Positions 1 to 64,000 of a stretch of 64,000 nucleotides of DNA are shown piece after piece. The stretch is from Streptococcus downei MFe28 (GTDB taxonomy: Bacteria > Bacillota > Bacilli > Lactobacillales > Streptococcaceae): positions 1,488,001 through 1,552,000 of the forward strand of contig NZ_UHFA01000002.1 in NCBI RefSeq assembly GCF_900459175.1. The letters are read 5' to 3'. Made by a program: the position numbers and the translations under genes. The notes under the pieces were generated by a model, which searched no databases, was not told the origin of the DNA, and worked only from the letters and a program-made list of their open reading frames with translations. Each line of letters starts with the position of its first letter. Position 1 is the first letter of the stretch.

Positions 1-430
1 CTTTTTCAAATTCCTTTTTCATGTTGTGGTAGACCGCTTCTGACTCGTATTGGGCCACGGTCCCTGCCAGATAGGATTGCTCGGCCTCTGGAACCCCCAG
101 TCGCTCAAAGGTCTCCTTGACCTTGTCAGGAACGTCATCCCAGTCTCGAGCCGGTGTCTCCGAGACCTTCTGATAGTAAACCACATCATCGAAATTCAAT
201 TCAGACAAGTCTGGCCCCCACTTGGGCATGGACATGTCATTGAAATTCTTCAAGGCCTTAAGACGGAAGTCCAGCATCCAGTCAGGCTCATTCTTCTTGG
301 CCGAAATTTGCCGAACGACCTCCTCGCTCAGACCCTTCCCAGTCGTAAAGACAGGATTCATCTCTACATGAAAGTTGGTATCCTGCTGGTTTTGACCAAG
401 CTCTATATCTTTATTTGGAGTATCTGTCAT
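1..430 (-). CDS. sufB: SufB, Fe-S cluster assembly scaffold subunit (5' part only)
   Basis: Reading leftward from ATG at 430, the frame stays open to the window edge (143 codons). The translation starts [13 protein letters not shown] and contains [25 protein letters not shown] and [13 protein letters not shown], all typical of the N-terminal part of streptococcal SufB. SufB is the scaffold on which the SufBCD complex builds iron-sulfur clusters in the cytoplasm. The rest of the gene lies outside the window. In most streptococci sufB follows sufU in a sufCDSUB operon, but here the upstream gene on the same strand is leuC, so the gene is either detached or a second copy. Family call is firm; context is inference. 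Confidence 0.9.
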
Positions 431-587
431 AAGTTTCTTACCTTTCTTATCCTCCAGTATACTACTTCTTGGCAAAAAAATGTAGCTCCCGCTAGCGCTA
501 TAAGGAACTAAGAGGAACCACATTTTTATTTGCGACTTTAGATATTGGTTGGCTGTTGGGCCTCTAGCCTTGTGCCGGCCAAACAGT

Positions 588-1992
588 TTAACAGAGCTTT
601 GAATTTAAGCCGTCTCCAGTTGTCTCCAGTTCTGGGAGTTGGCGAATATCAACGAAGTGGCCTGCGACCGCAGCCGCGGCAGCCATGGCTGGACTACAGA
701 GATGGGTTCTGGCTCCATAACCTTGCCGACCCTCAAAATTTCGGTTGCTGGTTGAGGCACAATGAACCCCCTCGGGAACCTGGTCAGGATTCATGCCTAG
801 GCAGGCTGAACAGCCTGGATCTCGCCATTCAAAACCAGCCTCCAGAAAGATTTTATCCAGACCCAGCGCTTCTGCCGCCCGCTTCACAGATCTGGAACCT
901 GGTACGACAATGGCCGTCAGGCTCTTTCCCTTGACAAAATGAGCCGCCAGGCGTAAATCTGAAAGTCTTGAATTGGTGCAGGAACCAATAAAGATATAAC
1001 CCAGGTCAATATCTTGTGCCCTTTCCTCTGGATGAACATCCATATAGTGATAGGCTCGCTGGGCATCTGGTCCCTTGATTTCAGGGAAGGGCTGGTCAAC
1101 TGGAACCCCCATTTCAGGATTGGTTCCCCAGGTTACCATGGGTGCTAACTTAGACACATCTAAGGTCAGGACCTTGTCGTAAACCGCATCTTCATCAGAG
1201 ACCAGAGTCTTCCAATCTGCAACAGCTCTTTCAAAATCTTTAGGTGCCGTTTCTCTTCCTCTGACATAGTCAAATGTCTTTTGGTCGGGATTCATCAAGC
1301 CAATCTTGCTTCCAAATTCAACCGACATATTGCAGATGGTCATCCGTTCTTCCATGGAAAGATCCGCAATGGCTGGGCCTGTGTATTCGGTCGCATAGCC
1401 AATACCAGCGTCGACGCCGTATTTGGCTATGAGGGCCAGGAAATAATCCTTAGCGAAGTCCCCTTTTGCTGGTTTGCCGATGAATTCTACCTTGAGGCGT
1501 TTGGGTTTCTTTTGCCAGATGGTCTGGGTCGCAAAGACGTGTTCGATTTCGCTGGTCCCAATCCCGAAGGCGATAGCCCCGAAAGCCCCATTGGTAGCGG
1601 TGTGCGAGTCTCCGCAGACGATAAATTTCCCTGGCTGGATCCTTCCTGTCTCAGGACCAATCATATGGACGATTCCTTGCTTTTTCAGAACCATGGTCAC
1701 AGACCTCGACTCCAAAATCTTTAACGTTTCTTGCCAGGGCATCCATTTGGTTCTTGGAAATGACATCCCTAATCGTAAAAATGTCCTTGGTAGGAACATT
1801 ATGGTCGTAGGTGGCAAAGGTTAAGTCTGGTCGTCTGAGTTTTCGGCCAGCATCGCGTAGGCCTTGGAAGGCTTGGGGAGAAGTTACTTCATGAATGTGT
1901 TGCTCATCTACGTAAAGCAACTGAGTATGTCCCTCTTCTCCCATAATCACGTGTCGATCCCAGAGTTTGTCAAAAATTGTTTGTCCACTCAT
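588..1992 (-). pseudogene. leuC: leuC, 3-isopropylmalate dehydratase large subunit, frameshifted
   Basis: LeuC with its partner LeuD isomerises isopropylmalate in leucine synthesis. The N-terminal part (from ATG 1992, after AGGAGGTGG) reads [18 protein letters not shown] and ends in a wrong frame at 1651. The body continues in another frame through [33 protein letters not shown] and [11 protein letters not shown], which carry the three cluster cysteines, to a stop at 588. The frames join at a T5 run on the plus strand (1681-1685). Removing one base restores [14 protein letters not shown]. No leuA, leuB or leuD lies next to it, so it is a stranded operon remnant, or an intact orphan if the extra base is a sequencing error. 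Confidence 0.85.
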
Positions 1993-2008
1993 CTGTCCAC
2001 CTCCTTAT

Positions 2009-2164
2009 CTATAAAATTTTTTGAAGATTTGTAAAATCACCAAGACTTCTAAAAGTTTGTAGAATGTGGCTTCTCACCAAAAGGGTGACTGCCATAATGA
2101 CAGCTATAAATTGGCTTAGGCCAAGCAGACCCACCCAGGCAAGGCTCCATAGTCCATTCTCCAT
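2009..2164 (-). CDS. Possible 51-residue membrane peptide upstream of leuC
   Basis: An ATG at 2164 opens a 51-codon frame ending 16 bases before leuC. The peptide begins MENGLWSLAWVGLLGL, has one hydrophobic stretch of about 25 residues and ends in LGDFTNLQKIL. Leucine content is high, but the peptide is much longer than a typical leu attenuator leader and no tandem leucine codons stand out. The ribosome site is weak (GGA about 7 bases upstream). It may be chance or a decayed gene. Confidence 0.25.
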   Translation of the reverse strand: MENGLWSLAWVGLLGLSQFIAVIMAVTLLVRSHILQTFRSLGDFTNLQKIL

Positions 2165-2192
2165 CTATTTTCCAAGACTTATTTCTACTCGC

Positions 2193-2480
2193 TTACTTAT
2201 GAAGAACAACCAGAACTTGAGACTCTTCGTTTCCTTTAAGGGAATGTTTTTCTTCTGGCTCTAGGACGACAAAGTCGCCTGAAATCATCTTGACCGTTTC
2301 CCCTGAGGCTGTGAAATCAATATTATCTTCAAGGACAATAACAACTTTATCACTTGAGGAGGAATGGGTAGGAATTTCCTGATTCAACATCAGGTGGATG
2401 TGGCGGATACTAAAGCGATTGTTTTGGTTAAATTTTTCAATTTCTTTTGCTTCTAGGTTGAGCTTATAAACTTTTATCAT
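2193..2480 (-). CDS. Small single-domain cupin protein
   Basis: A 95-residue protein starting MIKVYKLNLEAKEIEKF after a good AAGGAGG site. The segments IRHIHLMLNQEIPTH, DKVVIVLEDNIDF and MISGDFVVLEPEEKHSLKG fit the two short cupin motifs: a strand with His residues, then GDFVVLEPEEKH. Small cupins of this kind often bind a metal and sit in redox or stress settings, but no substrate can be read from the sequence. It lies beyond a terminator downstream of the CHRD gene, so it is probably transcribed on its own or by read-through. Confidence 0.7.
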   Translation of the reverse strand: MIKVYKLNLEAKEIEKFNQNNRFSIRHIHLMLNQEIPTHSSSSDKVVIVLEDNIDFTASGETVKMISGDFVVLEPEEKHSLKGNEESQVLVVLHK

Positions 2481-2522
2481 TGACCTCCTTAAAAGAGTTC
2501 CGTAGCACTCAAAGAGAATTTA

Positions 2523-2557
2523 GAAAAAATCATCAAAGTAAGGAGCCTTGATGATTT
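2523..2557 (-). terminator. Intrinsic terminator after the CHRD gene
   Basis: On the minus strand a 10-bp stem (AAATCATCAA paired with TTGATGATTT) is followed directly by a T run. It lies about 40 bases past the stop of the CHRD-like gene and ahead of the cupin gene. Confidence 0.75.
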
Positions 2558-2597
2558 CTGGCAAAACCTGTGATTGGCTGACAATCCCGAAAATCGG

Positions 2598-3164
2598 CTA
2601 ATCTTCGACTTTTTGAATCTTTCCAGCCGCAATCGGTAGGGTGACATATTGGTCGTAGCTTTCGGTTAATTTACCCCCGACCGTATCAGGAATATCGAGA
2701 CTACGAGGAATGCCATGAATATAAACGACTCGTTTTTCCAATTGCAAATCATCAGTCCCAAAGACTTCCTTGAACTTTGCCTTTAAGGCCTTGAGAGGAA
2801 CTGTTTTCTCATAACTATAGTAGCCCTTGGCATCTGCGACAGGATAGTCGTCATTTGGAATAGTCATCTCATGGGGGGCATTGTCCAGGGGAACCATGGT
2901 CGTGCCCGAGACACTCTCCGTTTCAGGCAAATCAATCCAGCCATCGCCGTTGCTATCTTGAGCTAGGGTTGGAACTTGAGCCTCCTTACCTTCTGGGAAA
3001 CCGTGAAAATGTTCCCAGTGCTGAATATTAGCTGGCGTATCAAACATTTCCAGCTTAATCTTAAGTTCCTCTTCTTCTTGCAGAAATTCGACATAACCAT
3101 GGGCAGCCGTTCCTATCTTTTCAGCATTTAGGGGCTGAATTTTAGCTCTGTATAATTGTGTCAT
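2598..3164 (-). CDS. CHRD-domain-like protein without signal peptide
   Basis: About 188 residues from the preferred start MTQLYRAKIQPLNAEK (ATG 3164, AGGTGA 5 bases upstream); a longer frame to 3197 lacks a comparable site. The pattern GYVEFLQEEEELKIKLEMFD, then HWEHFHGFPEGKE and VVYIHGIPRS, resembles CHRD domains, which have conserved histidines in HxxHxH-like strands. Family members are usually exported, but no signal peptide or membrane segment is visible here, so a cytoplasmic location is implied. It lies 51 bases past the nrd operon terminator. Function unknown. Confidence 0.6.
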   Translation of the reverse strand: MTQLYRAKIQPLNAEKIGTAAHGYVEFLQEEEELKIKLEMFDTPANIQHWEHFHGFPEGKEAQVPTLAQDSNGDGWIDLPETESVSGTTMVPLDNAPHEMTIPNDDYPVADAKGYYSYEKTVPLKALKAKFKEVFGTDDLQLEKRVVYIHGIPRSLDIPDTVGGKLTESYDQYVTLPIAAGKIQKVED

Positions 3165-3215
3165 AATATCACCTGACCCTCCATTCTTTGGGGCCATTTT
3201 AGCATTTACCCAAAG

Positions 3216-3243
3216 AAAAAAACTTGACCAGAATCAAGTTTTT
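3216..3243 (-). terminator. Terminator of the nrd operon
   Basis: AAAAACTTGA paired with TCAAGTTTTT around a 6-base loop, followed by further T on the minus strand. It begins 10 bases past the stop of the last nrdF gene. Confidence 0.85.
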
Positions 3244-3252
3244 CTCCTCAAT

Positions 3253-4203
3253 CTAAAAATCGTAATCCTCTTGGCTCATACTTTCGGCTTCTCCCATCAG
3301 GTAACCGGCCCCAACTTGAGAGAAAAAGTCATGATTAGCCGTCTCAATGGAAATCCCATTCATGACAATGGGGTTAACATCATTGGCGGTTGCATTCTCG
3401 AAGTAAATACCAAAGCCCATATTTTGCAGGGACTTGTTGGCGTTATATTTGACAAAGGTTTTGATGTCATCTTCTAGACCTATGTCACTGTAGACTTCCT
3501 CGGTATAGGCAAATTCATTTTCCAGTAGTTCATCTAGAAAGCCGTACATCCATTTTTGAAAGTCTGCCTGATCTTCTGGTGACAATTCATCAAAGCCCTG
3601 GCGGAACTTATAGCCTAGATAGGTTCCATGGACGGATTCATCACGAATAACTAATTTAATTAGTTCTGCCAAATTAGCCAATTTATTTTGACCACGGTAC
3701 CAGAGAGGAATGAAGAAATTGCTATAGTAAAGGATTCCTTCTAGAAAGATACTGGCGACCATGACCTGCAGGGGGCTACCATTTTGATAATAGTCATTAA
3801 CCCTTTGAGCCTTAAATTGCATCCTTGGATCGTTATCCATCCAGTCGTAGATAGCCTCAATATCCTTAAAGGTATTGAGGGAAATTAAAATGGTTCCATA
3901 GGTCTTGGCGTGAATGGACTCCATAAAGTTGAAATCGCTGAAAACTGCTAGCTCTTTCTGGGTTCGGGCATTCTTTTTGATGGCATAAAGGCCTTCCTCG
4001 GACTGGAGAGTATCCAGCAGAGCTAGGCCTCCGACGGCCTTTTTGACCACTGTCTTTTCTAAGTCAGACAGTTGCTTCCAGTCTAAGAGGTCATTGGAGA
4101 CAGGGACTCTTGTATCCAGCCAGAACTGGGCGGTTGCCTTATCCCAGACGTATTCGTCCAGTTCATCTTCAACCTTCTGCCAATTCATTGTCGAGTGTAG
4201 CAT
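3253..4203 (-). CDS. nrdF: NrdF, class Ib ribonucleotide reductase R2 subunit (complete ligand set)
   Basis: 316 residues. R2 holds the dimetal site and tyrosyl radical that start ribonucleotide reduction in NrdE. All expected residues are visible: D64 (LALLDTLQSEEG), E95 and H98 (FMESIHAKTY), radical Tyr102, E155 (IFLEGILYYS), E189 and H192 (IRDESVHGTYLG). The C-terminus EDYDF fits the tail that docks on NrdE. The gene starts 11 bases after the preceding nrdF-like gene; AAGGAGG overlaps that gene's stop region, so the two are probably translated together. It is much closer to ordinary streptococcal NrdF than its neighbour is. Confidence 0.95.
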   Translation of the reverse strand: MLHSTMNWQKVEDELDEYVWDKATAQFWLDTRVPVSNDLLDWKQLSDLEKTVVKKAVGGLALLDTLQSEEGLYAIKKNARTQKELAVFSDFNFMESIHAKTYGTILISLNTFKDIEAIYDWMDNDPRMQFKAQRVNDYYQNGSPLQVMVASIFLEGILYYSNFFIPLWYRGQNKLANLAELIKLVIRDESVHGTYLGYKFRQGFDELSPEDQADFQKWMYGFLDELLENEFAYTEEVYSDIGLEDDIKTFVKYNANKSLQNMGFGIYFENATANDVNPIVMNGISIETANHDFFSQVGAGYLMGEAESMSQEDYDF

Positions 4204-4214
4204 GACTTACCTCC

Positions 4215-5171
4215 TTAAAAATCATAATCATCATCAGTCATAACGCCCTCAGTCTCCAGAACTGATTTAGCGCTAGAACTGGTCAAATCGTGTTGGCGCA
4301 AGACCTGCAGGGACCGATTAATTCCAGCTAGATTGGCCTGAACAAAGGGATAGACCGATTGGCCAAGGCCGAAATTTTCTAGGATATGGTTGGCTTCTTG
4401 GTGGAGCAAATCCTTGGCCAGAGACTTGGCATCATCTAGCAGAAAATAATCTTCAATCAAGTCTTCTTCTTGTTGGACTAGCTTATCAACAAAGTCTCTA
4501 GCCCAGTTTTCAAAATCCTTAGCTTCATCTTGGTCAACCTCTGTCAAAAGCAGCTTGACCTTGTGTCCCAAATAGTAGCAATGCAGGGATTCATTGCGGA
4601 TGACCATCTCCAGCATGAGGCCTAGACTTGTGAAGCCCTTGCTCTGCCAGAGATAAAGGGGATAGGCCAGCAAACTGTAGTTCATCAGACCTTCTAGACA
4701 GATAGCTGCAAAGCGCTTGGCCAGAGGATCCTTGCTATTATAGATGGCATCAATGGTTTTCAGTCTCTTTTGAAGAAATTCTTGGCCGTCCACCCAATCC
4801 AGCCAGACTTGCAAGTCCCTTTCATCATTGAAGACCCTGAGAATTCGATTATAGGCCTTGGTTGCTACCATTTCGGTAAACTGGAGATTATTGAGGATAG
4901 CGATTTCCTGCTGGGACCGCTGACTATTTCGGATGATTTGGCCAGCCTCAATGGATTGATAGGTAGCCTCTTGGGCTAGAAGAAGCAAGCTGCGATTGAG
5001 TTGGTCCTGCTCCTTCTTGCTCAAGCCTTCCCACTTAGGCTTATCCTCCTCGATAGGAATCCTCGTGTCCAACCAAAAGAGGGAGGTCGCCCTTTCCCAA
5101 ACAGCGTTGTCCAATTCATCCTCAATATGGTTCCAATTGATGGCCTTGTAATACAAATAATTTTTTGGCAT
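4215..5171 (-). CDS. NrdF-like R2 paralogue lacking two metal ligands
   Basis: 318 residues, aligning without gaps to the adjacent NrdF through the ligand region. The aspartate of metal site 1 is Ala69 (EATYQSIEAG) and the site-1 histidine is Ala103 (FTEMVATKAY). E100, E160 (ICLEGLMNYS), E194 and H197 (IRNESLHCYY) remain, as does the radical tyrosine position Tyr107. The Asp before the third Glu is Asn193. The C-terminal tail DDDYDF is kept, so NrdE binding is plausible. This differs from the VPK/QSK class Ie pattern, which replaces glutamates. It may act as a structural or heterodimer partner of the normal NrdF. Start chosen at ATG 5171 behind GGAGGTTAAG. Confidence 0.9.
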   Translation of the reverse strand: MPKNYLYYKAINWNHIEDELDNAVWERATSLFWLDTRIPIEEDKPKWEGLSKKEQDQLNRSLLLLAQEATYQSIEAGQIIRNSQRSQQEIAILNNLQFTEMVATKAYNRILRVFNDERDLQVWLDWVDGQEFLQKRLKTIDAIYNSKDPLAKRFAAICLEGLMNYSLLAYPLYLWQSKGFTSLGLMLEMVIRNESLHCYYLGHKVKLLLTEVDQDEAKDFENWARDFVDKLVQQEEDLIEDYFLLDDAKSLAKDLLHQEANHILENFGLGQSVYPFVQANLAGINRSLQVLRQHDLTSSSAKSVLETEGVMTDDDYDF

Positions 5172-5221
5172 CTTAACCTCCTTAATTATTAAATTTGCCG
5201 ATGGTTCCCAATCTTGCCCTT

Positions 5222-7399
5222 CTAAATCATGCAGGATTCGCAGTTGTTGATGCTTTCAAATTCATCATCCTCAGTATAGGTCCTGACATAATAGAGAGAC
5301 TTAATGCCCTTGGTCCAGGCGTAATTGCGAAGTTTATTGAGGTCGCGAGTGGTCAGATTGGGATGGTCAGGCTTTTTCCATTCATAGAGACCTTGAGGTA
5401 GTTTGGAACGCATGAAAAGGGTCAGACTGAGCCCTTGGTCAACATGCTTTTGCGCTTGGGCATAGATGTCAATAATCTTTCTTTGGTCCATATCATAGGC
5501 AGTCTTATAGTGACTGATGGTGTCATTGGACAGATAAGGAGCGGGATAAAATATGGACCCCACCTTCTTCTCTTGGCGGTTTTCAATCAGCTGAGTGATA
5601 GGATGGAGAGAGGCACTAGTTTCATTAATATAAGAAATAGAACCATTGGGGGCCACCGCCAAACGATTGCGATGATAAAGCCCATCCGCCATAACTGCTT
5701 CCTTCAGAGCCTGCCAGTCTTCTAAACTGGGTAAGTGGATAGTTTCAAAGATTTTTGCGACCTGAGGAAAATCAAAGTGGAAATCATCTTGCAAATACTG
5801 GTCAAAGTAGCTACCGTCAGCATACTTGGAGGCTTCAAAATCATGAAAAACTTGCTTTTTTTCTAGGGCGATTTGATGGCTAGCCTTTAGAGAATAATAA
5901 TTCATGGCTAAGAAGAAGGCATCAACAAATTCTAGGGCCTCCTTTGAGTCATAATTAAGACCATTTAAGGCTAGGGCGGTATGAAGCCCCATAGCTCCTA
6001 GGCCTATGGTGTGATAGAGAGCATTCCCCTTAGCAACGGTGGGGACTTCTTCGATGGACTCGCTATCCGTAACTGTGGTCAAAGCACGCACGGCGTATTC
6101 AATGGACTTACCAAAGTCAGGTGAACGGAGGAGATTGACCATATTCATAGAACCGAGATTGCAGGAGATATCGGTTCCGACTTCTTGATAGGTCAAATCC
6201 CTATTTAATGTCGAAGGCTCTTGCGGTTGTAGAATTTCCGAACAGAGGTTGCTCATGATGATGCGACCCTTGACAGGATTAGAGCGGTTGGCGCTATCGA
6301 TATTGAGGATGTAAGGATAACCGGATTCCTGTTGGAGGCGGGAAATCTCTTGTTCCAATTCCCTAGCATTGATGACCATCTTTTCAATGGCTGGATTAGC
6401 TACTAGCTTATCGTATTCGGCTGTAATATCAACATAGGAGAAAGGCCGTCCGTAAGCTCTTTCGACATGATAGGGATTAAAGAGATACATGGGTTGATTG
6501 GTCTTTAGAAGTTCATAGTATTTATCAGGAACCACCAGACCTAGAGAGAGGGTCTTGACCCGAATCTTTTCGTCGGTATTTTCTTTTTTAGTTGATAGGA
6601 AGGCCAGGATATCTTGGTGGAAGACATTAAGATAGACAACACCCGCGCCATTGCGTTGACCTAGTTGGTTGCTGTAGCTAAAGGAATCTTCTAAAAGTTT
6701 CATAACAGGTAGAACTCCTGAGAAAGCATGGGCAATCCGCTTGATGGGTGAACCACTAGCCCTCAGATTGGAGAGGTTGACGCCGACACCCCCACCTATA
6801 CGGGAAAGCTGCAGGGCCGAATTAATCCCGCGACCGATAGAGAGCATGGAGTCATTAATGTCAATGAGGAAACAAGAAACCATCTCCCCTCGCCTTTTCT
6901 TACCGGCGTTTAAAAAGGTGGGCGTGGCTGGCTGGTAGCGTTGACTAATCAATTCATCCACCAAATGACGGGCCAATTCTCGATTGCCAGCAGCCAAATA
7001 GAGGGCATTAAAGACAACCCGATCCTCGAAATTTTCTAGGTATTGCTGGAGGTCATCTGTCTTCATGGCATACTGGTTATAAAATTTATAAGCTGCCATA
7101 AAGGATTTGAATTTAAAACCGTATTGATAGGCCTCCTCAAAAAGCTCTTGGATAAAGGCCTTATCAATACCGTTACCTTCTTTGGAGTAAGCTGATAAAA
7201 CATCCTGATCGATATAGTCATGCTCAATCAGGTAATCAATCTGGTTAGAGAAACTCTCAAAAGATTTGGTCTTGGGCTTGATCTCATGTTGCAGATAATC
7301 TTCTAGGGCTTCTTGGTCATAATGTAGTGGAATTTTCCCAGCGACTGGGATATTGACCATGTTATTTAAGACAAAATAATCTTGACTAGTTTTGGACAT
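5222..7399 (-). CDS. nrdE: NrdE, class Ib ribonucleotide reductase catalytic subunit
   Basis: 725 residues. NrdE reduces ribonucleoside diphosphates to deoxy forms in the cytoplasm using a thiyl radical passed from NrdF. Visible hallmarks are MVSCFLIDINDSM and DISCNLGSMN (the redox cysteines), NLCSEIL (active-site Asn-Cys-Glu), the tyrosine pair in LYYVRTYT and the C-terminal NCESCMI, whose CxxC exchanges electrons with a redoxin. The start overlaps the end of nrdI by 14 bases with AAAGGAG inside nrdI. No nrdH redoxin gene is adjacent. Confidence 0.97.
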   Translation of the reverse strand: MSKTSQDYFVLNNMVNIPVAGKIPLHYDQEALEDYLQHEIKPKTKSFESFSNQIDYLIEHDYIDQDVLSAYSKEGNGIDKAFIQELFEEAYQYGFKFKSFMAAYKFYNQYAMKTDDLQQYLENFEDRVVFNALYLAAGNRELARHLVDELISQRYQPATPTFLNAGKKRRGEMVSCFLIDINDSMLSIGRGINSALQLSRIGGGVGVNLSNLRASGSPIKRIAHAFSGVLPVMKLLEDSFSYSNQLGQRNGAGVVYLNVFHQDILAFLSTKKENTDEKIRVKTLSLGLVVPDKYYELLKTNQPMYLFNPYHVERAYGRPFSYVDITAEYDKLVANPAIEKMVINARELEQEISRLQQESGYPYILNIDSANRSNPVKGRIIMSNLCSEILQPQEPSTLNRDLTYQEVGTDISCNLGSMNMVNLLRSPDFGKSIEYAVRALTTVTDSESIEEVPTVAKGNALYHTIGLGAMGLHTALALNGLNYDSKEALEFVDAFFLAMNYYSLKASHQIALEKKQVFHDFEASKYADGSYFDQYLQDDFHFDFPQVAKIFETIHLPSLEDWQALKEAVMADGLYHRNRLAVAPNGSISYINETSASLHPITQLIENRQEKKVGSIFYPAPYLSNDTISHYKTAYDMDQRKIIDIYAQAQKHVDQGLSLTLFMRSKLPQGLYEWKKPDHPNLTTRDLNKLRNYAWTKGIKSLYYVRTYTEDDEFESINNCESCMI

Positions 7400-7880
7400 A
7401 GGCTACTCCTTTTGTTTTTGTTGCTGTTTGAAAAACCTTGACCAGCTTGTCGCCAATTCTCTCTAGGTCTTCTTGGCTTCCCCGCAATTCGAATTCGTCC
7501 AAGACTGGAAAACCAAAATCCTGAGCATATTGGTGGGCCGTTAGGCAGAATTGCTTATTAAAATTGCGGTTCCCACTACCAACAATTCCCAGGCAATAAG
7601 TGGCATTTTCCCCATGAGCAATCAATCTTCTCAAAGGGGTGGTCAATATTTCTTGATAACCATTGTCTAAACCATTTCCACCCTCTAAATAAGATGGAAG
7701 AAAGCTAAAATAGGGCTTATCAATATCGAAAATGGCAGGCTGGCCCTTCTTGACCAGACTTTTAAGATTGGTGGTCTCTAGCTCTAAGCCATATTTCTGT
7801 TTAATATGAGCAGCCAAGCGATGAATAAAATCTTCGGTATTTCCGCTGAGGCTGATATAAAAGATAGCAATTGGTTGCAT
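7386..7880 (-). CDS. nrdI: NrdI, flavodoxin-like activator of NrdF
   Basis: 164 residues beginning MQPIAIFYISLSGNTEDFI, with the FMN phosphate loop SLSGNT, and later GIVGSGNRNFNKQFC, typical of NrdI. NrdI supplies oxidant to build the manganese-tyrosyl radical cofactor in class Ib R2. First gene of the operon nrdI-nrdE-nrdF'-nrdF. Two NrdR-type boxes lie within 75 bases of the start. Confidence 0.95.
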   Translation of the reverse strand: MQPIAIFYISLSGNTEDFIHRLAAHIKQKYGLELETTNLKSLVKKGQPAIFDIDKPYFSFLPSYLEGGNGLDNGYQEILTTPLRRLIAHGENATYCLGIVGSGNRNFNKQFCLTAHQYAQDFGFPVLDEFELRGSQEDLERIGDKLVKVFQTATKTKGVAYVQN

Positions 7881-7902
7881 TTCTCAGTGCTCCTCTATAT
7901 AA

Positions 7903-7950
7903 TGTCAATATATGGTGGCTATAAAAGTAAATAACCACTATATATTGTGT
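7903..7950. promoter_or_regulatory. Pair of NrdR boxes upstream of nrdI
   Basis: The box at 7935-7950 matches the NrdR consensus at 15 of 16 positions (CCACTATATATTGTGT). A weaker one at 7903-7918 matches at about 11 of 16. Their starts are 32 bases apart, the roughly three-turn spacing typical of NrdR operators. They should make nrdIEF'F a target of the nucleotide-responsive repressor NrdR; nrdR itself is not in this window. Confidence 0.85.
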
Positions 7951-7978
7951 TTATATTCTATACTAGAGAAAGTCGTAA

Positions 7979-8000
7979 AAAATTGATGCTAGTCAATTTT
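7979..8000. promoter_or_regulatory. FNR/FLP-type palindrome
   Basis: AAAATTGA and TCAATTTT form perfect arms around a 6-base spacer, giving the TTGA-N6-TCAA form of an FNR-family site. It lies 44 bases before the Crp/Fnr-family gene and about 100 bases upstream of nrdI, so autoregulation or joint control of nrd is possible. Inference from motif and position only. Confidence 0.55.
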
Positions 8001-8043
8001 CTCTTTATGAGATAGATTTTAAATAAATTGAAAGGAGTTCATC

Positions 8044-8709
8044 ATGGAAAATGACCACTGTGTCAATAAGGTTCCCCTCTTCAACCATTTGACTCCAGCA
8101 GAGCAGGCAGAAATCCAGTCCCTAGTTTATCACCGCTCTTATAAGAAGGGAGAAATTATCTTTTCTCCTCAAAATCCCGAACAGCTAACCATTATTGCCT
8201 CGGGGAAAATGAAGGTTTACCACCTTTCCTCTCAAGGTCGCGAACAGCTGATTCGGATTGTCGGTCCAGGTGACTACGATGGTGAAAATTACCTTTTTGG
8301 CCTAAAAAATAAGGCCCTCTATGGTGAAGCCTTAACAGATACAATGATTTGTTGTCTACTGCAGACAAGGTTTGCGGATTTACTCAAGAAATATCCCCAG
8401 TTAGGCTTGAAACTTTTGGACCTGAATGCTCAGAAGACTGTCGAGCTAGAAAATCAGACCCAGCTCCTCGGTCTGGACAAGATTGAAGACAGACTCCTCT
8501 TTTACTTGGCCGACCTTGCAGAACCGGGACATCAAGAGACCATCAAAATCCCCATCCCCTTAAAAGAAGTCGCTAATTACCTGGGGACCAACCCAGAAAC
8601 CCTCTCGCGAAATTTCAAAAGCCTGGAAAAGGAAGGTCTGATTTCAAGAAAGATTCGCAAGGTGGAGTTGGGCGCTAAATTTTGGCAGAGACTAGAAGAC
8701 ATGAAATAA
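8044..8709 (+). CDS. Crp/Fnr-family regulator, FLP-like
   Basis: 221 residues with an N-terminal cyclic-nucleotide-binding-like beta roll (about residues 10-120) and a C-terminal winged helix containing VANYLGTNPETLSRNFKSLEKEGLI as recognition region. There is no four-cysteine iron-sulfur motif. Cys6 and the pair Cys103-Cys104 resemble the disulfide-forming cysteines of Lactobacillus casei FLP, which suggests a thiol redox switch. Good ribosome site GAAAGGAG. Divergent from nrdI and close to an FNR-type palindrome. Targets are unknown. Confidence 0.85.
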   Translation: MENDHCVNKVPLFNHLTPAEQAEIQSLVYHRSYKKGEIIFSPQNPEQLTIIASGKMKVYHLSSQGREQLIRIVGPGDYDGENYLFGLKNKALYGEALTDTMICCLLQTRFADLLKKYPQLGLKLLDLNAQKTVELENQTQLLGLDKIEDRLLFYLADLAEPGHQETIKIPIPLKEVANYLGTNPETLSRNFKSLEKEGLISRKIRKVELGAKFWQRLEDMK

Positions 8710-8741
8710 GCACTGTAAGTTTAGGTCCAGAGTCGAATCCC

Positions 8742-8770
8742 TTGCAAATAGAGGCCTAGCAACCTATAAT
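8742..8770 (+). promoter_or_regulatory. Sigma-A promoter of the DUF1304 gene
   Basis: TTGCAA, 17 bases, TATAAT. It sits between the regulator stop and the next gene, so the DUF1304 gene has its own promoter. Confidence 0.8.
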
Positions 8771-8804
8771 AGATAAGAATTTATAAGAAGCGAGGAAAGC
8801 TAAT

Positions 8805-9161
8805 TTGTCTATTTTCACGACTGTTCTATCTATCTTGGTAGCCCTGGAATTTTTCTACATCATGTATCTGGAGACCTTTGCCACGGCTTCGGCCTCAACG
8901 GCCCGAGTTTTCGGCATGAGCCAAGAAGAGCTCAAAAATAAAAATCTCAATACCCTTTTCAAAAATCAAGGAGTCTATAACGGTTTGATTGGGCTGGGCA
9001 TCCTTTATTCCTTGGTTTATAATCCCAGCATGATTTTGCCTATCATGGTTTACATCATTGCAGTTGCAGCTTATGGGGCAGCGACTTCCAACCCTAAGAT
9101 CCTCTTGACCCAAGGTGGACTAGCCATCTTGACTGTCCTAGCCCATATTTTCTTGGGCTAA
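8805..9161 (+). CDS. DUF1304 family small membrane protein
   Basis: 118 residues from a TTG start with GAGGAAAG upstream. Starts MSIFTTVLSILVALEFFYIMYLETFA and includes FKNQGVYNGLIGLGILYS and AYGAATSNPKILLTQGG, characteristic of DUF1304. Four hydrophobic segments fill nearly the whole length, so it is an integral membrane protein. Function unknown in the family. Confidence 0.85.
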   Translation: MSIFTTVLSILVALEFFYIMYLETFATASASTARVFGMSQEELKNKNLNTLFKNQGVYNGLIGLGILYSLVYNPSMILPIMVYIIAVAAYGAATSNPKILLTQGGLAILTVLAHIFLG

Positions 9162-9182
9162 TCCCTTCATTTTTTTCATCAC

Positions 9183-9220
9183 AAAAACACTAGGAGACAA
9201 TGGACTCCTAGTGTTTTTCT
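9183..9220. terminator. Bidirectional terminator between convergent genes
   Basis: A 14-bp stem (AAAAACACTAGGAG with CTCCTAGTGTTTTT) and an 8-base loop. The A and T runs on either side let it serve the DUF1304 gene and the convergent envelope gene ending at 9311. Confidence 0.9.
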
Positions 9221-9310
9221 TTATGAATTGTCGCTTTTGCCACGCCCACTTGCTGGCAGGTCAGTCGCCTACTCAACAAGTATCAAATGGTAAACTTTTG
9301 ATTTTTAGTA

Positions 9311-10726
9311 TTAATCATCGGAATCGTCAGCTTCTTCCATATGCTTCTTAAACTCGGTCTTCTTGTCCTTAATATCGTTTTCGACAGAGGAGGCTTTGTC
9401 CTTGGAGAGGCGTTTATAGTGGGCGACGTAGACTTCTTTACCAGTGCTGACCTTGATGCGTTTGACAGTCAGCTTGTCCCCCTCGCGTTTGTAGGTCAAT
9501 TCATACTTAGGCTTCTTGCCCATAAGCTCGGAGTAGTTTTTAGCATCAATTTTAGCTTGATCCTCAGCGTCAGAACTGTTGTAGTCCAGCTTATTCTTGT
9601 AGGCCTCCTCTACTTTATCTTGGTAGTCAAACTTGGACAGGGAAGGCTTGATTTTTTTGTTCCATTGATCAATTTTTTCAACATAACCTAAATAGCTAGC
9701 AACCGTTACAGCAGGGTATTCTTGGGTATCCAAATAATTCTTAGAAGAATCATCGTAGTAATTATAGATATAGTCCTTGGCTGTATAATAAGCGAAATGT
9801 TGGACAGACTTGTCCTTCTGGACCTTCAAATAAGAATGAAAATCCTTAGGCGCATCATCATCTTTGGAGCTAGACCAACGCTCTCTGTCCTCATCATAAA
9901 CCTTATAGTCGGTCATTTGCCAGGTTCCTTCGATATTGCCCGAAGTGTAGCGCCAAGTAGAATAACCGCCACCAAGGAGCAAGAGGGCACCAATAAAGGC
10001 GGCAAGGGAAATCAAAGTCCATTTGAGCTTTTTGTTGGTCTTTTTAGGAGGGAGAGCTTGGCCAAGATATTGTGAGCCTTGTGACTGAGCATTCCCAAAT
10101 CCTTGAGCGACCTGCTGGGCTGGAACTGGGCTAGGATTCTGGTCAGGAGTAGCCTGATTGGTCACCCCGGCTGGATTGACTGGTTGGGCTTGGTTTCCGA
10201 TATTAGTCTGATTCCCTGTTCCTGCTGGGGCTGGATTGACGTTTTCTACTCCTGCCCCTTCTCCCCTGCTTGTGTCAGGATTGATAGGAAGGGGACTTGA
10301 CTCTTGAGGTGCTGGTCCTTGACCTCCCCCAAGAGTCTGAGCCTGATTCGTATGGGCTGGCCCTTGACCAGGATTTTCAGCCTGACTAAGAGGCTCTGCT
10401 TGAGCTAGTGGACTCTCCGCTGGTCCAAAACTACTTGGAGCTGGGGCTTCTCCTTGATTTTGGATTGGACCCACCTCTACTTGACCAGCTTGAGACGACT
10501 CGCTAGAGAAGGGCACTTGAGGACTTGGGCACACTTCTTTTGCCTGATCAAGGTCGGTAACTGGCTCGGTTTCTGTTCCTAGGCTAGCAGCTTCAGCAAC
10601 CTGAGGGGCATCCGCAACATCCTCTGCCTGAAAGTCGCCACTTTCCAAGGCCTGCTTGACTTCTTCAAGACTGGCCTGGCGGCCATTGACCAATTGAAAA
10701 TATTCTAACCATTCGTTTTTTGTCAT
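9311..10726 (-). CDS. Membrane-anchored envelope protein, paralogue 1 (MTKxEW family)
   Basis: 471 residues. Residues 1-35 (MTKNEWLEYFQLVNGRQ...) form a short motif shared with two neighbouring genes. About residues 40-220 are a Pro/Gln/Ala/Asn-rich low-complexity linker. A basic patch KKTNKKLK then precedes one membrane segment (LISLAAFIGALLLLGGG). The outer domain starts GNIEGTWQMTDYKVYDED, runs about 200 residues and is Lys/Asp rich, ending EEADDSDD. Topology by charge: short domain and linker inside, C-terminal domain outside. I do not recognise a function. Homology to the 11284-12465 gene covers both ends of the protein. Confidence 0.75.
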   Translation of the reverse strand: MTKNEWLEYFQLVNGRQASLEEVKQALESGDFQAEDVADAPQVAEAASLGTETEPVTDLDQAKEVCPSPQVPFSSESSQAGQVEVGPIQNQGEAPAPSSFGPAESPLAQAEPLSQAENPGQGPAHTNQAQTLGGGQGPAPQESSPLPINPDTSRGEGAGVENVNPAPAGTGNQTNIGNQAQPVNPAGVTNQATPDQNPSPVPAQQVAQGFGNAQSQGSQYLGQALPPKKTNKKLKWTLISLAAFIGALLLLGGGYSTWRYTSGNIEGTWQMTDYKVYDEDRERWSSSKDDDAPKDFHSYLKVQKDKSVQHFAYYTAKDYIYNYYDDSSKNYLDTQEYPAVTVASYLGYVEKIDQWNKKIKPSLSKFDYQDKVEEAYKNKLDYNSSDAEDQAKIDAKNYSELMGKKPKYELTYKREGDKLTVKRIKVSTGKEVYVAHYKRLSKDKASSVENDIKDKKTEFKKHMEEADDSDD

Positions 10727-10744
10727 GATTTACCTCTTTTAATT

Positions 10745-11200
10745 TTTATTAGATCTGTTTGAGATACTACGCTTGATTAAGTTCAAACTTGTTTTTTGAT
10801 ACTTTCTAACGTAGCAAGTTTATCAGCGATTAAAAATCGCTGATAAACTACGGTAATCGCTATAGCGACTTACCAGCCACCTTACTAATTCCATTTTCAA
10901 AATAACATTGATTTTAAAAATTCCTTGTCGTTAAGTAGTGCGGACGGAAGAAGAAATTATCCAGTGGATGATTTCTTAAAACCAAGGCGTTCCATTCCTA
11001 TTTTTTAGTCTAAAGTCTAAAAAAATCCGTTATTAGCAACGAAAAAGTCGTTGCTAATAATACCACTACGGCGAAAGTATCGTCTAAGTTCACTTCGTTC
11101 ACCTCCTCTTCTAAACTTTAACAAATTAAATATCTCTATCGCTTCTTCTGAAAGAGGGAGATTGAGGTTAGTGAATTTGATTCCCAAACAGATCTATTCC
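10745..11200. repeat. Palindrome-rich fold-back element between the envelope paralogues
   Basis: About 455 bases without a credible gene. The outer ends carry an inverted repeat AGATCTGTTTG (10751-10761) and CAAACAGATCT (11185-11195). Inside, GATACTTTC-n2/3-CGTAG occurs inverted at 10798-10814 and 11066-11081. At least five hairpins lie in between: 10818-10848 (14-bp stem), 10852-10874, 10951-10976, 11011-11026 and 11030-11060 (12-bp stem). The layout looks like a decayed fold-back or MITE-type element. It differs from the BOX-like repeats elsewhere in the window. Confidence 0.6.
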
Positions 11201-11283
11201 CAATTTACCTTTCAAAGGGCGATTAGGAATCCCAACGGCTTATAGATCGTCTTCGTAAGCTCAAATCGCTTTTTCCTTGAGAA

Positions 11284-12465
11284 TTAGTTAATATCGTATT
11301 CTTCTTCGAACTTTTCTTTCTCTTGAGAGTAGGTATCCTTAGCGTCCTGGGCTTGGGAATCGCTCAACTTTTCATAGGTAACCTGAGCCACCATTTTGCC
11401 CGTCTTACTATGCCATGTTAAGATCAGTTTTTTTCCTTTGATTTGGTAGGAAATAGTCTGGTGCTTGCTACCATTTTTACCTATATAACTAGCATAATCA
11501 TCCACCATGTCATCAACAAGATCATCGCTACCATCTTCCAGGTAGTCCTTAAACTTTCCATCAAAGAGAGCCTTCACTTTCTTGCGATATTGGCTACGAC
11601 TGTAACTAGGAATAATGGTTCGATGCCACTGATCAACCTTGAAACTTCCCGCTATATAATCACTCAGTGAAATCAAAGGGACATCTTGCTCGTCATCATC
11701 GTCATCGTAATCGTCGTAGTCGTCATCGCTGTCATAATCATCGTCCGAATCATAATCGTCGCTGTCCCTTCGACTGTTTGGGCCCTTATAGCGATGGCTT
11801 TCAGCGTCGCTATCATCCTTGTCATAGTCGTCGTAGTCATCATCACCATCTAGGAGATCATCACTGTCAGAATAATCCTCATCCATGAAAGAATAGCCAT
11901 AAAACTGAACTGTCTTATCCTTGTGGACGGTCAGATAGTATTCATCACTTTGCTGGTCATCATCTGAGTCGTCGGAATCGTCATTCTCATCATAATAGGA
12001 CCACTTCTTCATGTCCTCATTATAATATTTACCCTTGACCCGGTGCCAGTCTCCCTGGATGTTGCCTGCTTGGTAATGCCAGGTAGCAAAGCCAGCCGAG
12101 CCCAAGAGACAAAAAAGCAAAAAGCCAGAAACGGCCAGGGTGAGAATCAACCATAATTTTGGCTTGCGACGGAGCCTAGCAAGACTACCCGCCTGAGCTG
12201 TGGCAACTGGATAACCCTGAGATAGGTTGGCTTTACTAGGATAGGACCAGGCTGTGTTAGGCTTCTGGCTAGCTTGGGACAGAGGCCTAACATTTTGCCC
12301 TTGATCATCGGTCCTCCCTTGACTGGAAGGGGCAAGAGCATTAGGATTAGCCTGATTTGTCAGGTCCCTAATCTCACCCGCCTGCCTGGCCTGGTTAATT
12401 TCTAGTCGACTGGGGCGTCGACCGTAAACGAGTTCAAAGTATTCAATCCACTCTTCTTTTGTCAT
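11284..12465 (-). CDS. Membrane-anchored envelope protein, paralogue 2, with Asp-rich insertion
   Basis: 393 residues with the same plan as paralogue 1: MTKEEWIEYFELVYGRRPS motif, short Gln/Asn/Ser linker, basic LRRKPK, membrane segment (LILTLAVSGFLLFCLLG) and an outer domain starting GNIQGDWHRVKGKYYNED. Between about residues 200 and 260 it has an insertion made almost only of Asp, Ser and Tyr (repeats like DSDDDYDDYDDDDD), absent from paralogue 1. Such a stretch could bind calcium or simply be a charged spacer. The end returns to homologous sequence (KTGKMVAQVTYEKLS). Function unknown. Confidence 0.75.
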   Translation of the reverse strand: MTKEEWIEYFELVYGRRPSRLEINQARQAGEIRDLTNQANPNALAPSSQGRTDDQGQNVRPLSQASQKPNTAWSYPSKANLSQGYPVATAQAGSLARLRRKPKLWLILTLAVSGFLLFCLLGSAGFATWHYQAGNIQGDWHRVKGKYYNEDMKKWSYYDENDDSDDSDDDQQSDEYYLTVHKDKTVQFYGYSFMDEDYSDSDDLLDGDDDYDDYDKDDSDAESHRYKGPNSRRDSDDYDSDDDYDSDDDYDDYDDDDDEQDVPLISLSDYIAGSFKVDQWHRTIIPSYSRSQYRKKVKALFDGKFKDYLEDGSDDLVDDMVDDYASYIGKNGSKHQTISYQIKGKKLILTWHSKTGKMVAQVTYEKLSDSQAQDAKDTYSQEKEKFEEEYDIN

Positions 12466-12521
12466 AAGCTCCCTTCTTTCACTACTTAAAAAATTCTTAA
12501 ATATTATAACACAAAAGCCAT

Positions 12522-12551
12522 TAAAAAAGCCAGAATTTTTTTCTGACTTTC
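12522..12551 (-). terminator. Terminator after the truncated third paralogue
   Basis: AAGTCAGAA pairs with TTCTGGCTT (one G-T pair) and is followed by TTTTTT on the minus strand, 54 bases past the stop at 12605 and before the 12465 gene start. Confidence 0.7.
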
Positions 12552-12604
12552 TATGGATGTCTAATTCTAACCTGTACCTTCCTCTTTCCCTTGGATTTTT
12601 AGGA

Positions 12605-12910
12605 CTAGGAGAAATTTCGATAGCAGTCTAAGTTGGCTAGTTTGGCAAGACCTTTGACTTCTTGGCTAGAACTTGACGTCTCCTTCTGGCTAGGGTCATC
12701 CTCAAACAGGCCTTGATCTGGCTCGGCAGTAATTGGCTTGGCTAGGGGGGCAACCTGCGGACCTTCCTTTGAGCCAGTCTCCTGGCGTGATGCTAGTGGA
12801 GCAGCCCCTTCCTTGATGGTCCCCATATTAATCGCCACTTCAATTTCCTTACTTTCAGGTGCTCGTCCATTGATTTCCTTAAAGAGTTGGATCCAGTCTT
12901 CTTTCGTCAT
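12605..12910 (-). CDS. Truncated third member of the MTKxEW family
   Basis: 101 residues. It begins MTKEDWIQLFKEINGRAPE, the same motif as the two genes downstream, continues with a Pro/Gln/Ser-rich linker and stops at LDCYRNFS, with no membrane segment or outer domain. No continuation shows in other frames before the terminator at 12551, so it is a remnant or a soluble short form. The start has AGAGAGG upstream. It lies between two terminators and may be transcribed alone. Confidence 0.55.
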   Translation of the reverse strand: MTKEDWIQLFKEINGRAPESKEIEVAINMGTIKEGAAPLASRQETGSKEGPQVAPLAKPITAEPDQGLFEDDPSQKETSSSSQEVKGLAKLANLDCYRNFS

Positions 12911-12928
12911 TTTTTACCTCTCTCTATG

Positions 12929-12958
12929 AAAAAAGCTAGAATTTTTTCAAACTCTAGC
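12929..12958 (-). terminator. Terminator of relPRS
   Basis: GCTAGA pairs with TCTAGC around an A/T-rich loop, followed by TTTTTTC on the minus strand, starting about 13 bases past the relS stop. Confidence 0.75.
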
Positions 12959-12970
12959 AGGTCTTGGTAG

Positions 12971-14212
12971 TTATAGTTTAGGAAAGGTCACCGTGAAAAT
13001 AATGGTGTCCTCCTTATAGTTGACAAAGATACGGCCACGAAAGAGTTTGACCACGCTTTGAGCCATGGAGAGCCCAATACCAAAGCCGGACTTCTTCTTG
13101 TTGTTATGCGATTCTTCTTCTCGGTAAAAGCGTTCGAAAAATTTACTGTAGTCCCTATCCTTGCCTTCTTTATAAGTGTTGGAAACCTGTAAACGGGCTC
13201 GCTTACGGGTGCGACCAACTTGGCTAAGACGAACCCTTACCTTTCCACCAGGGTCACAGTATTTATTGGCATTATCAACCAAAACCGTAACCAACTCAAA
13301 GAGGGATTTTTCTTCCGCCTGGATATGAATGTCGGGGGTAATTTCCATGAGAAAGTCTTTGCCATCCCGAAGGACCGGCCCCTTAAAATCCTCCGCCGCA
13401 TCTTGCGTTATGGCTGAAAAATCAACATCTGAGAGAGCAACCTCTGGTTGTTCCTCCAATCTGGCCAGGGCCACCATGGAATTAATCAAGTTTGTCAGTC
13501 TGGTCACCTGGTCCTTGGTCGAAAGGGACCACTCGTTTTCGCCAGTCATTAGCTCCTGCAACTCGGTATTAGCCTGAATAATCGCTAGAGGAGTCTTGAG
13601 CTCATGGCCTGCATTGGTGATAAAGCGCCTTTGCTTCTCCATATTTCTGATGAAAGGGCGAATAATTTTACCAGAGAAAATCGTAAAAATCACCAAAAAT
13701 AGGACAAAGCTGGCAGCCGATAGGATATAGGTTACCCGTCTCAAGGCTTGGGCATTCTGATAAAATTGACCCGTATCCAGGATAACGATCAAATTATCGC
13801 CATTCTTTTGGCTAGTTTTCTTATAAGAGAAGGTCAGCCCATTGACAGTAACACGCCCATGATCATATTTTTGCTTAAGGACCTCATCTAGAACTCGATT
13901 CACATCGTCAGTACCAATGGAGCGAATATTATCGGTCTGGGCCGAGACGAGGCGGTCATTCTTATCAACTAGTAGGCTGAAATAACGGTACTGGTAGAGA
14001 GCATCAGGCGAGTCTATGCCCAGCTGATTGGATGTCCGATTATTGTAATCGAGCTGGCCATGATTGTCCGAAAGAACCTGCAAGACACTATCAATTTGTT
14101 GGTTAGTATTGAAGTAAAAAACAGAGCTTAGGATACCGGCAAACATGAAAAGGGCAATGGCCAGGACACCCGCCGCAATCAAAATAATTCGGATCCGCAG
14201 ATGCTTAAACAT
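12971..14212 (-). CDS. relS: RelS-type sensor histidine kinase
   Basis: 413 residues from ATG 14212 (AGGTG six bases before it); a GTG nine bases earlier lacks such a site. Two membrane segments (about 10-32 and 160-185) flank an outer sensor domain of about 125 residues. The kinase core has the H-box NAGHELKTPLAII, the N-box LVDNANKYC, FFERFYR and GFGIGL. It overlaps relR by 8 bases. With relP and relR it matches the S. mutans RelPRS cassette, in which the two-component pair controls synthesis of the small alarmone synthetase. The signal it senses is unknown here. Confidence 0.85.
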   Translation of the reverse strand: MFKHLRIRIILIAAGVLAIALFMFAGILSSVFYFNTNQQIDSVLQVLSDNHGQLDYNNRTSNQLGIDSPDALYQYRYFSLLVDKNDRLVSAQTDNIRSIGTDDVNRVLDEVLKQKYDHGRVTVNGLTFSYKKTSQKNGDNLIVILDTGQFYQNAQALRRVTYILSAASFVLFLVIFTIFSGKIIRPFIRNMEKQRRFITNAGHELKTPLAIIQANTELQELMTGENEWSLSTKDQVTRLTNLINSMVALARLEEQPEVALSDVDFSAITQDAAEDFKGPVLRDGKDFLMEITPDIHIQAEEKSLFELVTVLVDNANKYCDPGGKVRVRLSQVGRTRKRARLQVSNTYKEGKDRDYSKFFERFYREEESHNNKKKSGFGIGLSMAQSVVKLFRGRIFVNYKEDTIIFTVTFPKL

Positions 14213-14900
14213 GGCGCTCACCTACTGGGATGAGTTGGAAATCGCCATCCTTTTCCCCGACAATTTCAATATCAGCCTTAATGGCCTGGAGTTTCTGGCG
14301 CAAATAGGAAACATAGACGTAGACATAGTCCTGATTGGCCTCTTCGTCGTCTTTGCCCCAAACCTGTTGGTAGATTTCTTGGGTGGAAAGCTTCTTGGCA
14401 GGATTGAGCATGAAAAATTCCATCAGCTTGTTTTCTTTTCCTGCTAGGCGAACGGTATTACTGGCTGTGATTTCCTGCTCGGAAACATCCAACTTCACGG
14501 AGCCACATTCTAAAGTCCTAGAGGTAAAGCTATCATCTAGACGCCTTTCCATGGAGCGCAGGCGAGCCAATAATTCTTTTAAGGAAATCGGCTTGGTCAG
14601 GTACTCATCAGCACCGGCATCAAGGCCGGTCACCCGATCATTAATTTCAGACATGGCCGTGAGCATAATGACATGGGTGCGATCTCCAGAGTCGCGGATT
14701 TCGCTCAGAGCCTCCAGCCCTGTCTTGACAGGCATCATAATATCCAAAATCATGAGATCGTAGGCGTTTTCTCTAGCTAAATCAACAGCCTCCTGGCCAT
14801 TGACGGCCTGATCAACCTGATAGCCTTGATGCTCCAAGGCTGCCCGATAAACCCGTCCCAGTTGTTCTTCATCCTCGGCTAAGAGAATTTTCATGGTCAT
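14205..14900 (-). CDS. relR: RelR-type OmpR-family response regulator
   Basis: 231 residues. The receiver domain has acidic residues in LLAEDEEQ, phosphorylatable Asp in DLMILDIMMPV, Thr in VIMLTA and Lys in YLTKPISL. The winged-helix output domain ends with VYVYVSYLRQKLQ, typical of OmpR/PhoB regulators. The ATG at 14900 follows the relP TAG directly, with GGTGG seven bases upstream inside relP, so translation is coupled. It probably regulates its own operon, as reported for S. mutans. Confidence 0.88.
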   Translation of the reverse strand: MTMKILLAEDEEQLGRVYRAALEHQGYQVDQAVNGQEAVDLARENAYDLMILDIMMPVKTGLEALSEIRDSGDRTHVIMLTAMSEINDRVTGLDAGADEYLTKPISLKELLARLRSMERRLDDSFTSRTLECGSVKLDVSEQEITASNTVRLAGKENKLMEFFMLNPAKKLSTQEIYQQVWGKDDEEANQDYVYVYVSYLRQKLQAIKADIEIVGEKDGDFQLIPVGERHV

Positions 14901-15518
14901 CTAATCACCACCTTCCTCAATTAAATTTCGAATGGTCTGCATACTCAGGTCACAGGAAGCTAATTCGTCCGCACAGCGCTTGAGCTCTCGCGTAATCAAT
15001 TCGGGATTTTTAATGGTATGCTTGTACTTCAACTGATGCTCTAGGCTAGCCCAAGAGTCCTGAGCGATGGTGCGCAGTTGGACCTCCGCAAAATACTTTC
15101 CAGGCCTATTGCCCTCAACATCAGGAAAATCACTTGTTAGCTCTAATATCAAGTGATAAGAACGATAGCCATTAGGTTTGGCCCTGGCAATATAATCCTT
15201 CTCCTTGACAATTCTTAAACCAGGTAAGTTCTTGAGAATGGCAACAGTCTTGTAAATATCATCCACAAAGCCACAGACCACCCGAATGCCGATACTATCG
15301 CGAATTTCCTTGAGGGCAGAATGAGGTGTTAGTGGCAAGCCCTTGCGCTGACATTTTTCGACCATACTATCAGGCTTCTTAACCCTTGCCAGCAGATGTT
15401 CATAGAGCTTAAAGCCCGTCGCTTCCTTCTGTCTTTTATTGGCCAGCTTAATCTCATCGGTCAAACCTTCCATAATTTGCGGGAGATAGACCTCATAGTC
15501 GCCATAAATCGTTGACAT
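14901..15518 (-). CDS. relP: RelP, small alarmone synthetase
   Basis: 205 residues, the length of single-domain small alarmone synthetases. These transfer pyrophosphate from ATP to GDP or GTP to make (p)ppGpp. Visible motifs include RDSIGIRVVCGFVDDIY, YIARAKPNGYRSYHLIL and YFAEVQLRTIAQDSWASLEHQLKYK. There is no hydrolase domain. First gene of relP-relR-relS, the same order as in S. mutans. An extended -10 (TGCTATAAT, 15610-15618) about 92 bases upstream is a probable promoter. Confidence 0.92.
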   Translation of the reverse strand: MSTIYGDYEVYLPQIMEGLTDEIKLANKRQKEATGFKLYEHLLARVKKPDSMVEKCQRKGLPLTPHSALKEIRDSIGIRVVCGFVDDIYKTVAILKNLPGLRIVKEKDYIARAKPNGYRSYHLILELTSDFPDVEGNRPGKYFAEVQLRTIAQDSWASLEHQLKYKHTIKNPELITRELKRCADELASCDLSMQTIRNLIEEGGD

Positions 15519-15638
15519 ACCAAGCTCTCTTTCTAATCTTTCCTAACCTGAACTGACTAATCGTTTTTTCAAACCTCATCACAGTTCTTATTAGGATCAG
15601 AATGGGTCTATTATAGCATAAAAAGTTGAGAAAAGAGA

Positions 15639-15810
15639 GCGGGACAGAAATCAGTATTTCGTCAAATTGATTTCGTTGTCCCGCCTCCGCACAGTTGATT
15701 AGGATGGCCGCTATCACTTGCTTAGCAAGGGATAAGGACCTCCAATCAACCACTGCGTCAAGCATTTAATTCTGCATAAATAAACGAAGCTGAGACAATG
15801 TCCCAGCTTC
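15639..15810. repeat. Streptococcal intergenic repeat with two hairpins
   Basis: It starts with a long hairpin whose arms are GCGGGACA and TGTCCCGC, with inner arms GAAATCA and TGATTTC. It then has CCTCCGCACAGTTGA, its inverted partner TCAACCACTGCG and a closing hairpin GAAGCTG...CAGCTTC. From memory this pattern recurs between genes in many streptococci. The short frames it contains are not credible genes. Confidence 0.65.
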
Positions 15811-15887
15811 TAGATCTTGTTTGTTCCAAAAATTGCCCTTTGCGTTATCAATCTTTGCTTTGCTGGAAAGATAAGCTTTTTTGACAA

Positions 15888-16292
15888 TCAGTTTTTAGTC
15901 TGTTTGAAAAAGTCGCCTTTTTGATAGTCCAGCCAAGGCTTCTCAGACTCTGTCCAGATATGGCAAGCGGACCAGTTTGAAAAGTCTTCATCGGTTTGAT
16001 CCAGGGTTCCTAGTTTAATGGTGATAAGATCTGGTTGGTCCTCCTTGGTGTGATAGAGGGGACTGCCACATTTGGAACAAAAGACCCTAGTTTTACCAGG
16101 TGAGGACTGGTAAAAGGATGGCACTTCTTCTCCTTTAAGGATGGTAAATCCTTCCTTATCGGCCAAGATATTGCTGGAAAAAGCTGTGCCAGCAGCCTTG
16201 CGACAAAAATTACAGTGACAATAGGTCACGAGTGGGTGGACAGATTGCGCCTGATAGGCAACTGCTCCACATAAACAGGAACCAGAAATCAT
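15888..16292 (-). CDS. GFA/CENP-V family zinc-binding protein
   Basis: 134 residues with the fold's cysteine pattern: SCLCGAVAYQ, TYCHCNFCRKAAGTAFSS and VFCSKCGSPLYH. These cysteines hold two zincs in the glutathione-dependent formaldehyde-activating enzyme family. Many members are annotated that way without proof, so enzymatic activity here is not established. ATG follows GGAAGGAG. Single gene, apparently unrelated to its neighbours. Confidence 0.85.
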   Translation of the reverse strand: MISGSCLCGAVAYQAQSVHPLVTYCHCNFCRKAAGTAFSSNILADKEGFTILKGEEVPSFYQSSPGKTRVFCSKCGSPLYHTKEDQPDLITIKLGTLDQTDEDFSNWSACHIWTESEKPWLDYQKGDFFKQTKN

Positions 16293-16344
16293 AAGAAACT
16301 CCTTCCACGACTAAAACGATGCTGGGTTTGATGGTGGCTAGGTA

Positions 16345-16971
16345 TCAGGATAGGGTCTGGGGCTTGAAAATTTCCTCAATCAGATAAAGAATCAGGTTGA
16401 CCCAAAGGGTTATGGCAAGGGAGAGAATAATCCCCCAGGCTAGTTTGGGAATACTATTGGTTCTCAAACCATCAAAGAGCAGAGTTCCCAGGCCACCCGC
16501 CTGAATGGTTGCCCCGATAGTGGCAATCATAATGATGGAGGTGGCAGCTAAACGCAGGCCGGACACAAGTGCCGGAACTGCTAGAGGGAGACGAATTTTT
16601 CTGAGTATCTGCCAATTGGTCATACCCATCCCTTGTGCTGCTTCTATCTGGCTGGGCTCAACCTCCAAGAGACCAGCGAGAAAAGACCTAACTAAGATAT
16701 ATTGGGCATAGGCGACTAGAGCAACGATGACCGTAGTCTTGCTCAATCCCGTTAAGGGAATCAAGAGGGCAAAGAGAGCAAAGCTAGGAATGGCATAAAA
16801 GAGGGAAAGAAGATAAACCGACACTTCCCTTAATTTGGGCAAAAAATAGAGGAGACCTGTCAGGACAGAAGCAAAAAGCAGGGCGAAAAAGAGGCTGGCT
16901 ACTGTCAACTGGACATGTTCCAGACCGGCCTGAATGAGCTTTTCTGGGGCTTCTTTTAAGTAGGCAATCAT
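16345..16971 (-). CDS. OpuCD-like osmoprotectant ABC permease
   Basis: 208 residues, five or six membrane segments, with the permease coupling motif EAAQGMGMTNWQILRKIRLPLAVPAL. It shares an ATGA overlap with the ATPase gene before it. Last gene of a four-gene operon permease-binding protein-ATPase-permease of the OpuC/OsmU type, which imports compatible solutes such as glycine betaine, carnitine or choline. The substrate cannot be fixed from this gene. Confidence 0.85.
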   Translation of the reverse strand: MIAYLKEAPEKLIQAGLEHVQLTVASLFFALLFASVLTGLLYFLPKLREVSVYLLSLFYAIPSFALFALLIPLTGLSKTTVIVALVAYAQYILVRSFLAGLLEVEPSQIEAAQGMGMTNWQILRKIRLPLAVPALVSGLRLAATSIIMIATIGATIQAGGLGTLLFDGLRTNSIPKLAWGIILSLAITLWVNLILYLIEEIFKPQTLS

Positions 16972-17723
16972 TCTGGTGCCCTCCTCCCCAATTCTTGAGC
17001 CCGGGCTGTTGCAATCAGCTTCTCAACTAAAGGATGGGCTGGAGCCTCTAAAATGGCCTGCGGTTGATCAAACTGCAAAATCTTCCCCTGATCCATAATC
17101 ATGACCCGAGAGCCCAATTTAAAGGCCTCGTTAATATCGTGCGTGATAAAGACAAAAGTCTTGCTTGAGAGGTCCTGGTGAATCTTTAGCAGACCTTCTT
17201 GGAGGTCATTTCGCGTCAGCAGGTCAATGGCACCAAAAGGCTCATCAAATAAGAGGACTTCTGGGTCAGCTGCCAGAGCTCTAGCCACTCCAATTCTTTG
17301 CTGCTGACCTCCCGACAATTGGGCTGGGTAGCGGTGGGCGAATTCCTGGGCTGGTAATTGCACCAAGTTTAAGAGCTCTTCTACTCGCTGGTCAATCTTT
17401 TCCTTATCCCACTTGAGGAGCTTGGGAACGGTGGCAATATTATCCTTGACCGTCAGATGGGGGAAAAGCCCGATTTCTTGAACCACATAACCAATATGGC
17501 GGCGGTGTTCAATCGGGTCAAGGTTCGATAAGTCTTGGCCCGCAAAGGAAATCTTACCCTTGCTGGGCTCCAAGAGGCGATTAATCATCTTGAGGGTGGT
17601 CGTTTTCCCAGAACCAGAAGTTCCAAGGATGGTAATGAACTCCCCCTTATTGACTTTAAAAGATATATCATCAACTACAGCCCTCTGGCCGTAGATTTTA
17701 CTAACATGGTCGAATTGAATCAT
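16968..17723 (-). CDS. OpuCA-like osmoprotectant ABC ATPase
   Basis: 251 residues with Walker A GTSGSGKTTTLKMINRL, signature LSGGQQQRIGVARALA, Walker B VLLFDEPFGA and an H-loop in FVFITHDINEA. Shorter than B. subtilis OpuCA, because the C-terminal CBS pair that senses ionic strength is missing. Osmotic regulation must therefore act elsewhere, for example on transcription. Starts 6 bases after the binding-protein gene. Confidence 0.88.
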   Translation of the reverse strand: MIQFDHVSKIYGQRAVVDDISFKVNKGEFITILGTSGSGKTTTLKMINRLLEPSKGKISFAGQDLSNLDPIEHRRHIGYVVQEIGLFPHLTVKDNIATVPKLLKWDKEKIDQRVEELLNLVQLPAQEFAHRYPAQLSGGQQQRIGVARALAADPEVLLFDEPFGAIDLLTRNDLQEGLLKIHQDLSSKTFVFITHDINEAFKLGSRVMIMDQGKILQFDQPQAILEAPAHPLVEKLIATARAQELGRRAPE

Positions 17724-17729
17724 GGTTTC

Positions 17730-18644
17730 TCATTTCTTGATGGATTGGTAATAGTCCTTGGCTACCTTCTGGTAGTCTTCCTTGTCGACATCAACCTTGG
17801 CATTGAGCTGGGTAACTTTCTTGGTGGTCAAGCCAGCACTAATCTTGTTAAGGATGGGTCGAATTTCAGGGTAGTCTTGCAAAATCTGATTTCTCACAAC
17901 AGGGGCCAGATTATAGGGAGGCCAGAAGGACTTGTTATCCTTAAGGAGGGTAAACTTATCCGTCTGAGCCAACTGCCCTTCGGTCGTATAGGCCGGTGTT
18001 ACATCGGCGTCGTCATTCTCCAGTACCCTGTATTTAAGGGTATTGTCATAGACTTGACTGGACTTCCAAGCGAATTTGCCATAGGTCTTCTCCAGACCAG
18101 CTAGGCCATCTTGGCGCTCGTTGAACTCCCCTTGGGAGGCAAAGCGGAGGTTCTTGGCCTGCTTTTGCAGATCAGATATGGTGGAAATGCCATATTTTTT
18201 GGCGACTGAGGTTCGAATGACCAGCCCCTGACCATCATTGGCCTGGGCATAGTCCAACCAGGTCAAATCAAATTTCTTTTGGTAGTCCGTCTTAACCGTC
18301 TGGTAGACCTTCTTGGGATCGGTTTGCACAGGCTTCTTAAGAATAGTCAGGAGGCCAGTCCCTGTATATTCTGGATAAAGGTCAATCTCATCATGAATCA
18401 GACTATCATGAATCAGAGAGCTGGAAATATTGGTCTTGCGCTCCACCTTGTATCCGTGGTCTTCAAGGGCCAAAGCATAGATTTCAGCCACAACAGAGCT
18501 TTCTGTAAAATCCTTGGAGCCCACACGAATGGTGCCTTTGGATTGGCTGGGACCAACCATTTTTTGACCATAACTATAAAGACCAGCAGACAGGAGCAAG
18601 ACCAAGGCTAAGATAATGGATAAAAAGATTTTTCTAGGCTGCAT
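17730..18644 (-). CDS. OpuCC-like glycine betaine/choline binding protein with unusual anchor
   Basis: 304 residues of the OpuAC-type binding fold: IRVGSKDFTESSVVAEIYALALEDHGY, DLYPEYTGTG and DADVTPAYTTEGQL. The N-terminus has a hydrophobic segment (IFLSIILALVLLLSAGLYSYG) but no lipobox cysteine, although Gram-positive binding proteins of this group are usually lipoproteins. It is probably held by an uncleaved signal anchor. The start (ATG 18644, GGAGTAGACGTT) overlaps the preceding permease gene by 11 bases. Confidence 0.85.
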   Translation of the reverse strand: MQPRKIFLSIILALVLLLSAGLYSYGQKMVGPSQSKGTIRVGSKDFTESSVVAEIYALALEDHGYKVERKTNISSSLIHDSLIHDEIDLYPEYTGTGLLTILKKPVQTDPKKVYQTVKTDYQKKFDLTWLDYAQANDGQGLVIRTSVAKKYGISTISDLQKQAKNLRFASQGEFNERQDGLAGLEKTYGKFAWKSSQVYDNTLKYRVLENDDADVTPAYTTEGQLAQTDKFTLLKDNKSFWPPYNLAPVVRNQILQDYPEIRPILNKISAGLTTKKVTQLNAKVDVDKEDYQKVAKDYYQSIKK

Positions 18645-19269
18645 AACGTCTACTCCATCTAATCAAGAAGTCCAGTAGTAACATACTGATGAGCGATAAG
18701 AGCGCAACACTAGCCCCACCAATGACCAGGAGGTCGTAACGATAGAGACCCAGACCTGTAAAAATCAGGCTTCCCAGACCTCCAGCACCGATATAGGTGG
18801 CTAGGGTAGCACTGGCGATAATTTCCACTAGGGCTAATTTGACCCCAGTCAAAATATAGGGAAGAGCCAGAGGCAGGGAGAGCTTGACGGTCAACTGTCT
18901 TGGGGTCATTCCCATAGCTTGAGCCGTTTCGACCAAACTAGCAGGGACCTGATTGAGACCCAGAACGGTATTGATTAAAACGGGTGCTAATCCAAGGAAA
19001 ATCAAAGCCAGTAGGGCTGGAAAATGCCCAACTCCCAGAAAGGGAATCAAAATAAAGAGCACGCCTAGGCTGGGCAGAACTCTCAGCCCCTGGGAAAAGG
19101 AAGTAATCCACTTCTGCATCCTAGGATGTTGGTAGGCCAAATAAGCCAGGGCCAGCCCCAGAAGGACAGAAATCAATAAGGCTTCCAAACTGATAGAAAT
19201 ATGTTGCCAGACAGCCTGCCAGTAACTGGCAGCATTAATCTGGAAATAATGGATGATTTGATTTAGCAA
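18634..19269 (-). CDS. OpuCB-like osmoprotectant ABC permease
   Basis: 211 residues from a TTG start with GGGAGGG upstream. Five or six membrane segments and the coupling motif ETAQAMGMTPRQLTVKLSLPLALPYI, paralogous to the other permease of the operon. First gene of the cassette. A weak promoter-like pair (TTACCC, 17 bases, TATTCT) can be found on the minus strand in the 0.5-kb gap upstream, but I hold it loosely. Confidence 0.85.
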   Translation of the reverse strand: MLNQIIHYFQINAASYWQAVWQHISISLEALLISVLLGLALAYLAYQHPRMQKWITSFSQGLRVLPSLGVLFILIPFLGVGHFPALLALIFLGLAPVLINTVLGLNQVPASLVETAQAMGMTPRQLTVKLSLPLALPYILTGVKLALVEIIASATLATYIGAGGLGSLIFTGLGLYRYDLLVIGGASVALLSLISMLLLDFLIRWSRRYAA

Positions 19270-19779
19270 ATAGTCCCTCCCACTTGACTATTCTTCAAGG
19301 AACAACTTTCTGCCCACAAAAAAGGGTAAATAGAAAATTTAGAAGTTATCCTTTTAAAAATTCATCTAGTTGGATAGGAAAGTCCATCTGGTTCTGCTAC
19401 TTTTTGGTCCAAAGGACCAATTCCTTTTAGCAAGCACTCTCAGGCTTTCCCTGCAATTTGTCAATACTTTTTTGAATTTCCCCTAGAATACCACAAAATC
19501 TGGATAAGGGTAAGGATTTAACACGCTTTTGTCGGTTTCTAGTTATCGCTATGAATCAAACTAGGTCAATACCGCTAAGCTCTTCTTGGCAATCGCCAAG
19601 GTTTTTTCGGAATCTAGCTCTCACTCCTGCTCGAACTGCATCAATATGCCTTTGCTTAACTTTGGCAATACTGCCTCATTTCTCCAAGGCACATAGAAAA
19701 ACCAACTGAAACAAGCTCCAGTTGCCTTTTTCTGTGAAGGGAGGTTGGAACTCCCTTTAATTTCGTCCTTTGGCTACTT
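19270..19779. other. 510-bp gap without a credible gene
   Basis: Both strands are broken by stops. The minus strand has one short open stretch translating to AKVKQRHIDAVRAGVRARF without a start or ribosome site, possibly a worn coding remnant. TTGGTCC-AAA-GGACCAA near 19405 is a perfect palindrome. The MFS gene terminator occupies 19697-19731, and a hairpin GGGAG...CTCCC lies near 19740. Confidence 0.5.
19697..19731 (-). terminator. Terminator of the MFS gene
   Basis: AAAAGGCAACTG pairs with CAGTTGGTTTTT (one mismatch) and is followed by CT on the minus strand, about 50 bases past the MFS stop. Confidence 0.75.
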
Positions 19780-21204
19780 CTATCCCAAACGGTTCTTATG
19801 CCGTCTCAGGCTCAAGCTAAGTAGGAAAGCTAGAAAGGCCAGGGCTAGGGTGAAATAAAATCCAAAGTGGACACCATTGGTGAAGGCCTCAGGTTTGCTT
19901 GCATTTTGGACATGAGTTTGACCCAAAACTAGGAAACTAGTTGCTAGAGCTGTGGCAATGGCACCAACGATTTGTTGCATGGTGTTCATAATGGTTGAGC
20001 CATCAGCTGACTCTGCTCCTCTAAGACTATTGAGGGCGTGGGTTTGAGCAGGTGACATGGCCAAGGGACAACCAATCATCAGGATGATGTGGGCTGTAAT
20101 AATGAAAGCTACCGAAGAACTTGGTTTTACAAAAATCAGCATGATGGCTCCGATAATGGTAATGGCAAAGCCCAGTCTAGCCAGAACTGGCGCCCCTAAA
20201 TTATCGTAGAGTCGACCAGAAATGGCTGAAACAATGGCATTGACAATACCACCAGGTAGCATGATAATCCCTGTCATGGCAACGGGCAGCCCCATCCCAT
20301 TTTGAATGAATTGTGGAAAGAGGTACATGGCTGACAGGATGATGGCAAAGTCCAGCATGACCAATACTGCTGCTGTACTAAAATCCAACTTGGCGAAAAT
20401 TTTCAGATTGAGAATAGGGTGTTCCAAATGTAACTGACGATAGGTATAGAAGGCCAAAATCAGCAGACCAATTAAGAGCGAGCCCAAGACGATTGGTGAG
20501 CCCCAACCATTCTCGCTGGCAAAGCTGACACCAACAACCAGGGCTCCAAACCCAAGCATACTAGCCAGAACAGACAGGTAGTCTACCTTTGGTTTGCTCA
20601 AGTCGGCGATATTCTTCAAGAAGGCCAGAGAGAAAATCAAGGCAATCAGCAAGAAAGCGGCAAAAGCCCAGAAGATATAGCGCCAAGACAGTTTCGCTAG
20701 GAGCAGTCCTGTTAAGGTTGGCCCTACTGCTGGGGCAAACATAATGACTAGGGCATTGACTCCCATGGCTGCCCCCAGCTTTTGCATGGGGAATATTTTC
20801 ATAGCCACAGTAAAGAGTAAGGGAACAATCAGACCAGTTCCGATACCTTGAATCATCCGACCTGCTAGAACCATAGCAAAGTCTGAGCCCAGGGCAGAAA
20901 TCACCGATCCCGCGATAAAGGCCAGCAGGGCAAAGATGACTGTCTGTCTGGTTGTAAACCATTTAGAAATCAGGCTGGACAAGGGCAGGACAATCCCGAT
21001 GACCAGCATATAGCCAGTTACCAGCCATTGTAGGGATGAGGTTCCCACACCTAGAGCTACTTCCAATTTGGGCAGGGCGATGTTGAGTGAGGTCTCTGAT
21101 AGCATACCGACAAAGGCGCCAATCAAGAGACCAGTCATAGCCAACCAGGGGTGTTGGACAGGCACTGCTGCCTGACCAGAAGTCATTTTTTTATTTTCTT
21201 CCAA
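19780..21204 (-). CDS. MFS multidrug exporter, DHA2 (14-helix) type
   Basis: 474 residues from a TTG start behind GAGGAGAAG. Fourteen hydrophobic segments. Motifs include SLQWLVTGYMLVIGIVLPLSS, GRMIQGIGTGLIVPL and FAPAVGPTLTGLL (motif C of drug/proton antiporters), as in the EmrB/QacA/LmrB group. Likely exports toxic compounds using the proton gradient; substrates unknown. Upstream DNA has a 15-bp palindrome and a hairpin ending in a T run between it and the start codon, so expression is probably inducible. Confidence 0.88.
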   Translation of the reverse strand: MEENKKMTSGQAAVPVQHPWLAMTGLLIGAFVGMLSETSLNIALPKLEVALGVGTSSLQWLVTGYMLVIGIVLPLSSLISKWFTTRQTVIFALLAFIAGSVISALGSDFAMVLAGRMIQGIGTGLIVPLLFTVAMKIFPMQKLGAAMGVNALVIMFAPAVGPTLTGLLLAKLSWRYIFWAFAAFLLIALIFSLAFLKNIADLSKPKVDYLSVLASMLGFGALVVGVSFASENGWGSPIVLGSLLIGLLILAFYTYRQLHLEHPILNLKIFAKLDFSTAAVLVMLDFAIILSAMYLFPQFIQNGMGLPVAMTGIIMLPGGIVNAIVSAISGRLYDNLGAPVLARLGFAITIIGAIMLIFVKPSSSVAFIITAHIILMIGCPLAMSPAQTHALNSLRGAESADGSTIMNTMQQIVGAIATALATSFLVLGQTHVQNASKPEAFTNGVHFGFYFTLALAFLAFLLSLSLRRHKNRLG

Positions 21205-21239
21205 AATCTTCTCCTCTCAAGTGTCACTGCAAGAAAAAA

Positions 21240-21347
21240 GAGCCTTTCAAAAAGGGAGGAAAACTGGAGGAATTTTCATTCCTAGGCCTCCTCGAAAAAG
21301 CTCATTTTTACAGATTATTATTTGTGAATTTTGACCGTTAGACGGTC
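21240..21347 (-). promoter_or_regulatory. Leader of the MFS gene: operator-like palindrome and attenuator-like hairpin
   Basis: GACCGT-TAG-ACGGTC (21333-21347) is a perfect palindrome of the size bound by TetR-type repressors. Nearer the gene (21240-21303) the minus strand forms a long imperfect hairpin (GAGCTTTTTC with GAAAGGCTC) with an inner stem AGGAAT-GAAA-ATTCCT, followed by TTTTTTC. That is the shape of an intrinsic terminator placed before the start codon, as in attenuation-controlled resistance genes. No TetR gene is adjacent. Confidence 0.5.
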
Positions 21348-21463
21348 CACTATTCATCTTAGCAAAATAAAATAGTTTTCGTAAGTGTTTTTTCTGAAAA
21401 AAATTATTTTTCCTTAAAAACGATACGAAATTTCAAAATTGTTTTTCATTGTTTTTCAAAACC

Positions 21464-21496
21464 AAAAAAAATCCCCAGCCACTTGGACTAGGGATT
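21464..21496 (-). terminator. Terminator of rcrRPQ
   Basis: On the minus strand AATCCCTAG pairs imperfectly with GCTGGGGATT and runs into TTTTTTTT, 12 bases past the rcrQ stop. Confidence 0.75.
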
Positions 21497-21507
21497 GACT
21501 GTTAGCA

Positions 21508-23256
21508 TTAAGCTGATACGAATTGAGAATTGTAGAGATCTGCATAGAAGCCATCTTGGCCCATCAATTCATCGTGATTACCTTGTTCGATGATGTTACC
21601 ATCCTTCATGACTAGAATCAGATCAGCGTTGCGGATGGTTGATAGACGGTGGGCGATCACGAAGGAGGTCCGACCTTCCATCAGCTTGTCCATAGCCTTT
21701 TGAATCAATTCTTCAGTACGGGTATCGACAGATGAAGTCGCTTCATCCAAAATCAGGAGCGGTGAGTCCTTGAGCAAGGCCCGAGCGATGGTCATCAATT
21801 GCTTTTGCCCAACGGACAGGGTGACCGAATCATCCAGCACCGTATCATAGCCCTTAGGCAGGGTCTTGATATAGTGGTGGACACCGACAGCCTTGGTAGC
21901 CGCTAGAACTTGCTCGTCTGAGATATGGTCCTGATTGAAAATCAAGTTTTCCTTGACGGTTCCTTCAAAGAGCCAAGTGTCTTGGAGAACCATCGAGAAG
22001 GCATCATGAACTTCTGAACGCTTCATGTCGTGGATATCAACCCCATCGATGGAAATCTTACCCTTATTGATTTCATAGAAGCGCATAAGGAGGTTGACGA
22101 TTGTTGTCTTACCAGCACCGGTTGGTCCGACAATGGCAATCTTTTGACCAGGCTTGGCATGGGCTGAGAAGTCGTGGATGATAGTCCTGTCTGGGTTGTA
22201 ACCAAAGAAGACATTTTCAAAGGCGACATCCCCCTTGACCTTATCCAATTGCTTAGCCTTAGCATCTTCCACTTCCATTTCTTCTTCGTCCAGGAATTCA
22301 AAGACCCGTCCCATAGCAGCGTTGGCTGATTGGAGTTGGGTAATCCCTTGAGCGATTTGCGAAACCGGTTGGGTAAAAATACGGACATAGGTCATGAAGG
22401 CGACGATGGTCCCCATGGTGATGTCACCATTGATGGCCATGCGGGCCCCAACGATACAGACCATGACATAACCGAAGTTACCGATAAACTGCATCATAGG
22501 CATCATAATACCAGAGAAGAATTGTGACTTCCACATACTTGAGAAGAGGTCTTGATTCAGTTTTTCAAAGGCTTCTTTACTTTCTCGACGGGCATTGTAG
22601 CTAGTCACGACATTGTGTCCGCTATAAATTTCTTCGACATAACCAGAGACGTCAGCCAAGTTCTTTTGTTGTTTTTTGAAAAGCGGTTGACTGCGAGCCA
22701 TAATCAGACCTGTCAGGAGGAAACCAGCGAAGACTGATCCGATAGCTGTTGCGGCCAAAAGGCCATTGGTCTTAATCATCATAAAGATAGAACCAATTAG
22801 GAGCACAATGGAAGCCACCATAGTCACCAGACTTTGGTTAAAGGACTGAGTCATAAGGTCAACGTCATTGGTAACCCGAGAAAGGGTATCCCCTTGGGCG
22901 TGGCTATCAAAGTACTTCAAAGGAATCTTGTTGATCTTATCAGCGATAGCATCCCGCAAGCGTTGGGAGAAGCGTTGAATCAGGGTTGAGACGATGAAGC
23001 TGGCTGAGTATGAAACCAGGGCCCCACCGATGTACATGAGAGCTAGGGTAAAGGCAATGGAGCCAATCTTGTCAAGGTCAATAGTTCCTGTCAAGCCCTT
23101 GGTCATGGTATCGGTCATTTCCTTAAGCTTGTCAGGTCCAATAACCGTAATGGTGCTGGAAATAATGGTGAAAATAATAGCGAGACCAAAGAGTGCCTTA
23201 TAACCTTTCAAGTAAGGAGTCATTTGGCTGATTAGAGATTTCTTGTTAGTCTTCAT
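21508..23256 (-). CDS. rcrQ: RcrQ-type ABC exporter half-transporter
   Basis: 582 residues from ATG 23256 (MKTNKKSLISQMTPYLKGYK, AAGGAGGAATT upstream); a longer frame to 23385 runs inside rcrP. Six membrane segments, then a nucleotide-binding domain with Walker A GPTGAGKTTIVNLL, signature SVGQKQL (degenerate), Walker B LLILDEATSS and H-loop VIAHRLS. The partner RcrP has the intact signature but a degenerate Walker B, so the pair forms one asymmetric heterodimeric exporter. Overlaps rcrP by 11 bases. In S. mutans rcrRPQ affects competence and stress tolerance. Confidence 0.85.
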   Translation of the reverse strand: MKTNKKSLISQMTPYLKGYKALFGLAIIFTIISSTITVIGPDKLKEMTDTMTKGLTGTIDLDKIGSIAFTLALMYIGGALVSYSASFIVSTLIQRFSQRLRDAIADKINKIPLKYFDSHAQGDTLSRVTNDVDLMTQSFNQSLVTMVASIVLLIGSIFMMIKTNGLLAATAIGSVFAGFLLTGLIMARSQPLFKKQQKNLADVSGYVEEIYSGHNVVTSYNARRESKEAFEKLNQDLFSSMWKSQFFSGIMMPMMQFIGNFGYVMVCIVGARMAINGDITMGTIVAFMTYVRIFTQPVSQIAQGITQLQSANAAMGRVFEFLDEEEMEVEDAKAKQLDKVKGDVAFENVFFGYNPDRTIIHDFSAHAKPGQKIAIVGPTGAGKTTIVNLLMRFYEINKGKISIDGVDIHDMKRSEVHDAFSMVLQDTWLFEGTVKENLIFNQDHISDEQVLAATKAVGVHHYIKTLPKGYDTVLDDSVTLSVGQKQLMTIARALLKDSPLLILDEATSSVDTRTEELIQKAMDKLMEGRTSFVIAHRLSTIRNADLILVMKDGNIIEQGNHDELMGQDGFYADLYNSQFVSA

Positions 23257-25075
23257 TTTCCAATTCCTCCTTTGAAAGTTGTGAGTAGGCAATTTCTTGG
23301 TAGACAGAATTTGAGGCCAAGAGTTCCTTGTGATTACCCTGACCAACGACCTTACCTTGGTCAAGGACAATAATTTGATCGGCATCCATGATGGTTGAAA
23401 TTCTTTGGGCCACGATTAACTTGGTCAAATTGCTGGTCTTCTTGTTGAGTTCCTCACGTAAGACACGGTCGGTCTTGTAGTCCAAGGCCGAGAAGGAATC
23501 ATCAAAAATCAGAATTTCTGGCTTACGAGCTAGGGCTCGAGCAATGGCCAAACGTTGTTTTTGACCACCTGAGAAGTTGGTACCGCCTTGGGTGACCTCA
23601 GTATCCAAGCCCTTGTCTTTGCTTTCAACAAAGTCCTTGGCTTGAGCTAATTCGAGGGCTTCCCAAATAGCGTCATCACTCAAATGTCCTTGAGCGCTAA
23701 CTCCAAACTGCATATTGGATCGGATGGTGCCACTAAAGAGGACAGCTGTCTGAGGAATATAGCCGACCTTATTGTTGAGGTCATCATGGCTATAGTCTTC
23801 AACCTTAACCCCATCCACCTTAATCCAGCCTTCTGTGGCATCATAAAAACGTGGAATAAGGTTGACCAGGGTCGATTTACCAGAACCAGTTGAACCGATG
23901 AAGGCGACCGTTTGGCCTTTTTCCGCCTTAAAGGAAACATGCTCGATAGCTGCAGCAGAGTTCTTGCTGTAACGGAAAGAGACATCGTGGAATTCCACTT
24001 GACCCACTTGACCATTTCCTGTCTTAGGGTCCTTCTTGAACTTGACAGAAGGTTCAAGGGCCAAAACTTCATTAATCCGTTTAGCAGAAACCAGGGCCCG
24101 AGGTAGGATGATAAAGATAGCCACCATCATCATGAAGCCGATAACGACTTGCATGGCGTAAGATGAGAAGACCACCATATCTGAGAAGATTGAGACACGA
24201 TCTTTCACAGCCTTAGCTGCTTGCGCCACCATCTTCATAACCATAGGGCTGGTCTTGTCAACCTTAGGAACTGAAACATCAGAAATGAGGTGAGCCCCAA
24301 TCCAATAAATGGCCAGAGTCAAACCACTTGAAACCATGGTCATGACTGGGTTCATCAGCGACATGAGGCGATAAACAAAGAGGTTGAGCTTGGTCAGGTT
24401 CTCGTTTTCCTTGCGGAATTTTTGGTCTTGATAGTCTTCGGCATTGTAGGCCCGAACAACCCGAACCCCCGTCAGAGATTCACGGGTCGTGGCATTGAGG
24501 GCATCGGTCAAGCCTTGAACCTTACGTTGACGTGGAAAGGCCAGAAAGAGCAAGACTGACAAGAGGATGAAAACGATAAGGACAGCAACACCGACAGCGC
24601 TTGTCCAATCACTACTCTTGCCCCAAATCTTGGTCAAAGCCCAGACGGCCATGATTGGCCCCCGAGTGACCACCTGCATCCCCATCGTAATCATGATTTG
24701 CAGCTGGGTCAGGTCATTGGTTGTCCGAGTCAAAAGACTTGGGACCGAGAACCGTTTGATTTCCGCTTGGGAATAATCCGCAACCTGATTGAAAATATCA
24801 GAGCGCAAGCGGGTGGTGAAGCTTGCTGCTGTTCTGGCAGCCAAGAAGCCGACACAGACAGCCATCAAAAAGCTACCAAAGGAGAAGATGAGCATCTTGG
24901 AACCTGGATCCATGATGTCTGATGTCGTTGTCCCCTTGTTCTGCAAGAGGGTGGTGATTTTAGACATGTATTCAGGTGTCTTCAAATCCATCCAAACTGC
25001 CAAACAGATAAAGATGGTGGATAGAAGAATCATGCCCCACTCTTTAGCGCTTAAGCGTTTAAAAATTTTGAACAT
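23246..25075 (-). CDS. rcrP: RcrP-type ABC exporter half-transporter
   Basis: 609 residues: six membrane segments with a long outer loop (VPKVDKTSPMVMKMVAQAAK) and an ATPase domain with Walker A GSTGSGKSTLVNLI, signature FSGGQKQRLAIARA, Walker B ILIFDDS (Asp in place of the catalytic Glu) and AQRISTI (Gln in place of the H-loop His). Those changes mark it as the degenerate-site partner of RcrQ. Starts 7 bases after rcrR. Exported substrate unknown; peptide export has been proposed for S. mutans. Confidence 0.85.
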   Translation of the reverse strand: MFKIFKRLSAKEWGMILLSTIFICLAVWMDLKTPEYMSKITTLLQNKGTTTSDIMDPGSKMLIFSFGSFLMAVCVGFLAARTAASFTTRLRSDIFNQVADYSQAEIKRFSVPSLLTRTTNDLTQLQIMITMGMQVVTRGPIMAVWALTKIWGKSSDWTSAVGVAVLIVFILLSVLLFLAFPRQRKVQGLTDALNATTRESLTGVRVVRAYNAEDYQDQKFRKENENLTKLNLFVYRLMSLMNPVMTMVSSGLTLAIYWIGAHLISDVSVPKVDKTSPMVMKMVAQAAKAVKDRVSIFSDMVVFSSYAMQVVIGFMMMVAIFIILPRALVSAKRINEVLALEPSVKFKKDPKTGNGQVGQVEFHDVSFRYSKNSAAAIEHVSFKAEKGQTVAFIGSTGSGKSTLVNLIPRFYDATEGWIKVDGVKVEDYSHDDLNNKVGYIPQTAVLFSGTIRSNMQFGVSAQGHLSDDAIWEALELAQAKDFVESKDKGLDTEVTQGGTNFSGGQKQRLAIARALARKPEILIFDDSFSALDYKTDRVLREELNKKTSNLTKLIVAQRISTIMDADQIIVLDQGKVVGQGNHKELLASNSVYQEIAYSQLSKEELENED

Positions 25076-25082
25076 ACTTTTC

Positions 25083-25511
25083 CTACTTTTCTAAATTAGA
25101 TTTAATTTGCATAAAAACCCGGTGGGTGGCCGCCAGATCCTGCTTATCAATATCCTTGAAGATTAAGTCTTGGATTTGGCTACGAAAAACCTTGATTTTC
25201 TCAGCCTTGTCCAAGCCCAGCTCCGTTAGGACAATCTGCTTGTAGCGCTTATCCCTGAGTGAGGGTCTCACCTCAATAAAGCCATTTTTTTCCATGCGTT
25301 TAATGAGATTACTAGCGACCGACTTGGAAATCCTCAGTCTCTCCTCAATATCCTTGATGAAAACCTCTTTGTCTCGGTTTTCAAAAAGATAAGAGACCGT
25401 AAAGCCTTGGGGGCCAGCTAAATGCTCAACGCCTTGGGCTTTGGCTAGCTCTTGAATCTGACTTTCCATGGTATTGATAAGGGTTCTGAAAATGCTAAAG
25501 GGATCTTTCAT
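25083..25511 (-). CDS. rcrR: RcrR-type MarR-family repressor
   Basis: 142 residues, winged helix-turn-helix of the MarR group: FIKDIEERLRISKSVASNLIKRMEKNGFIEVRPS, followed by the wing DKRYKQIVLTELG. First gene of the rcrR-rcrP-rcrQ operon. In S. mutans RcrR represses this operon and influences the nearby relPRS. The promoter upstream is flanked by two similar palindromes that are good candidates for its operators. Confidence 0.87.
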   Translation of the reverse strand: MKDPFSIFRTLINTMESQIQELAKAQGVEHLAGPQGFTVSYLFENRDKEVFIKDIEERLRISKSVASNLIKRMEKNGFIEVRPSLRDKRYKQIVLTELGLDKAEKIKVFRSQIQDLIFKDIDKQDLAATHRVFMQIKSNLEK

Positions 25512-25546
25512 GAAAATACCTCACATTTCTGAAAACCAATAAATAG

Positions 25547-25609
25547 TTCCTATGGAAATTAGTATAAACCCATAAAAATCCAAAGTCAAGAAATAGATTC
25601 TCATGAAAA
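25547..25609 (-). promoter_or_regulatory. rcrR promoter flanked by two operator-like repeats
   Basis: On the minus strand: -35 TTGACT (25584-25589), 17 bases, -10 TATACT (25561-25566). Just upstream of the -35 is TTTTCATGAGAA (25598-25609) and just downstream of the -10 is TTCCATAGGAA (25547-25557). Each is near-palindromic, and each lies in a longer shared frame of about TTT-CAT-n-CTATTT. Their placement around the promoter fits binding by RcrR. Confidence 0.7.
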
Positions 25610-25677
25610 CCATTTCACAAAACCTACTTCACGAGCTGGTTTATCCGTTATTATTTGAACGATAAAACAAATTATTA

Positions 25678-25706
25678 TTGAAATATTCGGGTTTTCATTG
25701 TAAACT
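25678..25706 (+). promoter_or_regulatory. Promoter of the 5'-nucleotidase gene
   Basis: TTGAAA, 17 bases, TAAACT, located 32 bases before the start codon of the surface nucleotidase gene. Confidence 0.7.
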
Positions 25707-25737
25707 GGTAGAAATGAAAAATATTTTGGAGGTGTAC

Positions 25738-27837
25738 ATGAATAAACACGTATTTTTTAAGAGCTCTATCTTGGCTCTGGCCGCAGGAGTGACCTTGCTG
25801 GCTACTCCTGCCCTGGCAGATCAGGTAGATGTTCAGGTCCTAGGGGTCAATGATTTCCACGGAGCTTTAGATACTTCAGGAACAGCTAATATGCCAGAAG
25901 GTGCTGTCAAAAACACTGGAGGAGCTGCCCAACTGGATGCCGGCATGGACCAGGCCCAGGCTCAATTCCAGTCAGAACATCCCCAAGGTGATACCACTCG
26001 CGTTCAGGCTGGGGATATGGTCGGCGCCAGCCCAGCCAATTCTGGGCTCCTGCAGGATGAACCTACCGTCAAGGTCTTTAATCACATGGATGTTGACTAT
26101 GGGACCGTCGGGAACCACGAATTCGATGAAGGCCTCTCGGAATACAATCGGATTGTTCAAGGCCAAGCCCCAGAACCTGGTAAATTTGATGCTATCGTCG
26201 ACCAGTATTCGACCGATGGCCAACAAGAACCTGCCAAACAACAGATTTTAGCAGCTAACATTATTGACCAAAAGACCAACCAGATTCCCTTCGGCTGGCA
26301 ACCCTATGCCATCAAGACCATTCAGGTTGGGGATAAGCAAGTCAGAATGGGCTACATCGGTATTGTGACCACAGAGATTCCTAACCTAGTCCTGCGTAAG
26401 AATCTGGAAGGCTATAGCTTCCTAGACGAAGCGGAAACCATTGCCAAGTACGCTAGAGAGCTCAACGACCAGGGCGTGCACGCTATCGGTGTCATTGCCC
26501 ATGTTGCTGCTGACAATGACAAGGGTGAGCTGGAAGGTGATGCCGTCCCAATCATCAATAAACTCAATCAGATTTATCCAGAAAATAGTGTCGACATTTT
26601 CTTTGCCGGCCATAGCCACAAATATGCCAACGGAGTGGTTGGTAAAACCCGTGTGGTTCAAGCCACTTCCCAAGGCAAGGCCTTTGAAGATGTCCGAGGC
26701 GTTTTAGATACCGATACTGGCGACTTTATCGATATTCCAACAGCTCAGATTATACCTGTCCTGCATGATGCTGCTGGCAGTCCTGATATTCAGGCCATCG
26801 TTGATGATGCCAATCAAAGGGTTAAGGCCGTTACAGAGGCGAAAATCGCCACGGCGACGACTCCCCAAGCCATTACTCGTACCACCAACCAGGATAAGGA
26901 AACTGCCGTCGGCGACCTAGTTACCCAAGGCCAACTTGCCATGGCTCGCCAAAGCTATCCAGATATAGACTTCGCTCTGACCAATAACGGTGGTGTCCGT
27001 TCTGACCTGATTGTCAACCCTGATAAATCAATCACTTGGGGAGCTGCCCAAGCTGTTCAACCTTTCGGGAATGTCCTGCAAGTCGTGGAGTTAACTGGTC
27101 AACAGGTCTACGATACCCTCAACCAGCAATATGATGAAGAGGAACGCTACTTCTTACAAATGGCTGGTCTCCACTATCTCTATACCGACAATCCTGACGG
27201 AGGTAAGGAAAGTCCTTATAAGGTTGTCAAGGCCTATAAGGATGACGGTAGCGAAATTGACCCCAATCAGACCTACAAGGTCGTCATCAACGACTTCCTC
27301 TTTGGAGGCGGCGATGGCTTTTCAGCATTAAGAGATGTTCGTCGTCTTGGAGCGCTTGACCCTGATACTGAAACCTTCATTAATTACCTCAAAAAGCAAG
27401 AGGCAGATGAAAAAACCATTGACCAACCAACTTTAAACCACAAGACCTATGTGACTGTCCAAAGGGCAACTAGCTATGAAGACAGACCAGACGGTCGCCA
27501 CCGCCTAACCAAGGAAATCTACTTGGACCGCCAAGGACAAGAAGCCAGCCAAAGCCTTATCAAGGATGAGCTTGTCCAAGACAAATCTTCACAAGACCAA
27601 TCTGCTAGTCCTAAGGCTGGTAGCCAAGCTCCTCATATGATTAGCCTGCAATACCCTGCCCTAGCAAGCCAAAAAGCAGGCCAAACCCAAAAGACTGCCC
27701 AAGCTAACGCTAACAGCAAGGAAAACCTGCCAGAGACAGGCTCTGACCTGACCAAGGAAAGAACCCTCAGCCTCATCGGCCTCCTAGTCAGCCTAACAGC
27801 TGGAGTCTTTCTGAGAAAAAATCGCAAAGAGGATTAA
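25738..27837 (+). CDS. LPXTG-anchored surface 5'-nucleotidase
   Basis: About 699 residues from ATG 25738 (GGAGG upstream); an earlier in-frame ATG at 25678 overlaps the promoter. A signal peptide ends near TPALA-DQ. The metallophosphatase domain has VNDFHGALD, QAGDMVGASP, GTVGNHEFDEG, VIAHVA and FFAGHSHKYANG. The 5'-nucleotidase C-terminal domain has ALTNNGGVRSDL and FGGGDGFSAL. The tail is a spacer, then LPETG, a hydrophobic span and KNRKED for sortase anchoring. Streptococcal relatives (NudP, S5nA, Nt5e) make adenosine outside the cell and blunt host immunity. Confidence 0.93.
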   Translation: MNKHVFFKSSILALAAGVTLLATPALADQVDVQVLGVNDFHGALDTSGTANMPEGAVKNTGGAAQLDAGMDQAQAQFQSEHPQGDTTRVQAGDMVGASPANSGLLQDEPTVKVFNHMDVDYGTVGNHEFDEGLSEYNRIVQGQAPEPGKFDAIVDQYSTDGQQEPAKQQILAANIIDQKTNQIPFGWQPYAIKTIQVGDKQVRMGYIGIVTTEIPNLVLRKNLEGYSFLDEAETIAKYARELNDQGVHAIGVIAHVAADNDKGELEGDAVPIINKLNQIYPENSVDIFFAGHSHKYANGVVGKTRVVQATSQGKAFEDVRGVLDTDTGDFIDIPTAQIIPVLHDAAGSPDIQAIVDDANQRVKAVTEAKIATATTPQAITRTTNQDKETAVGDLVTQGQLAMARQSYPDIDFALTNNGGVRSDLIVNPDKSITWGAAQAVQPFGNVLQVVELTGQQVYDTLNQQYDEEERYFLQMAGLHYLYTDNPDGGKESPYKVVKAYKDDGSEIDPNQTYKVVINDFLFGGGDGFSALRDVRRLGALDPDTETFINYLKKQEADEKTIDQPTLNHKTYVTVQRATSYEDRPDGRHRLTKEIYLDRQGQEASQSLIKDELVQDKSSQDQSASPKAGSQAPHMISLQYPALASQKAGQTQKTAQANANSKENLPETGSDLTKERTLSLIGLLVSLTAGVFLRKNRKED

Positions 27838-27856
27838 AACCTCTAGACTTCTAAGC

Positions 27857-27925
27857 ATAAAAAAACGAATGAAGCCCTTCTTCTCTTTCTCTCTCTTTTT
27901 GAGGAAAAGCTTCATTCTTTTTTTC
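27857..27925 (+). terminator. Terminator of the 5'-nucleotidase gene
   Basis: Long stem AAAAACGAATGAAGC with GCTTCATTCTTTTTTT and a large pyrimidine-rich loop, 20 bases past the stop. Confidence 0.85.
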
Positions 27926-27950
27926 GGTCTAAATGCATTTCCCATTTCTC

Positions 27951-28230
27951 ATACTCAATAAAAATCAAAAATAGCCAAGGCAAGGAGCAAGGATATCAAG
28001 TCACTAAAGTGACTGATGTCCAACGGCAATCTCCATAGCGATTGCCCAGCTCCCTTACTAACCTCACAAAGTTGATGAAATCGACCAACTTTGCTCTGCG
28101 TCGCACGAACTGCAGGTAGCTCAAAAGGTCTGGGAGACCTTTTGAGGTTGGAAATAGGGAAAACTTCGCTTTCCTCAGTAAGTACGGCAAAGTGAGTTAA
28201 CGATGGATAGTTTTGATTTTTGAAGAGTAT
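27951..28230. repeat. BOX-like repeat, copy A
   Basis: 280 bases bounded by ATACTCAATAAAAATCAAAA and, on the opposite end, TTTGAAGAGTAT-type sequence: the two ends of pneumococcal BOX elements. The interior holds arms AAAAGGTCT-GGG-AGACCTTTT and CACTAAAGTG. Same orientation as copy C, opposite to B and D. Its last base is the first base, on the plus strand, of the complement of the adjacent permease gene's stop codon. Confidence 0.8.
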
Positions 28231-29018
28231 CAAGCTGTCAGGTCCTTGCGCTCATAGATAAGGAAGGCTCCTAGTAAGCTAAAGAGGATTAAAGTAAGTG
28301 AAATGCCAAATGCAAGACCATTAATTTTACTGGCTGTAAAGACATCAGAACCATTAGCTAAATAGTAAGGCGTCCAATACTTGAGATTTTTGATGTCTGG
28401 AATAATCCGACAGAAAATATCCATAACGTAGAGGATTAACACAAGACCGATAGATAGGCCGATTTGCTTCTTAGAACTCAGAGCTGAAATCGCAAAGGCT
28501 AGACTAGCAATCTCAAGCTGCATGAGAAAGGCCAGAGCATGATAGGTCAAAAAATACTTCCAAGAAAAATCCAAGTCAATTTGCCAGACAGCCAGAGCTT
28601 CTAAACCGATGCAAACAGCATTGAAAAACATCAGGCTCAGTATCAGGGCTAGGAGCTTGTAGGTTAAAATACTAGAGCGACGAAAAGGTAGGGTGAAAAG
28701 AAATTCACTGGTGTGACCTTCTTCTTCTTTCGCTAGAGAACTGGCTCCCATCATGCTGGCAAACATGGCTGAACCAAGGCCAAACATGAGGACTATCTCA
28801 GTTGCAAAATAGCCATTTAAGGTTGTTATGCTAACTTTGTCTATCCCCATGGCTTTGGTCAGGTCCCCCATGTTTTTATAGACATCATCCACCTGTGAAA
28901 ACTGACCAGCCATGCCTCCATAAAGAAGAATACAGCCGTAACAAATCAAACCGACACTTATACTCCAAATCAAAAGACTTTTAAAGGATTGCCTCAATTC
29001 ATGCTTGATTAAAATCAT
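28230..29018 (-). CDS. ABC-2 type exporter permease
   Basis: 262 residues from ATG 29018 (MILIKHELRQSFKSLL, with GAGGAGGAG inside the ATPase gene); a longer frame has no better start. Six membrane segments; a cytoplasmic loop contains SLAKEEEGHTSEFLFTLPFRRSSI, typical of ABC-2 permeases. Overlaps the ATPase gene by 20 bases. Last gene of the LytTR-DUF3021-ATPase-permease operon. Substrate unknown; a bacteriocin or peptide immunity/export role is a guess from the regulator type. Confidence 0.82.
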   Translation of the reverse strand: MILIKHELRQSFKSLLIWSISVGLICYGCILLYGGMAGQFSQVDDVYKNMGDLTKAMGIDKVSITTLNGYFATEIVLMFGLGSAMFASMMGASSLAKEEEGHTSEFLFTLPFRRSSILTYKLLALILSLMFFNAVCIGLEALAVWQIDLDFSWKYFLTYHALAFLMQLEIASLAFAISALSSKKQIGLSIGLVLILYVMDIFCRIIPDIKNLKYWTPYYLANGSDVFTASKINGLAFGISLTLILFSLLGAFLIYERKDLTA

Positions 29019-29847
29019 TGTTCTCCTCCTCGTAGTAGTGTAAGAAGAAATCTTCCAAGGAAGGTTCTTCCACAAGAAAATCGTCAGGTTCAAGCTTGGC
29101 CAGCCTATCTAGGAGTTGGCGACCACTTCCTGAAAAATCAAATTTCTGGTTTTGACCATCCTTCCAGTAAGTCACCTGCTTGGACTGACTGCGGGTTAGA
29201 TGTTCAATCGTATCGACCTTAAGAATCCTACCATCCTTGATAATTGCAACATGGTCACAATAATTTTTAATATCTGACAGAACATGTGAAGACAAAAGAC
29301 AGCTAGCCCCAGCTGCACAGGCCTCCTTAATCAGCTCGAAGAATCGCTCCTGCATGAGCGGATCTAGACCAGAGGTCGGCTCATCTAAAATCAAGAGTTG
29401 GGGCTGGTGTTGCAGAGCGCAAACAATACTGACTTTCTTGCGATTCCCTAAGGATAAATCCCTGATTCTCTTTTGGAGGGGAACTTCCAAGATTTGGCAA
29501 AGGCGCTTAGCTTCCTTGGAACAATCCTTCCTGTGGGCAAGAGCTGCTAACTTTATCACGTCTTTTACCTTCATGGAAGGATAAAACTGAGCTTCTGAGG
29601 GCATATAACCGATATGGTTCAGTTCATGAGCTAAAATGGTGTCCTTCTTTCCCAGCAGAGTGATTTCTCCTCGGCTTGGACGAATCAAACCTAGCAAACA
29701 GCGGATGGTGGTCGATTTACCAGCTCCATTGGAACCCAGAAAGCCAAAGATTTCCCCTTTTTCGACCCTAAGTGAAACATCCTCCACGCCCATATGTTTG
29801 CCATAATATTTCTGTAAATGCTTAACTTCAATAGTAGTCTGAGACAT
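28999..29847 (-). CDS. ABC exporter ATPase
   Basis: 282 residues with Walker A GSNGAGKSTTIRCLLG, signature-region LSLGNRKKVSIVCAL (variant signature), Walker B LLILDEPTSGLDPL and H-loop LLSSHVLSD. Single-domain ATPase that drives the adjacent ABC-2 permease. Starts 4 bases after the DUF3021 stop and probably is co-transcribed with it. Confidence 0.88.
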   Translation of the reverse strand: MSQTTIEVKHLQKYYGKHMGVEDVSLRVEKGEIFGFLGSNGAGKSTTIRCLLGLIRPSRGEITLLGKKDTILAHELNHIGYMPSEAQFYPSMKVKDVIKLAALAHRKDCSKEAKRLCQILEVPLQKRIRDLSLGNRKKVSIVCALQHQPQLLILDEPTSGLDPLMQERFFELIKEACAAGASCLLSSHVLSDIKNYCDHVAIIKDGRILKVDTIEHLTRSQSKQVTYWKDGQNQKFDFSGSGRQLLDRLAKLEPDDFLVEEPSLEDFFLHYYEEENNDFNQA

Positions 29848-29851
29848 AATT

Positions 29852-30292
29852 TCACCGTCTTTCCTTATATTCTTGCAAGAGTTGGTTCAGATGTTTACTG
29901 TCAATTCTGCGCTTGAGGCGATTAAAGAAGAAGGTCACTAAATAGGCTAGTATCATAAAACCAAGAAAAGCTAACAAGATTGGCCAGGAGTGGCCAAACC
30001 AATTAAACCAAGAAGCCATCCCCATGTATAAAAGCGAGCAAACAAGTAGGCTTAGGAATTTTCTACCTCTAAGTTGGTCAGCTTCATCGAAGTTTTCAAA
30101 AAGGTAGAACTGTAACAGGGTGACAAAATAAGCCACAAAAGCCATCTGAAAAAGGGTTAAAATGCTAAGATTACCACCCTCTCGTAAGAGTTGACGGCAA
30201 GCATAGAAGAAATACAGATAGAGACAATAAATACCTGTTTTATATTCAAGGGCAATCTCTCGACTTAAAAATTTCAACCATTTAACTTTCAT
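29852..30292 (-). CDS. DUF3021 membrane protein, partner of the LytTR regulator
   Basis: 146 residues, four hydrophobic segments, beginning MKVKWLKFLSREIALEYKTG and ending in a basic tail (NRLKRRIDSKHLNQLLQEYKERR). It overlaps the LytTR gene by 11 bases. In streptococcal LytTR regulatory systems a membrane protein of this kind keeps the regulator inactive; assigning the same role here rests on gene order. Confidence 0.8.
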   Translation of the reverse strand: MKVKWLKFLSREIALEYKTGIYCLYLYFFYACRQLLREGGNLSILTLFQMAFVAYFVTLLQFYLFENFDEADQLRGRKFLSLLVCSLLYMGMASWFNWFGHSWPILLAFLGFMILAYLVTFFFNRLKRRIDSKHLNQLLQEYKERR

Positions 30293-30734
30293 CTTGAACG
30301 CCCTCCTCTAAGACCTGCCTCAGCTGGCCAGCATATTTTCTGGAAATAACCACGACTTCGTCATTATCTAAGAGCGCCTCTATTCGACCAAAAGACTGAC
30401 TTTTAAAGCTCGCAATATGATAGATATTGACCAAGAGAGATTTAGACGCTCGAAAGAAGCCATTATTGGCATAGCTTGCTGATAAATCCTTTAAAGTCCG
30501 TCCGACCTCATGGACAGCAGCCTGCGTGTAAGCGAAGGTCTTGCCATCAACACTTTCAAAATACAAAATATCATCCAGAAAAAGGTAGCTATTCTCCCTT
30601 TGATGACTGACTAGGATTTTCGGTCGGCCCTCTTCTACCAAGTCGCAGATAGCTTGAATTTTGGGGGTCATCTGCCGATAACGAACAAGTACTTCCTCCT
30701 CGCCATCAGACATTTGCTCTAATCGTAACTTCAC
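30282..30734 (-). CDS. LytTR-domain transcription regulator
   Basis: 150 residues from a GTG start behind AAAGGAG. An N-terminal helical part is followed by a LytTR DNA-binding domain: YLFLDDILYFESVDGKTFAYT, VGRTLKDL, FFRASKSLLVNIYHIASF. No receiver domain, so it is not part of a phosphorelay. Heads the operon with DUF3021 and an ABC exporter. Two direct repeats upstream of its promoter may be its own binding site. Confidence 0.87.
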   Translation of the reverse strand: MKLRLEQMSDGEEEVLVRYRQMTPKIQAICDLVEEGRPKILVSHQRENSYLFLDDILYFESVDGKTFAYTQAAVHEVGRTLKDLSASYANNGFFRASKSLLVNIYHIASFKSQSFGRIEALLDNDEVVVISRKYAGQLRQVLEEGVQDES

Positions 30735-30754
30735 TGCGCTTCTCCTTTGCGATT

Positions 30755-30822
30755 ATTATAACAGAAAATTATTGAGCACAACTCCAAAGTTACTTAAGTT
30801 GCATATTTATCGGGTAAGATGC
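30755..30822 (-). promoter_or_regulatory. Promoter and possible LytTR direct repeats
   Basis: A clear -10 TATAAT (30755-30760) precedes the LytTR gene; the -35 is weak. Upstream, GCATCTTA (30815-30822) and GCAACTTA (30795-30802), read on the minus strand, are direct repeats with 20-base spacing, near the 21-base period of LytTR sites. A weak -35 with repeats just upstream is the usual plan of an activated promoter. Confidence 0.5.
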
Positions 30823-30961
30823 AATAGGCTCTTTCAGACAGTATAGAACCTAGGCTCATCAATCCTTGATTAAAAATCTTATCCTAAAATGAGGACAATG
30901 ACTTTTGTCACTGGTGCTATCAAGTGTCAAGGTATATAATAGGATTAAAGGAGGGGTTGCT

Positions 30962-31345
30962 ATGAACAAGGAATTTCAAAAGTATCTCAAACCAACCATT
31001 ATTCGTGTCATAATTATTTTCCTTCTGTTTACTATCTGTTCATTTAGCATTGTATATTTTAACCATAATCCTAAACTAGCCTGGGAAATTTTCTGTGCTG
31101 GTATTATTTCGGCTGCCATCGGCGGTGCTTGGAATATTTATGATATCAATTCCTGGTCCCTGAGAAAGCGCAGCCTTGTCCATTTTACCGTTATGGTTAT
31201 TTTTGTCCTGCCGACTGTCTTGGTTAGTGGCTGGTTTCCTATCCGCAGCTTCAGTGATGTTCTCCTAGTATTTGCTGTCTTTGCTGCTTTCGGACTTGCT
31301 TTTTGGACGATTGGCTACTTTGCCTTCCGCAATAAATCAAAGTAA
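30962..31345 (+). CDS. Second DUF3021-type membrane protein, divergent
   Basis: 127 residues from ATG 30962 (MNKEFQKYLKPTIIRVIIIF, GGAGGGG upstream); a frame from 30905 lacks a site. Four hydrophobic segments with WEIFCAGIISAAIGGAWNIYDI, resembling DUF3021. It faces away from the LytTR operon. It has no LytTR gene of its own nearby, so it may be a second inhibitor of the same regulator or unrelated. Confidence 0.7.
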   Translation: MNKEFQKYLKPTIIRVIIIFLLFTICSFSIVYFNHNPKLAWEIFCAGIISAAIGGAWNIYDINSWSLRKRSLVHFTVMVIFVLPTVLVSGWFPIRSFSDVLLVFAVFAAFGLAFWTIGYFAFRNKSK

Positions 31346-31374
31346 ATCCCCTGAGGAAAATTATTCCGTAACGC

Positions 31375-31410
31375 AAAAGGAAGCCCGCTTGGACTTCCTT
31401 CTTATATTTT
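31375..31410 (+). terminator. Terminator of the divergent DUF3021 gene
   Basis: AAGGAAG pairs with CTTCCTT around a 10-base loop, followed by a mixed T-rich tail. Confidence 0.65.
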
Positions 31411-31445
31411 ATTGAGAGGATCAAAATTGATTTTATCGCAATGTA

Positions 31446-31483
31446 GCGATATCCGTAAGCACCTAAAGGTGCAACGGCTATCG
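31446..31483 (-). other. Strong stem-loop directly after gdhA
   Basis: GATA, CCGT and GCACCT arms pair with AGGTGC, ACGG and TATC around a two-base centre, with AA symmetric internal loops. It starts two bases past the gdhA stop. No T run follows, so it looks more like a 3' stabiliser or a repeat than a normal terminator. Confidence 0.5.
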
Positions 31484-31484
31484 G

Positions 31485-32837
<1,353 letters not shown>

Positions 32838-32887
32838 TCATCTTACCTCCGATATGACATAATTAGTAATTTTTAATTACAGTCTCT

Positions 32888-32915
32888 ATTATAAATTTTC
32901 TGAATATTTTGTCAA
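32888..32915 (-). promoter_or_regulatory. gdhA promoter
   Basis: TTGACA, 16 bases, TATAAT on the minus strand, about 50 bases before the gdhA start. Confidence 0.8.
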
Positions 32916-33006
32916 ATATTTTTTGCATTTTTTAGTAAAAAGATTGAAAAAGCGACAAATTTTCGATGATTGTTTGGTTTTTACCCCTGATTTTGGGGAA
33001 AGATTT

Positions 33007-33035
33007 TTGCTTTTGGTCTCCTTCTACAGTATAAT
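33007..33035 (+). promoter_or_regulatory. Promoter of the DUF308 gene
   Basis: TTGCTT, 17 bases, TATAAT on the plus strand, 25 bases before the start codon. Confidence 0.8.
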
Positions 33036-33060
33036 GACAGTAGAAATGTGAGGTATTATT

Positions 33061-33570
33061 ATGAAATGGTTTCCCTTGGCGGGAGGAATATTATCCATCC
33101 TCTACGCCTTCTTCCTCTTTGCTCATCCTTTGACCAGCGTGGCAACGATTGCTTGGATTATTGCTCTGGTCATTTTCGTTAGTGGGATTTCAAATTTTCT
33201 TGAGTATATCAATCACCGAGACAACCGCAGTTTCTGGCAACTGATTCAGAGTATTTTTTCCATAGTCATAGGCTTCATCTTGCTGATTAGCTCAGTTTTT
33301 TCGTTAGCAATCGCCTTTATGACCATCATCGCCTACTGGGTTCTCTTCTCAGGAATCCTGCGACTTTTGACAGGTCTTCAATTGCGCAAGCTAAGGTTTC
33401 CAAGCAGTTCCTTGCACATCTCCTCAGCAATCCTGACCATCATCTTTGGACTAGTCCTACTTGGAACACCACTATTTTCTGCCAGCGTCATCGGCTTCTT
33501 GGTCGCCCTCGTTTTCCTTTTTGTCGGATCGATTCTGCTATCCATCTTCTTTAGTTTGAATGTAGACTAA
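33061..33570 (+). CDS. DUF308/HdeD-like membrane protein
   Basis: 169 residues with six hydrophobic segments arranged as repeated hairpins (GGILSILYAFFLF, WIIALVIFVSGISNFLEYI, LVFLFVGSILLSIFF), as in HdeD, an acid-resistance membrane protein of E. coli. A stress role is possible but unproven. Its TAA stop shares a base with the first base of BOX-like copy B. Confidence 0.75.
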   Translation: MKWFPLAGGILSILYAFFLFAHPLTSVATIAWIIALVIFVSGISNFLEYINHRDNRSFWQLIQSIFSIVIGFILLISSVFSLAIAFMTIIAYWVLFSGILRLLTGLQLRKLRFPSSSLHISSAILTIIFGLVLLGTPLFSASVIGFLVALVFLFVGSILLSIFFSLNVD

Positions 33571-34096
33571 TACTCTTCAAAAATCAAAACTATCCCACGG
33601 ATAAAGTCACTCTATAATTTCTCATTAGAGTGACTACGAAAACTACGAAAACTACGACTGTAGTTTTCTATATCCCTGACTAACTCTGTAGAAACTGTGG
33701 CAACGACAGTTTCTACCTCGTGTCGTATCGTTAACTCACCTTGTCGTACTTACTGTGGAAAGCGAAGTTTTCCCTATTTCCAACCTCAAAAGGTCTCCCA
33801 GACCTTTTGAGCTGTCTTCAGTTCGTGCGATGCGGAGCAAAGTTGGTCGATTTCACCAACTTTGTGAGGTTAGTAAGGAAGCTAGGCAATCGCTATGGAG
33901 ATTGCCGTTTGGGAGTAAGACAGAAGGGCTTTGACAGATGCCAAAATCTTCGTCGTCTTACCCCAGCAAAGGTGACTAGCTGTCTGCTGTGCCACAAAGT
34001 GGCGCAAAGATAGCAGACACCTACTGCGACATCAGTTACTTTAGTGACTTGATGTCATTGCTCCCTTCCTCGGATCTTTCGATTTTTATTGAGTAT
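33570..34096. repeat. BOX-like repeat, copy B, with two insertions
   Basis: Begins ATACTCTTCAAAAATCAAAA and ends TTTTTATTGAGTAT like the other copies, but is 527 bases long. Against copy D it has an extra segment near the left end (about 33600-33730, with AAACTACGAAAACTACG repeats) and another near the right end (about 33910-34025, with arms TCTGCTGTGCCAC...GTGGCGCA). Short frames inside are not genes. Confidence 0.75.
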
Positions 34097-34111
34097 ATGG
34101 CAATCAGCAGG

Positions 34112-34154
34112 TATCAAAAAACAGCGCTTCGTATTGGAACGCTGTTTTTTGATA
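34112..34154 (-). terminator. Terminator of the second ABC exporter operon
   Basis: A 15-bp stem, TATCAAAAAACAGCG with CGCTGTTTTTTGATA, four bases past the stop of the downstream exporter gene. Functions in either direction. Confidence 0.9.
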
Positions 34155-34157
34155 GTA

Positions 34158-35909
34158 TTAGCCAGCTTGGTCGCTGAATTGACTCATATAGAGGTCGTGG
34201 TAGAAACCTTTGTCGGCTAGGAGGCTGTCGTGAGTGCCTTGCTCAATAATCTGGCCATCCTTGAGGACCAGAATCTTATCGGCCTCTTGTATAGTGGAGA
34301 GGCGGTGGGCGATGACAAAGCTGGTCCGGCCTTCCATAAGACGACTCATGGCCTTTTGAATGAGAATTTCCAAACGTGTATCAACCGATGAGGTAGCCTC
34401 ATCCAAAATCAGAATCTTAGGATCTGCTAAGAGGGCTCTGGCAATGGTGAGGAGTTGCTTTTGCCCCAAAGAGACATTACTAGATTCTTGGTTCATCTCC
34501 ATATTATAGCCACCAGGTAGGGTGCGGATAAAGTGGTCGACATTGGCTGCCTTGGCTGCAGCAATAATTTCCTCATCTGTCGCATCCAATTTGGCAAAAC
34601 GGAGGTTATCCTTGATGGTCCCTTCATAAAGCCAGGCATCCTGGAGAACCATGCCAAATTGCTGACGATATTCCTGTCTAGAAAGGTGACGAATATCATG
34701 ACCATCTACCGTGATGGCTCCCTTGGTCACATCATAGAAACGCATGAGTAGATTGATGAGGGTGGTCTTACCGGCACCCGTTGGACCAACAATGGCAATC
34801 ATTTGACCAGGCTGGACATCCAGATTGAAGTCCTTAATCAGAGGCTTGCCTTCCACATATTGGAAATCCACATGATTGAAGGAAACTTGTCCGGTCAGGT
34901 CATGAAAAAGGTGCTCAGTGACTTCTGCCACTTCATTCTCCTCATCTAGCACAGCAAAAATCCGTTCTAAGGAGGAGCGGGCTGACTGGAGCATGGAAGC
35001 CAATTGGGTCAGGGTCTGGATGGGTTGACCTATCTGCCAGAGGTATTGGACAAAGGCCTGCAGATTACCGATGGTCAATTTACCAGCGATAACCTTGAGG
35101 CCACCCCAGATGGCAATAATCAAGTAAGAGGAATCCGAAATGGCATTGAGAACCGGCATCATAATACCTGAGATAAAGCTGGCCTTAAAACCGACTTCTT
35201 GGAGCTCATCCAGAATACCATTGAATTCCTTGGCGGAAGCTTCTTCTCGACCGTAAAGCTTGATGACATTGAAGCCGGTCAGATTTTCCTGAACAAAACC
35301 ATTCATATTCCCCAGAACATCAGCCTGGCGTTTGAAATAAGGCTGGGACTTTTTTAGCAAATAAGAGGCGGAAAAATAGGTAATAGGGATGGTCGCAATG
35401 ACAAAGAGTCCCAACTGAAGGTTAAGATAGAGAACCATGGCTATGACCATGACTAGGGTCAAGACTGCGTTGATAACCTGCAGGAAGGATTGTTGCAGGG
35501 CGTTGGAGACAGTCTCAACGTCGCTGGTAAAACGCCCCAGCATGTCGCCAAATTTATGCTTATCAAAGTAAGAGACAGGAATCTTGTTGATTTTATGACT
35601 GAGGTCGTGCCGCAAATCATGGATGGAACGTTGAACTGTCCGAGTCATAAAGTAGTTGGAACCGTAACTACCGATTTCTGAGAGCAAACCCCGAATGACA
35701 TAAATGGCAATCAGAAAGAGAATCTTCTCACCATTGATAGGCCGACCTGCTAAAAGACTGGAAGTCAGCTCGGTCACCATGAGCCCCAAGATAAAGGGCT
35801 CGAGAACGCCGGCAACCGCAGCAACAATCTTGAGAAAAACTGCTAGATAGAGGGTGGCTTGATAATGTTTGAGATAGTCCCACAGACGGACAAAGACATT
35901 TTTTGACAT
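34158..35909 (-). CDS. Heterodimeric ABC exporter subunit (consensus-Walker-B partner)
   Basis: 583 residues: six membrane segments and an ATPase domain with GPTGAGKTTLINLL, degenerate signature VSLGQKQLL, normal Walker B ILILDEATSS and H-loop VIAHRLS. The same asymmetry is seen in RcrQ, to which this protein is paralogous. Forms one exporter with the product of the preceding gene, 13 bases upstream. LmrCD/EfrAB/SatAB-like drug exporters have this layout. Substrate unknown. Confidence 0.88.
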   Translation of the reverse strand: MSKNVFVRLWDYLKHYQATLYLAVFLKIVAAVAGVLEPFILGLMVTELTSSLLAGRPINGEKILFLIAIYVIRGLLSEIGSYGSNYFMTRTVQRSIHDLRHDLSHKINKIPVSYFDKHKFGDMLGRFTSDVETVSNALQQSFLQVINAVLTLVMVIAMVLYLNLQLGLFVIATIPITYFSASYLLKKSQPYFKRQADVLGNMNGFVQENLTGFNVIKLYGREEASAKEFNGILDELQEVGFKASFISGIMMPVLNAISDSSYLIIAIWGGLKVIAGKLTIGNLQAFVQYLWQIGQPIQTLTQLASMLQSARSSLERIFAVLDEENEVAEVTEHLFHDLTGQVSFNHVDFQYVEGKPLIKDFNLDVQPGQMIAIVGPTGAGKTTLINLLMRFYDVTKGAITVDGHDIRHLSRQEYRQQFGMVLQDAWLYEGTIKDNLRFAKLDATDEEIIAAAKAANVDHFIRTLPGGYNMEMNQESSNVSLGQKQLLTIARALLADPKILILDEATSSVDTRLEILIQKAMSRLMEGRTSFVIAHRLSTIQEADKILVLKDGQIIEQGTHDSLLADKGFYHDLYMSQFSDQAG

Positions 35910-35922
35910 AAGTTCCTCCCTT

Positions 35923-37662
35923 CTATTCTTCTTCTAAGAGTTTGCCAGACTTAAGCTGGGAGTCAGCAATTTGGCGATAAATGTCGTTGGTCTGCATGAG
36001 TTCCTCGTGGGTGCCTCGACCGACGATTTGGCCTTCGTCAAGGACAATAATTTGGTCAGCATCCATGATGGTTCCCACCCGCTGGGCAACAATCAAAACT
36101 GTGGCATCCTGAGTGACTTCCTTGAGGCGTTTTCGCAGTTGAGCATCCGTCCTGTAGTCCAGAGCTGAGAAGGAATCGTCAAAAATATAAATATCAGGCT
36201 TTTTGACAACGGCACGGGCGATGGCCAGACGTTGTTTTTGACCACCAGAAAGGTTGCTACCACCTTCGGCTAGGTGGGTGGCATATCCTTCTTCACGGCT
36301 GTCGATAAATTCCTTGGCCTGGGCTACCGTTGCTGCCTGGTCCAATTCCTCAAGGTCAGCATCACTCTTACCATACTTGAGATTTTCCTCAATGGAGCCG
36401 GTAAAAAGCAGAGCCTTTTGGGGGACAAAGCCGACCTTCTGTCTCAGGGCCTTGAGATTGTAGTCTCGCACATCAACCCCATCGACTAAAATCTTACCCA
36501 GAGTGACGTCGTAGAAACGAGGAATCAGGCTGACCAAGGAGGATTTCCCCGAACCCGTCGAACCGATAAAAGCCGTTGTTTGACCAGGTCCCGCCTTAAA
36601 AGAAATATCATGAAGGACGGGACTTTCAGTTTCACCTGGGTAGGCGAAGGTGACATGGTCAAATTCCAGATAGCCTCTGCTGGCGGTTTCGGTCACCCCG
36701 TCAGGATTTTGCGAAATTGAGAGGGGCATGTCCATGACCGCATTAATTCGCCGACTGGAAACGACCATGCGGGGGTACATATTAAAGAGGTTGGCGAAAA
36801 TCAGGAAGGAAAAGAGGGCATGGAAGCTGTATTCAATGAAGGCCACTAAGTCCCCGATTTGCAGGCTTCCCTTATTCAAGGGTTCTAGAGCAAACCAGAC
36901 AATAGCCACAATCATAGCCACAATAATCTGGATAAACATGGGTTCAGTCAGACCAGTCAAAGTGAAAAGTCGAGTTGAAATACTAGCATAGGTCTGATTT
37001 TTCTCGTCAAAACGTTCCTCTTGGAAAGATTCTCTAGCAAAGGCCCGAATGACCCGCAGACCAGTCAGATTTTCTCGAACATACTGGTTAATCTTATCCA
37101 AGGTCTTTTGCTGGCGTTCCGACAAAGGCCTAGTTTTAAAAGCTACATAGGCAATGGTCGCAATCAAAAAAGGCATAAAGAGAGCCACGAGCCAGGCCAG
37201 AGATGGACTGGTCACTAAAATCATGACTACAGAAAAAGCCATCATGAGCGGGGTTACCACTCCCATGCGCAGACTCATTTCCGTGAACTGCATGAGAACA
37301 AAGGCATCATTAGTCATCCTTGTCACCAAGGAAGAGACACCAATTTTCTCATATTCTTCATGGGAATAATCTTGCAACTTGGCATACATGTCCCGCCGCA
37401 GGTCTCGGACCATATTGGTGGACAGTTTCCCAGTCGCATAGGCCAGGGTTACCCGACCAATAATCCCGGCAATGACCACCGCCAGCATGATCAAAGCCCA
37501 GAAGGTCAAGGCTTGCTTGTCCTTGGGATTGATGGCCTGGTCAATCATCCGTGCCAGAATCGTCGGCAGGCCTAGATTGACCACGACAAATAAGAGGGCC
37601 CCAAAGAGGTCATAAACCAACCACTTGGGATACTTTTTAAAATAAGACCAAATAAGGTTCAT
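35923..37662 (-). CDS. Heterodimeric ABC exporter subunit (degenerate-Walker-B partner)
   Basis: 579 residues from ATG 37662 (MNLIWSYFKKYPKWLV); GAAAGGAAA lies 14 bases upstream, a rather long gap. A longer frame to 37761 has no site. Six membrane segments; Walker A GSTGSGKSSLVSLI, full signature LSGGQKQRLAIARA, Walker B YIFDDSFSALD with Asp for Glu, and AQRVGTI with Gln for the H-loop His. This matches RcrP's pattern. No regulator gene adjoins, but a hairpin precedes the gene. Confidence 0.88.
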   Translation of the reverse strand: MNLIWSYFKKYPKWLVYDLFGALLFVVVNLGLPTILARMIDQAINPKDKQALTFWALIMLAVVIAGIIGRVTLAYATGKLSTNMVRDLRRDMYAKLQDYSHEEYEKIGVSSLVTRMTNDAFVLMQFTEMSLRMGVVTPLMMAFSVVMILVTSPSLAWLVALFMPFLIATIAYVAFKTRPLSERQQKTLDKINQYVRENLTGLRVIRAFARESFQEERFDEKNQTYASISTRLFTLTGLTEPMFIQIIVAMIVAIVWFALEPLNKGSLQIGDLVAFIEYSFHALFSFLIFANLFNMYPRMVVSSRRINAVMDMPLSISQNPDGVTETASRGYLEFDHVTFAYPGETESPVLHDISFKAGPGQTTAFIGSTGSGKSSLVSLIPRFYDVTLGKILVDGVDVRDYNLKALRQKVGFVPQKALLFTGSIEENLKYGKSDADLEELDQAATVAQAKEFIDSREEGYATHLAEGGSNLSGGQKQRLAIARAVVKKPDIYIFDDSFSALDYRTDAQLRKRLKEVTQDATVLIVAQRVGTIMDADQIIVLDEGQIVGRGTHEELMQTNDIYRQIADSQLKSGKLLEEE

Positions 37663-37715
37663 AAAAAGTTTGGTTTCCTTTCGATAACTTAAGAAAATGA
37701 GCAAGAAATAAGTCG

Positions 37716-37744
37716 GATAATAGAGCATTGTCGGCTCTACTATC
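37716..37744 (-). other. Hairpin in the leader of the ABC exporter operon
   Basis: GATAGTAGAGC pairs with GCTCTATTATC (one G-T pair) around a 7-base loop, 54 bases before the start codon. Without a T run it is not a terminator; possible regulatory site or RNA structure. Confidence 0.4.
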
Positions 37745-37823
37745 TGACTGTCGCAAAACAACTTGAATTCAAGGGCATGGGATATAATATCACCCAGTCA
37801 GTATTGCCATACTAATTTTATAT

Positions 37824-38063
37824 ATACTCAATGAAAATCGAAAGACCCGAGGTAAGGAGCAAAGCTATCAGCCACTTTAGTGGCTTGATAGCTAACGGCA
37901 ATCTCTATAGCGATTGCCTAGCTTCCTTACTAACCTCACAAACTGAAGACAGCTCAAAAGGTCTGGGAGACCTTTTGAGGTTGGAGATGCAGAAAGCCTT
38001 GCTTTCCTCAGTAAGTACGGCAAGGTGAGGTAACGACGGAAAATTTTGATTTTCGAAGAGTAT
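37824..38063. repeat. BOX-like repeat, copy C
   Basis: 240 bases, bounded by ATACTCAATGAAAATCGAAA and TTGATTTTCGAAGAGTAT, the closest of the four to pneumococcal BOX ends. Lacks about 40 bases present in A and D. Its last base is shared with the stop codon of the ABC-F gene. Confidence 0.8.
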
Positions 38064-39950
38064 TAGTTCTCCAACTCACTCAAACACTCGAACCGCTCAT
38101 ACTTTTCCAGCAGGTCCTGATTGAGTTGGTCCAGTTCTTTTTGCAGCTCAGCCAGCTTGGTGAAGTCACTTCCGTAATTTTGCATATCAACTTCAACTGA
38201 GGCAATCTTTTCCTCTAAATTGGCAATATCATCTTCAATCGTAGCCCACTCCTGCTTTTCCTGCCAGGACATGCGTTTCTTTGAGGAGCTGGCTAGCTCT
38301 TCTTGGGAAACTTCCTGATCTGTCTTTTCAGATTTCTGACTAACTTGACTGGCTTGATTTTTCAAGAATTCTTGTTCATCCAAATAGTCGGTATAATTGC
38401 CGAAAAATTCCCGAACACCACCATTTTCAAAGGCCAAAATTTTATTGGCCACCTTGTCGAGGAAATAACGGTCGTGACTGACGGTGATAACAGCACCACC
38501 GAAGCCTTGGAGGAAATTCTCTAGGACAGTCAGGGTCACAATATCCAGGTCGTTGGTCGGCTCGTCCAAAAGGAGAACATTAGGCTTTTCAATCAGAATC
38601 TTGAGCAGGTAGAGTCGCTTCTTCTCACCGCCCGAGAGCTTGGCAATTTGAGTTCCATGACTAGAACGGGGGAAAAGAAACTGTTCCAGTAGCTCTGTAA
38701 TACTGGTCGTCCCTACGGTCGTCTTGACCTCATCCGCTACCTCCTGTAGGTAATTGATGACCCGTTTGCTCTCATCCATGTCCTTGATTTGCTGGGAAAA
38801 GTAGCCAATTCTGACGGTCTCACCAATTTCTAATTGGCCTGAGTCTGGTTGCAAATCACCATTGATGAGATTAAGTAGGGTCGATTTTCCAACCCCATTA
38901 TCACCAACAACGCCGATGCGGTCCTTATTTTGCACCAAGAGGTTAAAATCTTGCAAAATAGGCTTGCCAGGATAGGTAAAGGAAACATCCTTAAAATTCA
39001 GGACCTTCTTGCCAATTCGGCTGGTCTGGAAATTGATTTCCAAATCGTTGGTCGTATTGGCCAGTTTGGACTTGACCCCTGAGCTCCTTGAAACGATTGA
39101 TCCTAGCCTGTTGCTTGGTCGCCCGAGCCTGGGGTTGAGTTCGCATCCAGGCCAATTCCTGCTTATAGAGTTGGCGCTTTTTGTGGAGGCTGGCTGCTTC
39201 TCGCTCATCTTTTTCTGCCTTGAGGCGGACATAATCTTGATAATTCCCCTGATACTCGGTCAGTTGGGCTTGGTCCAATTCAAAAATCCGAGTGGCCACA
39301 TTATCCAAGAAATAGCGGTCATGGGTGATAAAGAAAACGGTCTTCTTGGAGTTCTTGAGAAAATTGGTCAGCCAGGCGATGGTCTCAATGTCCAGATGAT
39401 TGGTGGGCTCATCCAGAAGCAAGAGGTCAGCATCCCCCAACAAGACTTGAGCCAATTGCACCCGACGTCTAAGTCCACCTGAGAGCTGGCTAACTTTCTG
39501 GGTCAAATCAGAAATCCCAAGCTTACTTAGAACTGTCTTGACTTCGCTCTCAATGGTCCAGGCATCCAGACTGTTCATCTGATCCATAACCTGCTCTAAC
39601 TTGGCCTGATTGTTCTCATCATAATGGAGCATAAGCTCCTCGTACTGACGAATCAGGGCCATTTCCTTCAAATCAGAAGAAAGAACAGTATCAAGAACCG
39701 TCTTGCTATCATCAAAATCTGGCTCTTGGGTCAGATAGGCAATTTTATAATCTCTGGCCTTTAAAAAAGGGGAGACATCCCCATCAAAACCAATCTTATC
39801 TGCCAAGACGTCCAAGAGGGTCGTCTTACCTGTCCCATTCACTCCAATCAGACCGATGCGATCCAACTCATGGATAATGAAGGAAATATTTTTAAAAACG
39901 GTCTTATCGCCAACCGACTTGGTCAATCCTTCAACAATAAAATCACTCAT
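38063..39950 (-). pseudogene. ABC-F family ATPase (Uup-like), frameshifted
   Basis: About 630 codons in two frames. The first half (ATG 39950, AAGGAGG) has Walker A GVNGTGKTTLLDVL, LSGGLRRRVQLAQ and LLLLDEPTNHLDIE. The second has GDNGVGKSTLLNLI, LSGGEKKRLYLLK and VLLLDEPTNDLDI, then a coiled C-terminal tail. The frames meet at a C4 run on the plus strand (39076-39079); losing one base restores RFKELRVKSKLANTTND. ABC-F proteins bind ribosomes. Either a real frameshift between the two cassettes or a sequencing error. Neighbours cca-dapB-degV match other streptococci. Confidence 0.85.
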
Positions 39951-40120
39951 ATTTCCTCCTTGGGACTAGAAATTCCGGATAGTTAACAATCTTTAAAATA
40001 AACCGAGGGTTTCCTAAAAACAAATCGGCTAGCATCAATTGGTATCAAACTATTTTGTCAGTTTTAGAGAATAAATTCTTATAGTTTACATAATCATATT
40101 TATGTTGCTTACTTCTGGAC

Positions 40121-41326
40121 TTACATGACCTTATCTCTGACAAAGGCCAGAATTGCTTCTTTCTCATTGGCCAAGTCGCCCTCAACGATGGCGGTTTCAA
40201 TCTGGTCTAATATCTCTCCTAAGGCTGGTCCTGGTTTTAGACCCAACTGGCTGATGAGGATGCCACCATTTACGACAATGTCCTTTTTATGATGAATCAA
40301 GAGACTAGCATCCAAGTGGTCAATCCTGTCAAAGTCAACGGCCTTGCCTTGGCCCTGCCGCAGATTTTCTGCCAGATGAGCTAGTTCTTTACCATAGCGG
40401 TATATACTCTGCTTGTCGTGGCCTTGATTCATGCGTAGCCTATAGATGGCAACTAGGTCACTGACTGTCTTTTGGAAGTGACTGGAGGTCTTCCACTTCT
40501 TGAGGAAGGACCTGCAATCCTTAATATTGAGGGATAGACAGAGGGCTGCCCAGGCCTGCTCACTTGTTTTAAAGAGAAAATCATCCTTAAAGTCAGTCAA
40601 GAGACTCCTTAGTCCCACTTCTGTCTTAGATAAATCAGGAAGATAGTCGTAGGCTTGAATCTCAATCAGAGCCTCTAGTCCTTTTTTCCAATGAGGCGCT
40701 GTGAGAAGCTTGTCAAATTCAATAAAAGAGCGCTCAACGGAAATCTTTTCCAAGAGCGGGGCATAGGTCTTCATGGCAACAAAAGTCTGGTCTTCAATGG
40801 CAAAATCCAGACTAGCCGCAAAACGCAGGCCCCGCATAATTCGCAAGGCATCTTCACTAAAGCGTTCCTGGGCCTTTCCGACCGCCCGAAGAACCTGAGC
40901 CTCCAAATCTTTTAGGCCATCAAAAAGATCGATCACCTGGGCATCCTTAGCTAGAGCAAAGGCATTGACCGTGAAATCCCGACGTTTGAGGTCTTCTTCC
41001 AGGGAGCGAACAAAGGAAACACTCTTGGGTCTACGGAAATCAACATAGACATCCTCGGTCCGAAAGGTGGTCACTTCGTATTCCCTACCATTTTCCAAGA
41101 CGAGAACGGTGCCATGTTCAATGCCGATATCCACCGTTCGCTCAAAAATAGCCTTGGTCTCTTGAGGATAGGAGCTGGTCGCGATATCCACATCATGGAT
41201 GGGACGATTTAGGAGGGCATCCCTGACCGAGCCACCAACAAAATAGGCCTCAAAACCAGCGGCCTTTATCTTCTCTAAGACTGGCAAAGCCTCCTGAAAC
41301 TCAGAAGGCAACTCTTTCAATCTCAT
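40121..41326 (-). CDS. cca: CCA tRNA nucleotidyltransferase
   Basis: 401 residues. Adds the 3'-CCA to tRNAs without a template. N-terminal class II nucleotidyltransferase motifs: [23 protein letters not shown], with the metal-binding Asp residues in DVDIA, then [11 protein letters not shown] and the [11 protein letters not shown] region. A C-terminal helical domain follows. Starts with a 4-base ATGA overlap with dapB. Confidence 0.95.
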
Positions 41327-42090
41327 AGCAATTCTTCCAACCCATAAACGAGTTCCTCTCGCTTGACGACTTCTTTAATCCCTAGATTAACCCCACTCAT
41401 AAAGGAGACACGGTCATAGGAATCATGACGAAGGGTCAAGCCCTGGCCTTCAGCCCCGAAAATGACCTCTTGGTGGGCAACCAGACCTGGCAGACGAACA
41501 GAGTGGATACGAAAACCATCAAAGTCAGCACCACGAGCACCGGCAAGTGTTTCCTCTTCATCAGGAGCCCCTTGTTTTTTGGTAGCACGCACTTTTTGAA
41601 TCAACTCAGCTGTCTTAATAGCTGTTCCGCTTGGCGCATCCTTCTTCTTATCGTGATGGAGTTCAATGATTTCCAAATCTGGGAAATACTTAGCAGCCTT
41701 GGCCGCAAATTCCATAAGGAGGATAGCTCCGATAGCAAAGTTTGGAGCAATCAGACCACCAATTTTTTTCTGGCGGGAAAGCTCGGTCAATTCTGTGATT
41801 TGTTCGGGCGTAAAACCAGTTGTTCCGACAACAGGCGCAAAGCCATTCTCTAGAGCAAAACGAGTATTTTCATAGGCCACCTTGGGCATGGTAAAGTCAA
41901 CCCAGACCTGGGCATCAAGTCCAAGGAGGTCTTCCTTCTTGTTGAAGACTGGCACACCGTCAAGGTCTTTTTCAGTAGCAAAGGGGTCTAGGAGACCTGC
42001 CAATTCTAATTCCGCATCTCCCTTGACCATATCGACAGCTGTTGAGCCCATCCGACCCTTAAATCCTGCAACAATTACTTTAATACTCAT
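41323..42090 (-). CDS. dapB: 4-hydroxy-tetrahydrodipicolinate reductase
   Basis: 255 residues. Second committed step of lysine and diaminopimelate synthesis, NAD(P)H dependent. Motifs: [16 protein letters not shown] (nucleotide site), [23 protein letters not shown] and the active-site [16 protein letters not shown]. Good AGGAGG site. In an operon-like run degV-dapB-cca. Confidence 0.96.
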
Positions 42091-42156
42091 TTGTGTTTCC
42101 TCCTAAATTGACTATGCTAATCAAGTCCCTAACAACAATCACGAATGGCGCTTTGC

Positions 42157-43011
42157 CTACTTGCCATCCAGCTTTGGTGTGAAACCGACGGCAATAGCGC
42201 CTTCACCTAGGTGGGTCGAAATGACACCACAGAAAGGAACGATGTCCAAATCCCCCTCAAATCCACTAGCCAAGAGCTCCTGCCGGAAACGCTCCGCCTT
42301 TGTTTGGGCGTTGGCTTCAATAATCCAGGTCTTGTAGGAGCCTTGACTAGCTCTCTGATCTAAAATCCCAATCAGACGTTTGAGGGCCTTCTTTTCTGTG
42401 CGCACCTTCTCAAAAACTTCAATCACGCCATCATTGAAATACATGATAGGCTTGATGTTGAGGAGATTACCCAAGAGGGCAGCGCTATTGGAGAGACGAC
42501 CCCCCTTGACCAGATGATTGAGGTCGTCCACCATGATATAGGCTTCGGTACCTGCAATCATGGCCTCAACCTGGGACAGTATCTGGTCAAAACTTTGACC
42601 CGCCTGAGCACTATCCAAAACTCTTGTCACCATATAGCCCATAGGACTAGAGGTGATCTTACTATCAGGAAAAGCCAGGGTTAGCTGGCTGTGTTCTTCA
42701 ATCAGATATTGGATATTTTGCCAAAAGCCTGAAATGCCACTAGAGAGAAAAATTCCCAAGACGTGGGTATAGCCACCCTTTTCTAGATTGGTTAGGGTAT
42801 CGTCCAAATCAGCAATGCTGGGCTGACTAGTCTTGGGTAAGGTACTAGCCTGAGCCATCTTAGGATAAAACTCCTCAATGGTCAGATTCTTACCTTCCAC
42901 ATAGGTTTCCCCACTAATCATAATGGGAATATCCAGCACATAGAGGTCGGGATGGCCATGATAAGACTGGGGCAAATAGACCGAAGAATCTGTGATAACA
43001 GCTAATTTCAT
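42157..43011 (-). CDS. DegV-family fatty-acid-binding protein
   Basis: 284 residues from ATG 43011 (MKLAVITDSSVYLPQSY); a longer frame overlaps the preceding gene. DegV fold motifs: TDSSVYLP, KTSQPSI, LSSGISGFWQN, DDLNHLVKGGRLSN and GVISTHLGEGAIAVGF. DegV/FakB proteins hold a fatty acid, in known cases for the FakA kinase; whether this one serves FakA cannot be told. Starts one base after the DUF1149 stop. Confidence 0.9.
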   Translation of the reverse strand: MKLAVITDSSVYLPQSYHGHPDLYVLDIPIMISGETYVEGKNLTIEEFYPKMAQASTLPKTSQPSIADLDDTLTNLEKGGYTHVLGIFLSSGISGFWQNIQYLIEEHSQLTLAFPDSKITSSPMGYMVTRVLDSAQAGQSFDQILSQVEAMIAGTEAYIMVDDLNHLVKGGRLSNSAALLGNLLNIKPIMYFNDGVIEVFEKVRTEKKALKRLIGILDQRASQGSYKTWIIEANAQTKAERFRQELLASGFEGDLDIVPFCGVISTHLGEGAIAVGFTPKLDGK

Positions 43012-43012
43012 C

Positions 43013-43387
43013 TTAGAATTCCAGAGTGATACCTGGACGATCAAGGGCAATTTCTGAAACTTCGTAGGTCATCCTTTGCAGAGTCTCTAAGAGTGGTCCA
43101 GCTAAGCTTTGAACTTCTTCTTGAGAAAATTCTTTAGGCTCATTGACCAGGCGGTTGTGGACATGGACCATTTGTGAGATAACCCCTGCGATAACAAATT
43201 CTTCACGAACAATTTGAAACTGAAGGACAGCGACTAAATGCGTTTCATTTTTAGCCTCATCCTTGCTGACCAGTTGGAAGGTGACTTCGACATTGGTCTT
43301 GGGTTCACCGTTTTGCTTCTCCCACTCTAGGTTGCGGGCATCGTAGTGATATTGATTGACGAATACTTGATCACGTGTTAATTCCAT
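43013..43387 (-). CDS. DUF1149 protein
   Basis: 124 residues, MELTRDQVFVNQYHYDARNLEWE. The family has a SecB-like fold and is found in Lactobacillales, usually next to degV, as here. No active site is evident and its role is unknown. AGGAG six bases before the ATG. Confidence 0.85.
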   Translation of the reverse strand: MELTRDQVFVNQYHYDARNLEWEKQNGEPKTNVEVTFQLVSKDEAKNETHLVAVLQFQIVREEFVIAGVISQMVHVHNRLVNEPKEFSQEEVQSLAGPLLETLQRMTYEVSEIALDRPGITLEF

Positions 43388-43672
43388 TATTTCTTCTCCT
43401 AATTTGAATCTTTTAACTAGCTTATTATAGCATACTTCGCCCTAGCTTCAAAGGGCTTTAAACCAGTCTGACGTGTTTTTATGACCTGTCTGGTTTAATA
43501 TTTCCCAGTCACAGACAGTCAACAAACGGTCATTCTAGAAAAAACTACAGGGCCGAAAGTCAGCCAAGAGCAAAAATACCCAGTAAAAAATGCCACAGGG
43601 GCATTCTCGGCAAATTAATTAAAGTCGATAGGACTAGTCAAATCTAAGCGACAGGGCCTTCTGAGCTTAAGC
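43388..43672. other. 285-bp gap, one hairpin
   Basis: TTTAAACCAG (43458-43467) can pair with CTGGTTTAA (43491-43499). Otherwise I see nothing recognisable. It lies between the stop of the 43673-44194 gene and the start of DUF1149 on the minus strand. Confidence 0.4.
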
Positions 43673-44194
43673 TTAGAACTTCTTTTGTGGATGACGCTCA
43701 ACAATTTCGGGATGAGCTGCCAAGGTCTCCTGTCCCTTCTCGGTCAGGACATAACCCCGCAGATCAAAGAGGGGCGCTAAATTTTCTTCGCTATAGACCT
43801 CTGCCATCTTTTGGTCCAAATCTGGTCGCTTCATCTTGGGCAGCCCCTTGACATCCTTAGCCTTGAGAAAATCTTTTACTTGACCAGCCCGCAAATAAAT
43901 CAGGGATTCTTGGTCTGTCATGAGACGGATATAGCCCTGCTCAATCAACCAATCCAGTTCCTTCTGAGCATTGATGCCATAAGTCGTATAGAAATACTTG
44001 TGCAGGGGACTTTGGGTCGTATAGGTGCCAAAATTAATCCGCCAGAGGAGGATAATGTGCCCCGGTAGAAGTCCTTCTTTAGTTCTCTCCATATTGCGCT
44101 TAGGAATAGGTTTTCGTCTTAACTCTTCCTCATACTTAGGCCAAATGTAGGGCATTTCAGCATGCTGATTATAAATCTCTTCTAATGTTTTCAT
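43673..44194 (-). CDS. Hypothetical protein with winged-helix-like C-terminus
   Basis: 173 residues from ATG 44194 (MKTLEEIYNQHAEMPYIW). I do not recognise the family. It is hydrophilic, with FYTTYGINAQKELDWLIEQGYI and, near the end, LRGYVLTEKGQETL, which reads like two wing-type elements. TATAAT lies only seven bases before the ATG with no Shine-Dalgarno, so the mRNA may be leaderless; a GTG seven codons earlier is the alternative start. Confidence 0.6.
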   Translation of the reverse strand: MKTLEEIYNQHAEMPYIWPKYEEELRRKPIPKRNMERTKEGLLPGHIILLWRINFGTYTTQSPLHKYFYTTYGINAQKELDWLIEQGYIRLMTDQESLIYLRAGQVKDFLKAKDVKGLPKMKRPDLDQKMAEVYSEENLAPLFDLRGYVLTEKGQETLAAHPEIVERHPQKKF

Positions 44195-44335
44195 AAGAAA
44201 ATTATAGCACAGCACCCTTTGGGAAAAGAAAAATATGACTTTTCTTATGCTATGTCAATCCTTTTTTGAGGGGGCATACTTCACTGTTATATCAACAGAT
44301 TCCTTTGCCCTTTGGCCACCTCCATCCTTCTCCAC

Positions 44336-45295
44336 TTATAATCTTTCTTTGACCAAGTCGGCTAATAGGGCTATGTGGTCTGGCCTGTCATTGAGCGCTG
44401 GGATATAGCGGTAACTTTGGCCGCCATTTTCTAAGAAATTCTTCTTATTGGTGATTTCTATTTCTTCAAGGGTTTCCAGGCAGTCTGCCGCAAAGCCAGG
44501 ACAGATGACGGCTAGCTTCTTAACTCCCTCCTTAGGTAAAGAGCTCACCAATTCATCGGTGTAAGGCTTTAGCCAGACCTCCCGACCAAAGCGAGACTGA
44601 TAGGCCAGATACCAGTCCTCTTTTGCTAGGCCCAGCTTTTGCGCAACCAAGCTAGCTGTCCTTTGACATTGTTCAGGATAATAATCGCCTTCTTTAGCAT
44701 AACGGGCTGGAATACCATGGAAGGAAAAGACCAGTTTCTCCCCCTCTTGAAGGATGATGCTATCGGCCAAGGCCTGAATATAGGCCAGATCATCATGATA
44801 ATTATGAATGAGTTGGAAAGGAGGTAGACCCTTCTTGTGATAGATATAGCGGGCGAAAGCATCAAGGCCAGTTGCCGTTGTCGTCGAACTATACTGGGGA
44901 AAGAGGGGTAAAATAATAAGTTTGCTGATATGAGCCGCCATCATCTGGTCTAGGGCCTGAGACATATTAGGCTTGCCATAAACCATGGCCACCTTGACTA
45001 GGGTATCGAGCCCATCCTTATCCAGATAAGCTTGAAGAGCTTCCTCCTGCTTTTGGGAAATGACCCGCAGGGGCGAGCCGTCCTTGGTCCAAATATTTTC
45101 GTAGAGGTGGCGAATTTTATGAGGCCGTCTGGGCAAGATAAAGGCATTAAGGGCTGTCAACCAGACCCAAGGATTCAAATCAATAACCCGATGATCAGAT
45201 AAGAAGGGACGCAAGAAAGCTCGGATAGCTTTTGGGGTAGGTGCATCCGGTGTCCCCAAATTCAGCAATAAGACTCCTATTTTTCCACTAGACAT
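44336..45295 (-). CDS. hemH: Ferrochelatase (coproporphyrin type), HemH/CpfC
   Basis: 319 residues from ATG 45295 (AAAGGAGAGG upstream); a 15-codon longer frame is less likely. Motifs: VLLLNLGTPDAPTPKAIRAFL, PLFPQYSSTTT, FSFHGIPARY with the catalytic His, and PGFAADCLETLEEI with the catalytic Glu. Inserts iron into porphyrin. No other haem synthesis gene is in the window, and streptococci generally lack the pathway, so it may act on imported porphyrin or in reverse. No operon partner. Confidence 0.93.
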   Translation of the reverse strand: MSSGKIGVLLLNLGTPDAPTPKAIRAFLRPFLSDHRVIDLNPWVWLTALNAFILPRRPHKIRHLYENIWTKDGSPLRVISQKQEEALQAYLDKDGLDTLVKVAMVYGKPNMSQALDQMMAAHISKLIILPLFPQYSSTTTATGLDAFARYIYHKKGLPPFQLIHNYHDDLAYIQALADSIILQEGEKLVFSFHGIPARYAKEGDYYPEQCQRTASLVAQKLGLAKEDWYLAYQSRFGREVWLKPYTDELVSSLPKEGVKKLAVICPGFAADCLETLEEIEITNKKNFLENGGQSYRYIPALNDRPDHIALLADLVKERL

Positions 45296-45340
45296 GTCGG
45301 CCTCTCCTTTATGGCTATATTGATAGCTACAGCATAGCAC

Positions 45341-45378
45341 AAAAAGGACCTTGCAACAAGATTCACAAAGTCCTTTTT
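45341..45378 (-). terminator. Terminator between the 45531-46970 glucosidase gene and hemH
   Basis: AAAAAGGAC pairs with GTCCTTTTT around a 20-base loop. It lies about 150 bases past the glucosidase stop and 46 bases before hemH. Confidence 0.7.
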
Positions 45379-45530
45379 GGCGAATACTTTGACTAAGATT
45401 TTTAAAGATATCTGCAGGCAGTTAGATGATTGCTGGCTCTTTAAATTTTATGCCAAGATAAGATAGCTATTTTCCCTACTAAGTATAAAAAGGCTCAGAG
45501 TTTGGCTCTTACTTGTCCTACTGACTGCTC

Positions 45531-46991
<1,461 letters not shown>

Positions 46992-47179
46992 TTATTTCTT
47001 GTCTTTATTATAGGCTACTAGAAGACCACAAACCTCATTTATCCTTAGAAGTTTTGATACTATCCTAGGGATTTATGAGAATGCCTGAAAATCTTGTCGC
47101 CAAATTCTAGTCTTTTAAAAGCTCTAAGCATTCTAAGAAATTTTAGGCTCACTTAGAGTCCCCCCAAGATGCTATTCAA

Positions 47180-47782
47180 CTATTTTCGATAAATATATTC
47201 ATTTTGGGTTGGATTATAAATATAGTGCATGTCAAATTGGCCCTGGTCATAGGTAAATTTGAGGATGGCGCAGTTGCTCATCCCACGCACATCGGGGGCC
47301 TCTTCTAAGGCTCCTCGGAAAAATTGGGCAATAGCTGCCCCATGGCTGACCGCCAGAACCTGGCTCCCTTCTTCCAAGCCTTCCATCAGATTGGTCACCG
47401 TTTCAACCATCCGCCGACGAACTGCCATGGTATCCTCACCACCGAAGAAGACGAAGGCATCCCGGTAGCCGGTTCCATCCTTGTGTAGAGGCGGATTGAG
47501 GTATTCAGGTTGGGCCTCATAGGAGCCAAAATCCATCTCCTTGAGTCCTTTGAGCCGAATGATGTCACTTCTGCCACTGACAATTTGGGCGGTATCACCG
47601 GCCCTTTCCTGAGTTGAGGCATAGACCGCATCAAAGCTAATCTTTTGGTCTGCAAAAAATTGTCTAGCTTTTCTAGCTTGCTCAATGCCCAGCTCGGTCA
47701 AGGGTGAATCCGACGCCCCTTGAATCCGTTTTTGGACATTAAAACGGGTTTGACCGTGACGCATGAGATAGAGCGTCTTCAT
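47180..47782 (-). CDS. Histidine phosphatase family protein (phosphoglycerate-mutase-like), copy 1
   Basis: 200 residues, MKTLYLMRHGQTRFNVQKRIQGASDSPLT, with the catalytic RHG motif, the acid in KEMDFGSYEAQ and the second His in AVSHGAAIAQFF. Acts as a broad phosphatase or mutase; substrate unknown. Lies 14 bases downstream of copy 2, behind the broken glucosidase gene, so a phosphosugar is a reasonable guess. Confidence 0.88.
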   Translation of the reverse strand: MKTLYLMRHGQTRFNVQKRIQGASDSPLTELGIEQARKARQFFADQKISFDAVYASTQERAGDTAQIVSGRSDIIRLKGLKEMDFGSYEAQPEYLNPPLHKDGTGYRDAFVFFGGEDTMAVRRRMVETVTNLMEGLEEGSQVLAVSHGAAIAQFFRGALEEAPDVRGMSNCAILKFTYDQGQFDMHYIYNPTQNEYIYRK

Positions 47783-47796
47783 AGTATCACTTCTTT

Positions 47797-48375
47797 CTAC
47801 TTGAGGGGGTCAATGACCCTTTTTAGTATGAGACTACCGTTTTCATAGTCGTAATGACAGATATTGCAGTTACCAAAGCCCAGGCCTTCTGGGAAGGCGA
47901 TATCCAAATACTGAATCAGACCCCAGAGGGCGGCTCCGTGGTTAACCATGATGATGTCTTGGGCAGGATCTTCCTCCGCTACCGTCAGAATAGCCCGATG
48001 GACCCGCTTACCGACCTCAAGAATATCTTCGCCCCCGTAAGGTACCAGCAAATCCTCAAAAGAACGAGCACCTAGACGAAACTTGGGCAGGATTTTTTCG
48101 GGTTGGGCCTCAAAAATCCCAAAATTCATCTCCTTGATCCCCTTGATTGGCTTAATCACATTATGTTCAGCAACTAGACGTGCCGTATCGCTTGCCCTTT
48201 CCTGGGTTGAGGCGTAGATAGCCTGGCGGTCCACGCCCTTAATCTTAAACCAATCTCTAGATTCCTTGGCCTGTTGGATTCCTTTTTGCGTCAAAGGAGA
48301 ATCACTACAGCCTTGGATTCGGCCCTGACGATTAAAGAGGGTTTGGCAGTGCCTCAAAAGGTAAAACTTCTTCAT
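47797..48375 (-). CDS. Histidine phosphatase family protein, copy 2 (RHC variant)
   Basis: 192 residues from ATG 48375 (MKKFYLLRHCQTLFNRQGRIQG; GGGGGAAGGA upstream); a longer frame runs into the preceding gene. The catalytic motif reads RHC instead of RHG, with the nucleophile His kept; KEMNFGIFEAQ and MVNHGAALWGL are present. Tandem paralogue of copy 1, starting 10 bases after the glucosidase stop. Confidence 0.87.
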   Translation of the reverse strand: MKKFYLLRHCQTLFNRQGRIQGCSDSPLTQKGIQQAKESRDWFKIKGVDRQAIYASTQERASDTARLVAEHNVIKPIKGIKEMNFGIFEAQPEKILPKFRLGARSFEDLLVPYGGEDILEVGKRVHRAILTVAEEDPAQDIIMVNHGAALWGLIQYLDIAFPEGLGFGNCNICHYDYENGSLILKRVIDPLK

Positions 48376-48385
48376 TCCTTCCCCC

Positions 48386-49835
<1,450 letters not shown>

Positions 49836-49921
49836 CACTAGTCATACTAATATTATAAAATTTTCAGAAAGCCTTTTCTTGTAGAATCCTCCTAGGAACT
49901 TGTACTATCCGACGATAAGAC

Positions 49922-49949
49922 AAAAAAAGCTGATGCACATGCACCAGCC
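49922..49949 (-). terminator. Terminator of the glyoxalase-fold gene
   Basis: GCTGGTGCA-TG-TGCATCAGC followed by TTTTTTT on the minus strand (one G-T pair). Confidence 0.85.
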
Positions 49950-49994
49950 AAAGATTAAACTAATAGTAAGATAATAATGAAAGCCAGTTAGCAG

Positions 49995-50378
49995 TTAGAC
50001 CGTCAATTCGATGGTATTATTTTCAAAGCCCAGAACGACAGATTCATAATAGCCATCACCGGTGATCCTTGGACCATTGATGCACTTATAACCGTCAGCA
50101 TCCAGACGCTTGGTCAGAGCATCAACTGCTTCCTTGCTTCCCAAACTCATGGCAAAATGAGCCAGGCCTGTCCGATTAGTCTCCTTTTCCAGATCCACGG
50201 TATCAGGTTTGGTCATAATTTCCAGTCTGGCACCATCTTCAAAACTCAAGAAATAGGATTTAAAACCTGTCTTTTGGTTATGGTAGAGTTGGTTGGCCGA
50301 AGCTTGAAAATAGCTTTGAAAAAATTCCTTAGCTCCTTCGAGATCGTTAACATAAATGGCTAGGTGCTCGATTTTCAT
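49995..50378 (-). CDS. VOC/glyoxalase-fold protein
   Basis: 127 residues from ATG 50378 (MKIEHLAIYVNDLEGAKEFF, AAGGAGAAC upstream). Metal-site residues of the fold are visible: His5, Glu in LSFEDGARLEIMTKP, His in RTGLAHFAMSLGS and Glu in ENNTIELTV. Shared by lactoylglutathione lyase, dioxygenases and resistance proteins; the specific activity is not known. Single-gene unit with its own terminator. Confidence 0.85.
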   Translation of the reverse strand: MKIEHLAIYVNDLEGAKEFFQSYFQASANQLYHNQKTGFKSYFLSFEDGARLEIMTKPDTVDLEKETNRTGLAHFAMSLGSKEAVDALTKRLDADGYKCINGPRITGDGYYESVVLGFENNTIELTV

Positions 50379-50547
50379 AATGTTCTCCTTCTTTTTTAGA
50401 GTTAATTGTGGTAGGTATGATGCCAAAACTCGCTGGCCCTTTGAAGCCAAGTAGACCTGCTTCATATGTCTCCATGAAGACTAGAGCTCATCCTCTCTAG
50501 ACCCTGCCCTGGTGAGAAGCAAGATCAAGATAAGGCCAGTCAAATTT

Positions 50548-51351
50548 TTAAGAGTTGAGGTAGTTTTCGATTATCACAAAGACGCCGTCCTCATTATTAG
50601 AGGGAGCCTCCTTCCCCAAAGACTTCAGGGACTCTGGAGCATTAGCCATAACATAGGGATGACCTGATAGCTCCAGCATTTCAATATCATTCCCCCCGTC
50701 ACCAAAGGTCATCAAGTGCTCAGGCTTGCAACCCCAATAATCAAGGAGTTGACTAAGGCCCTTGCCCTTGTGGATGCCTTTTTGAATAATATCAATGCAG
50801 CCAAAGCCACTAGAGGTCCCCGTCAGCCCATAGCTGGCAAACTCTTGTGAAATCCGCGCCATGATTGTCTGGGTCTCCTCCTCGGGAACCAGGCTAGTTA
50901 GCTTGAAGAAGGCATCATCCTAGGGAAGCTCAGCAAAATTTTCTAAGAGCTCAATCTTAGGCAGGTAGTGTTTAAGCAAAGAAACCAGCTCAGGATCAGA
51001 ATCCTTCAACATATAAGCTGACTCCTTACCTGCCACGGTATGCAGGGACTGAGGGTAGTTTGTCTGGAGAAAATCTAGACAAGCCAGGACCGTCCGCCGG
51101 TCGATAAAATGTTCAAAGAGGGTCTGTCCTTGCGAGATGATGTGAGCCCCATTTTCCGCCGCATAGGCAAACTGACCATCATAGGCAGGGAAATTAAGTC
51201 TTAGCTGCCGATACTGATTGCCACTAGCGATAACGAACTTAATAACTTCTTTCTCTAGGACTGACAGGATCCTCTTGAATCGCTCTTCATCAAAAGTCTT
51301 ATCATCCCTTAGAAAGGTTCCATCCATATCGGTTGCAATCACCTTAATCAT
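50548..51351 (-). pseudogene. Cof-type HAD phosphatase interrupted by an in-frame TAG
   Basis: About 268 codons. N-terminal MIKVIATDMDGTFLRDD holds the nucleophile DxD, then VIASGNQYRQL; after the interruption come GCIDIIQKGIHKGKGL, the motif III Lys, and TFGDGGNDIEML with the metal Asp. A TAG at 50920-50922 sits between AELP and DDAFFKLTSLV, same frame on both sides, so this is a nonsense change, not an indel. A restart at ATG 50862 could give only the C-terminal half. Cof-type enzymes dephosphorylate sugar phosphates. Confidence 0.85.
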
Positions 51352-51506
51352 CCTGCGCTCCCTTCTATTTGATTAGAGTATAACATGATTAAAGGCTATT
51401 GACCTATACTATTTTGAGGTATTCTGATGAAATCCTACGATTTTTAGCCAAACCCTGACAAATAGGTCTTGACAAGGCTAGAAGGCACTGAGCTTGATAG
51501 CTAAAA

Positions 51507-51923
51507 CTATCTTTCTCTGTCTTTTTTCTTAAGGTAGACCAGACCCCAAGCTAAGAGGATGGTCATAAGTAGAAAGATGCCTGCACCAATGAACCTGATG
51601 ATGCGACTCAAACTATCAGTCGTTACTAGGGCCCCGTAAACAGTCGCTAGAAAAAGAAGGGAAGTTAGAAGGGTAAATGCGACCTGAGCCCAAAATTGAT
51701 TCTTTTCCTTCACCACTCTTGGCCTGCGCTCACTTTCTCTTCTGAGAATATAGGTAAAGATGAAGCCTAAGAAGAACAGGAACCAAAAGACATAGACCGA
51801 CCATTTAGGCAGACCTGGAAAATCCTCAAATTTAAGGGCAAAATACAAGGGAATCAAGGTCAATACCGAAACGAGAATTCTCAATCCTTGCAAAGTCTTA
51901 TTGGAAATTTGTGATAGTTTCAT
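51507..51923 (-). CDS. Hypothetical four-helix membrane protein
   Basis: 138 residues from ATG 51923 (MKLSQISNKTLQGLRILV, AAAGGAG upstream). Four hydrophobic segments separated by a basic cytoplasmic loop (RRESERRPRVVKEKNQ), basic C-terminus KKKDRER. No family recognised. Lies in a run of small hypothetical genes. Confidence 0.65.
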   Translation of the reverse strand: MKLSQISNKTLQGLRILVSVLTLIPLYFALKFEDFPGLPKWSVYVFWFLFFLGFIFTYILRRESERRPRVVKEKNQFWAQVAFTLLTSLLFLATVYGALVTTDSLSRIIRFIGAGIFLLMTILLAWGLVYLKKKDRER

Positions 51924-52245
51924 ACGAACTACTCCTTTCTTTTCAGCCACATGATTTAAAGAAATCTGTTGCAAAAGTCACAAGAAAACTTCCATAGGGC
52001 TAGTAAAAACTCACTTGAACACCATAGCTTGACTTAAAAGTCGCTTTAGTCAATTATAGCAAGAAAGAGGCCACAAAGATGGTCAAAGTCGTGAAAGGTC
52101 CTAAATTCGTCCTGAACGGTTCAAGACAAGCAAAAAAAAACTGAGCAAGTTGCTACTCAGTTTCCCCTTTTCTACTTTAAAATTTCAAAAATTGCCTGCC
52201 TCTTGTCCGATTAGGCTCGCAAAAGCCCCACTCCTCCAAGACTCA

Positions 52246-52539
52246 TTACCAATCGCCAATAGTACGATAAGCCTTGTCAAAGCGCTCAGCCGTAATAATC
52301 CGTCCATTGGTATGGTCAATGACATCGCCAACTTGAGCAGTCGCATACATGCCGTAGCCATAGAAATGGCTATCACTGGCCCAGTTGGGGTCTAAGGCTG
52401 GAATCAGAACCTGTAAGTTCTGCTTATCTAGCCAGGTTAGGCACTGCTTCTTGAAGGCATCTATGACCCAGTTAGGATAGGGGGCTGTCTGGCTAATGCG
52501 CCAAACATCAATTAATTTTCCTTTATAACTCGCTTTCAT
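52246..52539 (-). CDS. Hypothetical 97-residue protein
   Basis: Starts MKASYKGKLIDVWRISQ at ATG 52539, with GGAG eight bases upstream. No membrane span or signal peptide. The end, MYATAQVGDVIDHTNGRIITAERFDKAYRTIGDW, with aromatic and charged residues, looks like a real folded protein. Family not recognised. Downstream (lower coordinates) the minus strand carries a T-rich stretch but no clear terminator. Confidence 0.6.
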   Translation of the reverse strand: MKASYKGKLIDVWRISQTAPYPNWVIDAFKKQCLTWLDKQNLQVLIPALDPNWASDSHFYGYGMYATAQVGDVIDHTNGRIITAERFDKAYRTIGDW

Positions 52540-52736
52540 CACTTTTCTCCATCGCTCTAGAGGTTATCAAACTTTTCAAATCGTAAGACGGGGGGCATCC
52601 AGCAAATCTCCTGCTTGAGCACTTAGCATCCGCCCTTAGTCATGGTTAATAATTTACCACTGCAAAATAACATATCAATTACTTATTTTTGTTAATTTTA
52701 TTAAATAAGATTAGAGGGATTAAATTATTAAAAAGG

Positions 52737-53096
52737 CTAGTTGCTCTTACACGGACCACCATTGGAGGCACTGATAAAGAAATAGGTCGTGCTGATTGAC
52801 ACATGCCACCAATAGCCACAAGCCGTCAAGCCCAACATCAGTCCAAAAGAAAACAGGGTTGATTTCTTTCTAAAATGTTCATAAAATCCTTGTAATGTTT
52901 CTTGCAAACTTAAGTCTCTATCGGGAATTAGGTGATAGGTATATCGGTAAATGGAATAGTGCGAGATAAGACTGATGAGACCTAAAAATGCAATTTTCCA
53001 TAAGGCAAGAGCCAAAAGGAAACCAAGGAAACCCAGGTAAATAATCAAGGCAAGGCTAATAAAGCTAGTCACAAGAAATCTGTAACATTTTTTCAA
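52737..53096 (-). CDS. Hypothetical membrane protein
   Basis: 119 residues, MKKCYRFLVTSFISLALIIYLGFLGFLLALALW, with two close N-terminal hydrophobic segments and one near the end (FSFGLMLGLTACGYWWHV), and an internal stretch HLIPDRDLSLQETLQGFYEHFRKK. TAGGAGG precedes the ATG. Not recognised; possibly an accessory gene. Confidence 0.6.
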   Translation of the reverse strand: MKKCYRFLVTSFISLALIIYLGFLGFLLALALWKIAFLGLISLISHYSIYRYTYHLIPDRDLSLQETLQGFYEHFRKKSTLFSFGLMLGLTACGYWWHVSISTTYFFISASNGGPCKSN

Positions 53097-53499
53097 AATT
53101 TTTCCTCCTAACCTTTATATCTCTAAAATCCACTAGCAAAAGAAAAGGAGGGTCCTCTCTTTGAAGCGCCCCTCCCTTTTTCCATTTGGGAGTAAAATTA
53201 GATCCAGGGCTAAAGTAGCAAAAGCCCCAGGTATCCTAAATAAGAAGGAGTAAGGGTGGCCGTCAAACCAATCACCAATCAAAAAACTTTAAACGGCAAC
53301 ACCGATTGCATCCAACGACCTTAGTATACCCTAAATTTCATTTTGTGCACGAAAAAGTCGTGAACGGTCGAAAATATGTCCTGAAGCGACTTTTATTAGA
53401 AGATTTTGAAATTCTAATTTTCCTTCATTCGTCATCGACAAGACTAGAAGGCAAATTCTCAGCCTATTTCAAACTAAAAAAGTTCATCCTAACCTAAGC
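53097..53499. other. 400-bp gap with a terminator-like hairpin and no credible gene
   Basis: AAAAGGAGGG (53143-53152) pairs with CCCTCCCTTTT (about 53170-53180), a terminator-like hairpin usable in both directions. A second hairpin GGGCT...AGCCC lies near 53215. Short frames here lack ribosome sites. I see nothing else. Confidence 0.5.
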
Positions 53500-53536
53500 A
53501 AAAAGAGAGGTCCACTCAATGTGAACCGCTCTTTTT
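53500..53536. terminator. Terminator of the pyrimidine operon
   Basis: AAAAGAGAGGTCCAC pairs with GTGAACCGCTCTTTT (two mismatches), with A and T runs on the outsides; 58 bases past the carB stop. Confidence 0.85.
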
Positions 53537-53593
53537 AATCTAGCTGGTTACTCTTAGTCCCAGTCCTCTAATGATTTTTAAAATCAGTGCTTG

Positions 53594-56500
53594 TTAAATC
53601 GCTTGAGTCGTGAAGCTTCTGCTTTCCAATACTCTAACCATGGCATCTGCCGTATCTAGAGCTGTAAAGAGGGGAATTCCTGCCTCGATGGCTGAGCTTC
53701 GAATGGTTTGGCCGTCTTCGTCAGCCGTTCGTTTGGTGCCAACAGTATTGACAATAGCTTGGACAAGGCCTGAGCGAACTAAGGCTGGAATGTCGTTGCT
53801 ATCATCTTCGCCCAGCTTATTGACCAAGACAGAGTCTAGACCTTGCTCCTTGAAGTAGTTAGCGGTACCTGCGGTCGCATAGATACCATAGCCGATAGCA
53901 TCGAAGCGCTTGGCCAATTCTAAGGCTTCTTGCTTGGTATCATCGGCAATGGTAAAGATAACATTACCAAAGGTTGGCAGGTGGAGATAGCTTGCCTCAA
54001 AAGCCTTATAGAGAGCTTTTTCCAAGGTCTTGTCAGAGCCCATGACTTCACCTGTCGATTTCATTTCAGGACCTAGGAGGCTGTCCACCTTGGCTAATTT
54101 GGTAAAGGAGAAGACAGGCGCCTTGACATGGACGCGATCACTTACAGGATAAAGGCCATCTTGGTAACCCAAATCTGCCAGACTTTGTCCCAAAATGAGT
54201 TTGGTGGCTACCTGAGCCATTGGAATGTCCGTCACCTTGGATAAGAAAGGCACGGTCCGACTAGCCCGAGGGTTTACTTCGATGACATAAACCTTGTCAT
54301 CGTGGATGACAAATTGGATATTCATCATACCATAGCACTTAAGACCGATAGCCAGTCGCTTGGTGTAATCCGTAATGGTATCAATAATCTCTTGCGAGAG
54401 GGTTTGCGGTGGGTAGACCGCCATAGAGTCACCGGAGTGAACCCCTGCCCGCTCGATATGTTCCATAATTCCAGGAATTAGGACATCCTTACCATCGGAA
54501 ATAGCATCGACTTCACATTCGCGACCAACCAAGTAGGAGTCAACCAAGACAGGGTGGTCAGGACTGGCCTTAACAGCTGTCCGCATATAGGAACGCAGGT
54601 CAGCTTCATTTTCAACGATTTCCATGGCCCGACCACCGAGGACATAGGAAGGGCGAACCAAGACAGGGAAGCCAATTTGTCTAGCTGAGGCTACTGCTTC
54701 TTCTTCATTGGTTGCTGTGTGGCCAGGTGGTTGAGGAATATCCAAGTCCTGCAGGGCTTGCTCAAAGAGGTCTCGGTCTTCTGCTCGGTCTAGGTCGGCG
54801 ACTTGGGTCCCCAGAATTTTAACACCAGCTTTTGACAGAGGGTCAGCTAGATTGATAGCGGTTTGACCACCAAATTGGACGATAACTCCTTTAGGTTGCT
54901 CCAGGTCGATGACATTCATGACATCTTCAAAGGTCAGAGGTTCAAAATAGAGTTTATCCGAGACAGAGAAGTCGGTCGATACGGTCTCTGGGTTGGAATT
55001 CATGATGATGGCTTCATAACCCGCTGCTTGAAGCGCCTTGACTGAGTGCACGGTCGCATAGTCAAACTCTACCCCTTGGCCAATGCGAATAGGTCCCGAA
55101 CCGAGAACGATAACCGATTCCTTGTCAGACTTGATCGATTCATTTTCAAAGGCATAGGTTGAATAGAAATAAGGGGTCGCTGACTCAAATTCAGCTGCAC
55201 AGGTATCAACCATCTTGTAGACAGGGACGATTTTGTTATCCAGACGAATTTGCCGAACCTGATCAGCCGTCATGCCCCAAACTTGGGCAATCTTGCGGTC
55301 GCCAAAACCAAAGCGTTTAGCCTCCTTGAGGACTTCTAGGTCATTGACCTTGTCCTTGAGGGCTTCTTCAATTTCAAAGATATGAAGTAGCTTATCTAGG
55401 AAGAAGAGGTCAATCTTCGTCAGGTCAGCAATTTCGTCAATAGTGAAACCACGACGGATAGCCTCAGAAATATAGAAGAGGCGGTCATCCTGGGCCTTGA
55501 CAATCTTCTCAAAAAGTTGGTCGTCGCTAGCTTCTGCTAGTTCGGGCATTTCATTGTGGTGGACACCAATTTCTAAGGAGCGGCAGGCCTTTAGGAGACT
55601 CTCTTCAATGTTACGACCGATGGCCATAACTTCCCCTGTCGCCTTCATCTGGGTTCCCAAACGGCGTTCCCCATGCTCAAATTTATCAAAAGGAAAACGA
55701 GGAATCTTGGCAACCACATAGTCCAGAGCAGGCTCAAACATGGCATAGGTTGTGCCTGTGACTGGGTTAATCATTTCGTCCAGGGTCAGGCCGACTGCAA
55801 TCTTAGCCGCCAACTTGGCGATTGGATAACCGGTTGCCTTAGAGGCTAAAGCCGATGAACGAGAAACCCGAGGATTGACTTCGATAACATAGTATTTAAA
55901 ACTGTGAGGATCCAGGGCCAGCTGCACATTACAGCCCCCTTCGATTTTCAGGGCCCGAATAATTTTCAGGCTGGCATCCCGTAGCATCTGATTTTCAATA
56001 TCGGACAAGGTTTGCGTTGGGGCAAAAACAATGGAATCCCCTGTGTGAATGCCGACAGGGTCAAAGTTTTCCATGTTACAGACCACCAGGGCATTGTCAG
56101 CACTATCGCGCATAACCTCGTATTCAATTTCCTTGAAACCAGCGATGGAGCGTTCAATCAAACATTGGGTAACTGGCGAAAGCTTGAGGCCATTCTCAGC
56201 AATTTCTTGCAACTCCTCTTTGTTAGCACACATACCGCCACCGGTACCGCCCAAAGTAAAGGCTGGGCGAACGATAACGGGATAACCAATCTCAGCCGCA
56301 AAATTCAGGGCTTCTTGAACGGTATTAACGATTTGAGATTCAGGAATCGGTTGCTCCAAATCCTCCATCAGTTGTTTGAAAAGATCACGGTCTTCAGCCT
56401 GGTCAATGGCTGAAAGTTTGGTCCCCAGCAATTCGACCCCCAACTCATCCAAAATACCAGCCTTGGATAATTCCATGGCCATGTTGAGCCCCGTTTGACC

Positions 56501-56773
56501 ACCGAGGGTTGGTAGGAGGGCATCTGGCCTTTCCTTACGCAAAATCCGAGTCACAAACTCAATGGTGATAGGCTCAATATAGACCTTGTCCGCAATTTCT
56601 TTATCGGTCATGATGGTCGCAGGGTTGGAATTGACCAAGACCACTTCGTAGCCTTCTTCACGCAGGGCCAGACAAGCCTGGGTCCCAGCGTAGTCAAACT
56701 CTGCAGCCTGGCCAATAATAATAGGACCAGACCCAATAACCATAATTTTCTTAATATCAGTACGTTTCGGCAT
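53594..56773 (-). CDS. carB: Carbamoyl-phosphate synthase large subunit
   Basis: 1059 residues from ATG 56773 ([30 protein letters not shown]). Two homologous ATP-grasp halves are visible, each with a [13 protein letters not shown] loop and [18 protein letters not shown], and a C-terminal allosteric domain ([32 protein letters not shown]). Makes carbamoyl phosphate for pyrimidines and arginine. Last gene of the pyr operon. No Shine-Dalgarno precedes the ATG; instead a structured leader like that of carA lies immediately upstream. Confidence 0.97.
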
Positions 56774-56920
56774 AAATTTATGATACAAAAGGCGTTAAAA
56801 ATCCGTATAAAAATAGGAGATTGACGCAGTGTCTGCAGACACTAGGAAATCTATCTTTTTTACTAGGATTTTAGCCTGTGTTCAAATTCATGAACACGCT
56901 TTGTATGCTGCTCCTTTCTT
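56774..56920 (-). ncRNA. Structured leader upstream of carB (car leader element)
   Basis: Minus strand, 5' to 3': AGAAAGGAG, a 7-bp hairpin GTGTTCA/TGAACAC, then a long nested hairpin. P1 pairs 56866-56876 with 56791-56804, P2 56851-56863 with 56805-56816, P3 56848-56852 with 56818-56822 and P4 56838-56843 with 56828-56833 (loop TGCA). An asymmetric loop TCCT/GCGTC lies between P3 and P4. The same order of parts, loop sizes and several loop bases occur before carA with different stem sequences. The leader ends in ACGCC-TTTT..TTTATG with no Shine-Dalgarno. Confidence 0.65.
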
Positions 56921-56946
56921 CTTTGCCATCTCACAGGACGGCATTA

Positions 56947-57226
56947 ATACTCTTCAAAAATCAAAACTATCCATCGTTAACTCACTTTGCCGTACCTGCT
57001 GAGGAAAGCAAAACTTTCCCTATTTCCAACCTCAAAAGGTCTCCCAGACCTTTTGAGCTACCTGCAGTCCATGCGATGCGGAGCAAAGTTGGTCGATTTC
57101 ACTAACTTTGTGAGGTTAGTAAGGGAGCTAGGCAATCTCCATAGCGATTGCCGTTTGACATCAGTCACTTTAGTGACTTGATGTCATTGCTCCTTGCCTT
57201 GGCTATTTTTGATTTTTATTGAGTAT
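56947..57226. repeat. BOX-like repeat, copy D, inside the pyr operon
   Basis: 280 bases from ATACTCTTCAAAAATCAAAA to TTTTTATTGAGTAT, the same length as copy A and its mirror orientation. Inserted in the carA-carB gap between a structured segment and the carB leader, so it is transcribed as part of the operon mRNA. Confidence 0.8.
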
Positions 57227-57446
57227 AAATAGGTTTCTCCGACGATTTTTCATCGGGACAATAGTTTTCCATGAAAAATCTAGTGGGGGCTTCTGTAGTG
57301 GTTAGCCTGGTCTGAAGATTCGTTTTAAGAGCGACAGACCTGCTCAGACCTTTCTCAAATAGAAAAGGGATTAGACGTGTGGGGGTCATCGCAACTGCTG
57401 GCCCACACACTTTCTACTTAACAAGCCAATTGGCCATTTGTAGGAC
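57227..57446 (-). other. Hairpin-rich segment just downstream of carA
   Basis: On the minus strand three stems can be read: GTGTGTGGG with CCCCCACAC, GGTCTG with CAGACC and GATTTTTCAT with ATGAAAAATC (10 bp, perfect). No open frame of note. It may be a processing or stabilising region, or a worn repeat. Confidence 0.45.
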
Positions 57447-58538
57447 CTAGTTAGACTTGGCCTGCTCCAATTTATGAGCATCGATTAACTCTAAGAATTC
57501 GTCAAAGAGATAGCTAGCATCGTGGGGACCAGGTGCAGCATCTGGGTGAAATTGAACCGAGAAGGCTGGGTAATGGCGATGGCGAACACCCTCAATGGAC
57601 TTGTCGTTGATTTCTTCGTGAGTGACCATGAGACTATCAGGGAGGCTATCGCGGTCAACCGCATAACCATGGTTCTGACTGGTAAAATCAACCCGTCCCG
57701 TCGCAATTTCTCTAACCGCATGGTTAAAGCCACGGTGGCCGAATTTCATCTTATAGGTCTTGGCACCGTTGGCGAGACTAAAGAGTTGGTGGCCCATACA
57801 GATGCCAAAGATAGGAATCTTACCTTGGACACCCCGAATCATATCTAGCGCCTCAGGCACATCCTCAGGATTACCAGGTCCATTGGAGAGCATGACCCCG
57901 TCTGGATTGAGGTTGAGAATTTCCTCAGCCGTCGTATTATAAGGCACAACGGTCACATTGCAACTGCGTTTAGAAAATTCCCGCAGGATGGAATGTTTGA
58001 GACCGAAATCTACTAGGACGATATTCTTACCAACACCGGGTGCCGGATAGGCCGCCTTGGTTGAGACCTGCTCAATATTATTGGTTGGCAAAACGGTGGC
58101 CCTGAGCTGGTCTTGTAAGTGTTCAATACTATCGCCCTCATTAGCCAGGGTTGCCTTCATGGTTCCGTGTTGACGGATAATCTTGGTCAAGGCCCTTGTA
58201 TCAATGCCAGAGATACCAGGGATATTCTTGGATTTGAGAAATTCATCCAGAGACATTTGATTGCGCCAGTTGCTGGCCCGTCTGGTATTCTCAGCTACGA
58301 CGACACCCTTACAGGTCGGGCTGATTGACTCATAGTCATCGCGATTGATGCCATAATTTCCCACCAAGGGATAGGTGAAGGTCAAAATCTGACCATTGTA
58401 AGACTGGTCGGTAATGGATTCCTGGTAACCCGTCATGCCAGTATTAAAAACAATCTCACCGGTCACGTCAATACCAGCACCGAAGGCCCGACCTTCAAAA
58501 ATCGTGCCATCTTCTAAAATTAATAATCTTTTTGTCAT
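57447..58538 (-). CDS. carA: Carbamoyl-phosphate synthase small (glutaminase) subunit
   Basis: 363 residues. Releases ammonia from glutamine for CarB. The C-terminal class I amidotransferase has [17 protein letters not shown] with the nucleophile Cys, and [12 protein letters not shown] with the catalytic His; the N-terminal domain starts [21 protein letters not shown]. The ATG at 58538 is fixed by an in-frame TAA two codons upstream, yet no Shine-Dalgarno is present. A structured leader like that of carB precedes it. Confidence 0.97.
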
Positions 58539-58692
58539 AAATTAAGATATAAAGGGCGTCTAAGAGACACCGCCAAAATAAGAGTTTTACCGCAGAACCA
58601 TCAGGTTCTAGGAAAAACTATCTTTTTGGCTCAGTCTCTAGTCCGTATTCCATTCAATCGAAATACGGTATTCCCTTGTTTTCTCCTTTCTG
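58539..58692 (-). ncRNA. Structured leader upstream of carA (car leader element)
   Basis: Minus strand, 5' to 3': AGAAAGGAG, a 7-bp hairpin CCGTATT/AATACGG, then a nested hairpin with four perfect stems. P1 pairs 58634-58639 with 58563-58568, P2 58624-58630 with 58572-58578, P3 58614-58619 with 58583-58588 and P4 58604-58609 with 58594-58599 (loop TGAT). The P3-P4 internal loop is TCCT/GCGGT. Shared with the carB copy are GATAG, CCTAG, CTGCG and the SD-less ACGCC-TTT..TTTATG end. No PyrR loop sequence is present. Confidence 0.65.
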
Positions 58693-58732
58693 CTCTGAAG
58701 TTAGAATTGGACAAGGGCTGAGAATTTCTTGG

Positions 58733-59659
58733 CTAAACTTTGCCGTTCAAGATGGCCTCAATAATCGCCATCCGGACATAAACCCCATTTTGCATCTGGG
58801 CAACAATACGGGACTTGGGTGCTTCAACCAACTCATCCTTGATTTCCACATCGCGATTGACCGGGGCCGGGTGCATGATGATGGCCGTGTCTTTCAATCG
58901 CTGGTAGCGCTCCTGGGTTAAGCCATAGAGTTCATGGTAGCTCTCCTTAGAAAAGCTTTCTTTTCCATCATGGCGTTCATGCTGAACGCGCAAGAACATC
59001 ATGACATCCACCTGATCAACGATGTCATCCAGGTCAACGTATTGGCCATAGACATCGAACTCATGGGAGTACCATTCTTGGGGGCCACAGAAATAGAGCT
59101 GAGCACCCAGGCGTTTTAAAATCTGCATATTGGACTTGGCCACCCTTGAGTGGGTGATGTCACCAGCAATGGCTACCTTGAGATTTTCAAAACTGCCAAA
59201 CTCCTGGTAGATGGTCATCAGATCCAGCAGACACTGACTAGGGTGTTGACCTGAGCCGTCTCCTCCGTTGACAATGGAGGTCTGAATGGTTCGGCTGTCA
59301 ATCAATTCCTTATAATAGTCATCCTTGGAGTGGCGAACCACACAGATGTCAACGCCCAAGGCCGACATGGTCAAAATCGTATCATAGAGGGTCTCACCTT
59401 TATTGACCGAGCTGGTCTTGGCATCAAAGTCGATAACATCCAGGCCCAACTTCTTCTCAGCCACTTCAAAGGATTTGTGGGTCCTAGTTGAACTTTCAAA
59501 GAAGAGATTAGCCGCAAAGTACTGCCGAACCAAGTGAAAGTTGGCCTGGCCCTGCTTGAAGGCGATGCCTCGCTTAATCAAGCCCAGCACTTCTTCATTG
59601 GAGAGAGTTTCCATGGTCACCAGATGTTTGAGGGAAACCATACCATTTGTTACTACCAT
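58733..59659 (-). CDS. pyrB: Aspartate carbamoyltransferase catalytic subunit
   Basis: 308 residues. Joins carbamoyl phosphate and aspartate. Motifs: [20 protein letters not shown] (carbamoyl phosphate site), [17 protein letters not shown] and [12 protein letters not shown]. Starts 5 bases after pyrP with AAAAGGA nine bases before the ATG. No pyrI, as usual in Gram-positives. Confidence 0.97.
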
Positions 59660-59664
59660 AATCT

Positions 59665-60927
59665 TTAGTCCTTTTCTGGAAGAATTTGATAGAGGATAAT
59701 ACCCAGCAAGGTCGAAAAGGCCACGCTGGTAATTTGTAGGCCGGCGATTTGCAACATAAGTCCACCGATACCCGATACTAAAATAACACTAGCAATGAAA
59801 AGATTTTTCTTTTTATCAAAGTCCACTTGGTTTTCAACCAATATTTTCAAACCACTAGAAGCAATAACCCCGAAGAGGGAGATGGATACTCCGCCTAGAA
59901 CGGAAGCTGGAATAGATTGGAGGAGGGCCGAGACCTTACCAACAAAACTCATGATGACAGCAATGACCGCAGCTCCTGCAATAACATAGACAGAGAAAAT
60001 CTTATTGAGAGCCATAACGCCGATATTTTCTCCATAGGAAGTCACCGGAGGTGCTCCAAAGAAACCAGCGATAATCTGAGCCAAACCATCCCCACTCAGG
60101 GTCCTTTCCAAGCCAGGATCTTTAAAGAAATCACGTCCTGTCAGACTGTTTAGAACCATAACATGGCCGAAGTGCTCGGTCATGGTAACGAAGGCAATGG
60201 GAGCCATAGTCAAAATCGCACTGGGGTAAAACTTGAAATGGCCATCTGACAGGAAAATATGAAAGTCGGGTATATCCAACCAAGAAGCCTTAGCAATCCC
60301 TGAAAAATCAACTAGGTTTTGACCTGTTAACGCACCTAATCCTAGAGCAAAGAGATAACCGACAATCAAACCAAGTAAAATCGGGATGACAGATATAATC
60401 TTCTTGCCGTATATGCTAAAGAGGATAACCGAAAAGAGGGTCACCATAGAGACCGCCAGGCTACTAATGCTGTATTTTTCATTGACCAACATGGCGTTGT
60501 TAACGGCTGAAGTCGCTAGACTGAGACCGATAACCATGATAATAGGCCCGACCACAATTGGAGGCAAAACCTTGTCAATCCAGTCCTTACCAGCAAACTT
60601 AACAATGAGAGCAACTAGGAGATAGACTAGACCGCCCGAGATGGCACCTTGGGCCACCGCCGGCATACCATCTGTCTTCAAGAGCGTCTGCATGGTGGCA
60701 ATATAAGCAAAGCTAGAGCCCATATAGGCTGGAATCTTATACTTGGTCACCGTCAGATGAGCCAGGGTCCCCAGCCCACTAGAAAAGAGGGCAATGGCAG
60801 GGTCAATACCAACTAGAATGGGAACCAGAACCGTCGAGCCAAACATGGCAAAGAGATGCTGGAAAGACAAGCCTAAGAGGAGCCCAGGCTTGGGGACATC
60901 ACTAATATCGTATTTTATTTCTTCCAC
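59665..60927 (-). CDS. pyrP: Uracil permease
   Basis: 420 residues from a GTG start with AAGGAAG upstream. A NAT/NCS2-family transporter with about 14 membrane segments: [51 protein letters not shown] and the signature [17 protein letters not shown]. Imports uracil with protons. Located between pyrR and pyrB. Confidence 0.95.
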
Positions 60928-60982
60928 AACTGCTTCCTTACTAAGTTACTAAGGGTCTTGAGACTTAAAGGACTTCGTTCGA

Positions 60983-61774
<792 letters not shown>

Positions 61775-61906
61775 GGCTCAGCCTGAAACGCATAACAGAC
61801 TTAGTCTGACTTAGGCTGACACCAAGAATAAACTCATCTTAAAACTCCTATCGGACTCAAGTCCAACTAGTTATCTGTTTCGTTCAAGGTAAAAGCCAGC
61901 CCACAA

Positions 61907-62803
61907 CTAGACCTTTCTTGCCCGTAGCTTCTCCAAGGTCTCTTGGAAAATAGCTGGAGGTTGGACGGAAAATTCTAGGACTTGGCCTGTTCTTGGATGC
62001 GTGAAGCCCAAGGTCTGGGCGTGTAGGAATTGGCCATGGCCTTTCAGAGTCTTACGAGGTCCGTAGAGGGGGTCGCCAGCTAATGGGTGACCGATATAGG
62101 CCATGTGTACCCGAATTTGGTGGGTCCGACCAGTCTCCAGCCTCAGTTCAAGGAGGCTATAATTTCCGAAACGCTCCAAGACATGAAAATGGGTGACGGC
62201 TGGTCTACCCTTGGCTGTCACAGCCTGTTTCTTGCGATCTTTTTCCGAGCGCCCAATGGGAGCCTCAATTTTACCTCGGTCATTGGGGAGATTGCCATGA
62301 ACGATGGCCAGATATTTCCGCAGGGACTTCTTAGCCTTAAGCTCATCAGCTAAGGCTTGATGAGCCTGGTCATTCTTGGCAACCATCAGCAGACCTGAGG
62401 TGTCCTTGTCAATCCGATGGACAATACCTGGACGAACAACACCGTTGATGGTGGATAAATCCTTAATATGATAAAGAAGGGCATTGACGAGGGTGCCAGA
62501 GCTGTGCCCAACAGAAGGATGGACCACCATCCCCTGGAGCTTATTAACAACCGCTAGGTCCTGGTCCTCATAGACAATTTCTAGGGGAAGATTCTCAGCC
62601 TGATAATCTAAAACTTCTTCCTCAGGCTCTTCAAAGCTAATAACATCACCAGCCTTGACACTATACTTGGCCTTCTTGGGCTGACCATTGACCAGAACGC
62701 TACCATCCTTGATGGCTTGATTAGCTTGGGAACGAGACAAGTTGCTCAAATCAGCCAAGGCCTTATCCAGCCGCAGACCTTCTTCTTTAATGATGACTTC
62801 CAT
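61907..62803 (-). CDS. rluD: Ribosomal large subunit pseudouridine synthase, RluD type
   Basis: 298 residues from ATG 62803 ([27 protein letters not shown] upstream); the longer frame runs into lspA. N-terminal S4 RNA-binding domain ([20 protein letters not shown]), then the catalytic motif [19 protein letters not shown] with the essential Asp and [15 protein letters not shown]. Modifies uridines in 23S rRNA. Overlaps lspA by 17 bases. Confidence 0.93.
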
Positions 62804-63251
62804 CTTGCTCCTCTCTCCAAAAGGCAATAATCAAAAGAAATACACCGACACTGAGGCAGGAATCTGCCAGATTAAAAATAGCAAAGTCCATAAAGTCCAA
62901 GTGAACCATGTCGACAACATAACCCAAACGTAAGCGATCAATGAAATTTCCCAAACCACCTGAAATAATTAGACTTAGTGAGGCTAGTAGCCAAAAGGAT
63001 CCCGTAAGATGCTTGTAAAGATACCAAATGGCTAGGCCAACCACGAGAATGGTTATCAGGGTGAAGAACCACTGTTGATTCTGCAAGATGGAAAAAGCCG
63101 CCCCGTAATTGCGGACATAGGTTAAACTAAAAATTCTAGGCAAAAACTTTTGACTGCCGTTCTTCGGAATATGGCCAACCGCCCAGAATTTACTCCATTG
63201 GTCCAAGACCACCAGGAGCAAAACAGCTAGAGGGATGATAATTTTTCGCAT
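62787..63251 (-). CDS. lspA: Lipoprotein signal peptidase
   Basis: 154 residues from ATG 63251 ([31 protein letters not shown] upstream). Four membrane segments and the two catalytic aspartates in [18 protein letters not shown] and FAIFNLADS, with NYGAAFSI. Cleaves signal peptides of lipoproteins after lipidation. Start chosen by the ribosome site and by comparison with family length. Confidence 0.95.
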
Positions 63252-63353
63252 AGATTTCCTCATAAAAATTGTTAGGGGACAAAAAAGCCTTGGGAACTGA
63301 ATCCGCAAGAGCCTGCCCCGACTTCAAATCACTTATGGTATTTAGTTGACTAC

Positions 63354-64000
63354 TCAGGGCTTGAAACGACTGAAATACTCTGTTATGACCTCAATAAATT
63401 TAAGGGCACAGGTCGAAAGATTCGTGTCCACTCGCTTGACATAGACCATCCTATTATCTAGGTGATCTTCTAAGGGAATGACCGTAATGCCATTAACGCT
63501 TCGACTATCTAGGAATCCCGAGCCTGTCGCATAGGCATCCGTCCGCTCTAAAATCCCATTTAGGGTTGCCCGGTCGGTCACATTGTAGATCAAGGAGCTG
63601 TCGCTGGTGTCGACAAAGTTTTCCGAATAATAAGGGTACTCGTCTTTATCTTGGGTAAAGCGCACAGTCGGTAGGCCTGCTAGGTCATCCATGGTCAAGC
63701 TTTCCTTACTAGCCAGAGGGTGATTTTTGCGCAGATAAATATGAGTTTTAAAAGGAATCAATTCAACCAACTCCAGACCCAATTTTGACATCTTTTGCTG
63801 GATACCCTTGTTATTTTGTCGATTGAGGTAAATAATTCCTAGGTCGCTGTGTCCCTGACCGACTTCGTCCAATATCTGAACCGTCGTGGATTCAAAAATT
63901 CGAAAATCCTGATAATCTGGATACCTTTCCGAAAAGGTGGTCATCAGCGGAGGGAGAAAATCATAGTGTTGACTGGCGATGGAAAATTGATAGTGATCAT
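63354..64000 (-). CDS. LysR-family regulator, effector-binding domain (N-terminus outside the window)
   Basis: The frame runs from a stop at 63354 to the window edge without needing the internal ATG at 63944: the edge translates as DHYQFSIASQHYDFLPPLMTTFSERYPDY. This is the substrate-binding domain of a LysR-type protein (FSIASQHYDFLPPL, LGIIYLNRQN, NHPLASKESLTMDDLAGLPTVRF). The DNA-binding domain lies to the right. A CpsY/MtaR-like LysR gene often precedes lspA in streptococci, which fits. Confidence 0.88.
   Translation of the reverse strand, partial: DHYQFSIASQHYDFLPPLMTTFSERYPDYQDFRIFESTTVQILDEVGQGHSDLGIIYLNRQNNKGIQQKMSKLGLELVELIPFKTHIYLRKNHPLASKESLTMDDLAGLPTVRFTQDKDEYPYYSENFVDTSDSSLIYNVTDRATLNGILERTDAYATGSGFLDSRSVNGITVIPLEDHLDNRMVYVKRVDTNLSTCALKFIEVITEYFSRFKP

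Follow-up and report, generated by a model that had tools for sequence, protein, structure and literature searches.

A degenerate NrdF encoded beside an altered, ligand-complete NrdF in Streptococcus downei and other lactic acid bacteria: a possible class Ib counterpart of yeast Rnr2/Rnr4

In the class Ia ribonucleotide reductase (RNR) of yeast, a chain with a full metal site (Rnr2) stands beside a chain without key residues (Rnr4), and an alpha2-beta-beta' assembly with the deficient chain as chaperone has been proposed (PMC3824934, in the part available to us). The same part describes R2_e2 (PfR4), an apicomplexan clade of deficient R2 proteins on long branches, whose frames are open and whose R1-binding end is conserved; it was found in an alpha2-beta-beta' complex (PMC3824934). 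Class Ie R2 proteins (VPK, QSK) have a class Ib-like operon and an altered metal site and also occur in Lactobacillales; the gene orders given in the available part of that account do not include the tandem of R2 genes described below (PMC11846895). Nor is the pair described in the available parts of two accounts of class Ie (PMC11846895, PMC8463856), and a search limited to open-licence literature found no description of a class Ib counterpart of Rnr2/Rnr4 in bacteria. A Lactobacillus pentosus plasmid pair of the same layout is tabulated, in the part available to us, as two beta subunits (PMC6662855).

The stretch of DNA analysed here (the window) comprises 64,000 nucleotides of Streptococcus downei MFe28 and carries the operon nrdI-nrdE-F1-F2 on the minus strand (3253-7880), F1 and F2 being two adjacent R2 genes. 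The first gene, nrdI (7386..7880, minus), encodes the activating flavodoxin (NF002714, 201.3 bits, cut-off 190) and nrdE (5222..7399, minus) the class Ib R1 (TIGR04170, 1044.1 bits, cut-off 750). They are followed by F1 (4215..5171, minus, 318 aa), a degenerate R2 by ligand alignment and NrdF score and our proposed beta' chain, and by F2 (3253..4203, minus, 316 aa), a ligand-complete class Ib R2 (nrdF). The 11 bases between the two R2 genes given in a preliminary description of this DNA were read again in the sequence, from the F1 stop codon (4215-4217) to the F2 start (4203); the AAGGAGG ribosome-binding sequence of F2, also read from the sequence (4210..4216, minus), overlaps the F1 stop codon. 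The source genome holds another R2 with nrdE elsewhere (locus L004) and a class III nrdD, and the operon is therefore an additional RNR. Unlike the class Ia pair of yeast, F1 and F2 are of bacterial class Ib, adjacent to one another with nrdI and nrdE, and mobile on plasmids. The apicomplexan R2_e2, in contrast to F1, is eukaryotic class Ia and has no operon pairing with a special active R2.

A Crp/Fnr-type regulator (8044..8709, plus; Pfam cNMP_binding and HTH_Crp_2 above their cut-offs) lies divergent to the operon, and also in loci L148, L226, L227 and L228. Read towards nrdI, the palindrome TTGAC-N4-ATCAA (7983..7996, unstranded) lies 116 bases before that gene and is a candidate operator, offered as a lead only. 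Sequences with at most one mismatch to TTGAC-N4-GTCAA were found in 7 of 21 loci, those in L005, L007 and L009 being present only under a longer nrdI frame. Downstream of F2 are two more minus-strand genes. One (2598-3197) encodes a 199-aa protein that matched no family and has relatives close to the pair in L216 and L226; the other (2193-2480) encodes a cupin-like protein of 95 aa scoring under the Pfam cut-off. The window also holds leuC, for the large subunit of 3-isopropylmalate dehydratase (588-1992, minus), in two overlapping frames: 588-1817 covers the later part of the family model and 1651-1992 the first part.

F1 matches solved NrdF chains along its full length (best 4n83, E 6.3e-47), and an R2 helix-bundle fold is predicted for it. 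Residues are compared below by E. coli R2a numbers, which we take to be D84, E115, H118, Y122, E204, F208, D237, E238, H241 and Y356; numbers for E. coli NrdF were derived from a gap-free alignment offset of 3. Alignment with F2 and the solved NrdF chains bears out the alanines that the preliminary description had reported at the site-1 Asp (Ala69) and the site-1 His (Ala103), as well as the asparagine beside the third Glu (Asn193, directly before Glu194). Asn193 occupies the position of the relay Asp, presumably that of D237, so the radical relay of F1 is damaged as well as its metal site. Trp33, Glu100, Tyr107, Glu160, Glu194 and His197 are retained in the same alignments. The C-terminal NrdE-binding tail had also been listed among the kept parts; the Glu ligands, the second His, Tyr107 and the terminal DYDF are indeed there, but the relay Tyr of the tail is missing, at the position of F2 Tyr301 (which we assume to be the counterpart of Y356).

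Class Ib NrdF chains (S. sanguinis 4n83, E. coli NrdF) resemble both F1 and F2. However, F1 falls below the NCBIfam NrdF cut-off (TIGR04171, 190.8 against 355 bits) and, although the radical Tyr is kept, lacks the complete set of six ligands and the tail's relay Tyr by which a class Ib NrdF is recognised. Membership of class Ie was rejected too: that class replaces three glutamates (by VPK or QSK), whereas the glutamates are retained in both F1 and F2 and it is Asp and His that F1 has lost, a different pattern, as had been proposed. F1 is without the residues for a dinuclear site, as expected of a chain of the Rnr4 type, although the residues lost are other than those lost in Rnr4. Its nearest matches are NrdF proteins, which suggests an origin separate from that of Rnr4.

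The partner chain retains all six ligands, the radical Tyr and the relay residues, including the tail Tyr, and scores above the family cut-off (NCBIfam NrdF, 412.1 bits, cut-off 355), as class Ib NrdF proteins do. It had been described as fully normal, which does not stand, since Tyr159 lies over the metal site where unpaired relatives have Phe (28 against 113 sequences). With the offset of 3 from the gap-free alignment, this position corresponds in E. coli NrdF to F162, the Phe over the metal site, and presumably in R2a to F208. In the F208Y variant of E. coli R2a the site hydroxylates that Tyr. Four residues past E204, every ligand-complete R2 row collected carries one of two residues, Phe in 113 cases and Tyr in 29 (28 distinct, the window's F2 being present twice); this letter defined the two groups, and pairing was looked up afterwards. 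A degenerate R2 lies within 1.5 kb upstream in 72 of 74 locus instances with Tyr and was seen in longer stretches for the other two (L141, L142), whereas 149 of 151 instances with Phe have no R2 upstream and two have too little sequence, many of the instances being repeats of one place. Because the rows are related by descent, the association of Tyr with pairing amounts to one event. F2 differs from class Ib NrdF chains in Tyr159 at the capping Phe and in 22 further positions, together the 23 that separate paired from unpaired R2 rows; Gly156, Ile157 and Asn162 are those close to Tyr159 in the chain.

A database search returned 72 homologues of F1, 68 of them degenerate and 4 canonical. Of the 68 degenerate proteins, 67 have Ala, Ser or Thr in place of the site-1 Asp, the last being unreadable there, and the recurrence of the degenerate pattern across the whole family rules out chance or sequencing error. 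Alanine at both site-1 positions occurs, among the 72, only in the window's F1 and in P0001 (97% identical), and the two alanines were rejected as a family mark. The family is marked instead by the loss of the site-1 Asp, by Asn or Gly in place of the relay Asp, and by a tail that has lost its Tyr. One record, P0064, gives Erwinia sp. CPCC 100877 as its host, remote from the other hosts, and is possibly mislabelled or contaminated.

Two types can be told apart, both predicted to adopt the R2 fold and both keeping the R1-binding tip. In the N-type (80 distinct rows) D237 is Asn throughout and the H118 position is Asn in 64, His in 13, Ala in 2 and Ser in 1. The G-type (8 rows) has Gly for D237 in 8/8, retains H118 in 8/8 and E204 in 6/8, and has kept E238 and H241 in none. 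The position of Y356 is occupied by another residue in 79/80 N-type and 8/8 G-type rows, in a tail alignment with many gaps; a Tyr is aligned there in P0067 and stands elsewhere in the tail of P0007, P0008 and L148. These patterns bear on what F1 might do alone. As E115, E204, E238 and H241 are retained in 80/80 N-type rows, F1 could be a single-metal site-2 protein, one that donates metal to F2 or assists its assembly, or else a mononuclear-site enzyme. However, the G-type occupies the same operon place without two of the site-2 ligands, and metal binding is thus not a function common to both types. We consider this reading improbable, and of the mononuclear site once suggested for this protein there is left a possible single site-2 metal in the N-type, the window's F1 included. 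More improbable still is that F1 forms an unusual radical of its own, as in metal-free class Ie. The radical Tyr (Y122) is retained in 77/80 N-type rows, but it is Phe in 3/80 and, in the G-type, Tyr in 2/8 and Cys, Ile or Val in 6/8; moreover, the relay Asp and tail Tyr are lost, and the Glu ligands that class Ie replaces are kept in F1.

With regard to distribution, F1-type matches (>450 bits; next 277) were found in 9 of 197 genomes of the genus, and F2-type R2 proteins (at least 80% identity; next 57%) in the same 9. Among 395 genomes of the order, 8 had the F1-type and 15 an F2-type of at least 66% identity (next 60%); the 7 of these 15 without an F1-type have a G-type partner in the same place. 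In three of the genomes ranking next for F2 (58-60% identity) the R2 is single. Beyond the order, the window's genome was the sole match in 398 genomes of the class and 398 of the phylum at E 1e-88, a limit that would miss the G-type. A search of 72,556 plasmid records gave 43 with the F1-type (31 Lactococcus, 12 Enterococcus), 212 with the F2-type (43 at 80-90% and 169 at 60-80% identity) and 174 with a G-type match at E 1e-45 (165 at 60% identity or more). In Lactiplantibacillus, 112 plasmid records had the F2-type and 114 the G-type, and the tallies by genus agree. The tandem arrangement was present on all four plasmids whose gene order was read. A phage origin was rejected: in the phage collection the top match, among the best 10 of 584 records, reached 32.8% identity. 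One 82 kb contig labelled viral (L215, viral_contigs) carries a G-type partner followed by F2, and may be a plasmid.

The order nrdI-nrdE-F1-F2 was found in 23 of 24 paired loci, a count that includes several contigs twice, and at every locus examined the ligand-complete R2 downstream of the degenerate gene belongs to a single monophyletic type. Locus L148 reads nrdI-F1-F2, nrdE being absent between nrdI and F1. In L005 (4833-6990) and L140, which are one contig seen twice, nrdE is split into two frames with F1 and F2 intact. The spacing between F1 and F2 ranges from 80 to 930 bases in three lineages, and tight translational coupling of the two is therefore not general. Another gene is inserted in two of them: the gap of 930 bases in L007, L009 and L142 contains a thiol peroxidase gene, and that of 270 bases in L005 a small Fe-S assembly-type gene (7965-8222, Pfam PF01883). 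The thiol peroxidase gene was identified in a family scan run on L007 only (8319-8807; NF001808, 208.1 bits, cut-off 123).

In an unrooted tree of 61 rows thinned by identity (16 of the 29 paired F2 rows, 10 of the 113 unpaired and 35 of the 90 degenerate ones), one branch (96/89) sets the degenerate rows apart from the rest, and another (100/100) does so for the paired F2 rows. The single grouping of the degenerate rows is less sure, given long branches and the odd make-up of some rows. Omega was compared in the 17 of 23 pairs with estimates for all three genes, and ranged from 0.09 to 0.24 for F1, 0.02 to 0.10 for F2 and 0.03 to 0.13 for nrdE; the pairs are not independent, and all four that include the window's own genes were saturated. 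F1 exceeded F2 in 17/17 pairs. This faster change, together with a stepwise loss of ligands, is what a decaying duplicate would give. However, omega is far below 1 in 17/17 pairs, and the frames are open at the examined loci, in several genera and on plasmids. Purifying selection acts on the relatives of F1; the relaxed selection or dispensable decay that the preliminary description had allowed for is contradicted in them, and F1 as a decaying gene was rejected, as the least probable of the readings weighed here.

NrdF monomers swap their N-termini (PMC6754363, in the part available to us), and the arms of the two chains differ. Mean identity to the arm YYKAINWN is 0.97 in unpaired R2 proteins (96/111 rows parsed), 0.97 in the N-type (80/80), 0.88 in the G-type (8/8) and 0.47 in paired F2 (24/28); one scan used YKAINWN as its pattern, so that some of the N-type and unpaired rows are biased towards this arm, while the G-type rows, found by position, also carry a near-canonical arm. 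Body identity to the unpaired consensus, from a comparison in which some rows were misparsed, is 0.29 for the N-type, 0.32 for the G-type and 0.59 for paired F2. The pattern is a crossed one: the degenerate chains combine a canonical arm with a diverged body, and paired F2 a changed arm with a conserved body. If the arms pack on the opposite chain, this is what a heterodimer predicts.

We therefore favour, with a probability of about 0.65, the reading that F1 is a dedicated, obligate, non-radical beta' chain of a class Ib RNR, working in the manner of yeast Rnr2/Rnr4. F1 and F2 would form a beta-beta' heterodimer with one radical per dimer, carried by F2 only. The F2 cofactor would be made with NrdI, probably with Mn, while F1 may stabilise F2 and aid cofactor assembly, its tail anchoring the dimer to NrdE. 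The Tyr over the metal site of F2 would be part of the same specialisation, altering the making or the protection of the cofactor. Such a dimer would build half-of-sites asymmetry into the genes. One-sided engagement and half-of-sites behaviour have been reported for class I holoenzymes (PMC8463856, in the part available to us), so that activity need not suffer in a dimer of which a single chain is live. The likeness to Rnr4 drawn in the preliminary description is strengthened by pairing with one type of R2, by purifying selection, and by loss of the relay with retention of the tip, while the heterodimer itself is one that we infer from gene pairing, selection, relay loss and arm pattern. Two separate homodimers would likewise be compatible with the tandem order of the genes and their equal numbers, and the faster evolution of F1 counts against a beta' chain.

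Among the alternatives, an F1 homodimer might dock on NrdE through its tail and transfer no radical; acting as a competitor or reserve holder, it would be a built-in regulator of the RNR. The tip for R1 binding is kept in both degenerate types while the relay is lost, and in a shared operon the dose of F1 would track NrdE. However, such a regulator predicts neither the crossed arms nor the special changes of paired F2, and a 1:1 competitor beside F2 would cost activity; we consider it unlikely, though less so than the single-metal protein. A wider proposal, which we put forward tentatively and rate as doubtful, is that the beta-beta' pair represents a new class I RNR subclass: an obligate heterodimer of NrdF' and NrdF with a single radical centre per dimer, a Tyr-modified or Tyr-protected cofactor (for example with a second redox Tyr, or DOPA formed in place) and genetically fixed half-of-sites behaviour, mobile on plasmids of lactic acid bacteria.

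If the heterodimer is true, F1 and F2 would be a bacterial class Ib counterpart of yeast Rnr2/Rnr4. The N-type and G-type, at different stages of ligand loss, reveal which parts of an R2 are important beyond its chemistry. Moreover, the Tyr over the metal site of F2 is a natural form of F208Y, and the active partner may hold a cofactor state not yet recorded. Genes of this kind are carried on plasmids of food bacteria.
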